A stretch of DNA of 64,000 nt, taken from assembly GCA_028690665.1 (NCBI GenBank), contig JAQVAV010000014.1:1-64000 (forward strand), given 5' to 3'. A program made the translations under genes and the position numbers. Position 1 is the first letter of the stretch. Every line of letters begins with the position of its first letter. Of this stretch, positions 1-64,000 are shown piece after piece. The notes under the pieces were generated by a model, which had not been told where the DNA came from, did no database searches, and saw only the letters and a program-made list of their open reading frames with translations. This stretch comes from Paludibacter sp. GTDB taxonomy: Bacteria > Bacteroidota > Bacteroidia > Bacteroidales > Paludibacteraceae.

Positions 1-49
1 AATAACTAATATCTTAATTTTGAAATAGAATTATCTCAGATTAATAAAT

Positions 50-2689
50 ATGAACGAAACAATAAATAATGCTGAAGATATTTATGATGTAAAAACATCT
101 CCGACAAATTTGTCAAAGAATAATGATGATATAGGTAATTTCTTTGTGAGATTTCTCAAGGTATTAACTATTCACAAATGGTTGTTTTTGACGATTTTTC
201 TTATTGTTATCCTTTTGGTGATGTTGTATGCCCTGCGTCAACCCGTTTCATATCAATCTAATTATGAGGTTTTTTATAATGAAAATATTCGAGAATTTGT
301 AGATGATAATACAAATAGTCCTGTTGTAAAATCTGATTTCGATAAAAATTACTGGTTGAGAGCTATGCAGTCGGATGAAGTAATGGAGTTGACAAAGAAA
401 AATTCGGGATTACCCTATTCGGCAAGTCAACTAAACAGGATGATTCTTACGGGAGTTGTTGATAAACGGAAGGAAGATCGTATTCCTGTTTTTTTAGTCC
501 AGATAAATAGTCATTATAAAGAACACATTCCAATTTTGATCAGGGCCTATATTAATGCTTTGAATGATTTGTTATATCAGAAGCAAATCAGAAACTCACA
601 AAACTTAATAGCTTATTTAACAGGTCAGATTAATCAGAATAATGCAAAACTCATTCAGTTGAATGTTCAGATTGCAGATGATGGAGGGGGAACTGCTAAT
701 AATGAGATTGTTGATTTCGATAAGATAAAAACATCTCTTGATGATTTTCGGAATCAACTTTTAAATGCCCGTGTAAATTTATCATCAATAATATCAGCCA
801 GAAAAAGAACTGAAACTGAGTTAGCAGGTATTGATGGTACCGTAGTTAATGAATCAGCATTTTCAGAACCTTTGAAAGTTCAATTAATGAATCTGGAGGT
901 TGACTTAGCTCGGGCATTGACTAAAAATAAAGAGGATCATCCTGCCGTAAAGCAAATCCGGGCGAATATAAAACAAATCAGTGATATGCTTCGGGACAGT
1001 TTGGAACAACGTCTTGAAATTAAAAGCTTAATCCAAAACCCGATTAAAAGCCAATTGATGAGTAAATTGTTGGATTTACAAATTCAGGAAGTTTCTGAAG
1101 ATACAAGAGTGCGTTCTCTTGAACAGGTAATCGGAGAATTGGAAAAGAAGACTTTGCCGACTTCAGTAAATCAGGATCAGCAGCAACAATTGCGGAACAG
1201 AGATATGTTAACTCTTACTATCAAGGGATTAAATGATAAACTGATAGAGGCACAGTCTACCTCTCATGGTAGTTTAAGCCGCTTTGCATACATAGATGAT
1301 GCGAGCTCCATTAATTTGGCGAATAAAGGTATATTGTTTTATATAATATTGGCAATTCTTGTTGGTTTTTTGATTGCATCTTTGATTGTTTTTATTTACG
1401 ACTTGTTGGATGATCGTATTATGTTGGTTGAAGACTATGAACATTTTTATAGTTATCCATTAATTGGAATTATTAAACATTATAAAGATGAAGAGGATAA
1501 TATTGATGCCGGATCGGATTACAGGCAGCGGAGTTTTGGAGATATAGGCGGTCTAATCGTAAATCTGAGGCAGGTAATGAAGCATAACCATATTAAAACT
1601 CTGGTTATTTCAAGTCCAGATAGAATGGAGGGTAAATCACTTGTTAGCCTAAAATTAGCCGCAGCATTAGCTATGAAAAAACAGCGGGTTTTGTTGATTG
1701 ATATGGATTTCTATTCTCCTAAACTTACAAAAAAAATCTATCCGGACTCTCAAATAGGCTTGTCAAATTATATTATGGATGAATGTGGTATTGAAGATAT
1801 TATCTTATCTACTGATATCCCTGATTTGAATTTTGTTGCAGCGGGTAATGCAGAAGGTCAGAAAGATCTTTTTTATAATGATAGCAGATTAGCGACATTT
1901 ATTGAAAAAGCAAAGGATAATTATGATGTTGTTATGTTTGACACTCCTGCGGCAATGTATATTCCGGATATAGTTGAATTCTTTGATTTGATGGATAGCA
2001 TTATTGTGATTGCCAGGCTAAGGCGTACTACACGTAAACTGCTAGATCGACTTTTTAAAACTGTTTCAGATTTTAAATCAAAATATATAGGTGTTATTAT
2101 TAATGATTTAAGAGCTGATGGCAGAGCTTATTATGATAATTATCAATATGGATATTCTTATAATTATAGTGATTATAAAGATAATTCAACAGACGGAAAA
2201 GGAACTAAAAAACGAATTCCGAAAAAATCTGTATGGTTTTCCGCCATTGTCATTTTAGTATTGGGAGGCTTAGTTTATTATTATGGATTTAATAATTCCG
2301 GATTTAAATTATTTACTTCTTTACGACAAGCAAAAGATTCTATTCGAGTTGAAAAAACAGATATGAGAGATAAGGAAACTTTTACTCAAGATACTTTATC
2401 CGATTCTGTAAATATAGCTACTTCATCTGTATCTCATAAAGATATGGATTCTGTAGAAATTCATAAAGATAGTCGCCTCACCAATATCGCTCTTCAGAAA
2501 TATGGAAATAAATGTTTTTGGGTCTATATTTATCTTGCAAATAAAACATCAATAAGTAATCCTAATGAACTAACTCCGGGGACAATAATTTATTTGCCAG
2601 ATCCGACTGTTTATGATATTGATGCAAATGATGTTAAATCTATTAATGCTGCTTTAGATCTTGAAAAGCAAATTATATCTGGATTATAA
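50..2689 (+). CDS. Wzc-like polysaccharide co-polymerase / BY-kinase with C-terminal TM and LysM-like domain
   Basis: Probable chain-length regulator and tyrosine autokinase of exopolysaccharide export, in the inner membrane. A Wzz-type first membrane segment lies at about residues 43-64, a long coiled-coil periplasmic part follows, and a second membrane segment is near 426-450. The kinase has a Walker A-like DRMEGKS (about 523-529), Walker A' VLLIDMDFYSP (about 547-557) and Walker B VVMFDTPA (about 627-634). A cluster of eight tyrosines (about 691-713) matches the autophosphorylation tail of the family. Unusually the protein goes on: a third hydrophobic segment at about 728-747, then a LysM-like domain at about 803-860 (NIALQKYGN, IYLANK, NELTPGTIIYLP). 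That tail should be periplasmic. It precedes an SLBB-LCP and a Wza-like gene on the same strand. The kinase call is firm; the LysM tail is my reading from pattern. Confidence 0.9.
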   Translation: MNETINNAEDIYDVKTSPTNLSKNNDDIGNFFVRFLKVLTIHKWLFLTIFLIVILLVMLYALRQPVSYQSNYEVFYNENIREFVDDNTNSPVVKSDFDKNYWLRAMQSDEVMELTKKNSGLPYSASQLNRMILTGVVDKRKEDRIPVFLVQINSHYKEHIPILIRAYINALNDLLYQKQIRNSQNLIAYLTGQINQNNAKLIQLNVQIADDGGGTANNEIVDFDKIKTSLDDFRNQLLNARVNLSSIISARKRTETELAGIDGTVVNESAFSEPLKVQLMNLEVDLARALTKNKEDHPAVKQIRANIKQISDMLRDSLEQRLEIKSLIQNPIKSQLMSKLLDLQIQEVSEDTRVRSLEQVIGELEKKTLPTSVNQDQQQQLRNRDMLTLTIKGLNDKLIEAQSTSHGSLSRFAYIDDASSINLANKGILFYIILAILVGFLIASLIVFIYDLLDDRIMLVEDYEHFYSYPLIGIIKHYKDEEDNIDAGSDYRQRSFGDIGGLIVNLRQVMKHNHIKTLVISSPDRMEGKSLVSLKLAAALAMKKQRVLLIDMDFYSPKLTKKIYPDSQIGLSNYIMDECGIEDIILSTDIPDLNFVAAGNAEGQKDLFYNDSRLATFIEKAKDNYDVVMFDTPAAMYIPDIVEFFDLMDSIIVIARLRRTTRKLLDRLFKTVSDFKSKYIGVIINDLRADGRAYYDNYQYGYSYNYSDYKDNSTDGKGTKKRIPKKSVWFSAIVILVLGGLVYYYGFNNSGFKLFTSLRQAKDSIRVEKTDMRDKETFTQDTLSDSVNIATSSVSHKDMDSVEIHKDSRLTNIALQKYGNKCFWVYIYLANKTSISNPNELTPGTIIYLPDPTVYDIDANDVKSINAALDLEKQIISGL

Positions 2690-2709
2690 ATGATGAGCTA
2701 CGGATTATT

Positions 2710-3948
2710 ATGGTGAGCAGAAAACGAAAAAGTACTCGATATTCGGATAAATTTAAAAAACGAAAAGCGCTTTTTTGGTGGGTATTAGGGGTGCTGGTCT
2801 TTTTGTTGTTAATTTTGATGTTGTGGTGGAAACTTCCGGCAAAACCTGATCGATATATAAGAGTAGGAATTTGTGGTGCAGTACGTGTGCCTGCGGTGTA
2901 CACGATGAGAGATGGGGCGGATCTAGGAATGCTGGTGAGAAGAGCAAATGGTTTTAGAGCAAATGCAGATATATTTAAGGTAAATCTCGAACGTTTATTG
3001 GAAAATGATACTATTTACCATATCCCAGCGCGAGGAAATGGAGGTAATGATGTGGCATGGTCTCTCAGACTTAACCGGGAGGTGAAGAATTCAATCGACA
3101 AATCTTATAGTGATATAACCCAGAAAGTGAGTCGGGAATTCGATAATAAAGAAATTCGAAAATATAGTGTTTTGTATGTAGGTTTACCCGCAGTGTATGT
3201 GTTAATTAATTATTATCCGGATTTTAATAGAATAAATTTTATTCATCTTCCACATTCTACCGTGTTCCTTAATAATGAATATCGTTTGATAGATCTTTTT
3301 TTTACATTAGATATTTATCCAACAATGAGAATTGTTGAACATACTCTGAAACAAAAAATAGATTATTATCTGATTCAGGATCGCGGTATGTTTGTCGATT
3401 TAATTGACAGGCTTGGGGGAGTGGAACTTAATTTAGATGATGCATACGCACAAGCTTATGATTTACAGCCAGGACGACAACTTGTGGATGGATTTCATGC
3501 GTGGGAATATATTCGATTTATTGACTGGAGAAATATTGGTATTAAAGTTCGGAGTGAGAAGAAAAGGGATCTTATCCGGAGCGATAATTTTGAAGCTAAT
3601 CCACGAACATGGGAACGAATTTACGAAATCAGAAATCAAAGGCAACGTTATGTCCTTGAAGGCATGAGACATTCGTTCAAAGTTCTTTCAAAGAATCAAC
3701 AGATGGATGTAATCAATAACTTTAAAAAAGTTTTTAATACTGATATGGATGTTGACTTTTTAATGAAACTTTATACAGATATTTTGTCGACAAAGGATTT
3801 TTCTTTTGGGAATATTCCTGGGTATTATGGCTCATCTGGCAATAAACTATATTTTTATCCTGACCTTCCAAATTTTGAAATGTTGCAGGAACAAGAAATA
3901 AGAGAATGGTTGGAAAAAAAATATGGAAAAACTCAAACAGTATATTGA
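2710..3948 (+). CDS. SLBB domain + LytR-CpsA-Psr (LCP)-like membrane protein
   Basis: Single-pass membrane protein with a basic N terminus, a membrane segment at about residues 19-43 and an extracytoplasmic remainder. Residues 50-107 look like an SLBB/ComEA-type beta-grasp domain (GAVRVPAVYTM, NLERLLENDTIYHIP). Residues about 150-345 resemble an LCP domain: FVDLIDRLGGVELNL and PGRQLVDGFHAWEYIRF match the family pattern. LCP enzymes transfer lipid-linked glycopolymers to cell-wall acceptors. The usual PRDT strand end reads PHST here, so a normally conserved Arg seems absent and enzymatic activity is doubtful. It starts 20 bp after the kinase gene and is followed by a Wza-like gene, so a role in anchoring or assembling the exported polysaccharide is inferred. 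Confidence 0.75.
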   Translation: MVSRKRKSTRYSDKFKKRKALFWWVLGVLVFLLLILMLWWKLPAKPDRYIRVGICGAVRVPAVYTMRDGADLGMLVRRANGFRANADIFKVNLERLLENDTIYHIPARGNGGNDVAWSLRLNREVKNSIDKSYSDITQKVSREFDNKEIRKYSVLYVGLPAVYVLINYYPDFNRINFIHLPHSTVFLNNEYRLIDLFFTLDIYPTMRIVEHTLKQKIDYYLIQDRGMFVDLIDRLGGVELNLDDAYAQAYDLQPGRQLVDGFHAWEYIRFIDWRNIGIKVRSEKKRDLIRSDNFEANPRTWERIYEIRNQRQRYVLEGMRHSFKVLSKNQQMDVINNFKKVFNTDMDVDFLMKLYTDILSTKDFSFGNIPGYYGSSGNKLYFYPDLPNFEMLQEQEIREWLEKKYGKTQTVY

Positions 3949-4021
3949 AAATATTATTAATTCTGAGGTTAAATGTTCGATTAATGAAGTGTTTTAATCA
4001 TACAACGTAAAAAATTTAAAT

Positions 4022-4672
4022 ATGAATAATACATTTGTTGCAAGAGGATTATTTTTAATGGCATTTTTGTTCATGCTTTTTATAAATAGCAATGCTCAAA
4101 TAGACAGTACTTATATTATAAAAAGAGGAGATGTTCTACAGATAGATGTTATGGAACATCCTGAATTTTCATTAGTGGCAGTACCTGTTATGCCAGATGG
4201 TTTTGTTCAGTTTCCTGGCTTGGGAAGTATCAGAGCAGCCGGAATGACAATTAAAGAGTTTACAACCGTTATGCAAAAAAATGTTGAGAAATATGTAGTG
4301 AATCCTGTTTTAACTGTATTTGTTAAATATATGCCATCTCAGGTTATGAATGTTGTCGGCTATGTAAATACTCCAGGTCAGATACAAATATTTGAACCTA
4401 CAGATTTAATAACAGCTTTAAGCAAAGCCGGAGGTATTAAAGATATTCGTAGATGTAAATGGGTGACAATTGTAAGGCAAGACCAGAGTTTTGAAAAATA
4501 TTCTGTGAAGAAAATTTTTAGTAAAAACTTTGACCGGGCTGAAATACCTGTTCTAAACGTTGGAGATACTGTTTATGTGATTGAACCTAACGGTAAGTTT
4601 AACTGGTCTTTATTGACATTTATAACACAATTAGCTTATATTTCTGTCTTAATTTGGATTAATCTTAGATAA
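4022..4672 (+). CDS. Wza-like polysaccharide export protein (Poly_export + SLBB)
   Basis: Signal peptide ending around INSNAQ, then a polysaccharide biosynthesis/export domain beginning YIIKRGDVLQIDV and an SLBB domain (VVGYVNTPGQIQIFEPTDL, ALSKAGGI). Family members form the outer-membrane/periplasmic export channel for capsular or exopolysaccharide. The protein is 216 residues, shorter than E. coli Wza, and ends in a hydrophobic stretch (about 198-213) that probably anchors it, a common Bacteroidota arrangement. Third gene of the kinase-LCP-export set; the 73-bp gap shows no terminator that I can see. Confidence 0.85.
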   Translation: MNNTFVARGLFLMAFLFMLFINSNAQIDSTYIIKRGDVLQIDVMEHPEFSLVAVPVMPDGFVQFPGLGSIRAAGMTIKEFTTVMQKNVEKYVVNPVLTVFVKYMPSQVMNVVGYVNTPGQIQIFEPTDLITALSKAGGIKDIRRCKWVTIVRQDQSFEKYSVKKIFSKNFDRAEIPVLNVGDTVYVIEPNGKFNWSLLTFITQLAYISVLIWINLR

Positions 4673-4838
4673 GGAAAATTTTCTATAAGGAAATTGAAAA
4701 TTGATTCTTGGAATATAAAATGCTCCTGATTTTAGAGAAATAAATGATGTAAAAGTGAAATTTTCTATAATTGTAATAGAAAATATCGTTTATTTGTAAT
4801 AAATATTCTTTTATTATAGTTTTTTTGTCGATTTTTAT

Positions 4839-4846
4839 TATCTTTG
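4839..4846 (+). promoter_or_regulatory. Bacteroidota -7 box upstream of the T9SS cargo gene
   Basis: TATCTTTG fits the TAnnTTTG consensus and lies about 105 bp before the 4952 start codon. I see no TTTG -33 element at the usual 19-21 bp spacing, so the -7 box alone supports it. It would separate the 957-aa cargo, miniprotein and possibly exosortase transcript from the polysaccharide genes. Confidence 0.5.
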
Positions 4847-4951
4847 CTTGTTGTATGTTGTTCTTTTTAAAGAATTTGATGATTTGTACTGTGTGATGTA
4901 ATATATAAGGGAATACTTCTTAGAAAATAGTCGCTATAGTTTGTTCTAAAA

Positions 4952-7825
4952 ATGAAGGATATGAGAATTTTTACCATGCTAATCAAAAAATTACCAACGG
5001 TAATGTTTTTGATGTTTTTGTTTGGAAGTTTTGTGGATATACAGGCCCAAACCGCAATCACTGTTGTGGGGACACCAGTAACACAAGATTTTGATGGCTT
5101 GGCATCGTCCGGTAGCGGAAATACATGGACTGATAACAGTACATTGCCTGGTTGGTATGCTTATTCCGGAGGGGTTGTTACTGCTTACTCTGCAGCAGAT
5201 GGATCTGCAAGTGCTACTGGTCTTTACTCCTTTGGAGTCACTGGAAGTTCTGATCGGGCTTTAGGTTTTGTGCCTGCAGTCGCTAGTTATTTAGGATGGC
5301 TAATTGTAAATAACACAACGCAGACTATAGAGACCTTAGGAGTTACGTGGTATGGAGAACAGTGGTCGGCGACTAGTAGTATCTCAGCACAGACTATTCA
5401 GTTTCACTACAAAAAAAATCCTACATCCTTGACCGATGCTGATTATACTCAACGTTTGCCCAGCTTTTCTACTTTAGTAAAAGGTAGTGGCGCTTTAAAT
5501 GGAAATAATTATACTACAAAAATTACTTCATATCTCGAGAATGTTAATTTAGCTCCAGGAGAGACTGTAATGCTAAGGTGGTATGATGCAAGCGATGCTT
5601 TAAATATGTCTGTTGCAATTGATAATATAGAGGTTAATGTGGCTGTCTCTCAGACAATAACGTTCTCTGCTATTCCAAATAAAGTTTATGGTGCGGCTTC
5701 TTTTGATTTAGATGCAACTGCTTCAAGTGGGTTACCTGTTACTTATTCAAGTAGTAATACCGATGTGGCAACAATAAGTGGAAATACAGTTACAATTGTT
5801 GGTGCCGGTCAGGTAACTATAACAGCAGCTCAGGAGGGGAATACTTCATATAAACCGGCTAGTTCTGTTGAACGGGTATTGAATGTATATCCAGATGTGC
5901 CTGAATTAGAACCTGCCACGGGTATTTCGCAAAGTGGTTTTACCGCCAATTGGCATGCATACGATGGATTGAATAGTGATCCTTCCGGATCTTCTTATGT
6001 ATATTATACTTTGTTTTATTCAAAAGACCCCACATTTGCGACATATAATGTTGAGCAGTTAACGGATAATTATTTGCAAGTCTCCGGATTAGAAAGTAAT
6101 TCTGTTTATTATTACAGATTATATGCTTCTCATACGGAAGTTGGAGATGGCGGATATACAGATGCTGCTATCGTTACAACAGGTACTGATTATATCTCGA
6201 CTGCAAATGGTACGTGGGATCAATCTTATTGGGATGTTGAACAAAGCCCAGGAGCTGTTGCGAACAAAGTAACCGTTTTGCATGATGATGAATTAAATGT
6301 AAACGGAACCCGGGGTAATGTTGTTGTCAATACTCTGGAATTAGGTCCGGGGGCCTCTTTGGATGTTAAACAACAGATTACTGTTGCCGGAACGTTAATT
6401 ATAAATGTTGATAAAGATGATGATGCAGGACAATTATTGAATAATTCAAATATTATAATGGGAACGGGATCAGAAATTATAATTAAACGAACTTTCGATA
6501 ATAGTCGGTGGCATTTTGTAGGCTTTCCTTTTGACGTAGATCCGGCCAATATATTCCTATCCGGCACAACAACTCAGGCAACTTGGGGAGACGCCTCTAC
6601 AGTTGCTGTTCCGTATAAAGATTTTTACGTTAGACAATATAATGGCTATACAAGAGATTTAGAGGGAACGGCTAATTATACAGAATCAGGACTTCATTGG
6701 GAAGATGTTTCTCCTCATGGTTTTGTTGCCAATAAAGGTTATATTTTAGCGGTACCAACTTCTAGTGATATAACGCTTGACTTTGTAACTAAAGCTGCGG
6801 ATGCAAGTGGTATTTTTGGCAGTTTGAAGACAATATCTGTGAATCAATATAAAATAAATGCAGATCCAGTACACTGGAGCTGGAATTTGGTGACACAACC
6901 TTTTGCGTCTTCTTATGATTTATTGTATACTAATACACCATCTTATTTCCATATATTTAATTATATTAAACTACAGAACAGAGATTCAGACAATTATGAT
7001 GATTATTCTGAAAGATTAGTAGATAAATATGTTGTGTATATGCCTGGAGATCAAAATATTGTTGCACCTTATCTCTCGTTTTTTATACAAGCTCCTGGTA
7101 CAACATTAAGCTTCAATTCAGGAGGGAATAGGGCATTGGCTCCATCTGTGGATAATTCTTCCACCGATTTTGATGAGATAAATTTGAAACTGGAAGATTT
7201 AAATACTCATATTTCGGATAATACGAGAGTCCGCTTACAGGAGGGAGCTTCTGATAGCTATATTCTTGGTACAGAAGCTGTAAAAATGTTTAGCGAAAGT
7301 AGTCTTGTGCCTCAGATTTATACTAAATTATCAAACGGTTATCCAATGTCTGTAAATATGTTGCCAGCAACCACCACCACTATAGCAATACCAACTAAGA
7401 TTGGTGTTAAAGGCGAATATTCTATTTCCTTGTCAACTTTGGATAAAGTGGAAAATTATTCTCAGGTTTTACTTGTTGACAATCAGACTGCTACTCAAAC
7501 AGATCTTTTGATGGAAGATTATACCTTTGATGTTTCGACAACAGGTACAGCGAATAGATTCAAAGTGATCCTTGTTCCCAATGTAACAACTAATTTAGGA
7601 AATGTTGAATCTGGAGTAAATGTAATATCTGCTAATAACTCTCTTCAATTTACAGGTTTGAATTCTACGGCTACGGTTAGTATATATGATTTGACAGGTA
7701 AAAAAATTGAGCAAATTCAGAATGTGATTTCGCAACAAATGTATCCATTTGCAAAAAAAGGGTTATATTTGTTCGAGATTAATGAAAATAATCAGGTTTA
7801 TAAGATTAAGGCTATTGTAAAATAA
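4952..7825 (+). CDS. Secreted surface protein with Ig-like and FN3-like domains and a T9SS C-terminal sorting domain
   Basis: Signal peptide of about 33 residues ending IQAQ, then a lectin/jelly-roll-like N-terminal region (starts about TQDFDGLASS), a bacterial Ig-like domain near residues 228-310 (TYSSSNTDVATISGN), an FN3-like stretch near 315-410 (SGLESNSVYYYRLYASH), a long beta-rich region, and a final domain of about 75 residues ending FEINENNQVYKIKAIVK. That tail has the type A T9SS sorting pattern (TVSIYDLTGKKI, GLYLFEI). T9SS cargo crosses the outer membrane and is usually attached to A-LPS or released. The stop lies 6 bp before the start of the PVDGG miniprotein, so the two are almost certainly co-transcribed. 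Substrate unknown; likely adhesin or matrix protein. Confidence 0.85.
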   Translation: MKDMRIFTMLIKKLPTVMFLMFLFGSFVDIQAQTAITVVGTPVTQDFDGLASSGSGNTWTDNSTLPGWYAYSGGVVTAYSAADGSASATGLYSFGVTGSSDRALGFVPAVASYLGWLIVNNTTQTIETLGVTWYGEQWSATSSISAQTIQFHYKKNPTSLTDADYTQRLPSFSTLVKGSGALNGNNYTTKITSYLENVNLAPGETVMLRWYDASDALNMSVAIDNIEVNVAVSQTITFSAIPNKVYGAASFDLDATASSGLPVTYSSSNTDVATISGNTVTIVGAGQVTITAAQEGNTSYKPASSVERVLNVYPDVPELEPATGISQSGFTANWHAYDGLNSDPSGSSYVYYTLFYSKDPTFATYNVEQLTDNYLQVSGLESNSVYYYRLYASHTEVGDGGYTDAAIVTTGTDYISTANGTWDQSYWDVEQSPGAVANKVTVLHDDELNVNGTRGNVVVNTLELGPGASLDVKQQITVAGTLIINVDKDDDAGQLLNNSNIIMGTGSEIIIKRTFDNSRWHFVGFPFDVDPANIFLSGTTTQATWGDASTVAVPYKDFYVRQYNGYTRDLEGTANYTESGLHWEDVSPHGFVANKGYILAVPTSSDITLDFVTKAADASGIFGSLKTISVNQYKINADPVHWSWNLVTQPFASSYDLLYTNTPSYFHIFNYIKLQNRDSDNYDDYSERLVDKYVVYMPGDQNIVAPYLSFFIQAPGTTLSFNSGGNRALAPSVDNSSTDFDEINLKLEDLNTHISDNTRVRLQEGASDSYILGTEAVKMFSESSLVPQIYTKLSNGYPMSVNMLPATTTTIAIPTKIGVKGEYSISLSTLDKVENYSQVLLVDNQTATQTDLLMEDYTFDVSTTGTANRFKVILVPNVTTNLGNVESGVNVISANNSLQFTGLNSTATVSIYDLTGKKIEQIQNVISQQMYPFAKKGLYLFEINENNQVYKIKAIVK

Positions 7826-7831
7826 TATATT

Positions 7832-8020
7832 ATGAAAACTAAATATATATATGTATTGATTTCTTTGTTGGTTATTTCAACAACTGTTTTTGCGGATGGT
7901 CTTCCTACTCAACCGGGTGATCCCGGAATGTCTACACCTGTAGATGGAGGAATTTTAATGGCTATCTTGGGGCTTGGTGGTTTAGCTGCAATGTTATTCA
8001 AAAAGAAAAAGGATAAATAA
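7832..8020 (+). CDS. 62-aa PVDGG C-terminal sorting-signal miniprotein (candidate exosortase substrate)
   Basis: Complete tiny protein: signal peptide (about 1-21, ending TTVFA), about 19 exposed residues rich in Pro/Gly/Asp, a TPVDGG motif, one hydrophobic helix (about 42-55) and the basic tail FKKKKDK. Short motif + helix + basic tail is the tripartite architecture of exosortase/sortase recognition signals, and PxDGG tails of this sort occur in Bacteroidota. Here the whole mature protein is little more than the signal. It sits 6 bp after the T9SS cargo gene and 88 bp before an exosortase-family gene. It may be the substrate, or a small anchor or accessory peptide; this is inference from architecture and position. 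Confidence 0.75.
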   Translation: MKTKYIYVLISLLVISTTVFADGLPTQPGDPGMSTPVDGGILMAILGLGGLAAMLFKKKKDK

Positions 8021-8044
8021 AAAATTTTATTGGTAATATAAGAT

Positions 8045-8094
8045 AATAAACAAACCGGTCGAAATAATAATTTATTTTGACTGGTTTGTTTATT
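8045..8094 (+). terminator. Strong hairpin between miniprotein and exosortase genes
   Basis: A 16-bp stem (8045-8060 with 8079-8094) with one G-T wobble, closed by an 18-nt loop and followed by a T-rich run. It should end or attenuate the cargo/miniprotein transcript just before the exosortase start at 8108, giving high substrate and low enzyme expression. Confidence 0.7.
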
Positions 8095-8107
8095 TTTATT
8101 GTTCTGT

Positions 8108-9187
8108 ATGAATAATACTATAATCCAGAAATTTGTTGTTGGAAAGTTTAAGTCTGACTATATAAAGCTGTTGGCCTTATTGATTATTAGTATAGGTCTG
8201 CTTGTTATTTGGCCTTATGTGGAGCATTTAAACATATATCGATTCATATCGCATGCATTGGCTGGGTTGGGTGGATTATTAGCAGAAGGAATTGGATGCC
8301 TTACAGGGAAGTCATTAGTATATCAAGGTAAATACGAAGTTCTGAATTTCGGCAATGAACAGATGAAAATTCTTATGCCTGTAAATTCATATTCATATTA
8401 TACAATATTACTTTTATTTTATTTGTTAGTTCCTTCAAAAAAGTGGCAGGGAGTTTTTTTTCAAATTATTTTTACAGCGATCTTTATTTCATTTAGAGCT
8501 GCTGTTATTGCGTTTATTAAACTGCCTTTGGCAGGAACAGTCCATTCTATATTGTTGAGTTGGCTTGAACCTCTGATATATTTTCCAATGTTGGTGAATG
8601 TTATGTTTGTGGTTAAAAATAATAAATTGCTCTTAACCGCTTACCTTTATTTGACTGAATTATTCCGGAATAAGATAAACGTATCTTTAGCCGGAATAGT
8701 GTTGCTTCTTATTGTTATACCTCCTCTGCCGAGAGTGATTTTCTATTATATCGACATAAGGATATTGGATGAAATTACCTCGTTCATTCTTAATGGAGCT
8801 ATGTGGCTATTGGGCGTGTTTAATTATCATGCAGTTGTGTCAGATAAATTCATTCTCTTGGGGAGATATTGGTTGTCATTAGAGCAACCTTGTTTGGGAT
8901 TGGGAGTTGCTACTATTGTAATTTTACTTATTCTGATTACAAAAAGCAAGCTTAAAAATAAACTGATATTTGTTCCGTTTTTTTTATTGTTTTTTAGTTT
9001 TATGAATTCAGTAAGACTGGCTTTTACGTTAGTATATATTAAAAATACGTATGAAATATCCGGTTTGGATAAGCCAATGATTCATAATACAATTACATAT
9101 TTTATGTATTTGGTTGCTTTCGGATTGTTTCTGCTCTACTATTTCTGGTTTCAGGATATAGATTTTTCTTGTAAGAAGATGAAATAA
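8108..9187 (+). CDS. Exosortase/archaeosortase-family protein with apparent internal duplication
   Basis: Polytopic membrane protein of 359 aa (ATG at 8108 preferred over an upstream TTG). The second half carries the exosortase triad in its usual membrane context: Cys262 (EQPCLGLG), Arg303 (NSVRLAFT) and His326 (PMIHNTITYF). Exosortases are transpeptidase-like enzymes that process C-terminal sorting signals, commonly beside exopolysaccharide genes, as here. The first half looks like a degenerate copy of the same fold: Arg130 (FISFRAAVIAF) and His146 (GTVHSILLSW) are retained, but the position expected for Cys (about residues 90-93, MPVNSYSYY) has none. So one catalytic and one pseudo-catalytic half are inferred. 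Its likely partner is the PVDGG miniprotein just upstream. Confidence 0.8.
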   Translation: MNNTIIQKFVVGKFKSDYIKLLALLIISIGLLVIWPYVEHLNIYRFISHALAGLGGLLAEGIGCLTGKSLVYQGKYEVLNFGNEQMKILMPVNSYSYYTILLLFYLLVPSKKWQGVFFQIIFTAIFISFRAAVIAFIKLPLAGTVHSILLSWLEPLIYFPMLVNVMFVVKNNKLLLTAYLYLTELFRNKINVSLAGIVLLLIVIPPLPRVIFYYIDIRILDEITSFILNGAMWLLGVFNYHAVVSDKFILLGRYWLSLEQPCLGLGVATIVILLILITKSKLKNKLIFVPFFLLFFSFMNSVRLAFTLVYIKNTYEISGLDKPMIHNTITYFMYLVAFGLFLLYYFWFQDIDFSCKKMK

Positions 9188-9396
9188 GACTTGAAAAGGT
9201 TGTTTTAATGCGTTATAATTTTTATAAACAGCGAAAGCTTATTTTTAAAAACAATTTCCTCTTCAAATCTATAGGATAGATGTTTGTTTATTCTAATTAG
9301 TACTTCGGGTCGAGACAGGAGGTGAATAAACTCTCTATAAGCAGATCTTCTCTTTTCCGTTTGTTTTACCTAATAAATCAACTGATAACTTTTCAT

Positions 9397-9404
9397 TATC
9401 TTTG
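9397..9404 (+). promoter_or_regulatory. -7 box of the DEAD-box helicase gene
   Basis: TATCTTTG, 26 bp before the ATG chosen at 9430. It supports that start, since the upstream in-frame ATG at 9322 would lie before the promoter. The 240 bp between the exosortase stop and 9430 hold nothing else I recognise. Confidence 0.6.
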
Positions 9405-9429
9405 TAACTTATCTCAAATAAAGTTTTTC

Positions 9430-10767
9430 ATGCAATTTTCGGAATTAAATATAAATACGCCATTACTCAATGCCCTTAATGACTTAAATATTCAGACACC
9501 AACGACGATTCAGGAGAAAGCTTTTTCTGTAATTATGTCAGGTCGGGATGTTGTAGGGATCGCACAAACTGGAACCGGGAAAACTATCTCATATTTGTTG
9601 CCTTGCTTACGCCAATGGAAATACTCAAAAGAAAAGCAGCCAACGATTCTGGTGGTTGTACCTACTCGTGAATTAGTTTTGCAGGTGGTGGATGATGTAG
9701 AAAAACTCGCAAAATATATGAACATTCGAGTGGCTGGCGTTTACGGTGGTGTAAACATGATACAACAATCTCCATTAATTATGGCCGGATTGGATGTGTT
9801 GGTGGCTACTCCAGGACGTTTACTCGATTTTGTATTGAACGGAACTTTGAAACTTCGTTTGGTAAAACGTTTTATTATCGACGAAGTAGATGAAATGCTG
9901 AATCTGGGATTTCGTCCGCAATTAATTCGTATCATTGATTTACTTCCGGCTAAACGTCAGAATTTAATGTTTTCCGCAACAATTACACCTGAGCTTCGAA
10001 GTTTTATTGCAGATTTCTTTATCGATCCTGAAGAAATTGAAGCTGCTCGTGCCGGGACTCCACTTGAAAATATAAAACAGGCAAGTGTGAAAGTTCCGAA
10101 TTTCAACACAAAGATCAACTTGCTGGAATTTTTGTTGAGCACTAATCCTGGGTTTTCGAAGGTTCTGGTTTTTGTTTCGACCAAAAAAATGGCCGACGAT
10201 GTATATGCTCAGTTCGTAGAAAAATTTCCAGAGCAAATAGGTGTGATCCATTCCAATAAGTCACAGAATTTTCGACTCGAAGCTTATCGCTCGTTTAATG
10301 CTAATCGCCTGAGGGTATTGATTGCAACGGATCTAGTTGCCAGAGGTTTAGATTTTGACGATGTAACACATGTTGTCAATTTTGATTTGCCTGAAATAGC
10401 CGAAAATTATATTCATCGAATTGGCCGTACAGGGCGAGCTGACAAAAAGGGGGTTGCGTTGACCTTTATCACCAAAAACGATACTGAACTCCGGAAAGAG
10501 ATTGAATCTTTAATGGATGTAAAGATCCCAATGATGAAAATGCCGGAGGAAGTTGAGATTTCAGATGAACTTACCGAATATGAGATGCCTCTGGTGACAA
10601 TGAAGAATGTTTTGGTGGATGTTACACGTCCGGAAGATGGTGGTGGAGCTTTTCATGAAAAGAAAGATAAAAATAAAAAGGTAAACCAAAAAATCCGAAG
10701 AGCCGAAGCCATGCGCTTGAAATATAGAAAACCCAAAACCCGGGGCCAAAAGAAAAAATCAAAATAA
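9430..10767 (+). CDS. DEAD-box RNA helicase
   Basis: ATP-dependent RNA helicase of 445 aa, probably acting in ribosome assembly or mRNA turnover. Motifs in order: Q motif (about 3-28), motif I AQTGTGKT (45-52), PTRELVLQ, TPGRLLD, DEVD in place of DEAD (about 151-154), SAT (about 180-182), and HRIGRTGR (about 329-336). A lysine-rich tail of about 40 residues probably binds RNA. An in-frame ATG 108 bp upstream would add a non-conserved hydrophobic stretch; the internal start MQFSELNI is the family's normal N terminus and has a -7 box just ahead. Confidence 0.93.
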   Translation: MQFSELNINTPLLNALNDLNIQTPTTIQEKAFSVIMSGRDVVGIAQTGTGKTISYLLPCLRQWKYSKEKQPTILVVVPTRELVLQVVDDVEKLAKYMNIRVAGVYGGVNMIQQSPLIMAGLDVLVATPGRLLDFVLNGTLKLRLVKRFIIDEVDEMLNLGFRPQLIRIIDLLPAKRQNLMFSATITPELRSFIADFFIDPEEIEAARAGTPLENIKQASVKVPNFNTKINLLEFLLSTNPGFSKVLVFVSTKKMADDVYAQFVEKFPEQIGVIHSNKSQNFRLEAYRSFNANRLRVLIATDLVARGLDFDDVTHVVNFDLPEIAENYIHRIGRTGRADKKGVALTFITKNDTELRKEIESLMDVKIPMMKMPEEVEISDELTEYEMPLVTMKNVLVDVTRPEDGGGAFHEKKDKNKKVNQKIRRAEAMRLKYRKPKTRGQKKKSK

Positions 10768-10842
10768 TAGGTTTTTTTTAATTTGCAGATCATAATCTAC
10801 TTAATAATTTAAGTGTGGCTTAATTTATTCCGAAAATTATTA

Positions 10843-10850
10843 TATCTTTG
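10843..10850 (+). promoter_or_regulatory. -7 box of the XRE-cupin regulator gene
   Basis: TATCTTTG 19 bp before the ATG at 10870, giving a very short leader. Confidence 0.6.
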
Positions 10851-10869
10851 TACAAAATTTTGAGACTAT

Positions 10870-11421
10870 ATGAACCGTATCGGTGAAAGGATAAAACGTC
10901 AACGGGAGTTGTTGGGTCTCCAGTTAAATGATTTGGCCAAAAAAGTCGGGATTTCTTCAAGTGCCTTATCACAAATCGAAAAGGCAAAATCCTACCCATC
11001 AATACTTACCTTAAAGCTAATTGCCGAAAACTTACAAACTACCGTAGGTGAACTTATAGGAGAAAATGAATCGTTGTTCAATAATCCAGTATTTAGACGA
11101 GAAGAATATGTGCTGATTAATAAAAATGATTCAGGAACACAGTCCTTTATGCTTTCACAGCAGGACTTATCAAAACAGATGGATACCTTTAAACTCGTGT
11201 TTTCTGAAAATTCGGATAGTATTGAGCTATTAAAACATTGTACGGGACAAATTTTTGGATTTTTGCTATCGGGTGAAATCCAATTCGAAATTGACAACAA
11301 AAGTTATGTAGTTCAAGCTGGAGATACGATTTATTTTAATGCCAAAAGAAATTTTAGATTACAGAACATATTTAATGGAAATAGTGAATTAATCTGTGTT
11401 TCATTACCAGAAAAAAAGTAG
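10870..11421 (+). CDS. XRE-family transcriptional regulator with cupin sensor domain
   Basis: An N-terminal helix-turn-helix of the XRE class (about residues 5-60: LNDLAKKVGISSSALSQIE, then TLKLIAENLQTTVGEL) joined to a C-terminal cupin barrel (about 110-180, GEIQFEIDNKSYVVQAGDT). Regulators of this layout bind a small metabolite in the cupin and control nearby metabolic genes. The next gene, a DUF4914 protein 160 bp downstream on the same strand, is its obvious candidate target, but the ligand is unknown. Confidence 0.88.
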   Translation: MNRIGERIKRQRELLGLQLNDLAKKVGISSSALSQIEKAKSYPSILTLKLIAENLQTTVGELIGENESLFNNPVFRREEYVLINKNDSGTQSFMLSQQDLSKQMDTFKLVFSENSDSIELLKHCTGQIFGFLLSGEIQFEIDNKSYVVQAGDTIYFNAKRNFRLQNIFNGNSELICVSLPEKK

Positions 11422-11581
11422 AATACAAGTTAAGTATTACTTTATAATTAAATTAGTAATTTATTTTTTTCGCTAATATTTGAACTACTAAGATATATTT
11501 CTTGTTTTGTTGTTACAGTAAATCACAAGAAACACACTCTTTATAACTCGCAGTTTAGTTTTTAATAAGAAGTATAAAATT

Positions 11582-13471
11582 ATGAGTCAGTTAATCTCCA
11601 CATTAGGAAAATCAGGCATAACTCTGCCTGCAGAACTGTTGGAACTATTAAACACATGTAAGAGTTACACTGTTTATGACACTGTAGATCAGCTTGCTGT
11701 AGCAGCGCTCGGAGGTGAAGGTAACAACCAGTTTGAAGTGAAATACGATATACCGGGCAAAGGTGAAGTAACCGAAGCTATTGTACATCGTGTAAATAAT
11801 GGTATATCTGCTAATTATGTAGAACCATATATGCGTCGTCGCGATCCGGACACAATGGTGATTGCTGATAAGTTTCCAACAGATAAAGAAACTTTCAGTG
11901 AAAGATTTGGTTATGAATTTGACAGTTTGAAGGCTGAAACTTTTGAATGTCTGAAAAAACAGGATCTTGCTGTTTTTCTCTATTTTGCAGGCCGTGAGGG
12001 AATTGGGGTAGGGGGTATTGCTGTTTGCCCAGCAAATGCCGGTTTTTTTGCATTGGGACTTTCTATGCTGCAGATTATGGTTTCTACAAAGAAAATTCCA
12101 GTAGATTTCAAAATTGAATCTGTTATTTATGTTGCTCCAACTTTTCGCCATACTCATTTTAACGGGAAACAAATTGTAGTTCATAACAGAACTACTGATC
12201 GTCATGATATTTTCTCATACAATCTTTATCCCGGACCAAGTGCAAAAAAAGGTCTCTATGGTGCTTTGTTGACTAAAGGGGAACGTGAAGGCTGGATAAC
12301 AGCACATTGTTCAACAGTGCAGGCGATCAGTCCTTATGATAACATTACCACATTTATGCACGAAGGAGCAAGCGGTGGAGGAAAAAGTGAAATGCATCAA
12401 CATATTTTAAGGGAAGCCAATGGGCAGGTTGTAATTGGTGTTAATACGGTTACTCAGGAGCGCCGTTTGATTAATTTACCTTTGTCTTGCTCATTTAATC
12501 CGGTTACGGATGATATGGCTTTGTGCCATCCTTCTATCCAGAATGGTAATGGAAAGTTGCGTGTTTTGGATGCTGAAAATTCGTGGTTTATCCGTGTAGA
12601 TAGTGTGACCGAGTACGGTGATGATCCAGCTCTGGAAAAAATTACGATTAATCCAGCAAAGCCTCTGCTGTTTCTTAATCTGAAATCAACTCCGGATGCA
12701 ACGGTGTTGATTTGGGATCACATAGAAGATGCTCCGGGTAAAAGATGTCCGAATCCACGTGTAATTCTTCCACGTGAAATTATGCCGAATGTTATTGGTA
12801 CTTCTGTCTCTGTTGATATTCGTAGCTTTGGAGTGAGGACTCCACCGTCTTCAGCTCAAGATCCCAATTACGGAATTATAGGAATGTTCCACTTGCTTCC
12901 GCCAGCATTGGCTTGGTTGTGGCGTCTTGTTGCTCCTCGTGGGCATGCTAACCCGAGTATTGTAGGTGGAACAGGTATGGGATCTGAAGGGGTTGGATCG
13001 TATTGGCCATTTGCTACAGGAAAGATGGTTCATCATGCCAATATGTTGTTGGAACAAATCATGAATACCCCGAACACCAATTATACATTGGTTCCTAATC
13101 AATATATAGGAGTCTGGAAAGTTGGATTTAAGCCCCAGCTTATGATGCGTGAATACCTTACGCGTCGTGGAAATGCTCGCTTACGTAAAGACCAGTATCA
13201 GGATTCCCGTTGTCCGCTTTTAGGCTACGAACTGAACTATTTGACTATTGAAGGAGCTAAAATTCCTTCTCGTTTCTTAAAGGTTTACAAGCAGGATGAA
13301 GTTGGTTTTGCCGGATACGATGCCGGAGCCGATAAACTCTACAATTTTTTTAAGGACGAATTGCAAAAATACCTTACAGCGGATTTATTGCCAAAAGGAC
13401 GGGAGATTATAGACGCTTGTCTGAACGGGGCTACCGTTGAAGATTACGCAGCTTTGATACCTGTAGAATAG
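11582..13471 (+). CDS. DUF4914-family protein, P-loop/PEPCK-like
   Basis: A 629-aa cytoplasmic protein without signal peptide. I recognise it as the DUF4914 family, conserved in Bacteroidota and some Firmicutes. A glycine-rich nucleotide-binding loop GASGGGKSEMHQ sits near residues 262-273, and the general layout (APTFRHTHFNG, GGTGMGSEGVGSYWPF) resembles PEP carboxykinase-like kinases. No enzymatic activity is established that I know of. The upstream XRE-cupin gene suggests metabolite-controlled expression. The 160-bp leader contains no clear -7 box. Family call fairly sure, function unknown. Confidence 0.75.
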   Translation: MSQLISTLGKSGITLPAELLELLNTCKSYTVYDTVDQLAVAALGGEGNNQFEVKYDIPGKGEVTEAIVHRVNNGISANYVEPYMRRRDPDTMVIADKFPTDKETFSERFGYEFDSLKAETFECLKKQDLAVFLYFAGREGIGVGGIAVCPANAGFFALGLSMLQIMVSTKKIPVDFKIESVIYVAPTFRHTHFNGKQIVVHNRTTDRHDIFSYNLYPGPSAKKGLYGALLTKGEREGWITAHCSTVQAISPYDNITTFMHEGASGGGKSEMHQHILREANGQVVIGVNTVTQERRLINLPLSCSFNPVTDDMALCHPSIQNGNGKLRVLDAENSWFIRVDSVTEYGDDPALEKITINPAKPLLFLNLKSTPDATVLIWDHIEDAPGKRCPNPRVILPREIMPNVIGTSVSVDIRSFGVRTPPSSAQDPNYGIIGMFHLLPPALAWLWRLVAPRGHANPSIVGGTGMGSEGVGSYWPFATGKMVHHANMLLEQIMNTPNTNYTLVPNQYIGVWKVGFKPQLMMREYLTRRGNARLRKDQYQDSRCPLLGYELNYLTIEGAKIPSRFLKVYKQDEVGFAGYDAGADKLYNFFKDELQKYLTADLLPKGREIIDACLNGATVEDYAALIPVE

Positions 13472-13513
13472 TTCTTAAGACAATATCATAGGGCAGAAGT
13501 AGAAAAATATTTG

Positions 13514-13521
13514 TACTTTTG
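13514..13521 (+). promoter_or_regulatory. -7 box of the sua5 gene
   Basis: TACTTTTG fits TAnnTTTG and lies about 67 bp before the preferred ATG at 13588. Confidence 0.55.
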
Positions 13522-13587
13522 CAGCTATAAATCAGAAGTTCACAATATTATTGTTGTGAACTTTTGATGTATTGTAACAATGTAAAA

Positions 13588-14553
13588 ATGAAAATTATTT
13601 CTCCTGAGCAGTTAAGTGAAGCAGCTGAATGCCTTCGGAATGGAGGATTGGTTGCTTTTCCTACCGAAACTGTTTACGGACTTGGTGCAAATGCACTTGA
13701 TCCGGTTGCGGTTGCGGGTATTTTTGAAGCTAAAAAACGGCCTACATTTGATCCGCTGATAGTTCATATTTCAGATAAAAATCAGTTGAATGATTTGTTT
13801 CTTGCACCTATTGATCTATTGGTTTTTAGGCTGGCAGAAAAATTTATGCCGGGTCCTTTGACGATTGTTCATCGCAAGTCTCCGGTTGTTCCTGATTTAG
13901 TGACTTCCGGAATGGAGAATGTGGCAGTACGTATGCCGGCACATCAGGTTGCCCATGATTTAATCAGGTTGGCCGGTATTCCTGTTGCAGCTCCGAGCGC
14001 TAATTTATTCGGGCAGTTGAGTCCTACCAGCTACAAACATGTTGCAAAACAAAAAATGGAAATCGACTATTTGGTGGCAGCAGATGATGTAACTCATTTG
14101 GTTGGTATTGAATCTACCGTTGTTCTGGTAGAAAATAATACCTGTACGATTCTTCGCCCCGGCATTATAACGGCTGAGGATATTTCCACTGCCATTGAAT
14201 TGCCTGTTACAATAGCTGCGAAAAACCATAAAATTAGTTCACCAGGCTTGCTCAATAGTCATTATTCTCCAACAAAGCCACTCCATTTTATTGATAACCT
14301 GAAAGTATTACCTGAAAAAACCGGAATTATTCTTCACGCTGCATCGCATGATTCTTTGAATGCTATTCGAACAATTTATACATCACAAAATGAAAATTTG
14401 CGTGAAGTAGCTGCTGCTCTTTTTACAAGTCTGCATCAGATGGAAGATGATGAAGAAGTGGAACAAATTTTTATCGAAAGAGTAGAGGAGAAGGGTATCG
14501 GAATCTCTATAATGGATAGATTGAAAAAGGCAACTTATCGTTATGAAAAGTAA
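13588..14553 (+). CDS. sua5: Threonylcarbamoyl-AMP synthase (Sua5 type)
   Basis: Makes threonylcarbamoyl-AMP from threonine, bicarbonate and ATP for the t6A37 modification of ANN-decoding tRNAs. The YrdC domain fills about residues 5-190 (LVAFPTETVYGLGANA, KKRPTFDPLIVHI, PSANLFGQLSPTS), followed by the Sua5 C-terminal domain (about 205-321, SPGLLNSHYSP). Length 321 aa agrees with the long Sua5 form rather than short TsaC. An in-frame ATG at 13564 would add eight poorly conserved residues; MKIISPEQL is the more likely start. It converges with the lrp gene at a shared terminator. Confidence 0.92.
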   Translation: MKIISPEQLSEAAECLRNGGLVAFPTETVYGLGANALDPVAVAGIFEAKKRPTFDPLIVHISDKNQLNDLFLAPIDLLVFRLAEKFMPGPLTIVHRKSPVVPDLVTSGMENVAVRMPAHQVAHDLIRLAGIPVAAPSANLFGQLSPTSYKHVAKQKMEIDYLVAADDVTHLVGIESTVVLVENNTCTILRPGIITAEDISTAIELPVTIAAKNHKISSPGLLNSHYSPTKPLHFIDNLKVLPEKTGIILHAASHDSLNAIRTIYTSQNENLREVAAALFTSLHQMEDDEEVEQIFIERVEEKGIGISIMDRLKKATYRYEK

Positions 14554-14559
14554 AGAAGA

Positions 14560-14587
14560 GGGCATCTGAAAAATTTTTCAGACGCCC
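14560..14587. terminator. Bidirectional terminator between sua5 and lrp-like gene
   Basis: Near-perfect inverted repeat (stem about 14 bp with one mismatch, TCTGAAAAA against TTTTTCAGA in the middle), A-rich on the left and T-rich on the right, lying between convergent genes. Confidence 0.7.
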
Positions 14588-14615
14588 TTTTAATGCATTC
14601 ACTTCCTCAGAAATT

Positions 14616-15131
14616 TTATTCTATAATGTCTTCCTCATCTTCTATATAATCGGCAGTAGTGTCAATCTCGAAAACAGATAACTGACGACGGAAAATTTCG
14701 TCCAATGAAATCTGGAATGTTTCGGTATGAGCAATGCCTTTGACAGGTGTTAGTTTGTCGAGAATAATATGTAAAAGATGACGATTGTCTTTTGCATATA
14801 TTTTAACAAACATGGAATATTTGCCCGTAGCATAATGACATTCAACAATTTCCGGTATTTTTTTTAATTCATCAACAACATTGTTGAATAGTTTTACATC
14901 AGTCAGCGTAATACCAATATAAGCACAGGTTTGAAACCCAACTTTATAAGTATCAATAACAAATTCGGAACCTTTGATAATTCCTGTATTGCGAAGTTTT
15001 TGAATTCTTTGGTGGATGGCAGCACCTGAAACATTACACTCACGTGCGACTTCCAGAAATGGAATACGCGCATCCTGCGAAATTAATTGTAAAATTTTCT
15101 TGTCTAACCTATCAATTTGATGATGTCCCAT
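14616..15131 (-). CDS. Lrp/AsnC-family transcriptional regulator
   Basis: N-terminal winged HTH (about residues 5-60: LDKKILQLISQDARIPF, VSGAAIHQRIQKL) and C-terminal RAM ligand-binding domain (about 75-150, ECHYATGKYSMFVKIYAK). Such proteins sense amino acids and act as local or global regulators. The C terminus has an acidic extension (YIEDEEDIIE). It is expressed alone from its own promoter; its targets cannot be told from this window. Confidence 0.9.
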   Translation of the reverse strand: MGHHQIDRLDKKILQLISQDARIPFLEVARECNVSGAAIHQRIQKLRNTGIIKGSEFVIDTYKVGFQTCAYIGITLTDVKLFNNVVDELKKIPEIVECHYATGKYSMFVKIYAKDNRHLLHIILDKLTPVKGIAHTETFQISLDEIFRRQLSVFEIDTTADYIEDEEDIIE

Positions 15132-15191
15132 GGCTAAATTTAATTATATCTAAAAAGTTGCTTTTTGTTGCTTATATTTTTAAAAGACTTA

Positions 15192-15199
15192 CAAATGTA
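15192..15199 (-). promoter_or_regulatory. -7 box of the lrp-like gene
   Basis: Read on the minus strand: TACATTTG, with a TTTG about 23 bp upstream (15223-15226). The leader is about 55 nt. Confidence 0.55.
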
Positions 15200-15267
15200 T
15201 CAATTATTTTTTTTATTTCATGCAAATATGACTTCAATTTGTATATAAAATCGTAAAAATATACAGT

Positions 15268-16191
15268 TTAACGATATTTTCCACTATCGCAATCGTTAAG
15301 AATACTTAGGTAACTTTGGTATCGGGAGTGGCTTATTTGTTGCCTCTGCAAAGCCTCTAATACTGCACAACCCGGTTCATGAATATGTGTACAATTAGAA
15401 AACTTACAATTCTGTGAAATTTTAAATATCTCTTTAAAATAATGGCCGATTTCTTCTTTTTTCATATCAATAGTCCCAAATCCTTTAATGCCCGGAGTAT
15501 CAATTATTTTTCCACCTTTAGATAAGACAAACATTTCCGAGAAAGTGGTTGTGTGCATTCCTTTATTATGGTATTCTGATATTTTACCTGTTTTTGCAGT
15601 TGTATCCCGGGCTATTGCATTTATTAATGTTGATTTTCCCACTCCTGAATTTCCGGAAATGAGCGTTGTTTTGTCTTGTAAAAAGTTGGCTAATTCATCT
15701 GTGTTTTCATGGTTCAATGCCGAGATTTTAAAGACCGGGTAATCCAAATAATTGTATAAATCGGCAAAGGCATTCAGATACTCGGTTTCATCTTCGTTAT
15801 ATTTATCGGTTTTATTGAAAATTATACAGGCAGGTACGCGGTATGCCTCGGCAACGGCCAAGAAACGATCGATAAATGTGGTGGAAGTTTCCGGATAATT
15901 GATGGTGACCATAAGTGCCACAAGATCAAGGTTGGCCGCTAAAATTTGAGATTGTTTTGAAAGGTTTGATGATTTACGAATAATGTAGTTTTTACGGTCA
16001 TAGATATCAGATATTACACCCACACTATCATCGGTTAATCCGAATTCCACATAATCGCCTACAGCAATCGGATTTGTGCTGCGTATCTCTTTCAGGCGAA
16101 GATTCCCTTTTATTTTACATTCGAATTCCTCTCCCGATTCATTTTGAACCTGATACCAACTACCTGTGTTTTTTATAACAAGTCCTTTCAT
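15268..16191 (-). CDS. rsgA: Ribosome small subunit-dependent GTPase A
   Basis: Late 30S maturation GTPase (YjeQ). OB-fold at about residues 1-75, then a circularly permuted GTPase domain: G4 NKTDKY comes before G1 GNSGVGKSTL and G3 DTPG. The C-terminal zinc site is intact (CKFSNCTHIHEPGC). Length 307 aa is normal. Confidence 0.95.
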   Translation of the reverse strand: MKGLVIKNTGSWYQVQNESGEEFECKIKGNLRLKEIRSTNPIAVGDYVEFGLTDDSVGVISDIYDRKNYIIRKSSNLSKQSQILAANLDLVALMVTINYPETSTTFIDRFLAVAEAYRVPACIIFNKTDKYNEDETEYLNAFADLYNYLDYPVFKISALNHENTDELANFLQDKTTLISGNSGVGKSTLINAIARDTTAKTGKISEYHNKGMHTTTFSEMFVLSKGGKIIDTPGIKGFGTIDMKKEEIGHYFKEIFKISQNCKFSNCTHIHEPGCAVLEALQRQQISHSRYQSYLSILNDCDSGKYR

Positions 16192-16441
16192 TACATTTAA
16201 ATTTTTTTAGAGCTAATGGGAATTTGCGGACATCCCGTGAAACACGGGAGAGTCAAGATGTTAGACAAAAGAATAGAGACAATGTGATAATATGTCGATA
16301 AATTTTTAAGAATTAATGATCTATAATAAATAATTGATAAACCTGACTCTGTGAACTTCAAATAAAAGCCATATATAAAAAACCAGTCATTTCGTCAACC
16401 TGAAATGACTGATTATTCATTTTTGTTTTTACCGATCTGCA
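16192..16441. other. Intergenic region between rsgA and frr
   Basis: About 250 bp without a gene. It contains a short GC hairpin (CCCGTG 16234-16239 with CACGGG 16243-16248) in the rsgA upstream region, and the frr terminator (annotated separately). I see no other feature. Confidence 0.5.
16384..16411 (-). terminator. Rho-independent terminator of the pyrH-frr operon
   Basis: Perfect 10-bp stem CAGTCATTTC/GAAATGACTG with an 8-nt loop; on the minus strand it is followed by a run of T. It lies 30 bp after the frr stop. Confidence 0.8.
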
Positions 16442-17002
16442 TTATACAGTCATGATTTCTTTTTCTTTTGCCAACAGAATATCATCAACTTTCTTGATGT
16501 ATTTGTCATGAATTTTTTGAACATTGCTTTCTGCATCTTTTTCAACATCTTCCGGAAGCCCGTCCTTAATCATTTTTTTTAGTTTGTCGATAGCATCTCT
16601 CCGGGCATTCCGAACTGATATTTTAGCTTCTTCTCCCTCATGTCTTGCCTGTTTTACTAATTGTTTGCGACGTTCTTCAGTCAAAGGCGGAATAGCCAGA
16701 CGAATTACTTCTCCATTATTCATAGGAGTAATTCCAACTTCGGAATTGAGTATTGCTTTTTCTAAAATAGGTAATAATGCTTTTTCCCACGGCTGAATAG
16801 TAATGGTTTTTGCATCCGGAGTCGTGATTGTAGCCACATTTGAAATGGGTACAATTGAACCGTAGTAATCAACCCTGACACCATCCAGAATACGGGGATT
16901 GGCTTTTCCTGCACGAATATGTGCCAATGCTTCATCTAAAAATAAGAGAGTTGCTTCCATGCTCTCTTCCGCATCGTTTAATACGGGTTTAATGTCTTGC
17001 AT
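16442..17002 (-). CDS. frr: Ribosome recycling factor
   Basis: 186 aa, the standard length. Family signatures are present ([48 protein letters not shown] [15 protein letters not shown]). With EF-G it dissociates post-termination ribosomes. Lies 41 bp downstream of pyrH on the same transcript, the usual bacterial order. Confidence 0.97.
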
Positions 17003-17043
17003 AAGTCTGTATAAATTATGGTTTTAATTTCAGTTGTATTGAA

Positions 17044-17754
17044 TTAATTTTTTACTAAGGTTCCGATTTTTTCTCCTTTCATAACTTTTTTCAGGTTTCC
17101 GGGAGTATCCATATCGAATACATATATCGGCATATTGTTCTCTTTACACATAGTGGTGGCTGTCAAATCCATTACTTTCAGATTCCGGTTGTAAATTTCG
17201 TCGTAAGTAATTTCATCGAATTTCGTTGCAGTTGGGTCTTTTTCAGGATCGGCGGTGTAAATTCCATCAACACGTGTTCCTTTCAGCATAGCGTCGGCTT
17301 CAATTTCGATGGCTCGTAATGACGAGCCGGTATCTGTCGTAAAAAACGGATTCCCCGTTCCGGCTGAAAGTATGACAACTTCTCCGTTTTCGAGACTTTG
17401 CACCGCTTTTTGCTTGGAGTAAAATTCTCCGACGGGTTCCATACGAATTGCTGTTAGTACGCGAGATTTAATGCCGCTAGCCTGTAAAGCAGAATTTAGA
17501 GCCAGACTATTGATAACAGTAGCAAGCATTCCCATTTGATCTCCCTGAACCCGGTCGAATCCTTTTGAAGCACCACTCAACCCCCGGAAAATATTTCCAC
17601 CTCCGATGACAATTCCAACCTGCACGCCCATTTTCGTAATTTCTGCAATTTGTTGAGCATATTCACCAAGTCTTTTTTCATCAATACCGTACTGTTTTTC
17701 GCCCATAAGCGATTCTCCGCTGAGTTTTAGCAGTATACGTTTAAAAGCCGCCAT
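17044..17754 (-). CDS. pyrH: UMP kinase
   Basis: Amino-acid-kinase-fold enzyme that phosphorylates UMP to UDP. Motifs: LLKLSGESLMG at the N terminus, IVIGGGNIFRG, the TDTGSSLRAIEIEADAM region, and GTRVDGIYTADPEKD. Length 236 aa is typical. First gene of the pyrH-frr operon, with a well-formed promoter upstream. Confidence 0.97.
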   Translation of the reverse strand: MAAFKRILLKLSGESLMGEKQYGIDEKRLGEYAQQIAEITKMGVQVGIVIGGGNIFRGLSGASKGFDRVQGDQMGMLATVINSLALNSALQASGIKSRVLTAIRMEPVGEFYSKQKAVQSLENGEVVILSAGTGNPFFTTDTGSSLRAIEIEADAMLKGTRVDGIYTADPEKDPTATKFDEITYDEIYNRNLKVMDLTATTMCKENNMPIYVFDMDTPGNLKKVMKGEKIGTLVKN

Positions 17755-17779
17755 TATATTATTTTGTTTTATGTTTGAA

Positions 17780-17811
17780 CAAAAGTAAATATTTTGTATG
17801 GGATTTGCAAA
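17780..17811 (-). promoter_or_regulatory. Complete Bacteroidota promoter for pyrH-frr
   Basis: On the minus strand a -33 TTTG (17808-17811) and a -7 TACTTTTG (17780-17787) are separated by 20 bp, close to the sigma-ABfr consensus. The leader is about 20 nt. Confidence 0.75.
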
Positions 17812-17939
17812 TGTGTTTTACGCCCGTTTAATGCAGTAATACTTTGCTTGTTTATGCATTTTGATTATTATTTTTCATGTAATATATGTTACGTAAATAA
17901 GAAAACAAATAAGCTTTTTATAATTCTGTTAGTTTGATT

Positions 17940-19364
17940 TTAAATTTTTATAATCTTTTCATATTTAATTGATTGCCCGTTTTTCTGGATGAGGCAAATA
18001 TATATACCTTTGTTGAGATTTGAGAGCAATAGGCTGTTGTTTTTAGAGTCAACCTTTTGTTGTAACAATATTCTTCCCCAGTTATCATAAAGAGTTATTT
18101 CAATAGGCTCATCTGTTTCGATTTGTATAATATTCGTCGCAGGATTCGGGGATATTCTAAATGACTTTGTTTGAGGTAGTTTAGAATGACCTAAGGTTAA
18201 AGGAGCTCCCCACTCCAGGTTCCCTTTTTTGAAATAAACGAGTTCTCTTTTCTGATTGTCTCCCATAAATCCTTCACAAAAATAGTACGGACCACCGAGA
18301 CCTTTATAGTAAAAGTAAGTTGGGAAACAACCATCAGCAATTATTTGCTGCCAGCAACTATTATCGGTGCTCATAATATCTTCAGCGGCATTGGGCAGTG
18401 CTTTTTTGTCAAATGTTCCTACATACTGTTTTATATAGTTTGCTGTGTTTCCAGAGATAATTGGATCGTTGGCAAGCCGGTCAAATACGCTGTCGGATTT
18501 GATCATTCTGCACAAAGTATCATGTGTTACTATGGCAGAATTGTTGGTTTCAACAAATTGGTCAAACTTGTAGAAAACAGAATCTGTATAATCTATTCTT
18601 TCAATGCATTTTTGAACCTCATCTATTGAATATGTATAGTTATCATATATATATCCCAAAGGAGGAGTTTGCCGAGTTGTGACGTGGATTTCATCTCCAA
18701 TCTGAAAGTCATGTACCTGAAGCCATGTGAGGTTTTGAGTTCCTAATGCAGGGGCGGAAATTCCATTTAGCGTAAGATTGAAGCTGCTTCCTCGCTCGTA
18801 TCTAAACTGATAATCGGGAAAATACGTGAAGTTGAAAGTTTTTATTAAACCATATTGCCGGCTTATGATGATTGTCGTATTGTCCAGAATATGTGAAGTC
18901 GGTTTCATTGTTTGGTCAAAAACATTTAAGATGATTGTTTTTACCGAATCTGATATTCCCAAGAATGACATGGTATCTATTTTAGTTACTTTAGCAGTTA
19001 TAGTTGTGGTTTCATTTTTAAAAAGAATCCATGATTCATTAAGTTTTGCTTGTGTATTTATTTTGATAGTATCGTTTTGATTGTTAAAAAAGAAGTTAAA
19101 TACAGGAGTTATAATAATTTTACTCCCCAAAAGTGATGCTCCATTGGGTATGTAACAATTATAATCAATTACCTGAAAATTTTTGAATGGATACATGACA
19201 GAGTCATTACCGGTAATTTTCACAGAATCAATTCTTAGTGAAGATAATTCTGAGTTTTCCATGAAAAACAGTATTCTATTAGAATATGTTGCCTGATAAT
19301 CAAACGGGAATATAGCTGTACATAAAAATAAAAAAAATATAAAAATGTAAATTGTTTTTTTCAT
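17940..19364 (-). CDS. Secreted protein with T9SS type A C-terminal sorting domain
   Basis: 474 aa with signal peptide (about 1-20) and no recognisable enzymatic domain. The last 75 residues form a type A sorting domain: FRISPNPATNIIQIETD, ITLYDNWGRILLQQKV, LNKGIYICLIQ, IKYEKIIKI. It should therefore be exported through the type IX system to the cell surface. The body is beta-rich, Asn/Thr-rich and lies at the edge of the accessory region. I cannot assign a function. Confidence 0.8.
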   Translation of the reverse strand: MKKTIYIFIFFLFLCTAIFPFDYQATYSNRILFFMENSELSSLRIDSVKITGNDSVMYPFKNFQVIDYNCYIPNGASLLGSKIIITPVFNFFFNNQNDTIKINTQAKLNESWILFKNETTTITAKVTKIDTMSFLGISDSVKTIILNVFDQTMKPTSHILDNTTIIISRQYGLIKTFNFTYFPDYQFRYERGSSFNLTLNGISAPALGTQNLTWLQVHDFQIGDEIHVTTRQTPPLGYIYDNYTYSIDEVQKCIERIDYTDSVFYKFDQFVETNNSAIVTHDTLCRMIKSDSVFDRLANDPIISGNTANYIKQYVGTFDKKALPNAAEDIMSTDNSCWQQIIADGCFPTYFYYKGLGGPYYFCEGFMGDNQKRELVYFKKGNLEWGAPLTLGHSKLPQTKSFRISPNPATNIIQIETDEPIEITLYDNWGRILLQQKVDSKNNSLLLSNLNKGIYICLIQKNGQSIKYEKIIKI

Positions 19365-19788
19365 GCTATTTGACTTGTGTTTAGAGGCTAAAGTTAATTA
19401 TTTCTGGTGAAGATTATTATAATTTGTATTGAATTTATTAGATATAATTTTTAATTCGTCCCTAATTTTAATGGGACACTAATGACAACAACTCATCAAT
19501 AAATTTTCAATTTGGTATTGGAATTACTTTCAATTTTGAAAAAAATCTGTCATACAAAATATGTCCTTGATAAATGAGGAAAAGCCCTGCTGCCGCACGA
19601 ATCCTTTCGTGTGGCATGTCTCTAAATAAACAAATATCGATATGGGAGTAGAAATTATAAATTATATCATCCTCCTGAAAAAGATAGTATTCATCAAAAC
19701 TCTTTTGAAAAGGGGGTCGCATTTTAAGCTAAAAATATATGTATAGTAACGCTATCGATTATGCAGGTGTAAATTACTCAAGAATGTA
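19365..19788. other. Gene-poor stretch with degenerate fragments
   Basis: Start of the accessory region. It contains a minus-strand 71-codon open frame (19507-19722) whose central part, YNFYSHIDICLFRDMPHE, has a diverged relative at about 24412-24480. A short inverted repeat (19598-19620 against 19803-19826) also encodes the MPHERI words on both strands. These look like scraps of a duplicated gene rather than a working one. Confidence 0.5.
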
Positions 19789-19893
19789 TTAGTTGTAAAA
19801 TAATGCCACACGAAAGGATTGTGCAGTAACGGGGTGTTTAATATTATATCCATAATGTGTATTACCGCGTGAACAAACAATCTTTTTTCTCAT
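19789..19893 (-). CDS. 34-aa mini-ORF at the edge of repeat copy 1
   Basis: Starts MRKKIVCSRGNTHYGYNIKH and ends after 34 codons. A -7 box (TATCTTTG on the minus strand, 19922-19929) lies 29 bp upstream of its ATG. Repeat copy 3 carries the same beginning (MRKKIVCSRGN.HYG) at 29822-29875 before a stop. The conserved promoter plus start suggests either a real leader peptide or the truncated 5' end of a former gene. Function unknown. Confidence 0.35.
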   Translation of the reverse strand: MRKKIVCSRGNTHYGYNIKHPVTAQSFRVALFYN

Positions 19894-20178
19894 ATAAGGA
19901 TGATTTGGCTTAAACAATTTACAAAGATACAAAATATCCCATTAACACGAATAAAAAAATGCTTGTTTTTTACAAGTATTTTTTTAGATAGTTATTTAAT
20001 TATTTTTTATTTCTTTGTGATTTAAAGAAATCTTGATTGTTTATAAATAGAAGCAAGACAGCTATAACAGTTAGCTATAAACATAAAAAAGCGGAGCCGG
20101 AATCCCTGTTTGTTGGCGCAACCAAATTCCGGCTTCCGCCCATACCCAAACTTATAAAAAGAAAGGAGGATACATACA
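19850..20178. repeat. Long direct repeat, copy 1
   Basis: First of three copies (others near 24710-25061 and 29830-30232), about 90% or more alike by eye. Landmarks from left to right: CGTGAACAAACAATC, a -7 box on the minus strand (19922-19929), an ATGCTTG..ACAAG hairpin flanked by A and T runs, AGCTATAACAGTTAGCT, then a GC-rich stem (20091-20103 with 20126-20139) that is a terminator when read leftward. The right end runs into GGAGGATACATACATGG, a strong ribosome-binding-like site before a four-codon ORF (MDTS). This copy lacks the right-hand TATCTTTG box seen in the other two. Confidence 0.8.
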
Positions 20179-20393
20179 TGGATACAAGCTAATCAATTAA
20201 TAAAAACTGAATAAAGTATAACTTCAACATTGAGTACCAATGCTTTTAGTAACAATAAAGATTTATAGTTCTCAAGAGATGAGTCTCAATATATATCAGA
20301 CTATTAAAGATGAAAAGTCAGAAAAAATATAATAACAAATTCGAATGTTTCGATTTACATGCCAATCGAAGACATTTATAAAACTCCATTAAA
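20179..20393. other. Leader region before the lipoprotein gene
   Basis: About 215 bp of A+T-rich DNA from the four-codon frame at 20179 to the ATG at 20394. I see no clear promoter box or hairpin. Confidence 0.4.
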
Positions 20394-20837
20394 ATGAAAA
20401 AAATAATTTATTTAATAATAATTACAGCATTTTTCGCATGTACTTCTCAATCCGAAAATGAGGAGTTAACGGAATCTGATGTTTTAACCGAATTCACAAA
20501 CACACGGATTAATAATTTTGAAGAATCCCTCATAAATTCATTATCAACAAATACAGATATAGAAAAATTCCAAATTTCATTAAAAGAGAATTTAAAGCAA
20601 AAAGATGAATCTTTAGTGTTGGATTTAGAGCAAAAAATGAACAAATATAAAAGAGCAAAATCGACATATAGCCCGGAAGAAGACTCAATAATCATTGAAA
20701 AATTAGATGAGTTGAGAAACAATGTTATCTCTTTCACCCCGGACGATAACGATGATGATGAAACAATAAAAAGAAAATTCTTGTCAAATTTGAATATAGA
20801 AAAAATTTCATTTATCGCGTCCGTTAAATCAAAGTGA
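20394..20837 (+). CDS. Small lipoprotein, probably the N-terminal part of a frameshifted Cys-rich precursor
   Basis: 147 aa. Lipoprotein-type signal (MKKIIYLIIITAFFACTS, Cys at about 16) then a charged, helical body with Asp-rich patches. The stop at 20835-20837 falls directly before the next frame. Removing one A from the AAA at 20831-20833 would join this frame to the downstream one as VKS-SDLTETP. A single gene of about 249 codons broken by a one-base insertion is therefore likely. Not recognised by family. Confidence 0.6.
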   Translation: MKKIIYLIIITAFFACTSQSENEELTESDVLTEFTNTRINNFEESLINSLSTNTDIEKFQISLKENLKQKDESLVLDLEQKMNKYKRAKSTYSPEEDSIIIEKLDELRNNVISFTPDDNDDDETIKRKFLSNLNIEKISFIASVKSK

Positions 20838-20838
20838 T

Positions 20839-21144
20839 TTGACTGAAACCCCCAAAGACATCTTAATCAATCAAGCGATTTATGAATTAGGTGTAATATC
20901 AGTTTTATCAGAATATTCAGAAAGTTTAGAACAACTTAGCAATAGTCAGCAAAACATCAGTGGACAACAAAAAGTATCTACCGGCTGTAATTGGTGGTGC
21001 AGAAACCAAAAAGCAATTGTATGTTCCGGCATGTCACTCGGAGCAGCGGGTTGTTGGGCTGGCGTAGTTTATGGGTGTGTACCTTGTGTTGAATATTGCA
21101 CCGGATTAACCGTTTTAGCAGTACTTTGTTGGACAAGTTATTAA
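20839..21144 (+). CDS. Cys-rich hydrophobic C-terminal part, bacteriocin-like
   Basis: Annotated from a TTG at 20839, but this frame is open further upstream and is probably the 3' half of the preceding gene (+1 shift near 20831). The tail (about residues 48-101) holds eight cysteines in a Gly/aromatic/hydrophobic context: TGCNWWCRNQ, VCSGMSLGAAGCWAG, GCVPCVEYC, VLCWTSY. This resembles Cys-rich prepropeptide toxins such as the halocin C8 class in composition and layout only; I cannot show homology. Without the shift repaired it has no ribosome binding site or signal peptide. Confidence 0.5.
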   Translation: MTETPKDILINQAIYELGVISVLSEYSESLEQLSNSQQNISGQQKVSTGCNWWCRNQKAIVCSGMSLGAAGCWAGVVYGCVPCVEYCTGLTVLAVLCWTSY

Positions 21145-21165
21145 TCAATTAAACAATATAATTTT

Positions 21166-21654
21166 ATGAAATATATTTTATTTATAATGCTCCTGTTTAC
21201 TCAAACAGTATTTTCTCAAAAAGGCCTTTACAGTAGAATTGAAAGTGATTTTCCAAGTGTTGATTTAAATAATTCAAGTGTTGTATCACAACTAATTCGA
21301 TTGGGATTGGGATATTCGTTTACTGAAAATATAGGTACATCATTGAATATCGGGAGCGGATTATTGGGAAAAAACGCAATTCAACTTTCAGGCACAAATA
21401 AATATTTTTCTTTTGGTATCAGTGCCGATTATATGCCTTTGAAATTTAAAAACAAATACAAACTGGGTATTGAGGCATTAAGTGATTACAACATAATATT
21501 TGTAGATAATAATGATGATGACCATTTATCAATAACCGGAGCTTTAAAGTTACAGTTACCGTCAAAAACGTATTTAAGAATAGGGTTGCAAAACAGGTTT
21601 ATGCAAAATAGAGCCGCCTTGCTTGTTTGTACGTTTGGTTATAGGTTGCATTGA
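21166..21654 (+). CDS. Small outer-membrane beta-barrel-like protein
   Basis: 162 aa with signal peptide (about 1-17, ending TVFSQ) followed by alternating amphipathic strands (LGLGYSFTENIGTSLNIGSG, FSFGISADYMPLKF, YLRIGLQNRFM) and a C-terminal aromatic strand (LLVCTFGYRLH). Likely a small eight-stranded barrel in the outer membrane. It follows the Cys-rich frame by 21 bp and may be co-transcribed. No family recognised. Confidence 0.6.
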   Translation: MKYILFIMLLFTQTVFSQKGLYSRIESDFPSVDLNNSSVVSQLIRLGLGYSFTENIGTSLNIGSGLLGKNAIQLSGTNKYFSFGISADYMPLKFKNKYKLGIEALSDYNIIFVDNNDDDHLSITGALKLQLPSKTYLRIGLQNRFMQNRAALLVCTFGYRLH

Positions 21655-21768
21655 TATCGAATATAAAAAACATTGGCCGGCATTTACTAAAAAATAGCTA
21701 CCAAATGTTGTAAGAAACTAAACTGATAGAGGTTTACTTGGTCATCATTAAGATGCAAAATAATAAAA

Positions 21769-21791
21769 TAAGCGGAGCCGGAATCCCTGTA
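21769..21791. repeat. Fragment of the long direct repeat
   Basis: AGCGGAGCCGGAATCCCTGT, a 20-bp exact match to the left arm of the GC-rich stem in the long repeat. The next frame begins immediately after it, so a recombination at this stem probably removed the 5' part of that gene. Confidence 0.6.
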
Positions 21792-21793
21792 AT

Positions 21794-22372
21794 TTGTCTG
21801 ATTTAAACAATAATATCCCCAATGGTTCACAACGCATCAAAGCAGCAGCACCAATATTATATGGTCAAAATGTTAGTTTTACCCTTTCAAGGAATATTCC
21901 ACAGAATATAACGGGGTTACAAAAATCCAATTCGACAGTTTCAGCTGACACTACTGTTACAATGTATATACCTGAGTTGGTCGAAATAAGTTCACCAAAG
22001 GTTGAAACCAGCAAAGATCTAATGCCATACTGTTTTTATAAAAATTTCGTATTAAAATGGAACACGGATACAAAGAATGAAAATGGATTGGTAGTTGTTG
22101 TGGAATGGTCGGGCATGTATGTTACCGGACAAAAAGAAAACAAATATGTAAGAAATATTGATATAATAACCGATGACAATGGTAGTACAACACTGAAAAA
22201 TGAAATTTTCAATGGTATTTCTGAGAATGCGATTGCATTTATTACATTGCTGCGAGGAAACATTGCTATTGTTGATGATTATTATAGTAAACAGGAAATT
22301 ATTGACCCTTATAGCTTAATAGCAGAGACACATGCTATTTTACCCTTTATTTTAGTCCGCAATTTAGATTAA
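21794..22372 (+). CDS. Hypothetical protein, probably 5'-truncated
   Basis: 192 codons from a TTG; no ATG, signal peptide or ribosome-binding site is visible, and the frame starts right at the repeat fragment. The body is beta-rich (YVRNIDIITDDNGSTTL, GLVVVVEWSGMYVTG) and ends ILPFILVRNLD. Probably a fragment of a larger secreted or lipoprotein gene; not recognised. Confidence 0.4.
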   Translation: MSDLNNNIPNGSQRIKAAAPILYGQNVSFTLSRNIPQNITGLQKSNSTVSADTTVTMYIPELVEISSPKVETSKDLMPYCFYKNFVLKWNTDTKNENGLVVVVEWSGMYVTGQKENKYVRNIDIITDDNGSTTLKNEIFNGISENAIAFITLLRGNIAIVDDYYSKQEIIDPYSLIAETHAILPFILVRNLD

Positions 22373-22378
22373 CAACAC

Positions 22379-22553
22379 TTTTCACGAGGGTGTCTCAAAA
22401 GAAAGAAGAACTCAAATTTCGCAAATAAACTCAAATTTTTACAAATCATAATTATTTCTATTTCAATAATATATTAGATTTATTAATCTGTTTTATTTGT
22501 GAAAATTTGCGGAATTTGCGTTCAAAATTCTCTTTTTGGACGCCCTCGTGAAA
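22379..22553. mobile_element. MITE-like element with ~46-bp terminal inverted repeats
   Basis: Left end TTCACGAGGGTGTC (from 22381) and right end, read in reverse, TTCACGAGGGCGTC (to 22552); similarity continues for about 46 bp. The 80-bp centre is A+T-rich without coding potential. The GAGGGTGTC terminus resembles those of some IS1182/IS5-type elements, so a non-autonomous derivative is likely. Its right edge lies where the S41 lipoprotein start codon should be. Confidence 0.65.
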
Positions 22554-22559
22554 AAATAA

Positions 22560-23603
22560 ACAACATATCTTCTTTTTATTGTATTATGTATATCGTGTAC
22601 TGACGATATTGTAGTAAAAGATAATCCTGAAAATGTATTTCGGACATTCTGGAACACAATGAATGACCATTATGTGAATTTTGACATCAAACATCTTGAC
22701 TGGGATTCTGTTTATCAAGTTTATTACCCTAAAGTGCAAACAATGGAGTGCGACACGGAGCTTATCCCTGTTTTTCAGGAAATTATTGATTCGCTTAAAG
22801 ACCAACATGTTGCAATTTGCTTAAATGACAGGAGATGTATTAATTACCACAAATCTTTCAGCGATAGCATTTTTGTAGGTTTTGATGGGTATAAATTTAA
22901 ATTAATCGAACCATGTGAATATAAAAATGGCTATTTACTATATCAAAGCCAATTGAAAGACTACGCATGTATCGAACTTCTTCATTTCAGCTCAACTTTT
23001 GGCATCCAGTAGTTAAAATCAAAAGTTAAAAAATTAAATTATTCAAAGGGTATTATTATTGATGTCAGAACCAATGAAGGAGGGTATATAAAATTCCCAT
23101 TTGAAATCTTAAGTTGGTTTTACAAAGGGGAAAAAACATTGTTTTACCAAAGCTACAAACAAAGCCCGTCTAAAGATGATTTTAGCGAGAAGAAACCTTT
23201 CAAATACAAGGGAAACGGATATATTCCGGATTCTATACCATTGATATTATTGACTAATCCAAATACATACAGTGCCGGAAATTTCTTTGCCTATATTATG
23301 AATGAATTCCCCAATTGTATTTCCGTAGGATTGCCAACCGGAGGAGGTGATGAACCTATACAGATTCATTTATTGCCAAACGGCTGGACATTTTCATATC
23401 CATATTTCAGAAATTATTCGCTACAAGGAGTCAGATTTGAGAATCATCTGGTTCCTGATTATATGGTACAAAAAGAGGGCTCCCTATTAATCATAGGCGG
23501 AAAATATAGCTCTTATCATGATGAACAATTTATAAGAGCACTTTGCCTGCTCAATAGCATTAATGAATACCCTTACATTGATTATACGAAAATATGGGAG
23601 TAA
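22560..23603 (+). pseudogene. S41-family peptidase lipoprotein, disrupted by MITE and in-frame TAG
   Basis: Reads as one frame with lesions. The start codon is missing; in-frame TAA at 22557-22559 follows the MITE end. Then a lipoprotein signal (TYLLFIVLCISCTD), the S41 N-terminal region (FWNTMNDHYVNFDIK, LDWDSVYQVYYPKV), an in-frame TAG at 23010-23012, then GIIIDVRTNEGGYIKFP and the catalytic Ser region LLTNPNTYSAGNFFAYIM, ending YIDYTKIWE. S41 (C-terminal processing/TSP) peptidases cleave periplasmic or surface proteins. With at least two lesions it is unlikely to be functional. Confidence 0.75.
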
Positions 23604-24399
23604 AGTTAAATCTAAAAAAAATATGGATTTATGCATATAGTTTTTTATGTATGCATACGCTTTTTGCACAACATCACGATAATTTATCGTACAATAAAGA
23701 ATGGTCAATTCGGTTGGGTTATATAAAAGTGGACTGCCTGGCATAAGCACTGGTGTAGATTACTACTTTCATAAAGAATTATCAAACGCATATCCGGTCA
23801 ATTATGAATTTCAAACAAAGCTAAACTATGGACTTTTAATGAAGCCGAAAGATGACAATGGATTTATCAAACCATACCATCATGCAGAAATTTCGGCTGG
23901 AGCAATCTGGTCATATAGTGTTCCTGTCTCAAAACTAAACATAGATATGGGAGGAGGTATGTTATTTCATGTATTGGTCGGTTATAATTCCGGATATAAA
24001 TTTGATGATAATTATTATACGCATTTACAACCTTATGGAAATTGGCTGGCCATGCCATCCACTGCTCTAAAACTACAATACGAATTTGAAAATATAAAAT
24101 TACGAACCAAATTAATTATCCCAGTTTGTGTTGGTGGTTTTTTTCGGGAATACCAATATTATCCATATCTTGAAAAGGAATTTTTATCGTATATAATAAC
24201 TCCTAATACATTGGCCTTTTGCAATAAGTATACAGCTGTTTTTGCTGAAGCTGATTGCATCATTCCTCTAAATTTCCCCAACAAAAGAAAACGTGATTTA
24301 AAAATCGGGCTTTATCTTGATTACACAAACAGCAGTATTCATTATATAATCGAAAGGAAACGAAATATTGGGCTTACATTGGGCTTACAACTAAATTGA
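23595..24399 (+). pseudogene. Outer-membrane beta-barrel protein with single-base frameshift
   Basis: An ATG at 23595, overlapping the S41 stop, opens a frame with signal peptide (IYAYSFLCMHTLFAQ) and EWSIRLGYIK, then shifts. Adding one A to the A-run at about 23726-23729 joins it to the downstream frame SGLPGISTGVDYYF, which continues to 24399. The body shows alternating barrel strands (AGAIWSYSVPVSKLNIDMGG, LKIGLYLDYTNSS) and ends TLGLQLN. Encodes an outer-membrane protein of about 267 residues when repaired. Confidence 0.65.
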
Positions 24400-24709
24400 A
24401 GATTACTAATGCCCGAATACTTTCGCGTGGGAAATCCTCAAAATAAACAAATATCGATTTATGAGTGAAATTATAAATTCCATTATTTTTGTTAAGTGTA
24501 GCTTGGTTGAAGATGTTGAGCGATGCGTTTTTCGCTTCGTTCGAGCTAAGAGCAAGTCTTCGGACTTGCGTGTTTGTAAAGTTAAATAAATATATCTATT
24601 CACAAGGATAGAATCAGTTTGCTTAGCCCTGGCGCGAAGTAAAACTTTGAATTTGGAAAGCCGGAGCTTTTCTTTTAGCTATGACGAAGGCCGGAGCCTT
24701 CGCCAAACA
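24400..24709. other. Non-coding stretch with three tight hairpins
   Basis: Contains a relative of the 19.6-kb gene scrap (24412-24480) and three perfect small hairpins: GCAAGTC-TTCG-GACTTGC (24552-24569), AAAGC-CGGA-GCTTT (24657-24670) and CGAAGGC-CGGA-GCCTTCG (24685-24702). No gene is supported. Confidence 0.55.
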
Positions 24710-25061
24710 TCGGATTTGGCTTAAACAATTTGCAAAGATACAAAATATTCCATTAACACGAATAAAAAAATGCTTGTTTTTTACAAGCATTTTTTTAGAT
24801 AGTTATTTAATTATTTTTTATTTCTTTGTGATTTAAAGAAATCTTGATTGTTTATAAATAGAAGCAAGACAGCTATAACAGTTAGCTATAAACATAAAAA
24901 AGCGGAGCCGGAATCCCTGTTTGTTGGCGCAACCAAATTCCGGCTTCCGCCCATACCCAAACTTATAAAAAGAAAGGAGTTGCAAAGATAGCAACAACTA
25001 TTGTAATTATCTTATTATGCGGGAGAAAGAAAGCAAAAATAACACTCTCGAAAGCCAACAA
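24710..25061. repeat. Long direct repeat, copy 2
   Basis: Second copy. GC-rich stem 24902-24914 with 24937-24950, ATGCTTG/CAAGCAT hairpin near 24771-24791, minus-strand -7 boxes at 24733-24740 and 24983-24990. The last box sits in a small GTTGC/GCAAC palindrome. The shared tail runs on through TATTATGCGGGAGAAA to about 25061. It heads the hydrolase/propeller cassette. Confidence 0.8.
24893..24976 (-). ncRNA. Putative ~85-nt small RNA inside repeat copy 2
   Basis: Read leftward: -7 box TATCTTTG (24983-24990), then about 85 nt ending in a 13-bp GC-rich stem with one bulged base and 22-nt loop, followed by TTTTTT. This is a complete promoter-to-terminator unit with no ORF. The same unit is present in copy 3 (promoter 30151-30158, stem weakened by mutations), while copy 1 lost the promoter. 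No Rfam family recognised. Confidence 0.35.
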
Positions 25062-25101
25062 ATGTTGATAAAAACACGCTTTACACAAAACAGTTTAAAA
25101 C

Positions 25102-26217
25102 ATGAACACTTCAATAATTAAATCGAAGTGTTTCTACAATATTAACCTTATGGAAATACGAATCAAAGAGCATTTATTAAAAACAATAATCAGCAATAAA
25201 ATATCCGAAAAAACAGCAATATTGACTTTTGCCTTTTTGGCTTTATTTTTTCTAAACTCATGTAATAAAGACACAACAGAAATTTCAAACTCTAAAGTTG
25301 AAAAAGGAGAATTAGCTGTAGAAATTTTCACTCACTCTCAATGTGTAGATAAAATTGAACTTCTAAATGAAACAAAACATCTTGATTTTATCTCTCCTGA
25401 GATAATTTTAATGGTTCAATCAAACAAACAGGCAATGATGCGTATATCTAAAAGTAGTACTAATGAAATTGATACATTATTTTCTTTAGAGGAAATACCA
25501 ATATATAAAGAGAAAGTTTCTACGACACGCATTTATTCTTCTGGTACAATGGAAAGTGAAAGCGAAGACATTACTCCTGATAACATGAATCCCATTAATA
25601 CATTTACCGCAAATCCATTACCTGCAGAGGCTACTATTAGAAAAACAGTACAGGAGGATGGGTTAATTAAATCATATAATGGAGAAGGTAAGCTAATTCA
25701 ATCAGTTCCTTATGAGGAACAAAATATGAAAAGCTTTTTAGATACGCTAAAATACTACGTAGCTATAACTGAAGATTCAATAGCATTACAGCAAGTAAAA
25801 TCATCACAAAGTCAATTAAGGAAAATTAAACAACAATCAATTTCTAACGGTTTAAAAATTATAGAATTATCAAATGGGAATATCGTTCTCGAACAATTAA
25901 TTGAAAGTGGTTCTATTTCTAATTCCATAAAAATCAAGAGTAGTCAATCACCCCTTAGATCTCGAACAGAATTAAATGCTGAAATGAATAAAACTATCAA
26001 GTTTGAGATATTGCAGGGTGATCAGTTGTTACTTCGCAGATCCTATTTTTACTCAAATAAGGACGCATTAAAAAATTCAAAATACACATTAAATATTCCA
26101 AAAGAGAATCCGGAATTAATTAAATCAGAAGCTTTATTTTTTAACAACAAAAATATTCCTATGATTAAAAGTACTCAGGAGTATTATCTTCGTAATCAAA
26201 TGGTATTTCATTTTTAA
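25102..26217 (+). CDS. Lipoprotein, family unknown
   Basis: 371 aa from the first ATG; an internal ATG at 25150 (MEIRIKEHLLK) may be the true start. A hydrophobic stretch followed by a lipobox-like FFLNSCNKD near residue 54 suggests a lipoprotein with an unusually long N-region. The body is Ser/Lys/Glu-rich and helical. It opens a cassette with two alpha/beta hydrolases and a propeller lipoprotein; a chaperone or inhibitor role for the hydrolase 30 bp downstream is possible but unproven. Confidence 0.6.
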   Translation: MNTSIIKSKCFYNINLMEIRIKEHLLKTIISNKISEKTAILTFAFLALFFLNSCNKDTTEISNSKVEKGELAVEIFTHSQCVDKIELLNETKHLDFISPEIILMVQSNKQAMMRISKSSTNEIDTLFSLEEIPIYKEKVSTTRIYSSGTMESESEDITPDNMNPINTFTANPLPAEATIRKTVQEDGLIKSYNGEGKLIQSVPYEEQNMKSFLDTLKYYVAITEDSIALQQVKSSQSQLRKIKQQSISNGLKIIELSNGNIVLEQLIESGSISNSIKIKSSQSPLRSRTELNAEMNKTIKFEILQGDQLLLRRSYFYSNKDALKNSKYTLNIPKENPELIKSEALFFNNKNIPMIKSTQEYYLRNQMVFHF

Positions 26218-26247
26218 TAAAAAAACAATTTACAAATAATCAATATT

Positions 26248-27587
26248 ATGAAACTAAATAAATATATTTCACTTGTTGTATTATTGATTGCAATAACTAC
26301 AAATGCTCAAAAGAAAGTTGTATGGCTTCATGGATTACAAGGAGATCAAACTCCAAGTACATGGGATATGTATAAAGCATATTTTACCCCTTCTAATGGA
26401 GAGGTAGTAAAATATACATCAATTTTCAACAGCATAAAAAGTGCGGCAAATGCTCTTACAAATACAAAAATAAACCCTGCCAATCAGGATCTTATTCTTG
26501 TTGGGCATAGTATGGGTGGACTTGTGAGCCGTTCAATTTTGCAGAATAATACAAAAGTAAAAGGTATTATCTCGGCAGGCAGCCCAAATCAAGGCTCTCA
26601 ATTAATTGCAAATGCAATGAGCGGAAAAGTCTTTAATGTTTTTGAAACAGGAATTAATAAATCAAGTAAGGCCATTGACAAATCTTTGACAGCAGCAGTT
26701 TTTTGTGCACCTCCAGTGTCCATAATAGCAGCTCCAATAGCTTTAAGAATATTAATATTTAAAAATGTAGCACTTATTGGACTTGGTGTTGTAAAAAGTG
26801 GGTTGCAAGAAGCAATAACAATTTATTCTACAATTACGCCATGTACGCAAGATCTATTGTCAAACAGTACTTACATCAAAGAATCACAAAATCAGTATAT
26901 TAATGTTCCGTATATAAATATTTATGGTGCCGAAGATTATTGGCAAGTGGTTAGAATTGCCGGCTCTTTTCTTAATATGGACAAAGTGAAAAAGATGGAG
27001 AATGTTGATAAGAGTTATGATGAAACATATTTTCCAACAATGCGTTCTGCTCTTTCTATTATCAACCTGATACAAATAGCTCATAATGATGTATATAAAG
27101 CATTGTTTTATCCGGCAATATTGCAACCCTGGATATGGGCAACCAGAGAATTGGTTTTAAATGCCCGCTATGATTGGATGGTGTTTATCGTTATCTTGAA
27201 ACAGATATGCATAATAATTTTGCAGGTATGGTGGGTGCTAATTCGTATGAATTACAAACATATTGTGTAAAAGAATGGGTCAGTGATGATCCTAATCTGC
27301 CATTAGAAAGAGCAAATGGTATAAATAAAATTATTTCTCCGAATCCTGATAATGGACATTGGGAAACAGTATGTTACACAAAATACATCCCTGTTACCTT
27401 AGAACATGATGGGATTCTAACTTCAAAAGCCGTAATTGTTCCCGAAAGCAAAGGAGTTAAAATAGTAAACAAAAGAGTGCCTGGAGTTAATCATCAGGAA
27501 ATGGGTAATAATATTGAAATGAGAAAATTGTTTGATGTAATTTATAAAACAAACACATATGACAAAGTTTTTAATTTATCAAATTAG
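26248..27587 (+). pseudogene. Secreted PGAP1/lipase-like alpha/beta hydrolase with frameshift
   Basis: Signal peptide (ending TTNAQ), oxyanion-loop region VVWLHGLQGD, nucleophile elbow LVGHSMGGLVSRS, then SAGSPNQGSQL, the layout of secreted lipases and PGAP1-like esterases. The frame runs to 27270, but coding similarity switches frame near 27175-27180: DWM then DGVYRYLETDMHNN continues to 27587 with GVNHQEMGN, likely carrying the catalytic His. So it is one gene of about 445 codons with a one-base shift, or two overlapping fragments (26248-27270 and 27174-27587). Confidence 0.7.
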
Positions 27588-28836
27588 TTCTGTCTTTGTA
27601 ATATTTCATTTATTGGGGTGCAGTTGCACCCCAATTTCTCAACTTCCTAATGAAGTAGAAGGACTAAAACCTCTTTGGTGTACAGAATTACCAGGAAAAG
27701 CGGGAGCTTACAATGATGGCCTTATTGGCCTGCCTATATACGATGGGAAAATACTATTTCATTCAACATATTTTACAAATATTGATGCAGAAGATAATCG
27801 TATTCATGCTTTAGATATAGAAAACGGAAATATTGAATGGACTTTTCCTGCTATGTATAATAAAAAAAATTCAATGTTTTTTTGGGGTGTTCCATACTTA
27901 AACAATGAATATCTTGTCGCTAAAATGCCGAAATTTGGAAATATATTATTAAATGATAAATTGATATGTATAAACTTATTAACACAACAAGAGGTGTGGC
28001 AAAAAACTATGCCTATATCTATTTCATATAATTCAAATGATAATGTCGTTGGGAAAAATGCTGATTTCTTTTTTTTACAACAATCAGATTGGAATACATT
28101 AATATACAAAGGAAATTGTCAAACAGGAGACACCGCTTTGTTAGTAAGAGTAAATACAGGCGTGCCTGAAAATTACAATAGATCATCTTCAGGGTTACAA
28201 TATTTTGAGACCGAAAATAATAACAAATACCTTATTGTTGGAGCATTAGAAGAGAAAAAAAACAGTGATGACACTTATGCATATAAAACCTACTTATATA
28301 TCATTGATATTGAAAAAAAAGCACTTTCGAAAAAACTTTTAATTCAGAGACAAGATGAAGGTCAGACAATTAATGATATAGCTTGTGCCATAAATAAAGT
28401 ATTTTTTGTTTGTGGAAGAGAAACATTTTGCTATAATCCCAATAACGAGAGTATTGAATGGTCCTTTTATTCACAAGAGTCATATAATTATATGGCAAAT
28501 CATATTTTGACTAATAATAATATCGTTTTTTTATATGGTGATAATCGTTACATTGGACTTGATGCACAAACAGGTAAAAAACTTTATCAAGGAGAAATCC
28601 AATGTGGAAATGCAAGCATATATAATGACTTTGTTTATATAATAGGTAGTGATGCCAAATTATATATCATAGATGTTAATACAGGTAAAGTTAAGGTTCA
28701 AATAATATGTCCGGAAAAAAATGTAACAAATACAGGTTTCTTAACAGGTTGTAAGCCTCGTGTTTTTGGAAATAAACTTTATGTTTTTGGAAATTATCAT
28801 GCATATTGCTACGATGCAGTACCAAAAAATGAATAG
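27559..28836 (+). CDS. PQQ-like beta-propeller lipoprotein
   Basis: 425 aa. Lipoprotein signal with Cys near residue 21 (FHLLGCSC), then repeated propeller blades of the PQQ/BamB-like type (RIHALDIENGNIEWTFP, LICINLLTQQEVWQKTM, YIGLDAQTGKKLYQGEI, LYIIDVNTGKVKVQI). These proteins are surface or periplasmic scaffolds; no quinoprotein catalytic residues can be assigned. The start overlaps the end of the hydrolase frame by 29 bp and the next hydrolase starts inside its last codons, so the three are one operon. Confidence 0.75.
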   Translation: MTKFLIYQISSVFVIFHLLGCSCTPISQLPNEVEGLKPLWCTELPGKAGAYNDGLIGLPIYDGKILFHSTYFTNIDAEDNRIHALDIENGNIEWTFPAMYNKKNSMFFWGVPYLNNEYLVAKMPKFGNILLNDKLICINLLTQQEVWQKTMPISISYNSNDNVVGKNADFFFLQQSDWNTLIYKGNCQTGDTALLVRVNTGVPENYNRSSSGLQYFETENNNKYLIVGALEEKKNSDDTYAYKTYLYIIDIEKKALSKKLLIQRQDEGQTINDIACAINKVFFVCGRETFCYNPNNESIEWSFYSQESYNYMANHILTNNNIVFLYGDNRYIGLDAQTGKKLYQGEIQCGNASIYNDFVYIIGSDAKLYIIDVNTGKVKVQIICPEKNVTNTGFLTGCKPRVFGNKLYVFGNYHAYCYDAVPKNE

Positions 28837-29548
28837 AAATTATATAGTGAAAAATTATAGCATAGTATTAATTATTGTACTTTTTATTTTCAATTATACT
28901 GCAAATGCAACTTACAAAGTATATCTGATTCATGGTTATGTCGGTTCTACTATAGAATTAAAATTGATTTGAAATGCAATTGAAAAAGAAGGTTTTGTGT
29001 ATGAAGTTTACACCTATCCAAGTTTAACTAAAGACATTGATTCTGTGAGTGTTGAACTATTTCGGAAAATTCAAAAGGAAAATTATGATACAATTTCGTT
29101 TGTTACACATTCAATGGGAGCACTTGTAGTTCGTTCTTTATATGAGCACATTAATCTTCCATTAACGTTTCCATTTATTTATAGAATTGTAATGATAGCT
29201 CCGCCAAATAATGGTTCTCCTGTTGCAGATTTCTTTGCTCAATTTTCATTTATAAAATTTATTGTTGGCCCCAATATAAACAATTTAACTACTAATCCAT
29301 TAAGTGGAGCAAGTAAGTATCCAATACCAACTTGCGAAGTTGGTTTAATTGCAGGTAGTTATGGTAAAAATAGAGGTTTCAACATCTTTATAAAAGAGGA
29401 CAATGATGGGTTGTTAATCCCAGAACAAACAAAACTTGGAATTGAAAAAGATATTGTTTTTATAAAGTCATGGCATGTCGGACTATTGTACAACAGAAAA
29501 GTCAAAAAATATGTAATCTCATTTTTGAAAAATGGACAATTTAAATAA
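28829..29548 (+). pseudogene. Second secreted alpha/beta hydrolase, interrupted by in-frame TGA
   Basis: ATG at 28829 overlaps the propeller stop. Signal peptide (IVLIIVLFIFNYTANA), VYLIHGYVGST, then an in-frame TGA at 28970-28972, and continuation in the same frame: NAIEKEGFVYEVYTYPS, elbow FVTHSMGALVVRS, APPNNGSPVADFF, IKSWHVGLL with a probable catalytic His. A lipase-like esterase of about 239 residues if read through. Confidence 0.7.
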
Positions 29549-29829
29549 ATCAAGACTTATTGCATTGACAAACAGAAAATTAATACGACTGGAATAAATA
29601 ACGAACCCTTATATCATGATGAACAATTTATAAAGACACTTCCCTTATGATTGTGCTCCTAAATAATATCATATCATCATAAGTTTCTGATTAATTCTCC
29701 AAGCATCAAAAATGCCGTCTGAGTAGTGCGTTCAATATTGGCCATACGGGCAGAACCATATCTGAATTGACGAGCGACGGTATCGTCAGCCGAACTCACT
29801 GCAATCCCATATTTATAACTAATCACATC
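29549..29829. other. Junction of gene scraps
   Basis: About 280 bp. 29613-29656 repeats the end of the S41 pseudogene (compare 23514-23556, YHDEQFI). 29702-29807 is a copy of the 3' end of cinA (annotated separately). No intact gene. Confidence 0.6.
29702..29807 (-). repeat. Duplicated 3' end of cinA
   Basis: 106 bp aligned without gaps to 38369-38474, with about 5 mismatches (roughly 95% identical), in the same orientation. It encodes AVSSADDTVARQF..TAFLML, the C terminus of CinA, and then its own stop. It is the left partner of a direct-repeat pair flanking 29.8-38.4 kb. Confidence 0.85.
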
Positions 29830-30232
29830 CATAATGTATATTGCCACGTGAACAAACAATCTTTTTTCTCATATAAGGATGATTCGGCTTAAACAATTTG
29901 TAAAGATACAAAACATTCCATTAACATAAATAAAAAAATGCTTGTTTTTTACAAGCATTTTTTTAGATAGTTATTTAATTATTTTTTATTTTTTTGTGAT
30001 TTAAAGAAATCTTGATTGTTTATAAATAGAAGCAAGACAGCTATAACAGTTAGCTATAAACATAAAAAAGCGGAGCCGGAATCACAGCTTGTTGGCGCAA
30101 CCAAATTTCGACTTCCGCCCATACCCAAACTTATAAAAAGAAAGGAGTTGCAAAGATAGCAACAACTATTGTAATTATCTTATTATGCGGGAGAAAACAA
30201 AATAAAGGCACTAAACTTCCGAAAGCCAAAAC
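29830..30232. repeat. Long direct repeat, copy 3
   Basis: Third copy, including the left MRKKIV start region (29822-29875) and the right part with -7 box 30151-30158. The GC stem right arm is degraded (ATTTCGACTTCCGC instead of ATTCCGGCTTCCGC), weakening the terminator. It heads the next lipoprotein gene. Confidence 0.8.
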
Positions 30233-30315
30233 AAGTAAATAATGGCAAATAAAGTGCAAAGTTATCAATTTGCTGTATTTTGATACAACACTATAAAATA
30301 TCAAAACGAATAAAA

Positions 30316-31254
30316 ATGAAAAAAATAATTTACACAATTTTCATCTTAGCATTTGCGTTATCATCTTGTGATAACAATGAAATTCAAATAAGCAATTCTA
30401 ATAAATGGGTTAATCTTGAAAGTAACGAACAGTTAATGTCGTTATTAGACCAAATAGACGAAGGAAAAGACATTACTAATGTACTTCCAAGCACTAATTT
30501 TGTCTCACTATGGGATATTTATGAAACAATTTGCACTTCTGAAGAAGCAAAACAAAAAGAATTAATGGAAAAGTATCCCTTTGCGGTAAAAATTACAGAT
30601 GACGAATCCGGCAAGGAAGTTAAACTTAATTTGAATGATAAAGCGTTAGCGAAACTATTAACAGCTGATGGTTTCATTAAAATTGGAACTCGAATTATAA
30701 AAGTAGAGGGAGATGTTTTTAAAGAAATATCCAATGGAGATGAAGCATTAATCCCAACACTTTCGAATGTTTCAGAATCTAATCCAGATTTACATATTGT
30801 AGTAAAAAAAATAATAAGTTATCAGGTCATGACTGAGTCAAATGATAATAGACAAAAAATGATTGAAACTTGGGCATATTGGAATGGCTATGAATATTAT
30901 AATAGTACAACAAGATGTAATTGGAATAAATGGATAGATTATAATGCTGTTTTTAATTATACTGATGTTGGAGCTGAGGTAACTAACCAGCATAAAGGAT
31001 GGTTAGGCTGGGTCAATTGGTTTAGTAGTTCTTCATATATGTATCTTCATTTATACTCCGAATATCTCTATTGTCCAAATTTTGAATATGACAAATGGTC
31101 TGAATTAATGGGAGACACACCAAGATTAGATCTAACAAAAAGTGGAACAACAAACAACATAAGAGTAAATAAAAGGTTCTCTAACACAGATACTCCTTCA
31201 GCAGGACATGTTCAAATAGATTTTATATATAGAGGTACCTCATATGAACATTAA
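30316..31254 (+). CDS. Lipoprotein with aromatic-rich C-terminal domain
   Basis: 312 aa from ATG 30316 (an upstream in-frame start at 30280 adds a non-signal stretch). Signal with lipobox ILAFALSSCDN. The N-terminal half is helical and charged; the C-terminal half is Trp/Tyr-rich (WAYWNGYEYYNSTTRCNW, GWLGWVNWFSSSSYMYLHL) and ends in a beta-rich region. Third cassette gene headed by the long repeat. Not recognised by family. Confidence 0.65.
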   Translation: MKKIIYTIFILAFALSSCDNNEIQISNSNKWVNLESNEQLMSLLDQIDEGKDITNVLPSTNFVSLWDIYETICTSEEAKQKELMEKYPFAVKITDDESGKEVKLNLNDKALAKLLTADGFIKIGTRIIKVEGDVFKEISNGDEALIPTLSNVSESNPDLHIVVKKIISYQVMTESNDNRQKMIETWAYWNGYEYYNSTTRCNWNKWIDYNAVFNYTDVGAEVTNQHKGWLGWVNWFSSSSYMYLHLYSEYLYCPNFEYDKWSELMGDTPRLDLTKSGTTNNIRVNKRFSNTDTPSAGHVQIDFIYRGTSYEH

Positions 31255-31331
31255 CAGGAGATGGTCAAAATTGATTTAATTCTGTAAAGCAAAAAAAAAC
31301 TTGCAACCTGATTGACAGTTCAACACACAAC

Positions 31332-31381
31332 CAATTGCCTTATATGATTCAGTAAATTCACTTTAGTCTATAAGGCAATTG
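31332..31381 (+). terminator. Hairpin after the lipoprotein gene
   Basis: Perfect 13-bp inverted repeat CAATTGCCTTATA (31332-31344) with TATAAGGCAATTG (31369-31381), followed by a short T run. It separates the cassette from the TonB receptor gene. Confidence 0.6.
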
Positions 31382-31409
31382 ATTTTCACTCTCAAACTAT
31401 ATCTATTAA

Positions 31410-33722
31410 ATGAAACCATTGATGTTATTTTTTATGCTGTTTTTCTACCATATTGGAATATACTCAATGAATGCTCAAGTGTTTACTGTATCAGGGCAAA
31501 TTGTGGATAGCACAAACAATCGTACAATATCACATGCCAACATTTACGAACTCAGCAATAAAAAAGGAGTAAGTACTGATATCAATGGAAAGTTTGAAAT
31601 CAGGTTAAAACAAACAGATAAATTTAGATTTGAAATATCTCACATAGAATATAAAAAATGCTCTTTTAGCATCGATATACACCGGGATACGACCCTAATT
31701 ATAGCTCTTCTTCCCCAAATAATTAATCTGGAAGACATTACAATTACAAGTTATTCTGGGATAAAAAACGTAAGTAAAACACAGTTTGGTGCTAAACAAA
31801 TCAATGAAATTCCTGCACTAGCCGGCGAAAAGGATATTTTAAAAGCTTTACAACTTAGTCCGGGTGTCCTGAGTGGTAACGAAGGTACTGTAGGCTTAAG
31901 TGTCAGAGGTGGTGGTGAAGACCAAAACTTGTATCTTATTGATAATATGCCCATATATAGCCCTTCTCATTTATTAGGATTTTTCAGTACGTTCAATCCA
32001 GACATAATACAACAGACAGAGCTTGTTCGTGCTGGTATCCCTGCCAACTATGGAGGAAAATTATCATCTGTCATTAATATTCAAGCAGCAGAACCCTCTT
32101 ATAAAAAAATTCAAGGCAATATCTCATTGGGACTTATTTCAGCAAAAGCTTATGCTGAGATACCAATCATTAAAAACAAAAGTGGACTTATGATTTCTGC
32201 AAGACGGTCCTATTTTGATCTTCTTTCCTCGATACAAGCCGTAATGACTGATGCTGACGATTTAAAGAAAATCGGATTTTTTGATATGGACATCAAATAT
32301 CAACATACTTTTGACCCAAAAAATATACTTTCGCTGCAATATCTTTACAGCAATGATTATTACTATAATTTATTTGGTGATAATGAGAGGGAATACAAGG
32401 ACAAATCAGGAATTGACTGGGCTAACCAGACATTATTCGTGAATTATAAGCATATTGCTGAAAAATATGGAACGATGTCAATCTTGGCGGGAATCAATGA
32501 CTATAATTATAACTATCTAAATGAAAACTATAACGGTGAAGGAACTCTCGAAAACGGATATCAGAAAACCAGCTCCATAAAGGACTATGTCATCAAATCA
32601 GCATGGAGTTATAACATCAATCAACAAATTGACTTTGTGGCAGGAGTCTCCTACACATTTCATCAAACAGTACCGCAAAATCTGTTAATCATGAATGTTC
32701 AAAAAAGTCAAATAACCGAATCTTCAAATGAAGTTGCAGTGTTTTCTCAGTTCAATTTTAATCTGAAAAATAAAGACATACTTTCTTTTGGCTTACGTCA
32801 AAACATTTATCTGCATGATTCTGTGGCAGATTTTCCCATAGAACCACGTTTCTCCTACATTAAAGCTATTAGCAAATTTAGTACTATTAAAATATCTTTA
32901 TCCAGAAATATCCAGTTTGTACATCGGGTCGAAGATTTCTCCACCGGCTTGCCCACTGAACTATGGTATATTGCAAACAACCGATTGAAATACGAAGAAA
33001 GTTATCAGTCGTCGATTGAATTAAACCATGCAATAACTAAATTCAACATTAATATTGGTGCTGCTATTTATTATAAATGGATGAATAATCTGGTTGAGCA
33101 TGGAAACTATTATGCCGACTTACCATTGCCAGAGGGTATTGATAATCATCTGACAGAAGGAGGCGGAAATGGTCGGACTTATGGATTAGAATTATTCTGT
33201 AACAAGCCTTATGGCAACCTGACATATTCATTGAATTATTTGATTTCAAAGTCAGAACGAAAATTCCCCAATATTAACAATGCTGATTGGTATCCCTCGT
33301 CCACAGATAGATTACACAATTTCAACACGACAATTAGTTATAAACTCAATGAAAAACTCCTTTTCACATTAGCGTGGATTTATTCTACAGGGAAACCGAT
33401 TACAGTACCAGAAGGTAGATATTATACTATGAATGAAAATGAAACTACCAGATATTTTATTGGCGACAGGAATAATTATCGTTTGGCCGACTATCATAGA
33501 TTAGACCTCTCAGTTCAGTACAAAAAAATTAAACGACATGGAACAAGCACTCTGGAATTTGGTCTGTATAATGCTTATAACAGAAAAAATCCATACAGTA
33601 TAGATTTTGAAGATGAGAAAATTCTTGTTGAAGGGAGTGTTGTAAAAACCGGAAAAGTAATCATTAAACAATACAGTCTTTTTCCAATTATTCCATCAAT
33701 TAGTTATAAACGAAATTTTTAA
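31410..33722 (+). CDS. TonB-dependent receptor with carboxypeptidase-regulatory-like N-domain
   Basis: 770 aa outer-membrane receptor. Signal peptide (about 1-22, ending NAQ), CarboxypepD_reg-like domain (about 24-105, TVSGQIVDSTNNRTI), plug domain (about 125-230: GEKDILKALQLSPGV, LSVRGGGEDQNLYLIDNMPI) and a beta-barrel ending SISYKRNF. TonB/ExbBD energise uptake through such receptors. The next gene, 16 bp downstream, is its DUF4249 lipoprotein partner. Substrate unknown. Confidence 0.9.
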   Translation: MKPLMLFFMLFFYHIGIYSMNAQVFTVSGQIVDSTNNRTISHANIYELSNKKGVSTDINGKFEIRLKQTDKFRFEISHIEYKKCSFSIDIHRDTTLIIALLPQIINLEDITITSYSGIKNVSKTQFGAKQINEIPALAGEKDILKALQLSPGVLSGNEGTVGLSVRGGGEDQNLYLIDNMPIYSPSHLLGFFSTFNPDIIQQTELVRAGIPANYGGKLSSVINIQAAEPSYKKIQGNISLGLISAKAYAEIPIIKNKSGLMISARRSYFDLLSSIQAVMTDADDLKKIGFFDMDIKYQHTFDPKNILSLQYLYSNDYYYNLFGDNEREYKDKSGIDWANQTLFVNYKHIAEKYGTMSILAGINDYNYNYLNENYNGEGTLENGYQKTSSIKDYVIKSAWSYNINQQIDFVAGVSYTFHQTVPQNLLIMNVQKSQITESSNEVAVFSQFNFNLKNKDILSFGLRQNIYLHDSVADFPIEPRFSYIKAISKFSTIKISLSRNIQFVHRVEDFSTGLPTELWYIANNRLKYEESYQSSIELNHAITKFNINIGAAIYYKWMNNLVEHGNYYADLPLPEGIDNHLTEGGGNGRTYGLELFCNKPYGNLTYSLNYLISKSERKFPNINNADWYPSSTDRLHNFNTTISYKLNEKLLFTLAWIYSTGKPITVPEGRYYTMNENETTRYFIGDRNNYRLADYHRLDLSVQYKKIKRHGTSTLEFGLYNAYNRKNPYSIDFEDEKILVEGSVVKTGKVIIKQYSLFPIIPSISYKRNF

Positions 33723-33738
33723 AATTCAACTTATTGCG

Positions 33739-34620
33739 ATGTTTAAACTCAAAAAGATTCTGTATTTCTTATTGCTGACCTGTATACTTCAGGCCTGTGA
33801 CTCAACCGAGATTGATTACATTAAACCAGACAATGTCAACAGATTGGCAGCTTTTTGTTTTTTCAACCCGGATAGTGTCTGGAGTGTACAAGTTAGTAAA
33901 TTAGCAAATGTTACGGATATTAGTTCTGATGATTTACTTATTCAAAATGCACTTGTTATCATAAAAGACGACACCGAAATGATTGATACTTTATCCTTTA
34001 TAGATAAAGGCATATATAAAAGTATAAATAACATGAAACCAGAGTTTAATAAAATATATAGCCTTGAAGTTTCGTGTCCGGGATATGAAACATTATACTC
34101 AACAAAGGAATCACTTCCTTCACCAGTTGTGATTTCCGGAAATACAGTTTATTCTTTTTTAATTGAAAACACTTTTCCATCGGAAACATATAATGATACT
34201 TTATGGTATAAACAAAAAACGGTTGAAACTAACATCTCTGTCAAAAAAGGCCAGTTTATCAGAGTTTCTTCAACAGAAAGAAATGGTAATATTGAATGGG
34301 GAATAGCAGTTTCATTAAAAAATATGAATAATTTAATCGCTTATGATTGTTTGAATGCTAATATTTTTGAAGTAAAAGAAAATCAATTGATGAAATTACA
34401 ATCAGCAGTTTATGCAAAAAGTGATGCATTAAATATCATGACAATTTCGGCTGATTATTTACTATATGAAGTAAGTTCTGCTGAATATGATTTCGTAGTA
34501 AATACAACCAGAATACTAACTCCAAACAACATATTTTCAAATATCTCTGGGGGAGGTGGTTTATTTGTTGGATATACATTAGACATTATTTCGATTAATA
34601 TTATAAGTAAGTGTTCATAA
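33739..34620 (+). CDS. DUF4249 lipoprotein (TonB receptor partner)
   Basis: 293 aa lipoprotein: signal with lipobox LTCILQACDS, then the DUF4249 pattern (NRLAAFCFFNPDSVWSVQVS, NALVIIKDD, YSLEVSCPGYETL). The family is found next to TonB receptors in Bacteroidota and is thought to be a surface-exposed accessory lipoprotein. Transcribed with the 31410 receptor. Confidence 0.8.
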   Translation: MFKLKKILYFLLLTCILQACDSTEIDYIKPDNVNRLAAFCFFNPDSVWSVQVSKLANVTDISSDDLLIQNALVIIKDDTEMIDTLSFIDKGIYKSINNMKPEFNKIYSLEVSCPGYETLYSTKESLPSPVVISGNTVYSFLIENTFPSETYNDTLWYKQKTVETNISVKKGQFIRVSSTERNGNIEWGIAVSLKNMNNLIAYDCLNANIFEVKENQLMKLQSAVYAKSDALNIMTISADYLLYEVSSAEYDFVVNTTRILTPNNIFSNISGGGGLFVGYTLDIISINIISKCS

Positions 34621-34684
34621 TTAGTTTATACAATATTTAATTGCACTTTTCGTTCTACCAGTATTCAAGTAAATACGATTAGCA

Positions 34685-34852
34685 ATGGGAAAAATAAAGA
34701 CAATAGAATTAACCAGAGTCCAACGATTAGACTTAGCGCATGGTTTCCGCCATGGCACGAGCCACTGTTTTCGCATGCGTTGCCGTGCTGTTCTTCTCAA
34801 ATCAGATGGACTGTCTTCGGTAAAAGCAGGCGAATTATCAACCGGAAGGTAA
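34685..34852 (+). pseudogene. IS630-family transposase remnant (N-terminal 55 codons)
   Basis: ATG at 34685 opens IELTRVQRLDLAHGFRHG, HCFRMRCRAVLLKSDG, LSSVKAGEL and a stop, matching the N-terminal HTH region of IS630-type transposases. The catalytic DDE part is absent and I see no inverted repeats. Base composition is richer in G+C than the neighbours. Confidence 0.7.
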
Positions 34853-35058
34853 CCAAGGTCATTACAATATTTATAAATTAGCAACCGGAGTACGTACCTA
34901 TTCTCCAGATTGTTATTGGATAAGATTTAGCCCAAATCCTATCGCCAATTGGTAACGAAATGATCACACACTTATCCAAATCACAATTCTGTTCACATTT
35001 TAAATAATAAATTCAAATAAGATAGAATCATGATTTGGATAAGCCTAAAAAAATAAAA
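34853..35058. other. Intergenic region downstream of the IS630 remnant
   Basis: About 200 bp without gene; A+T-rich, possibly containing the promoter of the second DUF4249 gene, though I see no good TAnnTTTG box. Confidence 0.4.
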
Positions 35059-36027
35059 ATGGCATTCTATCATAAAATAATAGTTATTATCATATTATTA
35101 GTAGCGACAGCTTGTACAGATCTAAATATTGTTCAGGTTGATATTTCAGAAAATTTCAATCCGGACATAACCGTAAATTCGTTAATGCAGCCCGACTCAA
35201 ACATTATTATCATAGTTTCACCAACTCAGGCTGCATTTTCAAATAAAACAGAAGTAAAACCTCAGATATCATCTGCATCACTTGTCGATATATTAAATAA
35301 CCAAACATACAGTTTGGAAATATATACCTGGGATAATTATATCGTCCTCAAAAATCAAGACTTTTGTCCTATACCCGGAGGAGAATATTGTATTAAAATC
35401 CAGACAACACAGCCAGCAAAAACTTTGATTGCCAAAGACAAAGTCCCTGAGAGGAGTGCCAATATTTTAAATTTAAATATCAATCCGGTAAAAGGTTCTA
35501 CTGCTTATCTTGGAAAAATAAATTTCACTTCCATTGGAACGGATATTTACTACGAGTTATTAATTTACTCTCAGGAAGTAGTTAACGACACAACACAAAC
35601 TATTCCGTTTTACCAGACATCACTGAGTACTACAAATCCGCTAATTACGCGTGAAGATTACTATCCATCACTAATTGTGCTATCGCAGGAGTCGCCAAAA
35701 TCGTTATTATTCCATATTGATAACCCCAAAGACACAGTGTGCATCGATTTTGAATATGACAACGGAGGAATATATACCAATGGAAAGACCGGAACATGCA
35801 ATCATAATCTGAGAATAGAATTACGAACTGTCTCAGAATCATTCTTTTTATATAAAACATCTCTATATAAACAAATGTATGCCGCTGCAGGAGATTTATT
35901 ATACGGGATAGCCGAACCGGTAAAAGTTGTCTCGAATATTGAAGGCGGAGTTGGGCTTTTCGGTTCTTATATTAAAACTGACACTACGGTTTTTGTTGCC
36001 GGCAGGAATGATATTATATATGAATAA
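35059..36027 (+). CDS. DUF4249 lipoprotein (second copy)
   Basis: 322 aa from ATG 35059 (the frame can extend to a TTG at 35035). Lipobox LLVATACTDL, then the DUF4249 pattern (DITVNSLMQPDSNIIIIVSP, SLVDILNNQ, GGEYCIKIQTT). Precedes its receptor, the reverse of the first pair; the receptor ATG at 36020 overlaps its last codons by 8 bp. Confidence 0.8.
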   Translation: MAFYHKIIVIIILLVATACTDLNIVQVDISENFNPDITVNSLMQPDSNIIIIVSPTQAAFSNKTEVKPQISSASLVDILNNQTYSLEIYTWDNYIVLKNQDFCPIPGGEYCIKIQTTQPAKTLIAKDKVPERSANILNLNINPVKGSTAYLGKINFTSIGTDIYYELLIYSQEVVNDTTQTIPFYQTSLSTTNPLITREDYYPSLIVLSQESPKSLLFHIDNPKDTVCIDFEYDNGGIYTNGKTGTCNHNLRIELRTVSESFFLYKTSLYKQMYAAAGDLLYGIAEPVKVVSNIEGGVGLFGSYIKTDTTVFVAGRNDIIYE

Positions 36028-38338
36028 TTACATTTATAGAACAGTTCTTATATGGATATTTTTTTCTTTATTAAATGAAAGAAGTGTTCAGGCTGGTAGT
36101 CACCTAAAATTGTTATCCGGTACAATATCAGACAGCCAAAGTGGAGAACTACTGATCGGAGCAAGTATTTTTGATCAGGCAACAAACACAGGGACTATAA
36201 CAGATACACACGGACATTATGCTCTGTGGATTTCTCAGAATTGTGATTCAAGTGTACTCGAAATTTCATATTTAGGATATTCTGTAAAAAAAATAAAGCC
36301 AGATTGTCATACAAATATAATTAATATCAAATTAGAACCTTTATTTTATAATCTACCGGAATTTGCCATCAACGCTTACGAGCAAACCACCTCAGAATCT
36401 GTGCATTCATCTTTCAGCATGAATAAAAAAGAATTAGACAATTTTCCCGGAATTGCAGGGGAAAAAGATTTATTGAAATATCTTCAGTTCAGTCCGGGAG
36501 TTCAAATGACAGGTGACGGCAACGCAAATCTCTATGTTCGGGGAGGGAGTTCAGATCAAAATTTATTTTTATTGGATGATATTCCTCTTTTTCATGTCAG
36601 TCATTTGGGGAATATTACTTCTACATTTAATTCTGATATGATAAAAACGGCAGAACTATATACCGGTGGATTTCCGGCAGAATATGGAGGCCGCTTATCG
36701 TCAGTCCTCGATGTAAGAACAAAAGATGGAGATATCTACAATCACCATCAACAATTCACAATAGGGCTACTTACCTCGAAAATTTTGGCAGAAGGGCCAA
36801 TTTTAAAAGGAAAAGTATCTTACGTTGCCTCAATCAGAGTTAATACTATGCCTTTACTAAAATGGCTCTATAATTTGAAGGTTGATTTTTCGATGTATGA
36901 CATCAATCTGAAACTAAACTACATTATTTCTCCGGAAAAACGTTTATATTTTAGTTTTTACAACGGGAATGACCATATAAAAACAAACATTGATGGAAGT
37001 GACGGTAATTTTACATCAGCAGTTTTCAACTCATGGGGAAACTCAGCTTTTTCACTCAGATATTATAATCAAATCTCACAAATCTTACAGTTAAATCTTA
37101 CCGCAGGAAAAACTAAATATCATTATCAGGAGAAAAATAATATTGTTTATTTTAATTATCAGGAAAATCCGGCAGATGAGTTTTACAGTAATTTCGTTTC
37201 TGAAATCGCAGATAATTTTATAATTATAAAAACAAATTATTCTCTTAGCAACAAAATGAAGTTGCAATCAGGCTACGATTTTTTTTATCACACCTATCAA
37301 CCAGGACAAACTATTATAAAACAGTCCGGTATCGACTTTAGCGACATTAATATCCAGAAAGGTTACGCTTCAACCAACTCATCTGAGCATAGTTTGTTTG
37401 CCGATTTCAATATTTCAGATTTTTTGGGATTTAGCCTCTACACTGGATTGCGGGAAAATATACTAATTTCTCAAACAAAGACATTTCATGATATTCAACC
37501 CCGCATTATTGTTTCAAAAAAGATTCATTCTAATTTAATATTTAAATTTCTCTACTCCAAACTATGGCAACCTTTCCATTTATTAACCAACAACGGTGCC
37601 GGGGTTCCGGCGGATTACCGCATCCCGGCTATGGAGATTGCCCCCCCTTCGGAAAGCCGACAGGAAGGAGTAAATCTAAGTTATTTTTCACCAGACAGAC
37701 AATATGAATTTTCAGTTGAAATGTATTATAAAAAAATGGATAAACTCACCGATCTGAAAGAAGGCGTTGCTTATACACTTAATTACGACAACTGGAGCGA
37801 CATACTGGCAACAGCTGGTAAAGGAATCTCTAAAGGTTTAGAATTGATGCTCCGAAAAACAGGTGGCAGATCAACAGGCTGGGTTGGAATAACTTTATCC
37901 AATTCAACGAGACAATTTCCAGATCTGAATAGCGGATTAAGCTATCCATACAAATATGATCGATTATTAGCAGTTAAATGTTTATTTCAACAACAATTAA
38001 CGAACAAAATGAACTTTTCCGCTACATGGGTTTATGGTTCAGGGACACCTTATAATATTCCACAATCGCAATTTAAAGATATTGAAGGAAATACAGTTCT
38101 CATATATGGCAATTTAAACGAATTTCGGCAAAAATCATATCATAGGCTTGATGTGGATTTATCATACAAAACGAAGGTGAAAAAACATGAATGCACTATT
38201 GATTTGAGTATTATTAATGTTTATAACCGTCGCAATCCATACATTTACACTATTATTAATCAGGATGAAGGCGCAGAGTTATATTCATTCACACTTATTC
38301 CGGTTTTGCCTACGGTTAGTTTTGAAATAAAATTATAA
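36020..38338 (+). CDS. TonB-dependent receptor with carboxypeptidase-regulatory-like N-domain (second)
   Basis: 772 aa from ATG 36020, overlapping the DUF4249 stop; earlier in-frame starts lie inside that gene. Signal peptide ending about SVQAG, CarboxypepD_reg-like domain (SGTISDSQSGELLIGASIF), plug (GEKDLLKYLQFSPGVQ, LYVRGGSSDQNLFLLDDIPL) and barrel ending TVSFEIKL. Similar in design to the 31410 receptor but diverged. It converges with cinA 2 bp away. Confidence 0.9.
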   Translation: MNNYIYRTVLIWIFFSLLNERSVQAGSHLKLLSGTISDSQSGELLIGASIFDQATNTGTITDTHGHYALWISQNCDSSVLEISYLGYSVKKIKPDCHTNIINIKLEPLFYNLPEFAINAYEQTTSESVHSSFSMNKKELDNFPGIAGEKDLLKYLQFSPGVQMTGDGNANLYVRGGSSDQNLFLLDDIPLFHVSHLGNITSTFNSDMIKTAELYTGGFPAEYGGRLSSVLDVRTKDGDIYNHHQQFTIGLLTSKILAEGPILKGKVSYVASIRVNTMPLLKWLYNLKVDFSMYDINLKLNYIISPEKRLYFSFYNGNDHIKTNIDGSDGNFTSAVFNSWGNSAFSLRYYNQISQILQLNLTAGKTKYHYQEKNNIVYFNYQENPADEFYSNFVSEIADNFIIIKTNYSLSNKMKLQSGYDFFYHTYQPGQTIIKQSGIDFSDINIQKGYASTNSSEHSLFADFNISDFLGFSLYTGLRENILISQTKTFHDIQPRIIVSKKIHSNLIFKFLYSKLWQPFHLLTNNGAGVPADYRIPAMEIAPPSESRQEGVNLSYFSPDRQYEFSVEMYYKKMDKLTDLKEGVAYTLNYDNWSDILATAGKGISKGLELMLRKTGGRSTGWVGITLSNSTRQFPDLNSGLSYPYKYDRLLAVKCLFQQQLTNKMNFSATWVYGSGTPYNIPQSQFKDIEGNTVLIYGNLNEFRQKSYHRLDVDLSYKTKVKKHECTIDLSIINVYNRRNPYIYTIINQDEGAELYSFTLIPVLPTVSFEIKL

Positions 38339-38340
38339 AA

Positions 38341-39588
38341 TCAATATTCACATAAAATTATTTCCTTCAGCATCAAAAATGCAGTCTGAGTAGTGCGTTC
38401 AATATTCGCTATACGGGCAGAACCATATCTGAATTGACGAGCAACGGTATCGTCAGCCGAACTTACTGCAATCCAGACAGTTCCAACAGGCTTTTCCGGA
38501 GTTCCTCCATCGGGGCCGGCAATGCCCGATGTTGCTACGGCAAAATCCGTTTTCATCAACTTTCGAACTCCTTCCGCCATCTGTTTTACCACGGCTTCGC
38601 TCACAGCTCCATAATTTTCAATATCTTCGGGTGAAACTCCCAAAACATTCACTTTAATTTCATTGGCGTACGACACCACAGATCCTTTGAAATAAGCAGA
38701 ACTTCCGGGAACAGTTGTAATCTTATGAGCAATATTTCCACCCGTACAGCTTTCGGCTGTTGCAAGAGTTTTTCCTTTTTCTTTCAGGATATTTCCTATC
38801 TGCACTTCCAAAGGTAAATCCTCATAGGCCGTAATTGCATTGCCCAGAATCTGAGTCAGACTTTCTACCTGTTGGTTGATTGCAAATTCCAGAGCCAGAC
38901 CATCTTCGGATGCACCACTCAAACGAAGTCTTACGATACCATAATCGGGCAAATAAGCCAAATGGATATTTTTAGGCAGTGCGTTTTCCCAATCCGCAAT
39001 TTTTAAAGCCAGTTGCGACTCGGGATAACCATGAACAATAACCGTTTTATGAATAATCGTCGGAGTATCAAAACGCTTTTGAAGTCTCGGAATTATCTCG
39101 CGGCTCATTACATGTTTCATTTCATTAGGCACTCCGGGCATCGACACAACCACTTTCCCGTCTTTTTCGAACCATGTTATCGGAGCTGTCCCTGCAAAAT
39201 TCTGAATCACCGTACAGTTTTCCGGCACATAAGCCTGAGAACGGTTCAGTTTGTTAAGTGACCATTCTCTATTTCTGAACAAATTTTCGATATTCTTCAA
39301 AACCTCGTCACTAAAAACTAATTTTGTATCGAAATACTCACAAAGCGTTTGCTTGGTAATATCATCTTTAGTCGGCCCAAGTCCTCCCGTAAGTAAAACT
39401 ATATCGGCACGTTCCAAAGCATCCGTTAACGATGCAGTAATATGATTAGCAACATCATGTACCGAAGTCACCTGAGCTATTTCAAATCCGGCCTTATTCA
39501 GCTCCGACGCCATCCATGCCGAGTTGGTATCTACAATCTGGCCTATCAGAATTTCATCCCCGATAGTTATAATCTCTACTTTTGGCAT
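38341..39588 (-). CDS. cinA: CinA-family nicotinamide mononucleotide deamidase
   Basis: 415 aa with both family domains: N-terminal MoCF/COG1058 (IGDEILIGQIVDTNSAW, LLTGGLGPTKDDITK) and C-terminal amidase (ATAESCTGGNIAHKI, SGIAGPDGGTPEKPVGTVW). It recycles NMN and may hydrolyse ADP-ribose-type nucleotides. Its 3' terminal 106 bp are duplicated at 29702-29807, making the 3' end a probable integration or recombination site. Stop lies 2 bp from the convergent TonB receptor stop. Confidence 0.95.
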   Translation of the reverse strand: MPKVEIITIGDEILIGQIVDTNSAWMASELNKAGFEIAQVTSVHDVANHITASLTDALERADIVLLTGGLGPTKDDITKQTLCEYFDTKLVFSDEVLKNIENLFRNREWSLNKLNRSQAYVPENCTVIQNFAGTAPITWFEKDGKVVVSMPGVPNEMKHVMSREIIPRLQKRFDTPTIIHKTVIVHGYPESQLALKIADWENALPKNIHLAYLPDYGIVRLRLSGASEDGLALEFAINQQVESLTQILGNAITAYEDLPLEVQIGNILKEKGKTLATAESCTGGNIAHKITTVPGSSAYFKGSVVSYANEIKVNVLGVSPEDIENYGAVSEAVVKQMAEGVRKLMKTDFAVATSGIAGPDGGTPEKPVGTVWIAVSSADDTVARQFRYGSARIANIERTTQTAFLMLKEIILCEY

Positions 39589-39607
39589 TACTATTCAAAA
39601 TTTATAT

Positions 39608-40192
39608 CTATAAATTAAACTTATTTTTAGCATATTCGCCGGCGGCAATTTCCAGTTGTTCGTACCATTCTTCTCCAAACCGGCGTTTCAAGGGTTCTTT
39701 CAGAAAACGATATACAGGTACTTTCAACTCTTTACCCAAGGTACGGGCACAACTGCAAACATTCCAACGATGATAATTTACAGCCAGGAAACCATTATAT
39801 TTTTGTAAACGCACGGGATAAAGATGACAGGAAATCGGCTTATAAAAATCGGTTTTTCCTTCCTTGTAAGCCTTTTCAAGCGCACATTTATAAATGCCGT
39901 GCTCATCCGTATAGGTAAAAACACATTCAGCTCCATTTACAATAGAAATGACAGGCTCTCCTTCCCTGTCGATATATGAAATGCCCTGCTTTTCGATAAT
40001 TGCTTTCGAGGCATCGGATAAATCATTCCAAACAACAGGTAAAATTTCTTCAATCTTTTCTTTTTCGCCAGGCTCAAGTGGCGCACCTTCATCTCCTTCT
40101 ACGCAACAAATTCCCTTACAAGTTGCCAGGTCACAAACAAATTGTTCCTCCAGTACATCAAAGCTTACAATACTCTCTCCGATCTGTAACAT
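39608..40192 (-). CDS. DUF3109-family Cys-rich protein
   Basis: 194 aa, no signal peptide. Conserved cysteine motifs CDLATCKGICCVEG and later YKCALE, ISCHLYPVR, CSCARTLG, the pattern of DUF3109/YkgJ-like proteins that probably bind a metal or Fe-S cluster. Common in Bacteroidota; function unknown. Lies 19 bp from cinA. Confidence 0.85.
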   Translation of the reverse strand: MLQIGESIVSFDVLEEQFVCDLATCKGICCVEGDEGAPLEPGEKEKIEEILPVVWNDLSDASKAIIEKQGISYIDREGEPVISIVNGAECVFTYTDEHGIYKCALEKAYKEGKTDFYKPISCHLYPVRLQKYNGFLAVNYHRWNVCSCARTLGKELKVPVYRFLKEPLKRRFGEEWYEQLEIAAGEYAKNKFNL

Positions 40193-40226
40193 ATATTTTT
40201 TATATTCTGATTTATAAAAATAATCT

Positions 40227-40835
40227 TTAGTTTTCTCCTTTTAAAACGGGTAATCCTAAATGAAATTTCACAGCTACAACACGCATAATTATGACTGAAA
40301 GCGCTGCTATAAACTGCGTGAATTCAGCATTCAAATGTAATATTGTACAAAAATAAAACACAATACCTCCAAATACACAAGCCAAAGCATAAATATCTTT
40401 CCGGAATATCAAAGGCTCTTCATTAATAAGAATATCACGGGTAATACCTCCGACTGATCCGGTTATCATGCCCATCACAATCGCAACCCAAAAAGGAAAG
40501 CCTGCTTCAAGACTTTTTTCAATTCCGACCACTACAAACAGTCCCAACCCGATTGTATCGAATATGAAAAATGTATTCGAAAGGCGTATCAGCCATTTAC
40601 CGGAAATTAAAACAAAAATCAGGGCCAGCCCGGTAATAATAAGATAGGATGGCTGAGTCATCCAAAAAGGAGTCACATCGAGCAAAAGATCACGTGCCGT
40701 ACCTCCTCCGATAGCTGTTACAAAACCGACAACATAAGCACCAAACCAGTCAAACTGCTTTGCCGACGCCAACCGTATGCCACTTATTGCAAATGCAAAA
40801 GTCCCGACATAATCAACTATTTGAATGAAATTCAT
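40227..40835 (-). CDS. TRIC-type cation channel family protein (UPF0126/YadS)
   Basis: 202 aa, about seven hydrophobic segments forming two related halves, each with the glycine-rich UPF0126 signature (GFVTAIGGGTARDLLL and GMITGSVGGITRDILI). Homologues of TRIC channels conduct monovalent cations. Upstream of DUF3109 and cinA on the same strand, just downstream of the secG terminator. Confidence 0.9.
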   Translation of the reverse strand: MNFIQIVDYVGTFAFAISGIRLASAKQFDWFGAYVVGFVTAIGGGTARDLLLDVTPFWMTQPSYLIITGLALIFVLISGKWLIRLSNTFFIFDTIGLGLFVVVGIEKSLEAGFPFWVAIVMGMITGSVGGITRDILINEEPLIFRKDIYALACVFGGIVFYFCTILHLNAEFTQFIAALSVIIMRVVAVKFHLGLPVLKGEN

Positions 40836-40854
40836 GCTACACTATAAAAAGAAA

Positions 40855-40879
40855 GCGCATCAAATAAACTTTGATACGC
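40855..40879 (-). terminator. Rho-independent terminator after secG
   Basis: GCGCATCAAA (40855-40864) with TTTGATACGC (40870-40879), one G-T wobble, 5-nt loop; on the minus strand followed by TTTCTTTTT. Ends the regulator-lptE-secG transcript. Confidence 0.7.
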
Positions 40880-40905
40880 TCCGAATTTTTTTCTGATTCA
40901 AAAAA

Positions 40906-41262
40906 TTACTTCTGACCTCCGTCTTCCTGTTTCTGAGCAGCATCTCCCGTTTCTCCAAAACCAGGAGCAACAGCGCCGGGAACTTCTTTTTTGATATTAT
41001 CAAACTGATTTTTTATCTCAGATTCGTTAGTTGCAACTGTTTTTTTATTTACTGCCGTACTGGCAACTGAAAATACAATAACAACAGCCACCAAAGTCCA
41101 TGTAGCCTTTTCAAGAAAATCTGTTGTTTTTCGCACACCCATAATCTGGTTTGAAGAAGAAAAACCGGCAGCAAGTCCGCCTCCTTTTGAATTTTGCACC
41201 AAAACCAGCAATATCAATAATACTGAAGCAATAACAATCAGAATTGTAAAAAGAATGTACAT
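40906..41262 (-). CDS. secG: Preprotein translocase subunit SecG
   Basis: 118 aa with two membrane segments and the family signature QNSKGGGLAAGFSSSNQIMG followed by TTDFLEKATW. The C-terminal hydrophilic tail of about 45 residues is typical of Bacteroidota. Accessory subunit of SecYEG. Eight bp after the preceding TPR-like gene. Confidence 0.93.
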   Translation of the reverse strand: MYILFTILIVIASVLLILLVLVQNSKGGGLAAGFSSSNQIMGVRKTTDFLEKATWTLVAVVIVFSVASTAVNKKTVATNESEIKNQFDNIKKEVPGAVAPGFGETGDAAQKQEDGGQK

Positions 41263-41269
41263 AATATAT

Positions 41270-41944
41270 TTATTTTTGTGTGTTTACAAGAATTTTTTCT
41301 AAAAAACGAATTTGGTCTGCAAAGTAAATACTTTTTTTTGGATTTGTCAAGATTAATTTCCGCAATATTTCAATAGCACGTTCGTATTTTTTTTCTTTTA
41401 TGAGCTTTTTCACATTATCCTCCGATATTTCATAAAATTCTTCCTTTTTATCATTTAAAGCGGAAAAATAATCCGGAGTTGGTATTCGGACTGATTTTGG
41501 AGCTATTTCGTTTTTATCTTTATCCGGCTCTGAAGTTTCTTTTTTATCCGTATTCTTCAAAAGAGTTCTTGCCGATTTTAATCTTTCGGCCAAATTCTTC
41601 AACGATTTTTCAGGATCGCCTCCTTCTGCTTCCACCGCATCAATCAAATCAAAATAATTACCGCTGTAACGGGGTGTCCGTTCAAAATTCAGAGGCTCGT
41701 TGCTGAGCTTCTTTTCCGGATGAAGAAAATAATATAACTGACGTTTATCCGATGCATATAAGACAGACTGCTTCAAATATTTTTTTGCATGAATATCCCC
41801 GGAATCATTGGCCACCTTCGCCAATAAAATTCTCGGAAATGCAAAATACGGATAATATTCAATCATCTCTTTAATATCATGAATATTCTGCGGAGTCACC
41901 GTATCCGGCATTTTAAACAAAACTGTCAAATCATCTTTATTCAT
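41270..41944 (-). CDS. Conserved hypothetical, TPR-like C-terminus
   Basis: 224 aa, cytoplasmic. N-terminal half has FAFPRILLAKV followed by helical repeats, a charged linker, and a C-terminal helix pair EKKYERAIEILRKLILTNP typical of tetratricopeptide repeats. This gene sits between lptE and secG in other Bacteroidales as far as I recall. Role unknown, perhaps envelope assembly. Confidence 0.7.
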   Translation of the reverse strand: MNKDDLTVLFKMPDTVTPQNIHDIKEMIEYYPYFAFPRILLAKVANDSGDIHAKKYLKQSVLYASDKRQLYYFLHPEKKLSNEPLNFERTPRYSGNYFDLIDAVEAEGGDPEKSLKNLAERLKSARTLLKNTDKKETSEPDKDKNEIAPKSVRIPTPDYFSALNDKKEEFYEISEDNVKKLIKEKKYERAIEILRKLILTNPKKSIYFADQIRFLEKILVNTQK

Positions 41945-41969
41945 ACAAAAAACTCAGAAACATAAGAAA

Positions 41970-42521
41970 CTACCATTTTGCAACAGTGTCATTATATATA
42001 TTATCAGTTATATCCGAAATCATTGTTTCATTTAGCTCATCCTGCACATCCGTCAGTAAGGTACTACTATCAAAGGTTTGATATGCAGTATATTTTTTTT
42101 CGAAATCTTCCTCCGGATTTTTTACGTTGATAAATCTCACATTCACTGTCATGGTCAGCTTGGTTTGTGAGGCGTAAGTATTTGCTGTAATCGCCATTGG
42201 GGTAAGCTCATACCCGACAATTTCACCTTCAATTTGCAAATCACCACTTTTTTTCAAAATCTGCAAACGTGTGCTTTTGGAATACACATCGCGCAACTTT
42301 TCGGAGAATGTCTGAGCCAAAGGCGCATACACAAGAGTAGCGGTATTCTGAAAATCTGCAATAGATATAGATCTTATTTTTGTATAATCGATTGAAGCTC
42401 CATTAAACTTATAAGAAATAGAACAGGAATTTCCGGCAACAACAATAAATGCAAGAAACAACAGCTTAGCAACTTTTAGAAGCAAAGCCATTCTAATCAT
42501 TTTCTTTTTATTCAATTCCAT
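41970..42521 (-). CDS. LptE-family LPS assembly lipoprotein
   Basis: 183 aa with lipoprotein signal (AFIVVAGNSCSISYKF), followed by the LptE-like fold (SISIADFQNTATLVYAPLA, GEIVGYELTPMA). LptE plugs LptD for LPS delivery to the outer leaflet. Its start overlaps the 3' end of the sigma-54-type activator by 14 bp, so the two are translationally coupled. Confidence 0.85.
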   Translation of the reverse strand: MELNKKKMIRMALLLKVAKLLFLAFIVVAGNSCSISYKFNGASIDYTKIRSISIADFQNTATLVYAPLAQTFSEKLRDVYSKSTRLQILKKSGDLQIEGEIVGYELTPMAITANTYASQTKLTMTVNVRFINVKNPEEDFEKKYTAYQTFDSSTLLTDVQDELNETMISDITDNIYNDTVAKW

Positions 42522-43803
42522 ATTCTTTTATTTTCCGGTATAAAGTTCTTTCGGATATTTTTAATTCTTCGGCAGCCGCTTTTCGCTTGCCTCTGTGTTT
42601 CTCAAGAGTTTTCTTAATCATCTGTTTTTCCATATCTTCGAGGCTTAATGGCTGCTGCGTTGATTCAACTTCATGATACTCTTCTGCATCCTGAAAATCA
42701 TCTAGATCATCGACAGATGACGCATACGAAGATGAATTATCCCGAATAGTTTTATCATTTACAAAGTCAGCTTTTTTAGTCGCAGGAGTAAAAAAATTAT
42801 CGTTATGCTGCAAATATGAATTCGAAAAATGAACATCCTTGGCATGATCAACAGGCGCCTGACCACTCATAATTTCATTTACAAGCTTTTTCAGGTCATT
42901 CATGTCTTTTTTCATATCAAACAACACCTGATAGAGAATTTCTCTTTCGCTGCTGAAAGACTTATTGTTATGTTCGCCAACCGAACCAAAAATAGCCGGC
43001 AGCCGCTCCAGTTCATCTTTGGGTAAATATGAACGAAGAATTGTAGAATTAATTTCGCGCTGTTGCTCAATAACAGAAATCTGCTCCGTAATATTTTTGA
43101 GTTGCCGGACATTGCCATTCCAATAGTAATTCGTTAGCATCATTTTGGCATCGTCGGTAAGTTTTACAGTCGGCATACGGTATTTTTCAGCAAAATCGGA
43201 AGCAAATTTTCTGAATAACAGCACAATATCTTCTTTTCGTTCACGCAAAGGCGGTACTGAAATAGGTACTGTATTCAAACGATAAAACAAATCCTCCCGA
43301 AAGCGGCCTTCCCGGGTAGCCTGAATCATATTCAAATTTGTGGCGGCAACAACACGAACATTCGTTTTTTGAGTTTTTGAGGAACCAACCTTAATAAACT
43401 CGCCGGTTTCCAGAACACGCAGCAACCTGACCTGAGTCGAAAGCGGTAACTCTCCTACCTCATCCAAAAATATAGTACCGCCATCGGCTACTTCAAAATA
43501 ACCTTTACGATCCGCAGTTGCTCCTGTAAAAGAGCCTTTTTCATGTCCAAACAGTTCGGAGTCAATGGTTCCTTCCGGTATTGCGCCACAGTTTACCGCA
43601 ATATACGGCCCATGTTTCCGGTGACTGTAATAATGAATAATCTGAGGAAAATTTTCCTTACCGACCCCACTTTCACCGGTAATAAGTACCGATAAATCTG
43701 TCGGAGCCACCTGCACTGCAATATCAATGGCCCTGTTAAGCAAGTCCGATGTTCCGATAATTCCAAACCTTTGTTTTACTGCTTGTATTTCTGCTGATTG
43801 CAT
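42508..43803 (-). CDS. Sigma-54-dependent-type transcriptional activator (AAA+ and Fis HTH)
   Basis: 431 aa. It starts directly with the AAA+ domain: Walker A GESGVGKE, FGHEKGSFTGA loop (canonical GAFTGA with Ser for Ala), Walker B GGTIFLDEVGEL, RLNTVPISVPPLRER, then a linker with helical region, and a C-terminal Fis-type HTH (LEKHRGKRKAAAEELKIS). There is no receiver domain, so activity is not controlled by phosphorylation on the same chain. First gene of the operon with lptE and secG. Confidence 0.9.
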   Translation of the reverse strand: MQSAEIQAVKQRFGIIGTSDLLNRAIDIAVQVAPTDLSVLITGESGVGKENFPQIIHYYSHRKHGPYIAVNCGAIPEGTIDSELFGHEKGSFTGATADRKGYFEVADGGTIFLDEVGELPLSTQVRLLRVLETGEFIKVGSSKTQKTNVRVVAATNLNMIQATREGRFREDLFYRLNTVPISVPPLRERKEDIVLLFRKFASDFAEKYRMPTVKLTDDAKMMLTNYYWNGNVRQLKNITEQISVIEQQREINSTILRSYLPKDELERLPAIFGSVGEHNNKSFSSEREILYQVLFDMKKDMNDLKKLVNEIMSGQAPVDHAKDVHFSNSYLQHNDNFFTPATKKADFVNDKTIRDNSSSYASSVDDLDDFQDAEEYHEVESTQQPLSLEDMEKQMIKKTLEKHRGKRKAAAEELKISERTLYRKIKEYGIE

Positions 43804-43844
43804 AATTCTTTTTTATTTATTCTGAAATTTTGGCACGTACCTGA

Positions 43845-43852
43845 CAAAAGTA
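43845..43852 (-). promoter_or_regulatory. -7 box of the activator-lptE-secG operon
   Basis: On the minus strand TACTTTTG about 42 bp before the ATG at 43803. Confidence 0.55.
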
Positions 43853-43933
43853 ACAAAAAGTTTGTTCTCCTCATGTTTATAAATTAAAATTAAATTAAAA
43901 TAAACTGAGGAAATTTTGGCAGTTAACCTGTCA

Positions 43934-45004
43934 TTACAAACCTGTTTGCTCCGGCTCCATAACAATGGTTTGGGTCGGGAAAGCAAAGTTCAATCCGGCA
44001 TTATTAAAGGCTTTCAATATTTCCATATTAACTTTGGAAGGAGTTTCCATAACATCCCCCGATTTTTTCACCCAATAAATAAATTTAATGTCTAACGAAT
44101 AGGCTGAAAAATCAGAAAATACAACTAAAAAGTCTTTCGGATCAATTTCTTTTATAGTTTTAGGCATTCCTTTCAGGATTGCCATAGCCTCAGACATTTT
44201 CTCCGGAGTAGTGTCATAAGTCAGTCCCAAAGTCATAACTACCTTACGCATTGGTTCTTCAGTAATATTTTCGATAGAAGCTTCCACAATTTTATAATTA
44301 GGAATAGTCACCAAGCGACGTTCAAGTGTCCGTAAACGGGTACTGCGAATGCCAATATCTTCAACAATGCCATCGAAGCCATCCACCTTAATTCGATCGC
44401 CAATCCGAAACGGACGATCGGTAAAAATAGTTACTCCTCCAAAAATATTTTTTATCGTATCCTGAGCAGCCAAAGCAAAAGCCAACCCTCCGATACCCAG
44501 ACCAGCGATCATGGCTCCGACATCGACTCCGACATTTTTTAAAGCCATAATAACACCAATGGCCCAGATGGCCCCCAAAGTTCCACGCCGGATAATAGGT
44601 ATCAGCGTATTATCTAAATATTTATGCGTATTATCCTCGGCTATCGGGACTAAATATTCCTCAATCAGAGCATTCACAAAACGAACAACAAACCAGGTTA
44701 CATTGATGACGATAAGGAATTGATACGATTTTGAGAAAAACTTATCTACGGATGTCCCCAATTCAAGCCTGCTACTTGCAATCCAGATGGCAAGCAACAT
44801 AATTCCGAGCATTACAGGGGCTTCAAGCATTCGGAACAAAATATCGTCCAAACGACTTTTTGTTTTTGAAGTTATCTTATGGACAACTTTTTTATTCACC
44901 AAAACAATTATCTTATTGAGCAAAACAGCTCCAACTATAATTAGCAATGAAATAAGCCATTGTGTCAATGAATTTCCATAATATACAGTATCAAAAATAT
45001 GCAT
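43934..45004 (-). CDS. Small-conductance mechanosensitive channel (MscS family)
   Basis: 356 aa with about four or five membrane segments; the pore helix region GLGIGGLAFALAAQDTIKN is characteristic, followed by the beta domain (DRPFRIGDRIKVDGFDGIVEDIG, RRLVTIPNYKI). Releases solutes on hypo-osmotic shock. It starts 27 bp after nadE and is probably on the same transcript. Confidence 0.93.
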   Translation of the reverse strand: MHIFDTVYYGNSLTQWLISLLIIVGAVLLNKIIVLVNKKVVHKITSKTKSRLDDILFRMLEAPVMLGIMLLAIWIASSRLELGTSVDKFFSKSYQFLIVINVTWFVVRFVNALIEEYLVPIAEDNTHKYLDNTLIPIIRRGTLGAIWAIGVIMALKNVGVDVGAMIAGLGIGGLAFALAAQDTIKNIFGGVTIFTDRPFRIGDRIKVDGFDGIVEDIGIRSTRLRTLERRLVTIPNYKIVEASIENITEEPMRKVVMTLGLTYDTTPEKMSEAMAILKGMPKTIKEIDPKDFLVVFSDFSAYSLDIKFIYWVKKSGDVMETPSKVNMEILKAFNNAGLNFAFPTQTIVMEPEQTGL

Positions 45005-45031
45005 AAATAAATCTGCTAGAGGTTACAATTT

Positions 45032-46930
45032 TCATGATTCGAGTGTGAATGCCACGGCATCGCTCGGCATACGCCAATCGCCACGCGGAGAAAGATTAAT
45101 TGAACCGACTTTAGGACCATCCGGCATACAGGAACGCTTAAACTGCTGAGCAAAAAAACGACGCAAAAATACTTTCAACCATTTTTCGATGACCTCATCC
45201 TCATACATTCCTTCAAAAGCATTCTTTGCTAAAAACAAAATTTTTTCAGGGCTAAAACCGAACCGGACAAAATAATACAGATAAAAATCGTGTAACTCAT
45301 AAGGCCCGACAAGATCCTCGGTTTTCTGAGCTATTTCTCCTTTATCATCAGCCGGTAACAGTTCCGGGCTTACCGGAGTATCAAGCACATCCTGTAGAAT
45401 TTCATACGAATGTTTGTCTAACTGTTGCGATGCCCAATCCACTAAATAACGAACCAATGTTTTAGGCACTCCACTATTTACAGCATACATCGACATGTGA
45501 TCGCCATTGTAAGTTGCCCATCCCAAAGCTAATTCCGAAAGATCTCCGGTTCCGATTACCAATCCGTTTTGCTGGTTAGCCATATCCATCAGAATCTGCG
45601 TTCGCTCACGGGCCTGCGTATTTTCATAAGTTACATCATGTACGGATGCATCATGCTCTATATCTGCAAAATGTTGTTCACAAGCAGATTTTATCGAAAT
45701 TTCTTTCAACGTAACTCCAAGAGATTTTATCAAACTGACAGCATTATTATATGTCCTGTCCGTCGTACCAAAGCCGGGCATGGTAATTCCGGTAATCATT
45801 TTTCGATCATACCCAAGCTTATCAGCAGTTTTTACGCATACCAATAAAGCCAGTGTAGAATCAAGTCCTCCCGAAATTCCGACAACTAAAGACTGTGCAT
45901 TGGTATGCTTCCAGCGTTTTGCCAAGCCGCCCATCTGTATAGAAAATATCTCCTCACAATTAGCATCCCGTGTTGCAAGTGGAGGTACAAAAGGATGAAT
46001 CTCAAATTTGCGCTTCAATTTAAAATCAAGGAAATGAGCATCTTCTATTTTTATATAGCGATATTCTGTCTCAGACTTATCCCTGAAATAATTTGAATTC
46101 CGGATACGATCGGCCTGCAAGCGTTCTACATCAATTTCCGAAACTACAAGTTGTGGCTCAAATACAAATTTTTTTGATGCTGCTACAATTTTTCCGTTTT
46201 CCGTAATTATTCCGTTTCCGGCATAAACAACATCCGTAGTTGATTCTCCATAGCCGGAAGAGGCATAAACGTAACCGGATATACAACGGGCAGACTGCTG
46301 TTCAATAAGTTGACGTAAATAGTTATGTTTGCCTATCAATTCATTTGTTGCAGAAAGATTAAAAATAATATCCGCCCCATGAAGCACATGTTGTGAACTC
46401 GGAGGAATCGGCACCCAAAGATCTTCGCAAATTTCTATCGCAAAAGAAAATACGCCATCAGTAAAAATCAGATCCCGGCCAAAAGAAATTTGTTGCCCGT
46501 TTACCAAAACGGTTTTCACATTCGTTTCCGTGGAAGATGTAAACCAACGTTTTTCGTAGAACTCATTATTGTTTGGCAAATGCGTTTTGGGCACAATTCC
46601 AAGAATATGCCCACCCTGCAACACCACCGCCACATTGAAAATCTGCCCGTTTACATGCAACGGCATACCAACAATTGCAACTGCAGTGGTGCTGAAAGTT
46701 GCCATTTGCAACTCATTTAGAGCCTCTAATGCATCATGTAGCAATTGTTGTTGAAAAAACAAATCTGCACAAGTATATCCGGTTATAGAAAGCTCCGGAA
46801 AGCAAATAACCTGCACTTTGTCATTTTCAGCCTGTTGCAACAATTCATTTATTTTTAAAATATTATAGCTGCAATCTGCTACTTTTAAATCCGGAACAGC
46901 TGCCGCAACCCGGACAAAACCTTTATTCAT
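45032..46930 (-). CDS. nadE: Glutamine-dependent NAD+ synthase
   Basis: 632 aa, long two-domain form. N-terminal nitrilase-type glutaminase (ICFPELSITGYTCADLF, catalytic Cys in FAIEICEDLWVP) and C-terminal ATP-pyrophosphatase synthetase (VVGISGGLDSTLALL, GTGDLSELALGWATYNGD). Converts NaAD to NAD+ with glutamine and ATP. Middle of a DUF2721-nadE-mscS operon. Confidence 0.96.
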   Translation of the reverse strand: MNKGFVRVAAAVPDLKVADCSYNILKINELLQQAENDKVQVICFPELSITGYTCADLFFQQQLLHDALEALNELQMATFSTTAVAIVGMPLHVNGQIFNVAVVLQGGHILGIVPKTHLPNNNEFYEKRWFTSSTETNVKTVLVNGQQISFGRDLIFTDGVFSFAIEICEDLWVPIPPSSQHVLHGADIIFNLSATNELIGKHNYLRQLIEQQSARCISGYVYASSGYGESTTDVVYAGNGIITENGKIVAASKKFVFEPQLVVSEIDVERLQADRIRNSNYFRDKSETEYRYIKIEDAHFLDFKLKRKFEIHPFVPPLATRDANCEEIFSIQMGGLAKRWKHTNAQSLVVGISGGLDSTLALLVCVKTADKLGYDRKMITGITMPGFGTTDRTYNNAVSLIKSLGVTLKEISIKSACEQHFADIEHDASVHDVTYENTQARERTQILMDMANQQNGLVIGTGDLSELALGWATYNGDHMSMYAVNSGVPKTLVRYLVDWASQQLDKHSYEILQDVLDTPVSPELLPADDKGEIAQKTEDLVGPYELHDFYLYYFVRFGFSPEKILFLAKNAFEGMYEDEVIEKWLKVFLRRFFAQQFKRSCMPDGPKVGSINLSPRGDWRMPSDAVAFTLES

Positions 46931-46971
46931 TTATCTAAAATCTAAGTTTTACATTAAATCCATTGATTATT

Positions 46972-47391
46972 TCACGCACCAATCTCCATTTTCTCCATAT
47001 CACTCAAATAAATTTTAAGAGATCTGACAGAAATTCTTATTTCGAGCACTGAAAGTATAAGAGAAATAATCAACATTATCAACGCAACGGCAAATACATA
47101 AATCGACACCATTTGCAATCCTATATAAATCAAAAACATAGTAGCAACGCAAAGCAACAAACTCCCCACGCCCAACATTTGCATATTTCTGGTTAGTGAC
47201 AAACGTTTATGCAAATTCATGATCTGGGCCTTTGTTAAAGCTGAATGATCTTTCATATACTGATCCTTCAGCACTCGTACTAATTGGGCATAAGAGAGGA
47301 AACGGTTTGTATAAGCCAACAGCAATAAAGAAATAGCCGAAAATAAAAATGTCGGAGTAATAAGCGTCAGTTCTTCCATAATGATATTCAA
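46972..47391 (-). CDS. DUF2721-family membrane protein
   Basis: 139 aa with three membrane segments (about 10-26, 72-90 and 95-115). Matches DUF2721 in length and layout (ELTLITPTFLFSAISLLLL, RFLSYAQLVRVL). Function unknown. First gene of the transcript containing nadE. Confidence 0.75.
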   Translation of the reverse strand: MNIIMEELTLITPTFLFSAISLLLLAYTNRFLSYAQLVRVLKDQYMKDHSALTKAQIMNLHKRLSLTRNMQMLGVGSLLLCVATMFLIYIGLQMVSIYVFAVALIMLIISLILSVLEIRISVRSLKIYLSDMEKMEIGA

Positions 47392-47406
47392 AAAAATTAG
47401 CTATTA

Positions 47407-47414
47407 CAAAGATA
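47407..47414 (-). promoter_or_regulatory. -7 box of the DUF2721-nadE-mscS operon
   Basis: TATCTTTG on the minus strand, 16 bp before the start codon. Confidence 0.6.
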
Positions 47415-47492
47415 GTAATTCTTTAGTAACAGAAGTATTCTAACAATTAACAATTAATGGTTGATAATTGCTAATTGACTTTTGATAATGAA

Positions 47493-47528
47493 ATACCCGG
47501 AATGAACCTTGTTATTCAATCCGGGTAT
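47493..47528 (-). terminator. Terminator after the ferredoxin-NADP reductase gene
   Basis: 9-bp stem ATACCCGGA/TCCGGGTAT with an 18-nt loop, 28 bp after the stop at 47557; followed on the minus strand by a modest T run. Confidence 0.6.
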
Positions 47529-47556
47529 CTTGTGTATTGTATTACGTTTCAGAAGT

Positions 47557-48363
47557 TTAATTAAACTTTTCTACATGAATCTGACCTTCTTCTTTACGTG
47601 TTTGTTCTTTGTAACCTTCAGTTTCAAGCATTTCAACCATTCCGCCTACCATTCGAGGATTTCCACACAGGAAAATATGTGTATTTTCAGCCGTTGGTTT
47701 AAATCCCCATAATTTTTCAATCGCTCCTTCTTTCCAAATGGCTTCGATAAATTCGGTACGTCCGTGCCATGCAACATATTCCCTTTCCGGGTTTGTAATG
47801 GTAGGAATATACTTGAATTTAGGTGACAATGCCTGCAACAAATTCAGTTCAGAAGAATAGCCCAAGTCCCAAGAATTAGCTGCACCATGTATAACAACGA
47901 TATTGCCTTTGCGGTGAAGCGCATCTGTACGAAGCATACTCATGTAAGGAGCAACACCGGTACCGGTACCAATAAGCACGATATTCTGATCTTCCTGAAT
48001 TTTGTCCATAGTGAACATACCCACGAACTTGTTGCCCAACCAAATTTTGTCGCCGATATTCAAATTAAACAAACGGGGAGTCAAAGCTCCGGAATGTACC
48101 AGGGTAATATAAAACTCAACATAATCTTTTGATAAACTTGATGAAGCTATTGAATACGCCCGTTTGATAAGTTTATCCTGATCCGGTTCAACCGGTTCTT
48201 CAGTTGCTTCAGGACATTTGGCGTTTGTTGGAGGTAACCCGATAGCCACAAATTGTCCCGGTTTAAAGTCTGGCAACTCCCAACCCAGCGGAGCAATTCT
48301 AAACACTTTCATAATAGGTGACACCTGCACAACCTGTTGTACTATAGCATTTAATTCTTCCAT
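47557..48363 (-). CDS. Ferredoxin-NADP reductase
   Basis: 268 aa. FAD-binding RAYSIASS, NADP-binding GTGTGVAPYMSML, CGNPRMVGGM near the C terminus. Transfers electrons between ferredoxin/flavodoxin and NADP(H). Transcribed alone from a promoter about 105 bp upstream. Confidence 0.92.
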   Translation of the reverse strand: MEELNAIVQQVVQVSPIMKVFRIAPLGWELPDFKPGQFVAIGLPPTNAKCPEATEEPVEPDQDKLIKRAYSIASSSLSKDYVEFYITLVHSGALTPRLFNLNIGDKIWLGNKFVGMFTMDKIQEDQNIVLIGTGTGVAPYMSMLRTDALHRKGNIVVIHGAANSWDLGYSSELNLLQALSPKFKYIPTITNPEREYVAWHGRTEFIEAIWKEGAIEKLWGFKPTAENTHIFLCGNPRMVGGMVEMLETEGYKEQTRKEEGQIHVEKFN

Positions 48364-48881
48364 AAAATATTGTTTTATTTGATTTGTCTTAATTTAATTG
48401 TTTTACGTATAATCTTATCACAATGAAAATCATTACAATATTATTTTCAAAGTATTTTAACGGCACAAAGATACAAAAACTCCCGTACTCTCTGCCATAT
48501 AGTCAGCTGTTTTTTTAATTTTATGTCTTTTTCTGTTATCTATAAAAATATAGAAAAAAACTATTTTACACCGAACTACCATGACTGCAAATGATAATTA
48601 GAAACAACAAAGCTAACCAGTTCCAAATAATCGCAAAAAATAAGTTTTTATCACAAACGTCCAGAAACAGAAAGAATTAATAAAACTATTCATCAAAAAA
48701 TATTTATTTGAATTTATTTATACAAAATAGTTCAATTATCTTTACATTGAATTTCTTTAAATTCATCTGCAATATCAAAATGTCGTATTCAAGTCTGAAT
48801 CTAAATGGCAGATTTGATAAATACAAATCAGACACAACTCTTAGTGTCAAAACCTGATAAAACACAATATATTATATAGTT
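48364..48881. other. Divergent intergenic region, 518 bp
   Basis: Holds the minus-strand -7 box of the reductase gene and a weaker plus-strand box (TATCTTTA, 48737-48744) for the AICAR formyltransferase gene. Otherwise A+T-rich; I see no riboswitch or ORF. Confidence 0.5.
48466..48473 (-). promoter_or_regulatory. -7 box of the ferredoxin-NADP reductase gene
   Basis: TATCTTTG on the minus strand, about 103 nt before the ATG. Confidence 0.6.
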
Positions 48882-49967
48882 ATGGTTTTAAAATATGGAA
48901 TGAATCCGTATCAGGATTATGCGGAAGTGGTGGACAATGCAAATGCTTTGAAACTACTAAATGGAAATCCAAGTGTTATTAATGTGCTGGATGCCCTGAA
49001 CTCGTGGCAATTAGTAAAAGAAGTAAGCACTACTTTGGGCATTGCCAGTGCTACATCGTTCAAACATGTTACTCCTTCGGGAGTGGCAGTAGCCAAAGAG
49101 CTCAATGAAAACGAAAAACAGGCTTATCTGATCAAACGGCCCTTATCGGTCTTGGCCAGTGCTTATGCCGGTGCACGCGGAACTGACCGATTGGCTTCGT
49201 TTGGAGATTTTATCGCTTTGAGCGAATGTGTGGACGAGAGCACAGCTTTATTGATTAAATCAGAAGTATCGGATGGTGTGGTTGCACCCGATTATACACC
49301 TGAAGCACTGGAAATTCTGAAAGCTAAAAAGAAAGGTGGCTATGTGATTTTTCAAATTGATCCGGATTATGTACCTGCCGAAATAGAATCGAGGGAAGTA
49401 TTCGGAATTACTATCAGACAAAAACGCAACAATTTGCAAGTGACAGATGACTTATTTGCCAACATCGTAACACAACCAAAAACTTTGTCGCCGCAAATAT
49501 TGGCCGATCTCAAATTAGGCATACTGACTTTGAAATATACACAGTCAAACTCTATTTGCGTGGTAAATAACGGTCAGGTAATAGGCGTTGGTTCTGGGCA
49601 ACAATCCCGTATTCTGTGTTCGAATCTGGCATTAACAAAAGCAAACATCTGGTACCAGAAATCGCGTCTGAACTATGACTTTCTGAAAGAACATGCCGAT
49701 ATGAAACGAACTGAACTTGATCAATTGATTGAACTAAAACGTGAAAAAACTTTCGGAAATAAAATTATGCTGAACGAACTGCCCGGAACATGTCTGCTTT
49801 CTGATGGCTTCTTTCCTCAGAAAGATAATATAGAGTTAGCTCACCAATACGGAGTGAAATATATTGCTTCACCTATGGGTTCTATCCGCGATAAGGAAAT
49901 TATAGAAACTGCTGATAAATATGGGATTACATTTATTAATACCGGAGTGAGATTGTTTCATCATTAA
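48882..49967 (+). CDS. Stand-alone AICAR formyltransferase
   Basis: 361 aa, homologous to the transformylase half of PurH: LKYGMNPYQDYA at the start, ATSFKHVTPSGVAVA, GSGQQSRILCSNLA, and the C-terminal VKYIASPMGSIRDKEI. Transfers a formyl group from 10-formyl-THF to AICAR in purine synthesis. The IMP cyclohydrolase domain of bifunctional PurH is absent and there is no cyclohydrolase in this window, so that step must be encoded elsewhere. Confidence 0.9.
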   Translation: MVLKYGMNPYQDYAEVVDNANALKLLNGNPSVINVLDALNSWQLVKEVSTTLGIASATSFKHVTPSGVAVAKELNENEKQAYLIKRPLSVLASAYAGARGTDRLASFGDFIALSECVDESTALLIKSEVSDGVVAPDYTPEALEILKAKKKGGYVIFQIDPDYVPAEIESREVFGITIRQKRNNLQVTDDLFANIVTQPKTLSPQILADLKLGILTLKYTQSNSICVVNNGQVIGVGSGQQSRILCSNLALTKANIWYQKSRLNYDFLKEHADMKRTELDQLIELKREKTFGNKIMLNELPGTCLLSDGFFPQKDNIELAHQYGVKYIASPMGSIRDKEIIETADKYGITFINTGVRLFHH

Positions 49968-49982
49968 AGTATTTTTATAAAA

Positions 49983-50016
49983 AATGAGCCGTTGATTTTT
50001 CATTCTCCGGCTCATT
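49983..50016. terminator. Bidirectional terminator between convergent genes
   Basis: AATGAGCCG (49983-49991) with CGGCTCATT (50008-50016), flanked by A-rich and T-rich sequence, between the AICAR formyltransferase and the serine hydrolase. Confidence 0.75.
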
Positions 50017-50038
50017 TATTATTTATCTGATATTTTTC

Positions 50039-51388
50039 TTATTTTTCAATAGCGTCAACCACTTCCGCTAAAAATTTAGGATAATCGAAATCTCCTTTTT
50101 TAGAAAAACCGGTTCTGACTACTACCAAATCAAGTGATGGAATAATGTAAATATATTGTCCATCGTGACCGCGACACATGTATAAATCCGATGGAACGCC
50201 TGGATAATCTCCCGATTGATTTAGCCAGAAGAATGATCCGTATTCCCCTTTAGAACCAGCCGCAGGTTGCATGGTATAATCAGTCCAGCCTTCAGGTAGA
50301 ATCTGATTTCCCAGCCAGTTACCTTTATGAAAATAAAGCAGTCCGAAGCGAACATAATCCCGCATAGTGGCATAAATATACGATGAACCTGTAAATGTTC
50401 CTGAAGGATCAACTTCAAACACAGCGCTCCTCATCCCGAGCGGATTGAAAAGTTCTTTCCTTGGAAATGCAAAATAGACCGAATCGTTATTAAGAATCTT
50501 GCGTATCAGATAGCTGACAATATTAGTCGCTCCCGAATTGTAGGCCCAAAGAGAATCCGAGCGAACAACAGCTTTTTTCAAATAGGTATAAGCTGCCATA
50601 TTTTTTTCTTTGTGAAGCATAATGGTTACATCCGACAAATTGCCGTAATCCTCGTTCCAGTCGAGGCCACTGTTCATGTGCATCAGGCTTTCGATGGTAA
50701 TTTTAGAACGTTCATCGTTTTTCCATTCGGGAATATCTGCCGGCTTCTTGATGTTGAATAATCCTTTTTTGACCATAATGCCCACGAGTGCCTGCGTGAA
50801 ACTCTTGGCCATCGACCAGCTCAGAAAACGATTTTCAGCAGAAAAACCAGAAGCATATTTTTCGGCTATCAACTGATCTTTGTAAGCAATAGCAACCGCA
50901 AAAGTTCCTTTGCTGCCCACAGTGTCTTTGAATGCATTTTGCAAAGCATCGTTTAGTTTAATTAAATCAATGCCTGTAGGAATACTGTCCGAAAGTTTGT
51001 TTCCGGCAGGCCATGCTACTGTATCAGGATCAATGTCGGGCTGCTCTACTTTTACATACGGTCGGTTCCGAATTTCGTCTTCATTTCCACGAACCAACAC
51101 ACATCCGAATCCATCGATATAAATAGCTTTGGAGGTAGCCCAAAGAAAACGGCTGGTTACTTCTTTTTTCTCATAATCAATTGTATTGCTGGTAAATTTG
51201 ATAAAAGAAAAATTCAGATCAGTTGCTTCCACACTTTCCTGTGTTCTGTTACCGACGAAAACATCCGATGCCAGATTCTTGGCTGCATATCCTGTAATAA
51301 TTGGTGTCAATAAATGAATGTAGTAAATCCCTCCTGCAAGCGCAAGTAAAAGGACAATCCCAATAATTCGTAAAATTTTCTTTTTCAT
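50039..51388 (-). CDS. Serine hydrolase, beta-lactamase class C-like
   Basis: 449 aa. One N-terminal membrane segment (about 5-22, ILRIIGIVLLLALAGGIYYI) then the penicillin-binding fold: SMAKS (SxxK), YNSGA (YxN) and HDG (in CRGHDGQYIYI, replacing KTG). Likely a periplasmic D-aminopeptidase, esterase or D-Ala carboxypeptidase homologue rather than a true beta-lactamase. Confidence 0.85.
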   Translation of the reverse strand: MKKKILRIIGIVLLLALAGGIYYIHLLTPIITGYAAKNLASDVFVGNRTQESVEATDLNFSFIKFTSNTIDYEKKEVTSRFLWATSKAIYIDGFGCVLVRGNEDEIRNRPYVKVEQPDIDPDTVAWPAGNKLSDSIPTGIDLIKLNDALQNAFKDTVGSKGTFAVAIAYKDQLIAEKYASGFSAENRFLSWSMAKSFTQALVGIMVKKGLFNIKKPADIPEWKNDERSKITIESLMHMNSGLDWNEDYGNLSDVTIMLHKEKNMAAYTYLKKAVVRSDSLWAYNSGATNIVSYLIRKILNNDSVYFAFPRKELFNPLGMRSAVFEVDPSGTFTGSSYIYATMRDYVRFGLLYFHKGNWLGNQILPEGWTDYTMQPAAGSKGEYGSFFWLNQSGDYPGVPSDLYMCRGHDGQYIYIIPSLDLVVVRTGFSKKGDFDYPKFLAEVVDAIEK

Positions 51389-51462
51389 GTGTTTGTAATT
51401 TAGAATCGAGAACCAAGATAATGGGCTGATATGTCATAACACATTTTTATTGATCCTTCTCG

Positions 51463-51470
51463 CAAATATA
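51463..51470 (-). promoter_or_regulatory. -7 box of the serine hydrolase gene
   Basis: TATATTTG on the minus strand, about 75 nt before the ATG at 51388. Confidence 0.5.
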
Positions 51471-51674
51471 ACCTTTTTTAAGTAACATGGGTTTTCTTAT
51501 CCATAAATTAGAAATTCCGAACCGTTGATTCATTAAAAAAATAGTTGTAACTATTTATTGTTTTTTGTCTAAAAAAGAAATAAGACATTTTTAATTCCAT
51601 CTGATTTAAAAGTCAAGATAAGTTCAACAAGTATTAGTTAAATAATTGCTGATTATAAATACAAAATAATTAAA

Positions 51675-52050
51675 ATGAAAAATAAAATGTTAAACAATTC
51701 AAAGAGTTTATTATTAGGAAGTTTTCTCTCTATTTTCAGTTCTATCCATTGTAAAAGAGAGACCAAATGTGTTATTCATTCTTTCAGATGATCAAAGTGT
51801 TCCTGATTTAGGTTGTTACGGTAATCCTGATTTACATACGCCAAATCTTGATAAATTAGCAAAAGGAGGAGCTCTCTTTAGACAGTTTTTTACAGCAGCA
51901 TCTCAATCAGTTCCATCCCGAGCATCTCTTCTCACTGGTCGCAATGTCTTGTCTGTTGATGTGTTGCGCTTTTCAAGCCCTCTCCCACGTGAATATGCAA
52001 CTTTCCCTGAGATATTAAGAAAAAATGGTTATTATGTTGGGGTATTGTAA
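51675..52050 (+). pseudogene. Truncated, frameshifted sulfatase
   Basis: ATG at 51675 opens a signal peptide (NSKSLLLGSFLSIFSSIHC) but the sulfatase sequence RPNVLFILSDDQSVPDLG is in another frame from about 51762. It keeps the metal site (LSDDQ) and the S-type sulfatase signature SVPSRASLLTG (Ser matured to formylglycine by a radical-SAM enzyme), then ends at 52050 after about 95 codons. Family members are about 450-550 aa, so the body is missing. Confidence 0.8.
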
Positions 52051-52125
52051 CATGATTAAATTCTAACCTCCCCATTGCCACAAAAGTACACCAATAAAAG
52101 TTCCTATCGCACCACCTGAAAAGAA

Positions 52126-52430
52126 TTATGTCATGTAAATAGTATACAAACCATTGTGATTACCTGCTATTGGGTTTAATAGAGCTAAAGGTAAACCCTG
52201 TATGTCTGACAAATACAACGAATTGGTTGTCTTTCTTTTCTTTCGGCCCTGATAAGCAACTTGCTCGCCTCCGCGAAGTATTGTAGCGTGGCTTCCATCC
52301 AAATTGGCACTTGACAAATTCAGAAATGATTTATATTTTTCAAAGATTTTCTTTCAACAGAATTCTCATTCTCCATTCTTACACCATTTACGAAAATGGC
52401 CAAAAACGGTTTTATGACTAAATACAACTT
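52126..52430 (-). pseudogene. IS5-family transposase remnant
   Basis: Minus strand: a decayed VFGHFRKWCKNGE region with stops (about 52330-52430), then open SSANLDGSHATILRGGE, AYQGRKKRKTTNSLYLSD, GLPLALLNPIAGNHNGLY, ending at 52126. This is the central part of an IS5-type (IS4-superfamily DDE) transposase. The 75 bp between it and the sulfatase scrap read on the minus strand as FSGGAIGTFIGVLLWQWGG, perhaps the end of a lost membrane protein. Confidence 0.75.
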
Positions 52431-52555
52431 CCGAAAACAAACTTTTTACAGGCGAAATTTGCTGTTACTGACTCGGAATAAAATAAAAAACCATTCCAAA
52501 TTAATGATTTAGAATGGTTTTTCTTTTGATTGTCGTTAAACGATTTTCTTTTTAG
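52431..52555. other. Short non-coding stretch before tRNA-Lys
   Basis: Includes an imperfect inverted repeat AAACCATTC..GAATGGTTT (about 52489-52522) followed by T-rich DNA; on the minus strand this can terminate the tRNA transcript. Confidence 0.5.
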
Positions 52556-52628
52556 TGACTCCGGAGGGCCTCGAACCCTCGACCCACAGATTAAGAGTCT
52601 GTTGCTCTGCCAACTGAGCTACGAAGTC
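52556..52628 (-). tRNA. tRNA-Lys(CTT)
   Basis: Minus-strand cloverleaf: acceptor GACTTCG pairs with CGGAGTC (one G-T), D-arm with AGCTCAGTTGGCAGAGC, anticodon stem ACAGA/TCTGT around loop CTCTTAA (anticodon CTT), T-arm with GGTTCGA. CCA is not encoded. It flanks the sulfatase/IS scar. Confidence 0.93.
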
Positions 52629-52784
52629 ATTTTTTAGTTTTCGGAATTACATTATTGTAAATTTTTCCGAAAAACGTGACAAAAATAATGAAAAAAATGG
52701 AGCTAACGATGCTTTTTATGAAAAAATATCGGGTGATTTCCGGTCTGACTGGAATATATGATTACTTATTGATTTGATAACACT

Positions 52785-54386
52785 TCAGAATCGTTGTGTC
52801 AGATTGATATATAATCTTTCGGACATGTTGTCGTCGGAGTCTATAGAACCTTCAAAATCGGCGGACAGCAGTAGCTTTTTAGCAATTTGCCAACTAATGC
52901 TGATATCTCCGATTTGTTCATTCAGAATTTTGCTGGAAGTAAATGTATAATCTACTTTGCGGTACGATAATTCGGTGTAAAACTTACCTTTAATAAAATC
53001 GCGTGACAGAGTTCCTCCGTATATTAAGCCGGAAGTATAATCGGTTTTCAACCAGGTAAAATCACCGGTTAGTGACGCTCCTATCCACGGCAATTGTGTG
53101 TAAGTGAGGTAGGTGTTTGCATTTTGGGAGACTCCGCTATATGTTGTAGCCATTCGATAGCCGGCAGTTCCACCCCAGTAAAGGAAACGAAGTGGACGAT
53201 AATTGAACTGAAACCGAAGTCCCTGACGGGTTTCTTTATCAAGTAAACTGTCGATATAATTTTTGTATGTTTCGTAGTAGTACACATTTTTACGGGCATC
53301 GTAAGTCAGTGCTGTTGATAGTTTCTTTATTGGACGGTAACGTAACGAAAGATAAACGCTTGTCAGGTCGAAAGTTGTTGTTAGTTGATTATTGACTTTG
53401 CCATATAAGTCTATTTCTGTTGAACCGAAAAGATCCAAATTGTGCAACAACGAATTACTGTGTTGGATATAGAGAAAACGGCGGTCGGTAACCAGATTGT
53501 TGGTTTGATTGAAAATGGCTGCTGTTGTATTCATACTGCCACCTTTCGAATTTTGGAAATGATGTCCGATAAAGGCTCCTGCCTGTAAGAGAGTCGGATT
53601 GAAGCTGTAGTAATAAGTGTCCGGACGTGATCCGATCAGAGCTCCGTAAGAAAATGCTTTGCCTTCGTGTTGATACTGAAGACCGTCCACCGCTCCGATA
53701 TTGGCCATGTTCGGATTAATTTTTCTGCCCAGTATCAAATTGTTATTTCCGAGTTCGTATTTCAGTGCTAAATTATAAATTCGCAGATTTTCCTGCATTG
53801 TAGCACTCTCTCCAAGTTTGTGGGTGTACGAAAGGTACGTTTCTGCTGATAAGCCTGTATTGGCAATTTTGTTTATGTTCAGCGAAATATTGTATTTCAA
53901 ACGTTCTGTCGTTGGCACTAATGAATCATTGGAACTGACCGTATAAGATGAAACTGAGATCCGACCGTTTACCTTTGCTATGGGCAATCTGCCATTTTTC
54001 TGTTTTTGGATATTTTCTATGGCCAGATCGTTGATAGCAACTGCCTCTTTTGATTTTTCAATTTGAACTTCGGGAGTTGAAAGTTGTTTTTTGTGAATGA
54101 TGGCAACAATTTCCGAGTTTTTCACAGGAATATACTTTTCTAATTTAGTACAGACACATGAAATTGACGACAGGTTACTGACTGTCATTACCGGGACTAA
54201 TTTATTGTTTTCTGACAAAAAAAGTGTATCTCCGGTATGAATTCCATTCGTACTATTGAATCTGACATAAACGTTTTGTGAACTAATGTAGGAAATAAAA
54301 CCCTTGTTGGTTTCTCCGGTAGTATTTTGCCCGAAAACTGAAATTACGGTCAATAATGTTGCTGCCAATAATTGTAATATTCTCAT
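52785..54386 (-). CDS. Outer-membrane beta-barrel protein of the multiheme cytochrome locus
   Basis: 533 aa from ATG 54386 (the frame extends upstream without signal sequence). Signal peptide MRILQLLAATLLTVISVFGQ, a small N-terminal beta domain (about 25-100, GFISYISSQNVYVRF), a linker, then many alternating strands to a C-terminal aromatic residue (LYINLTQRF). It lies 16 bp after a 12-heme cytochrome gene and ends the operon. A porin partner for cytochrome-based electron transfer across the outer membrane is the best inference. Confidence 0.75.
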   Translation of the reverse strand: MRILQLLAATLLTVISVFGQNTTGETNKGFISYISSQNVYVRFNSTNGIHTGDTLFLSENNKLVPVMTVSNLSSISCVCTKLEKYIPVKNSEIVAIIHKKQLSTPEVQIEKSKEAVAINDLAIENIQKQKNGRLPIAKVNGRISVSSYTVSSNDSLVPTTERLKYNISLNINKIANTGLSAETYLSYTHKLGESATMQENLRIYNLALKYELGNNNLILGRKINPNMANIGAVDGLQYQHEGKAFSYGALIGSRPDTYYYSFNPTLLQAGAFIGHHFQNSKGGSMNTTAAIFNQTNNLVTDRRFLYIQHSNSLLHNLDLFGSTEIDLYGKVNNQLTTTFDLTSVYLSLRYRPIKKLSTALTYDARKNVYYYETYKNYIDSLLDKETRQGLRFQFNYRPLRFLYWGGTAGYRMATTYSGVSQNANTYLTYTQLPWIGASLTGDFTWLKTDYTSGLIYGGTLSRDFIKGKFYTELSYRKVDYTFTSSKILNEQIGDISISWQIAKKLLLSADFEGSIDSDDNMSERLYINLTQRF

Positions 54387-54402
54387 TCCGTGTGTTAATT
54401 GA

Positions 54403-55356
54403 TTATGGCAAATTACCGGTTGTAAATTTGTGGCATTTGTTACATTTTGCCTGATAGGTCGCATCATTGATGTGACAATCGTTGCATGACGACCATTTTC
54501 CTTTGTGTTTGCCAGAATATATGCGTCCCCAACTGTCGTGTTGCTTGAATTTTATACCTCCATCCCAGGCTGTGATGTTGTGGCATGCATTGCATTCATA
54601 ACTCTGATAAACAGTTGTATGAGCAGGATAAGTTTCGTTAGCCGGACCCGGAGAATGGCAGGAGGAACATTGAGGAGATAGAGTTACGCTATAATCGTTG
54701 TCGTAATGGCAACTTTCACAGTCGATGTTATGTGAACCTGTCAAAGGGAAAAAGCTATGATCGAATCCTTTGCCCGTTCTTGTCCAGTCGCGTCCGGCGG
54801 CACTGTGGCAGCGGGCACAATCGGTGTCGAAGCTCATTGCAGCGTGATTTGGATTCGTCGTACTTTCATATTCGTATTGATGGCAGGCGTAGCAATCTGA
54901 GCGAATATTATCAAATCGTAGTTTCGAAGCTGTTGTATGGCAATAGCTGCATTCGGCCGTAGCATGTGCTCCCATCAAGGGAAAGCCTTTTTGACGGTGA
55001 ATCTGGCGAACATTGGTTACAATCCACGAATTGGTATTGTGGCAACGGGCACAATCGTCGCCAAGTGTCTGTTCATGAACATCGGTATGGCAGCTGACAC
55101 ATTCTGTTTTGGCTTCTTCAAATTTTAAAGAGCTGTGACATTTACGGCAGTCGACCATCCTGTGCTGTCCTTTCAGTGGGAAATGCGTTTTATTGTGGTT
55201 AAATCCGTTTGGTTTAATCACATTCCAGCCGTTTGTAGTGTGACATACCGAACATTCTGTTTTCAGTTTGTTGCCGTGAGGCGATTTTTTCGATTCGGCA
55301 TTTATGCCTGCAATCAAAAAAAACAAACTTATGAAAATGAATAACTTAAAACGCAT
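54403..55356 (-). CDS. Secreted multiheme cytochrome c, 12 CXXCH motifs
   Basis: 317 aa with signal peptide (about 1-20, LIAGINAESKK). I count twelve heme c attachment motifs from CSVCH near residue 35 to CNKCH near 306. Spacer words of the type HFPLKGQH, GFPLMGAH and FFPLTGSH precede several motifs, as in the 20-heme neighbour. Heme density, about one per 26 residues, marks an electron-wire protein. Starts 10 bp after the neighbour's stop. Confidence 0.92.
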   Translation of the reverse strand: MRFKLFIFISLFFLIAGINAESKKSPHGNKLKTECSVCHTTNGWNVIKPNGFNHNKTHFPLKGQHRMVDCRKCHSSLKFEEAKTECVSCHTDVHEQTLGDDCARCHNTNSWIVTNVRQIHRQKGFPLMGAHATAECSYCHTTASKLRFDNIRSDCYACHQYEYESTTNPNHAAMSFDTDCARCHSAAGRDWTRTGKGFDHSFFPLTGSHNIDCESCHYDNDYSVTLSPQCSSCHSPGPANETYPAHTTVYQSYECNACHNITAWDGGIKFKQHDSWGRIYSGKHKGKWSSCNDCHINDATYQAKCNKCHKFTTGNLP

Positions 55357-55366
55357 ATACAGGTTT

Positions 55367-56971
55367 TTATAATTTACTTAAATCCTTATGACATCTTGAA
55401 CATCCAATGTTGTCGAATTTGTATTCAACATAAGTTCCTTTTTTATTGATGACAGTTTTGTGACAAGCTTCACACTTTACACCAACATGTTGACCATCAA
55501 TTTTAAAGCGGGATGTGTTATGGTCGAATTTCGAATTGTGCCAGTCGTCAACTCCGTGACAACGGGTGCAGTCCGTTTGGCCGTTTACGGCAAATTGTCC
55601 CACATGATTATCTTTGTGGCAGGCACTGCATTTCTGACTTAGTCCATTGAATATTTGATTTTTTACACCTTTTTCATCTTTCGGATAATGGCAGGCATTG
55701 CATTTCTCTTTTGCATGAGCGCCTTCTAATTTAAATCCGGTTTTATCGTGATCGAAAACCGGAACATCCCAGCTTTTGGTGCTATGGCAAACGGTGCAAT
55801 CTTCATTAGGCATGAATTTTTCATCCATTTTATCCTTATGAACATTGGTATGACAGTCGACGCAGCGTTCTCCGATATTGCGGAACGACCATTCTTCACC
55901 TTTATGATGACATTCGAAACAGGAAGTAGCTGCGTGAGCATTTTCAAGTTTAAATTTTGTTTTGTTATGTCTTTCGATGGTGAAGTCGCTCGGCTTAAAT
56001 CCATAAACACTGTGGCAGGCATTGCAATCAGGCGATACGCCGTTTACTGCAAATTGTTTTTTATGATAATCTTCGTGACAATCGGTACAGTGAGCGTGTT
56101 TCAACGGTGCTGTCAGGCTCGTTTTGTGGCATTCACGGCATTCGACTAATTTATGTTTGCCGACTAATTTATAGCCGGTGCGGTCATGATCGAAAGTACT
56201 CATTCCCTTAATGTCATGGAACGAAGATTCCTGATGACATTCTTTACAATTCTGTCCCAACCGGTTATTGTGCACATCTTTGTGGCATGCATTACAATTA
56301 TCGAATTTAAGTCCGGCAAAATTTTGTACTTTTTTGCCATTAATTCCGGTTGTTTTGTGACATTCGACACAACCTACAGTCTGGTGCTTACCAAGCAGAG
56401 GAAACCGCGTTTTTTTATGGTCGAATCGTTTGGCATTTTTAAAAGTATTGAAGTTGTGGCAATCCGTACAGTTTGGTAATTTCCCCTGGTGAAAATCCAA
56501 ATGACAGGTGGTGCATTGCTGATTTAAACCAAGGTAGGTCCCGGATTTTTTCTTTAGTTTCGGGTTTTGTATAAATTCCGGTTTATGACAGGCTTTACAA
56601 TCTTGTTTGGCATGTTCGCCCTGCAGTTTAAAGCCCGTTTTGGCGTGGTCGAATTTGTCTTTGTTGAAGCGAATAATATTAAATGTTCGCCCGTGATGCT
56701 CGTTGTGGCAGGCAGAGCAGACTTTCCCTTGCACATCGCTTGATGCGTGATAGCCTTTTCCGGCAACGATATTATCTTTTATTTCCTTATGGCAGGCCAA
56801 ACATTTTTCACGCGTAACCTTACTGCCTACAGTGTGACATTGGGTACAATTGCTGATTCCTTCAAGCTGTGCGTGAGCCTGACTTAGTTCTCCAGGAGAG
56901 ATCTGAGCCGACAGCGGTACGGAAAAAGAAATCCACACGAGCGTAAAAAAGATATGTCTGAATAGTTTCAT
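55367..56971 (-). CDS. Secreted multiheme cytochrome c, 20 CXXCH motifs
   Basis: 534 aa, signal peptide ending PLSAQ. I count twenty CXXCH motifs from CTQCH near residue 42 to CSRCH near 526. An internal repeat FDH.KT.FKL.G.H....C.ACH occurs about six times (for example FDHAKTGFKLQGEH, FDHKKTRFPLLGKH, FDHDKTGFKLEGAH). Extra His residues in the repeats probably give distal heme ligands. Periplasmic or surface-exposed; first of two cytochromes in the operon. Confidence 0.93.
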   Translation of the reverse strand: MKLFRHIFFTLVWISFSVPLSAQISPGELSQAHAQLEGISNCTQCHTVGSKVTREKCLACHKEIKDNIVAGKGYHASSDVQGKVCSACHNEHHGRTFNIIRFNKDKFDHAKTGFKLQGEHAKQDCKACHKPEFIQNPKLKKKSGTYLGLNQQCTTCHLDFHQGKLPNCTDCHNFNTFKNAKRFDHKKTRFPLLGKHQTVGCVECHKTTGINGKKVQNFAGLKFDNCNACHKDVHNNRLGQNCKECHQESSFHDIKGMSTFDHDRTGYKLVGKHKLVECRECHKTSLTAPLKHAHCTDCHEDYHKKQFAVNGVSPDCNACHSVYGFKPSDFTIERHNKTKFKLENAHAATSCFECHHKGEEWSFRNIGERCVDCHTNVHKDKMDEKFMPNEDCTVCHSTKSWDVPVFDHDKTGFKLEGAHAKEKCNACHYPKDEKGVKNQIFNGLSQKCSACHKDNHVGQFAVNGQTDCTRCHGVDDWHNSKFDHNTSRFKIDGQHVGVKCEACHKTVINKKGTYVEYKFDNIGCSRCHKDLSKL

Positions 56972-57006
56972 CGGAAAAATATCATGTTTTTTATAAAAAG
57001 CAGTGG

Positions 57007-58344
57007 TTATTCGTCGTGTTTCAAAACAACCTCACCTTTTTTTGTATTCATTTGAATGCCTGATTTTCGTAAAAACTCTGTCGGAAGTTCTCCTCCGGCA
57101 AATATATAAACAAGGTCGTTTTCTATTGGCCGGATTTTGTCATTTTCTTTCAGATAAATACAATTTTTTTCGATTTTCGTAAGATTGGTGCTGAATTTTA
57201 CATCGATCAAACCGGCTGCCATAGCCGACTGTATTAAAGCCATGTTTTTGGATTTCAGCCTACTGAACTTGTCTCCCCGATAGGAAAGCATAACTTTATT
57301 TTTATTGGCCAGCAATAAAGCCGATTCAACGGCAGAATCACCACCACCTACGATTGTAACTTTTTTGTCATGAATTAATTCCGGGTCGAGCAGGCGGTAG
57401 GCTACGTTTTGTCCCATTTCTCCCGGAATACCAAGCTTTCGCGGAGTGCCCCGGCGCCCCAATGCTAAAAGAACTTTGCGGCTGTTATATTTTTCACCGC
57501 TTAAAGTTTCAATTTCGAAGGAACTGTTTTTTAATTTACGAATTATCTCAACTTTCGATTTTTCTTTAATGACAATATTGTTTTTGCTGAGGACTTCATT
57601 CCACAAACTCAGCAGTTCGTCCTTGGAGGTTTCTTTTAGTTTAATTTTACCATACAGGGGCAATTCTACCGGATGAGTCATAATTATTTTTGACCGGGGA
57701 TAAGTATAAACGGTTCCACCCAAAGTATCCTGCTCCAGAGTTAATACTTTTAATCCTGCTTTTGTTGCCGCTAATGTTGCCGAGATGCCTGCCGGCCCTG
57801 CACCAATGACAATCAAATCATAATCGGCCTGTACCGTTTTATCTAAAGTTTTCACCAGGTTCTCAACAGCTTCGCGCCCCTGAGTCACCGCATTGCGGAT
57901 AAGTCCCATGCCGCCAAGTTCTCCGGCGATAAAAATACCCTGTACGTTGGTTTCAAAATTTGGCTGTATGTGAGGTAATTCCACACCACGTTTTTCTGTG
58001 CCGATCCATAGCGAAACAGCTTCCATAGGGCAGGCGTGGAAGCAGGCTCCGTGACCTATGCACTGCGATGCGTTGATAATGTAAGCTTTCCCGTTGCGAA
58101 GTCCGAGTATATCATGTTCCGGACAGGCTTTGATACAAGCGCCGCTACCGATACATTTGTCCGTGTCGATTACGGGGTAAAGCGAAACCGGCTCGTAAGT
58201 ACCATTTTCGTGTGCAGAGATAATTTTTGTTTTCACTGTTTTGGCCTGTCTTAATTGTTTCACTATATAAGCTGCCAAAACTGCAATAACTAATAATATC
58301 GCAAATCCGTAAATTAATATTTCTTCGAAAGCTACTTCGTTCAT
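57007..58344 (-). CDS. Membrane-anchored ferredoxin-FAD/NAD(P) oxidoreductase
   Basis: 445 aa from ATG 58344. N-terminal membrane helix (about 9-29, YGFAILLVIAVLAAYIV), a two-cluster ferredoxin domain (CIGSGACIKACPE and CIGHGACFHACPM, about 64-110), then a two-dinucleotide-fold flavoprotein (LIVIGAGPAGISATLAATKA for FAD, VTIVGGGDSAVESALLL for NAD(P)). No redox-active CxxC of thioredoxin reductase is seen, similar to YpdA-type enzymes. It probably passes electrons between NAD(P)H/ferredoxin and membrane carriers. Stop and start are 4 bp from the membrane protein upstream. Confidence 0.85.
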   Translation of the reverse strand: MNEVAFEEILIYGFAILLVIAVLAAYIVKQLRQAKTVKTKIISAHENGTYEPVSLYPVIDTDKCIGSGACIKACPEHDILGLRNGKAYIINASQCIGHGACFHACPMEAVSLWIGTEKRGVELPHIQPNFETNVQGIFIAGELGGMGLIRNAVTQGREAVENLVKTLDKTVQADYDLIVIGAGPAGISATLAATKAGLKVLTLEQDTLGGTVYTYPRSKIIMTHPVELPLYGKIKLKETSKDELLSLWNEVLSKNNIVIKEKSKVEIIRKLKNSSFEIETLSGEKYNSRKVLLALGRRGTPRKLGIPGEMGQNVAYRLLDPELIHDKKVTIVGGGDSAVESALLLANKNKVMLSYRGDKFSRLKSKNMALIQSAMAAGLIDVKFSTNLTKIEKNCIYLKENDKIRPIENDLVYIFAGGELPTEFLRKSGIQMNTKKGEVVLKHDE

Positions 58345-58348
58345 AATG

Positions 58349-59134
58349 TCAGAAAACCCATTTATAACCGAAAAACAATACAACGCTTACATGAATAACC
58401 AAAATGATCAGCATGATTAGCGCAAATGGCAAATGTAATACATGCCAGTAATTAAACAGTTTTCTCATTTTATCTAACTGGTTAATCCGTTTTTGCAGAA
58501 TTCGTTCCCGGCGGATTAATTTGCGAACTTTTGAAAAGTCTCCTGCCGGAATTTTATTTTCTATAAGTTTCAGTTTTATGTTAGAAAAATTGTTTTTACC
58601 AATATTTGAAATGGTAATTCCGTATCTTTTTTGAAGATCGTTGTCCATTTCATTTTTTAGTTTTTGTAATTCATTTACAGAGAGTTCGCGACCTTCAATG
58701 GTTCGTGGAATCCGAATGTAAATAAATCGTCCGGCAACTCCGCTGATCCATACAATGGCTAACGACCAGAAACCTACCGAAACGATGCCGCCAAATTTGA
58801 ATGAAGTGTGGAAAAGAATCAGTACGGTTCCGAGTGTACACATGAAAATGTGAAATTCGAGCCAATATTTTAGTTTTCCCCATTCATAGAAAATGCGCAT
58901 GCGTTTTCGCACCATATAACTGAACAGCCCTATGAGAATGAAGGCAGTTCCCGCAATTCCGAGTCCGTGGCCAACGAACCCGCTTGGTTTAAGCAAGTTA
59001 TACATTGGATGCTCAAAACGCAACTCTTCGGGTAACTGGTAGTATGTTCTTCCGATATATGTAAAAGAAATACCCGCTATCATTATAATAATGATATACA
59101 GTAGAATACTGATTCTGTGAGTTGTTTTTGTCAT
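58349..59134 (-). CDS. Polytopic membrane protein, probable b-type cytochrome
   Basis: 261 aa with about five membrane helices and a charged loop (about 150-220). Histidines sit at helix positions suited to heme b: GFVGHGLGI, LEFHIFM with ILFHTSF, and WHVLHLPFALIM with LVIHVSV. Not matched with certainty to a named family. It lies between CcsBA and the ferredoxin/FAD enzyme, so it may carry electrons across the inner membrane to the multiheme cytochromes. Confidence 0.65.
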   Translation of the reverse strand: MTKTTHRISILLYIIIIMIAGISFTYIGRTYYQLPEELRFEHPMYNLLKPSGFVGHGLGIAGTAFILIGLFSYMVRKRMRIFYEWGKLKYWLEFHIFMCTLGTVLILFHTSFKFGGIVSVGFWSLAIVWISGVAGRFIYIRIPRTIEGRELSVNELQKLKNEMDNDLQKRYGITISNIGKNNFSNIKLKLIENKIPAGDFSKVRKLIRRERILQKRINQLDKMRKLFNYWHVLHLPFALIMLIILVIHVSVVLFFGYKWVF

Positions 59135-59233
59135 ATTATTGATGCACTGCTCCCGGATTGATTCAAATTTACAGGTAATAGTTTAAATACTGTTTATTTT
59201 TCAGTAAATAGTCCGTGAAAATCAGTAGATAAT

Positions 59234-62200
59234 TTATTTTGTAATTGTTGATTTATGACCGGTGTTTTTGAGCAGTTTTATTCTTTGTTCCGAATTATAG
59301 GCTAAAAATACGACTGCAATTATTATAAGTATCAAAATATAGACCCATTTTGGAACCGGTGGCGGATTTCCCTGACCGTATGAATGCATGCCCGAAAGAT
59401 AATAATTTACACCCACAAATGTCATGATTACACTGCCAAAACCTATGAGAGAAGCTGCACTTAAAATGAATGAATTGTTCAGTTTTGGAATCATACGAAG
59501 ATGCACTATAATGGCATAAACCAGTACGCTTACAAGCGCCCATGTTTCTTTGGCATCCCAGCCCCAGTAACGTCCCCACGATTCGTTGGCCCATATACCT
59601 CCAAGGAATGTTCCGATAGTCAGCAAAAATAGTCCTACGATCAATGTCATTTCTATAATGTAGCTGATTTCCTGAATTATGCCGTTCACACGTTCCATGT
59701 TTTGGGGCTTTCGTAGCGGCATGAGACTCAGGTTAAGGAGCCCGAGGATAGCTCCCATAGCTAAAAAACCATAACTCGAAGTAATTACGGCTACATGTAT
59801 AACTAACCAGTATGACTTCAACACCGGAACAAGATTCGTAATTTCCGGATTCATCCAACTCATGGCCGCTACTGAAAGTGCAATGGCTGAAAGTAAAGCC
59901 GTAACTGTAAAGGCTAAAAGAGACTTACGCGAAAATGCCAATCCGGCCAAACTGGCTGCCCAGCCGACGAAAATCATACTTTCGTAACCGTTACTCCAGG
60001 GGGCGTGACCTGAAATATACCAGCGTAACCCGAGGCCAGCACAATAAAGTACGAACAGAAATCCCAATGGATAAATGGCCAGATTCAGTATCTTCTCAAG
60101 TTTTTGAGTCGGTTTGAATATGTAAAAAAAATGCAGGGCCAGCAGGAGCAGCCCGACAATTGCGTAAGCAATCATCAGATTGATGAATACGTTCAGTTTG
60201 TTGTAAAGAAGTTCGAGTTTAATTCTGGTGTCGGACGGAAGGTTATTTCCGCCGTATTTTTTCTGATATTCACTGATTTTATTCAGTGTTTCGTTAGCTG
60301 GTTGCCAGTTGCCGTTACCTAAAGCGGTTTTTACTGAGGATAAATAATTTTCAAACAAATTTTCACCGGTATTGCCGCTCCGCATTCCCTGATGCGGATT
60401 GTTTACATCGTTGCGTGTACAATGTCCGTCTGTTGTTGCCGGGAGCATGGTCGTTTCGTCAGAATCGTCGTTCATTTCCGTTCCTTCGTTGTTGCCAGAG
60501 TCTCCTGTTGCCAGCATGTCAGCCATTTCCGGATTATTTTTCAAATCTTCCATGGTGCCGCCGGTTGCGCAAAACGGGCAAACACTGTCGTTCATATTTG
60601 AAGAGTCTCCTGATGTCCCGGAATCAGAGGTATTCCATTTCAAATTGCTACTGTTCTTATCCGGAAAAAGCGAAAGAAAATTGTGCATGTAAATTTGAGT
60701 ACAGATATTTACACGTTCATCTACATTAATAACTTCTTTATCGTATTTGTTGCGTTGCGATTCCTGTTTGCGGTATGCCTTGTCTACCTGTTCTGCCAAT
60801 TTATAATTGAAATTATTATCGAACATTTGGTTATACGAAACGTAACCGTTAATAGCTCCCAGTTCGTTTGCCAGTCCTTCGTGTGCAACCTTAATCATGA
60901 GTTCGTTTTTCCACAGTGATGGATTAACCGACATTTCGATCAATACCTGAGTAGCTTTCTTTCCTTTGTATGAATTATGTTTCGATATTTTACGTACCAC
61001 ATCCGATGCATAAGACCCGAATGGCTCCACCCGGCCCTGAATACCATCCTGAATAAGTAAATGTTCTAACTTTTCGAAGTGGTATTGTTGTTCGTTCTGT
61101 GCAGTTATAAATCCGGTCGAAGCTAAAACTATGGCGATAATGACAGTCGTGATTTGTTTCCGTTTTTCGTGCATCTGGTTCAATTGATTCATTAATGTTC
61201 TGAACCTGCTTTTCTTGCTGAATAAGGTCAGTACCATTCCCAAAAACATGAAAAAATATCCGATATATGAAACCAGTGTTCCCCAGTAATCATGATTTAC
61301 CGAGAAAATTGTTCCCAGTTCATCTTCATCGTAGGACGACTGGAAGAAACGGTATCCTCTGTAATTCAAAATATTATTCATGTAAATACGGTAAGGCAAA
61401 ACGCTTTTCATTTCATTGTCGGTGACAGTGATTTCGCTTGCATACGATGATGGACTCATTGAACCCGGATAACGGTCGAGCTCAAATTTGCGAAGCGTAA
61501 TGCTGAAAGGCAGTTCTTTTTGCATTTTACCGTAAGAAATGCTGACTTTTGTCCCGCCAATATTACATTCCACCGGAGCCAGATCCATATTATCTGTAGC
61601 AAATATATTCACCTGCCGGCTGTTTTTTCCATCTGTAATGCTGATAACGCAGGCATCCTGCCCGATTTCTGCCATTTCATTGCTTATAGTGTGGGCCGGG
61701 GTTAATGTCTTACTTGCTTTGGCATAATATCCTCGAATCATAAAAACAATGCCTCCTACACGGTAAACTGTGTTTTCTTCTCCTTTACATAAAGTATGAG
61801 CCGGGATGGTAACGGCATTTTTCCGGTCGATCATCCCGGATGATGCTGTTCCGGTCTTTGAAAACGCTGTTTTTGATTTGAAGTATAATTCATTGTCGAC
61901 AATAGAAAAGCTGACGTCGGCATCATTATTTTTGTCTGCAAATCCGAAGGTAATATTATTTATAGTATTGGTTTCGTCATTAAATAACGTGAAATCTGTG
62001 CTATTATCAGTTCCGTTCATAACGAAAATACCTACCGCCGGTTCTCCGTTCTGTGTTTCTTCGAGGGTTTCTATGGCTTTGGGTACAAAAAGTTTGTTTT
62101 CAATATGAATGTCCTTGTTACCGACAGGAATGTCGGCGGCAAATTTGTTGGATTTGCCTGCCCCGAAGTTTACCTCGTAGTTTTGATATATTGTATGAGT

Positions 62201-62587
62201 TCCGTCCTGAATGTCTATATGAATTGCTTTTTTGTCCATAGCTATTGTGTTGGAAGTTTCTCCTTCGCGGATGTGCATATAGCCTTCGTAACCAAAATAC
62301 CGGGTAATGGCCGAACCTAGCAAAATGCAGATAAATGCTAAATGAAACATGAGCACTGTCCATTTCTTTCGCTGGATAAGTTTGTATTTTAGAATACTGC
62401 CCGTGAGGTTAATAACGAGGAGAAAAAGCAAAACTTCAAACCATTTTGCATTGTATACAAGTTCCTGGGCCTGTGCTGTTCCCGAGTTGTTTTCAATAAA
62501 AGTAGCGTAACCAATACTTACGGCAAAGATTAAAAGCAAACATACACTCATAACCATTGAAAACAATAAGTCTTTGATTTTTTTCAT
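59234..62587 (-). CDS. ccsBA: Cytochrome c biogenesis protein, ResB/CcsB-CcsA fusion
   Basis: 1117 aa System II heme lyase. N-terminal ResB/CcsB part with membrane helices at about 8-26, 46-64 and 73-92, a large periplasmic region, a further helix near 440, and a C-terminal CcsA part (from about 800) with the WWD-type heme-handling motif NESWGRYWGWDAKETWA near 1010. Attaches heme to the CXXCH motifs of secreted cytochromes; placing it first in this operon fits the 32 hemes encoded downstream. A low-complexity insert near 650-740 includes CPFC. Confidence 0.93.
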   Translation of the reverse strand: MKKIKDLLFSMVMSVCLLLIFAVSIGYATFIENNSGTAQAQELVYNAKWFEVLLFLLVINLTGSILKYKLIQRKKWTVLMFHLAFICILLGSAITRYFGYEGYMHIREGETSNTIAMDKKAIHIDIQDGTHTIYQNYEVNFGAGKSNKFAADIPVGNKDIHIENKLFVPKAIETLEETQNGEPAVGIFVMNGTDNSTDFTLFNDETNTINNITFGFADKNNDADVSFSIVDNELYFKSKTAFSKTGTASSGMIDRKNAVTIPAHTLCKGEENTVYRVGGIVFMIRGYYAKASKTLTPAHTISNEMAEIGQDACVISITDGKNSRQVNIFATDNMDLAPVECNIGGTKVSISYGKMQKELPFSITLRKFELDRYPGSMSPSSYASEITVTDNEMKSVLPYRIYMNNILNYRGYRFFQSSYDEDELGTIFSVNHDYWGTLVSYIGYFFMFLGMVLTLFSKKSRFRTLMNQLNQMHEKRKQITTVIIAIVLASTGFITAQNEQQYHFEKLEHLLIQDGIQGRVEPFGSYASDVVRKISKHNSYKGKKATQVLIEMSVNPSLWKNELMIKVAHEGLANELGAINGYVSYNQMFDNNFNYKLAEQVDKAYRKQESQRNKYDKEVINVDERVNICTQIYMHNFLSLFPDKNSSNLKWNTSDSGTSGDSSNMNDSVCPFCATGGTMEDLKNNPEMADMLATGDSGNNEGTEMNDDSDETTMLPATTDGHCTRNDVNNPHQGMRSGNTGENLFENYLSSVKTALGNGNWQPANETLNKISEYQKKYGGNNLPSDTRIKLELLYNKLNVFINLMIAYAIVGLLLLALHFFYIFKPTQKLEKILNLAIYPLGFLFVLYCAGLGLRWYISGHAPWSNGYESMIFVGWAASLAGLAFSRKSLLAFTVTALLSAIALSVAAMSWMNPEITNLVPVLKSYWLVIHVAVITSSYGFLAMGAILGLLNLSLMPLRKPQNMERVNGIIQEISYIIEMTLIVGLFLLTIGTFLGGIWANESWGRYWGWDAKETWALVSVLVYAIIVHLRMIPKLNNSFILSAASLIGFGSVIMTFVGVNYYLSGMHSYGQGNPPPVPKWVYILILIIIAVVFLAYNSEQRIKLLKNTGHKSTITK

Positions 62588-62934
62588 TTTTCGATAAACT
62601 GATTTATGCGATGGTTTGTATCTGGGACAGTGATTTATACTGTAATTGAACTATGATTTTTTTGTATAAAATCCAGACAAAGGTATGTGATTGTTTTCTA
62701 AAAATATTTGTGTTTGGAGTAAATTAAATGTTGTAAAGATTACAAAATTAGAAGGAATCGCTTCTCTGTAATTTGTTGATTGGTTGTAAGATGCTGTTAG
62801 TAAATTTATTATCCTATTATATTGGTAGGATGAGAATCTATATGTAAAAAAACGTATTAGGGAAAAATAACAGTTATAGAATATAGATAAAATAGATAAA
62901 TAATAATTGTAATTGAAATAGTCCTGTATCTTAG
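62588..62934. other. Promoter region of the cytochrome operon
   Basis: About 350 bp without gene. Carries a minus-strand -7 box TACCTTTG (62678-62685) about 91 nt before ccsBA. The rest is A+T-rich with nothing recognised. Confidence 0.5.
62678..62685 (-). promoter_or_regulatory. -7 box of the ccsBA-cytochrome operon
   Basis: TACCTTTG fits TAnnTTTG. It is the only good candidate upstream of the six-gene minus-strand run. Confidence 0.55.
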
Positions 62935-63702
62935 TTATAAAGAATCTTTCGAAGTGGACTCTTCCGGCATAGGCATACATTCTACCACTGTAATATGGAA
63001 ACATGCTTGTTTTCGTTCTTTCACGGCAAGCAGTTTACATTCTTCGCGCATTTCAACCAAAGTTTGGGTCAAAGCCTGAATTAATTCCCACTTAGGCTCA
63101 ATAGAGTCGTTATCTAAATTGTAAAAATGTTTATACGAAATGTCAACTGTTGTGCCATAAAAATGGGTTGAATGTTCTGCCGCGTTGCCATTTCTTCTAC
63201 TTAGTTTATTTTGAGTTTCTTCAGTTCTGAGCAATGATGTCAGGAAAAAACAATAGTTACCCAGCTTTTTTTCTTTTTGCTTTTCCTGAAACCTGACGGC
63301 GATTTCATTGAGCATGTCCACCGCTTCAGGAATCAGGTAGGGCTGTGAGTGCTTTAGTTGTTTAAGATGGTATAAGCGGCAATCTTTTACTTCAACCAAA
63401 GTATAATTTCTGGTCAGTTTTGTGATTGTGCTGTCAAACTCAGCATTTGTTGCGAATGGCTTTTTCAGACCGTTTGTCATTGCATGAATAAGCTGCAGAT
63501 CATTTTTGTCTTTTAATAATTTGCTTGGTGTAATCGGTGCTGTCGGATTTTTTACGTGGTCACATTCGACGTATTTGTTTAAAATCCGGACACTCTGTTT
63601 CTTAGGGGGCCAAAGATATATTGTGATTAAAACTATGAAAGTGAGTGCGATAAATATGTAGAGATATAAACGTTTTTGACGGTTGAAGAGCGTTGAAGTC
63701 AT
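62935..63702 (-). CDS. DUF5715 family, M15-peptidase-like membrane-anchored protein
   Basis: 255 aa with an N-terminal membrane anchor (about 13-31). The core has SLLRTEETQNKLSRRN and HSTHFYGTTVDIS, the H..G..xD zinc pattern of VanY/M15 D,D-carboxypeptidases, and a later CFHITVV that could supply the third zinc ligand. It probably trims peptidoglycan stems or a related substrate in the periplasm. Transcribed alone from a near-perfect -7 box. Confidence 0.75.
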   Translation of the reverse strand: MTSTLFNRQKRLYLYIFIALTFIVLITIYLWPPKKQSVRILNKYVECDHVKNPTAPITPSKLLKDKNDLQLIHAMTNGLKKPFATNAEFDSTITKLTRNYTLVEVKDCRLYHLKQLKHSQPYLIPEAVDMLNEIAVRFQEKQKEKKLGNYCFFLTSLLRTEETQNKLSRRNGNAAEHSTHFYGTTVDISYKHFYNLDNDSIEPKWELIQALTQTLVEMREECKLLAVKERKQACFHITVVECMPMPEESTSKDSL

Positions 63703-63727
63703 GAAAGTTAAAAAATAATTTAAACTG

Positions 63728-63735
63728 CAAAGATA
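63728..63735 (-). promoter_or_regulatory. -7 box of the DUF5715 gene
   Basis: TATCTTTG on the minus strand, 26 nt before the ATG. Confidence 0.6.
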
Positions 63736-63880
63736 AAATTATTGTTCTTTCGGGGCAAATGAAGTCGCTGAAAGTTTTCAACAAAAAAAGAGTTGTAATT
63801 TTAAAACCTTTAGGTACAAGACTGTTGAAAAGACTAAGAATTTACTGTCATAAAAAATTCATTTTTTCAAAACTAATGAG

Positions 63881-63888
63881 TAATTTTG
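63881..63888 (+). promoter_or_regulatory. -7 box of the nucleotidyltransferase gene
   Basis: TAATTTTG, 26 nt before the ATG at 63914. Confidence 0.55.
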
Positions 63889-63913
63889 CGGCTTAAAAAC
63901 AAAACCCATTTAT

Positions 63914-64000
63914 ATGAAACCAACTTTATTTGTATTAGCAGCAGGTATGGGTAGCCGTTATGGTGGCCTGAAACAGCTCGATGGACTTGGTCCTAACGGA
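63914..64000 (+). CDS. Sugar-nucleotidyltransferase family protein (5' end only)
   Basis: First 29 codons, running off the window. LFVLAAGMGSRYGGLKQLDG is the nucleotide-binding signature of NDP-sugar pyrophosphorylases (G-x-G-x-R and a following Lys). The KQLDGLGPNG form is common in a Bacteroidota family of nucleotidyltransferases that may supply activated sugars. Substrate cannot be told from this fragment. Confidence 0.8.
   Translation, partial: MKPTLFVLAAGMGSRYGGLKQLDGLGPNG

Follow-up and report, generated by a model that had tools for sequence, protein, structure and literature searches.

The stretch of Paludibacter sp. DNA analysed here (64,000 nucleotides of contig JAQVAV010000014.1, assembly GCA_028690665.1; hereafter the window) encodes a protein of 359 amino acids that, judged by sequence comparison and a predicted fold, appears to consist of two exosortase-type units, the N-terminal one lacking the cysteine, and to represent a conserved branch of a known family (Table 1). 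The original prediction had described a pseudo-exosortase unit placed ahead of an active-looking one, and this description held up both in profile comparison, with distant relatives included, and in the predicted fold. We consider it probable that the protein is a fusion of two exosortase units, each about 170 residues long, in which the C-terminal unit (C-unit) is the enzyme and the N-terminal unit (N-unit) a non-catalytic partner. The computations display the two-unit architecture of this subfamily, N-units without the cysteine in 34 of 34 proteins, an intact catalytic set in the C-units of 34 of 34, dN/dS ratios under 1 for either unit, and a link with a mini-protein gene. The two-unit exosortase is a variant within the known exosortase family, and a conserved subfamily rather than a one-off.

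Table 1. Features of the two-unit exosortase gene and its upstream neighbours, in window coordinates.
Feature	Position	Strand	Residues	Basis
Two-unit (duplicated) exosortase-superfamily protein, 359 aa	8108..9187	+		open frame; TIGR04178 above cut-off; AF2 model
N-terminal unit, degenerate exosortase unit without catalytic Cys	8117..8620	+	4-171	profile match; fold layout; merged alignment
V92 (Cys column)	8381-8383	+	92	merged alignment
R130 (Asn300 column)	8495-8497	+	130	merged alignment
Linker, with helix 173-187	8621..8686	+	172-193	DSSP of AF2 model; charged K173, R187, K189
C-terminal unit, complete exosortase	8687..9184	+	194-359	TIGR04178; PF09721; invariant C/N/R/H
C262	8891-8893	+	262
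N300	9005-9007	+	300
R303	9014-9016	+	303
H326	9083-9085	+	326
Mini-protein, 62 aa: N-terminal hydrophobic stretch, short Pro/Gly-rich stretch, PVDGG (36-40), hydrophobic stretch, KKKKDK	7832..8020	+
957-aa protein with a weak type IX secretion tail at its C-terminus, encoded immediately upstream of the mini-protein	4952..7825	+		TIGR04183, 23.8 bits (cut-off 23); PF18962, 17.5 (below cut-off 27)
Wza/EpsE-like polysaccharide export protein	4022..4672	+		PF02563, 3.6e-19
SLBB/ComEA-like plus LytR-CpsA-Psr domain protein	2710..3948	+		PF03816, 7.7e-10 (above cut-off); PF10531, 6.8e-5 (below)
Wzc-like chain-length determinant / tyrosine autokinase	50..2689	+		TIGR01007, 1.5e-26 (below cut-off); PF13614 above cut-off

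The reading frame is open over its whole length, with the ATG at 8108 as start and an in-frame TTG further 5' at 8099, and Cys262, Arg303, His326, Arg130 and His146 are found at the positions first assigned to them. A search with the 359-aa protein returned 11 homologues, 10 of them with 334-370 amino acids and one a fragment of 270. The exosortase-like character attributed to the second half is well founded: TIGR04178 matches residues 259-348 with 37.2 bits (E 2.8e-9; cut-off 23), and the same model is matched by all 20 members of a 20-sequence alignment at E up to 1. PF09721 reached 30.8 bits (cut-off 25.7) on the C-half scanned alone, and a Pfam scan of the full-length protein did not detect this exosortase domain. 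In excerpts of the published work, a Cys/Arg/His triad is proposed for the exosortase family (PMC1569441), and Cys173, Arg214 and Arg253 of ArtA are reported as critical (PMC9263693). The C-units of all 34 two-unit proteins carry such a Cys-Arg-His set, residues C262, N300, R303 and H326 being invariant.

The more specific exosortase models fit less well. Exosortase X (NF046081; cut-off 170) gave no match in the 359-aa protein at E up to 1, and the XrtY model (NF046083) scored 29.2 bits, far under its cut-off of 160, a shortfall that could point to an inactive or decaying exosortase. We regard such a decay of the whole protein as most improbable, given the invariance of the four residues just named, dN/dS values that, in four pairs of relatives, lie well under 1 for either unit, and the paired mini-protein genes in several genomes. 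Among 393 genomes sampled from the order, at least 69 gave a match to the 20-sequence profile. Apart from one piece of 92 amino acids, those matching open reading frames (ORFs) that were read fall into a single-length class of 178-216 and a double-length class of 336-382 amino acids, which argues that the C-half alone corresponds to a complete stand-alone exosortase; one single exosortase in the genus reaches 238 amino acids. The genome of the window contains one further exosortase above the TIGR04178 cut-off, a single-unit protein of 192 amino acids on another contig, beside a gene that we take, by eye, to be tsaD-like.

For the N-unit, profiles restricted to the close family were set aside because they show a similarity too weak to decide: in the 20-sequence alignment the halves match in register and weakly, with an hhalign probability of 4.8% (P 0.0084), or 7.2% (P 0.0049) in the reverse direction, and nine subgroup comparisons ranged from 14.7% (P 0.0018) at best to 0.2% (P 0.28) at worst. 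Self-similarity between the halves, named in the original prediction as its own test, becomes detectable in profile comparison once distant relatives are added. The N-halves of 34 two-unit sequences match the corresponding C-halves with a probability of 93.2% (P 3.1e-7; hhalign, default settings), and the same N-unit profile matches 40 single exosortases at 95.7% (P 8.4e-9) and singles together with C-units at 97.1% (P 7.1e-11). Left out of this alignment were the fragments P0012 (270 aa) and P0023 (296 aa) and P0024, which covers 28% of the query; L044 and L047 were dropped as redundant with P0019 (99% identical over 96%) and P0022 (same length), respectively. The halves were also said to repeat each other in the region before the motifs. 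They do align there, but ISHALAGLGGLL (residues 47-58) pairs with residues 219-230 in the profile alignment and not with 223-235.

Controls were run for hydrophobic layout. For the full N-unit set, the real scores of 48.9-66.4 compare with at most 24.8 for shuffled profiles in which the hydrophobic layout was preserved (60 per target), and with at most 15.4 for reversed profiles. The 34 N-units form four groups, the first (the window's own) with 16 sequences, the second with eight, the third with six and the fourth with four (L041, L042, L045 and L048); against single exosortases their N-halves gave P values of 0.0019, 4.8e-5, 2.1e-8 and 6.1e-6 in this order. Each group, against either target, scored above all 60 layout-keeping shuffles and above the reversed profile; the closest shuffle reached 34.4 against a real score of 42.8 (fourth group), and reversed profiles of the groups stayed at or below 22.5. 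The N-halves of the window's group match those of the second group with P 5.8e-9 and 5.2e-10; between either of these groups and the two distant ones, the similarity of the N-units is only weak (P 0.0005 to 0.06).

A blind search was run over 751 unique ORFs of at least 100 amino acids, from which the 19 two-unit proteins were set aside and in which exosortases were defined by a purpose-built HMM (E<1e-5); some of the loci had been obtained with a profile containing the N-half, which introduces a mild bias. At E<1e-3 the N-half HMM picked out 43 of 94 single exosortases but none of 638 other ORFs, including none of the 84 among these that are polytopic by hydropathy; at E<0.01 it found 52 single exosortases and one other ORF. 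Window-shuffled copies of exosortases (465, of which 462 were reported) gave nothing below 0.06. Split by group, the first to fourth profiles found 0, 3, 24 and 1 single exosortases at E<1e-3 and no other ORF in each case, and all 12 matches of the second group's profile at E<0.1 are exosortases. The 16 sequences of the window's own group, taken alone, found no single exosortase at E<0.01 and separated exosortases from other ORFs at chance level (AUC 0.49; 0.515 against the polytopic ones). Since its own group fails this search, the tie of the window's N-unit to exosortases is indirect and runs via the second group and the predicted fold. Sequence and model together place the N-unit in the exosortase superfamily for the set of 34, and the window's group alone fails the sequence part.

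In searches with individual sequences, 6 of 34 N-halves match the single-exosortase HMM at E<0.01 and none of their 34 reversed copies does. When nine N-units were compared with 18,950 NCBIfam models, four matched exosortase models exclusively (E<=1), the best matches being XrtM for L044 (5.1e-5) and XrtX for L060 (6.2e-5), with L043 reaching E 0.37 only; the other five, the window's included, matched no NCBIfam model. The window's N-half gave no model at E<=1 in NCBIfam and Pfam, and the Pfam exosortase model matched none of the nine N-halves alone. The N-half of the profile also retrieves a catalytic XrtH-like single exosortase, L120, which reaches 37.7 bits with the N-half HMM and 5.7 in the reversed control; its score with the exosortase HMM is higher (58.0). 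As a caution on such values, profiles of membrane proteins can give spurious E values near 1e-3, as seen when the 34-sequence profile matched a GPCR at 0.0012.

It could be argued from the low probabilities of the close alignment (4.8-7.2%), the failure of the window's own group in the blind search and the missing Pfam match in all nine N-halves that the N-half is an unrelated membrane domain, similar through hydrophobicity alone. This appears very unlikely to us: reversed and layout-keeping shuffled profiles score below the real ones in every group, none of the 84 other polytopic ORFs passes, and the fold is repeated in the model, beta hairpin included.

The AF2 model of the 359-aa protein, computed on the 34-sequence alignment (pLDDT 87.9, pTM 0.80), displays two exosortase-type units and not a single one joined to an unrelated N-terminal domain. 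The layout of helix 42-66, strands within 71-87 and helices 92-107, 110-138 and 147-171 recurs as helix 207-237, strands within 242-257 and helices 260-277 (broken at 264), 282-318 and 322-348. The N-part opens with helix 4-38, and its strands span residues 71-73, 78-81 and 84-87; the C-part follows the linker helix (173-187) with helix 194-203, has strands 242-245, 248-251 and 254-257, divides its broken helix into 260-263 and 265-277, and closes with helix 355-358. A stand-alone exosortase of 187 amino acids (L017; pLDDT 93.3) was modelled with helices 2-33 and 39-66, strands 71-74 and 77-80, and helices 90-93, 95-107, 112-143, 145-175 and 177-186, so that the N-half tracks it nearly residue for residue in the positions of its secondary-structure elements. 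The evidence from fold and from sequence is not fully independent, because the alignment supplied to AF2 held the distant relatives. Searches by sequence yielded no solved relative and fold searches of the PDB no usable match; two matches to GPCRs were taken as chance. Lysine-rich loops lie at residues 111-112, 170-189, 279-285 and 356-359. By the positive-inside rule the linker is probably cytoplasmic, and the loops fit an arrangement in which both units would be oriented alike, their catalytic face on the outer side.

The absence of a cysteine from the first half, as proposed at the outset, is confirmed by the merged alignment, where the equivalent position is V92 in the window's protein and V, T, I, L or F in the family, with cysteine in none of 34 N-units. 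Two equivalences suggested at the same time do not stand. Arg130 had been read as the counterpart of R303; it is invariant in 16 of 16 close homologues, yet it sits in the N300 column, three residues before the R303 column, as does the arginine of every N-unit of the first group (16/16). His146 had been matched with H326, but it is absent from 5 of 16 close homologues, and in the AF2 model it lies just before helix 147-171, whereas H326 is inside helix 322-348. No residue of the N-half aligns with H326; this column is itself softly aligned, as histidine occupies it in 47 of 74 true exosortase units. The N-units lack the full catalytic set: arginine occupies the R303 column in 12 of 34, namely in 7 of 8 sequences of the second group (Lys in L058), in 5 of 6 of the third and in none of the four of the fourth.

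The N-unit of the window's group has conserved residues of its own, namely P91, Y95, R130, D/E154 and Y/F158. Among the 16 sequences P91, Y95 and R130 are invariant, and position 154 is aspartate in 15 and glutamate in the window's protein. N-units evolve faster than C-units, with a mean pairwise identity of 0.37 against 0.46 in the first group. In the four pairs for which it could be computed (a fifth was saturated), dN/dS lies at 0.19-0.32 in the N-units and at 0.06-0.17 in the C-units, dS exceeding 1 in three of the four. Such invariant residues and a dN/dS below 1 would also be expected if the N-unit were itself an enzyme or an acceptor-handling unit working with other residues, for example R130 and D/E154, in a two-step machine. 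We think this unlikely, as no nucleophile is conserved at or next to the cysteine position (V/T/I at 92, S/A at 94) and the conserved set varies by group, down to no arginine in the R303 column of L041, L042, L045 and L048.

The gene for the mini-protein ends 87 bases upstream of the two-unit exosortase gene. Its product combines the three features by which a partner was recognised, namely the motif, a membrane helix and a basic C-terminal tail; from its sequence, the N-terminal hydrophobic stretch is a probable signal peptide, and the mini-protein is a candidate for a dedicated substrate of the two-unit exosortase. It had been proposed to look for other duplicated exosortases near PxDGG-type proteins, and these were found: a mini-protein with a P-x-D-x-x motif, a hydrophobic stretch and a basic tail is encoded upstream on the same strand of 14 of 19 unique two-unit genes, and near 12 of 89 single exosortases (at least 600 bases upstream, and up to 1500, were read). 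The gap is 8-182 bases in ten cases and 782-894 in four, where one gene for a protein of 272-294 amino acids lies between. L041 and the window's genus share the motif form P[VIL]DGG; PLDS, PLDT or PLDD stands in its place in the four spaced cases. Five two-unit genes have no mini-protein in the upstream DNA read, L049 and L042 (2000 bases each), L060 (968), L045 (264) and L048 (0); two of these five are cut by contig ends. The intervening proteins of the spaced cases (L043:5434-6318, L046:5546-6391, L044:3252-4070 and L047:3204-4085) look polytopic and share a stretch resembling FWTQ/LWTQ..V.SIY; three of them were searched and gave no Pfam match at E<=0.1.

The mini-protein reached the cut-off of no NCBIfam model. 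It scored 22.3 with NF033846 (NPXTG; cut-off 23.5) and 15.0 with TIGR01167 (LPXTG; cut-off 15.9), and gave no match to PID-CTERM (NF046080; cut-off 26) at E up to 1; no further relative of it was found in its own genome at E<=10. Upstream of it, the window carries polysaccharide export genes (Table 1), and the six-gene order from the Wzc-like gene to the two-unit exosortase is repeated in L011, a contig of a metagenome-assembled genome labelled Porphyromonas cangingivalis, a label that is doubtful. A further near relative is found in L010, a record labelled Paludibacter sp. The joining of SLBB/ComEA-like and LytR-CpsA-Psr domains in one protein, encoded between the Wzc-like and Wza-like genes, has a homologue at L011:3788-5011. 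After the two-unit exosortase, both relatives encode a protein of 2118-2119 amino acids on the opposite strand (L010:3287-9646 and L011:10145-16501). At 11582-13471 the window encodes a protein of 629 amino acids that matches DUF4914 along almost its entire length (E 2.7e-288).

Among known systems, the protein resembles the exosortase/archaeosortase superfamily (TIGR04178; PF09721) in the match of its C-unit, in the Cys-Arg-His residues and in the polysaccharide export genes nearby, and differs from it by the second, Cys-less N-terminal unit, most single-domain relatives having about 165-240 amino acids. XrtX and XrtY of Bacteroidota (NF046081, NF046083) are the best-scoring specific models for two-unit proteins; these models have 168 positions, whereas the two-unit protein is twice as long. 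The XrtX/XrtY and PID-CTERM pairing (NF046080) is matched in kind by the single exosortases, of which the 12 of 89 mentioned above adjoin a P[IL]DGG mini-protein, and the mini-proteins beside the single exosortases of L014 and L028 score above the PID-CTERM cut-off. At the XrtH-like exosortase locus L120 (1492-2061 and 2150-3001; genome G462), the upstream protein ends in VPTLGEWAM followed by a membrane helix, and we take it to be IPTL-CTERM-like.

Exosortase N (TIGR04476) is likewise a long exosortase of Bacteroidota (413-442 amino acids in L082-L084), but its single exosortase match (E 2.4e-4 to 2.4e-3) falls inside residues 77-282, and behind it comes a long tail of a different kind. The idea that it might be a two-unit case already known was rejected, the N-unit profile finding no second unit in it (best i-E 0.07). 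TIGR04476 has no match in the 359-aa protein at E up to 1 and none in its genome at E<=1e-20. The eight-helix EpsH/XrtA (TIGR02602) resembles the C-unit in its catalytic part, positions 114-237 aligning with the C-units of L045 and L041, and matches of N-units to such models fall on catalytic regions (e.g., XrtM 13-140, CrtC 192-266). Since the single exosortase L017 already fills EpsH 77-236, too little sequence lies ahead for a second full unit, and the idea of classical EpsH as an ancient duplication was set aside on these model coordinates. Exosortase F of Flavobacterium johnsoniae is also a small Bacteroidota exosortase, and, according to an excerpt of the study, xrtF and its partner gene were recovered in a surface-colonisation screen (PMC10936215); its NCBIfam model (174 positions) is a single unit and is matched by 3 of 20 two-unit proteins (best E 2.7e-4). 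Our searches of the open-access PMC literature brought up no description of a duplicated exosortase, which, being open-access only, is weak evidence of absence.

In a tree of 34 C-units and 40 single exosortases, one branch splits two-unit from single proteins (98/85; 97% of 200 bootstrap trees). Within the genus, 9 of 48 genomes carry two-unit genes, at 11 loci plus one fragment at a contig edge; within the order the figure is at least 9 of 393 genomes sampled, and the window's genome is counted in both. Of 395 genomes sampled across the phylum, at least 108 match at E<=1e-6, and among the candidates scored a two-unit gene was seen only in the window's own; the counts for order and phylum are lower bounds, as at most five candidates were scored per genome. 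Two long frames were examined and rejected as two-unit proteins, that of G781 being a single exosortase with an N-terminal extension and that of G538 an exosortase behind a long N-terminal domain. The latter frame (L122:574-2034; 486 amino acids) joins an N-terminal part that resembles, by eye, a family 2 glycosyltransferase to an exosortase unit. Single-sequence scans of viral and genome collections returned no match, nor did the plasmid collection.

The original prediction spoke of a tandem duplication, and an origin by self-duplication, as opposed to fusion of two exosortases, is not proven. In a quick tree that includes the N-units, N-units and C-units each occupy one side of a branch (SH-aLRT 76 and 89) without being joined, and the best single matches of the full N-unit profile include the XrtH-like L127, L120, L137 and L124, at the same places as TIGR04177; both observations would suit a fusion of two different exosortase genes. 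A tree constrained to join N- and C-units is nevertheless not rejected (p-AU 0.642) and has a log-likelihood 8.94 above that of the free quick tree, and the long branches leave both placements unsure. We hold the fusion of two different genes to be possible but doubtful.

Excerpts of the published work propose for the family, and report from mutants for ArtA, an action via a cysteine and an arginine, with a histidine or arginine as third residue; a C-terminal signal would be cut close to the outer face, and the newly formed end would presumably be joined to another compound, which for ArtA is a lipid (PMC1569441, PMC9263693, PMC7468200). By analogy with the family, the C-unit would be the enzyme, its Cys-Arg-His residues at the periplasmic face cutting the mini-protein at the PVDGG (PxDGG) signal, and the cleaved peptide would presumably be passed to an acceptor. 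The N-unit, keeping the fold without the nucleophile, may serve as a permanent non-catalytic partner that helps to hold the mini-protein or the acceptor. Within the two-unit architecture, such a fixed docking partner is the reading we prefer, with chances that we would call about evenly balanced. After both cuts only a short Pro/Gly-rich peptide would be left of the mini-protein, about 20 residues in the window's case. More tentatively, and as a conjecture that we ourselves rate as rather unlikely to be right in full, exosortases might generally act as pairs of units, frozen here into one chain in which a dead and specialised partner positions the mini-peptide or the acceptor, and the mini-proteins might be, instead of surface proteins of the usual sort, peptide handles for attachment to an exported polysaccharide or glycolipid.

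What stands is a conserved branch of two-unit exosortases in the window's order, with candidate mini-substrate genes of its own. The gene pair, a 62-aa candidate substrate and a 359-aa enzyme, offers a compact system for biochemistry. Here a dead unit is naturally joined to a live one, which sets catalysis apart from the remaining functions of the fold, and the residues that the dead unit has kept suggest a non-catalytic role. The fixed pairing, finally, raises the question whether single exosortases dimerise.
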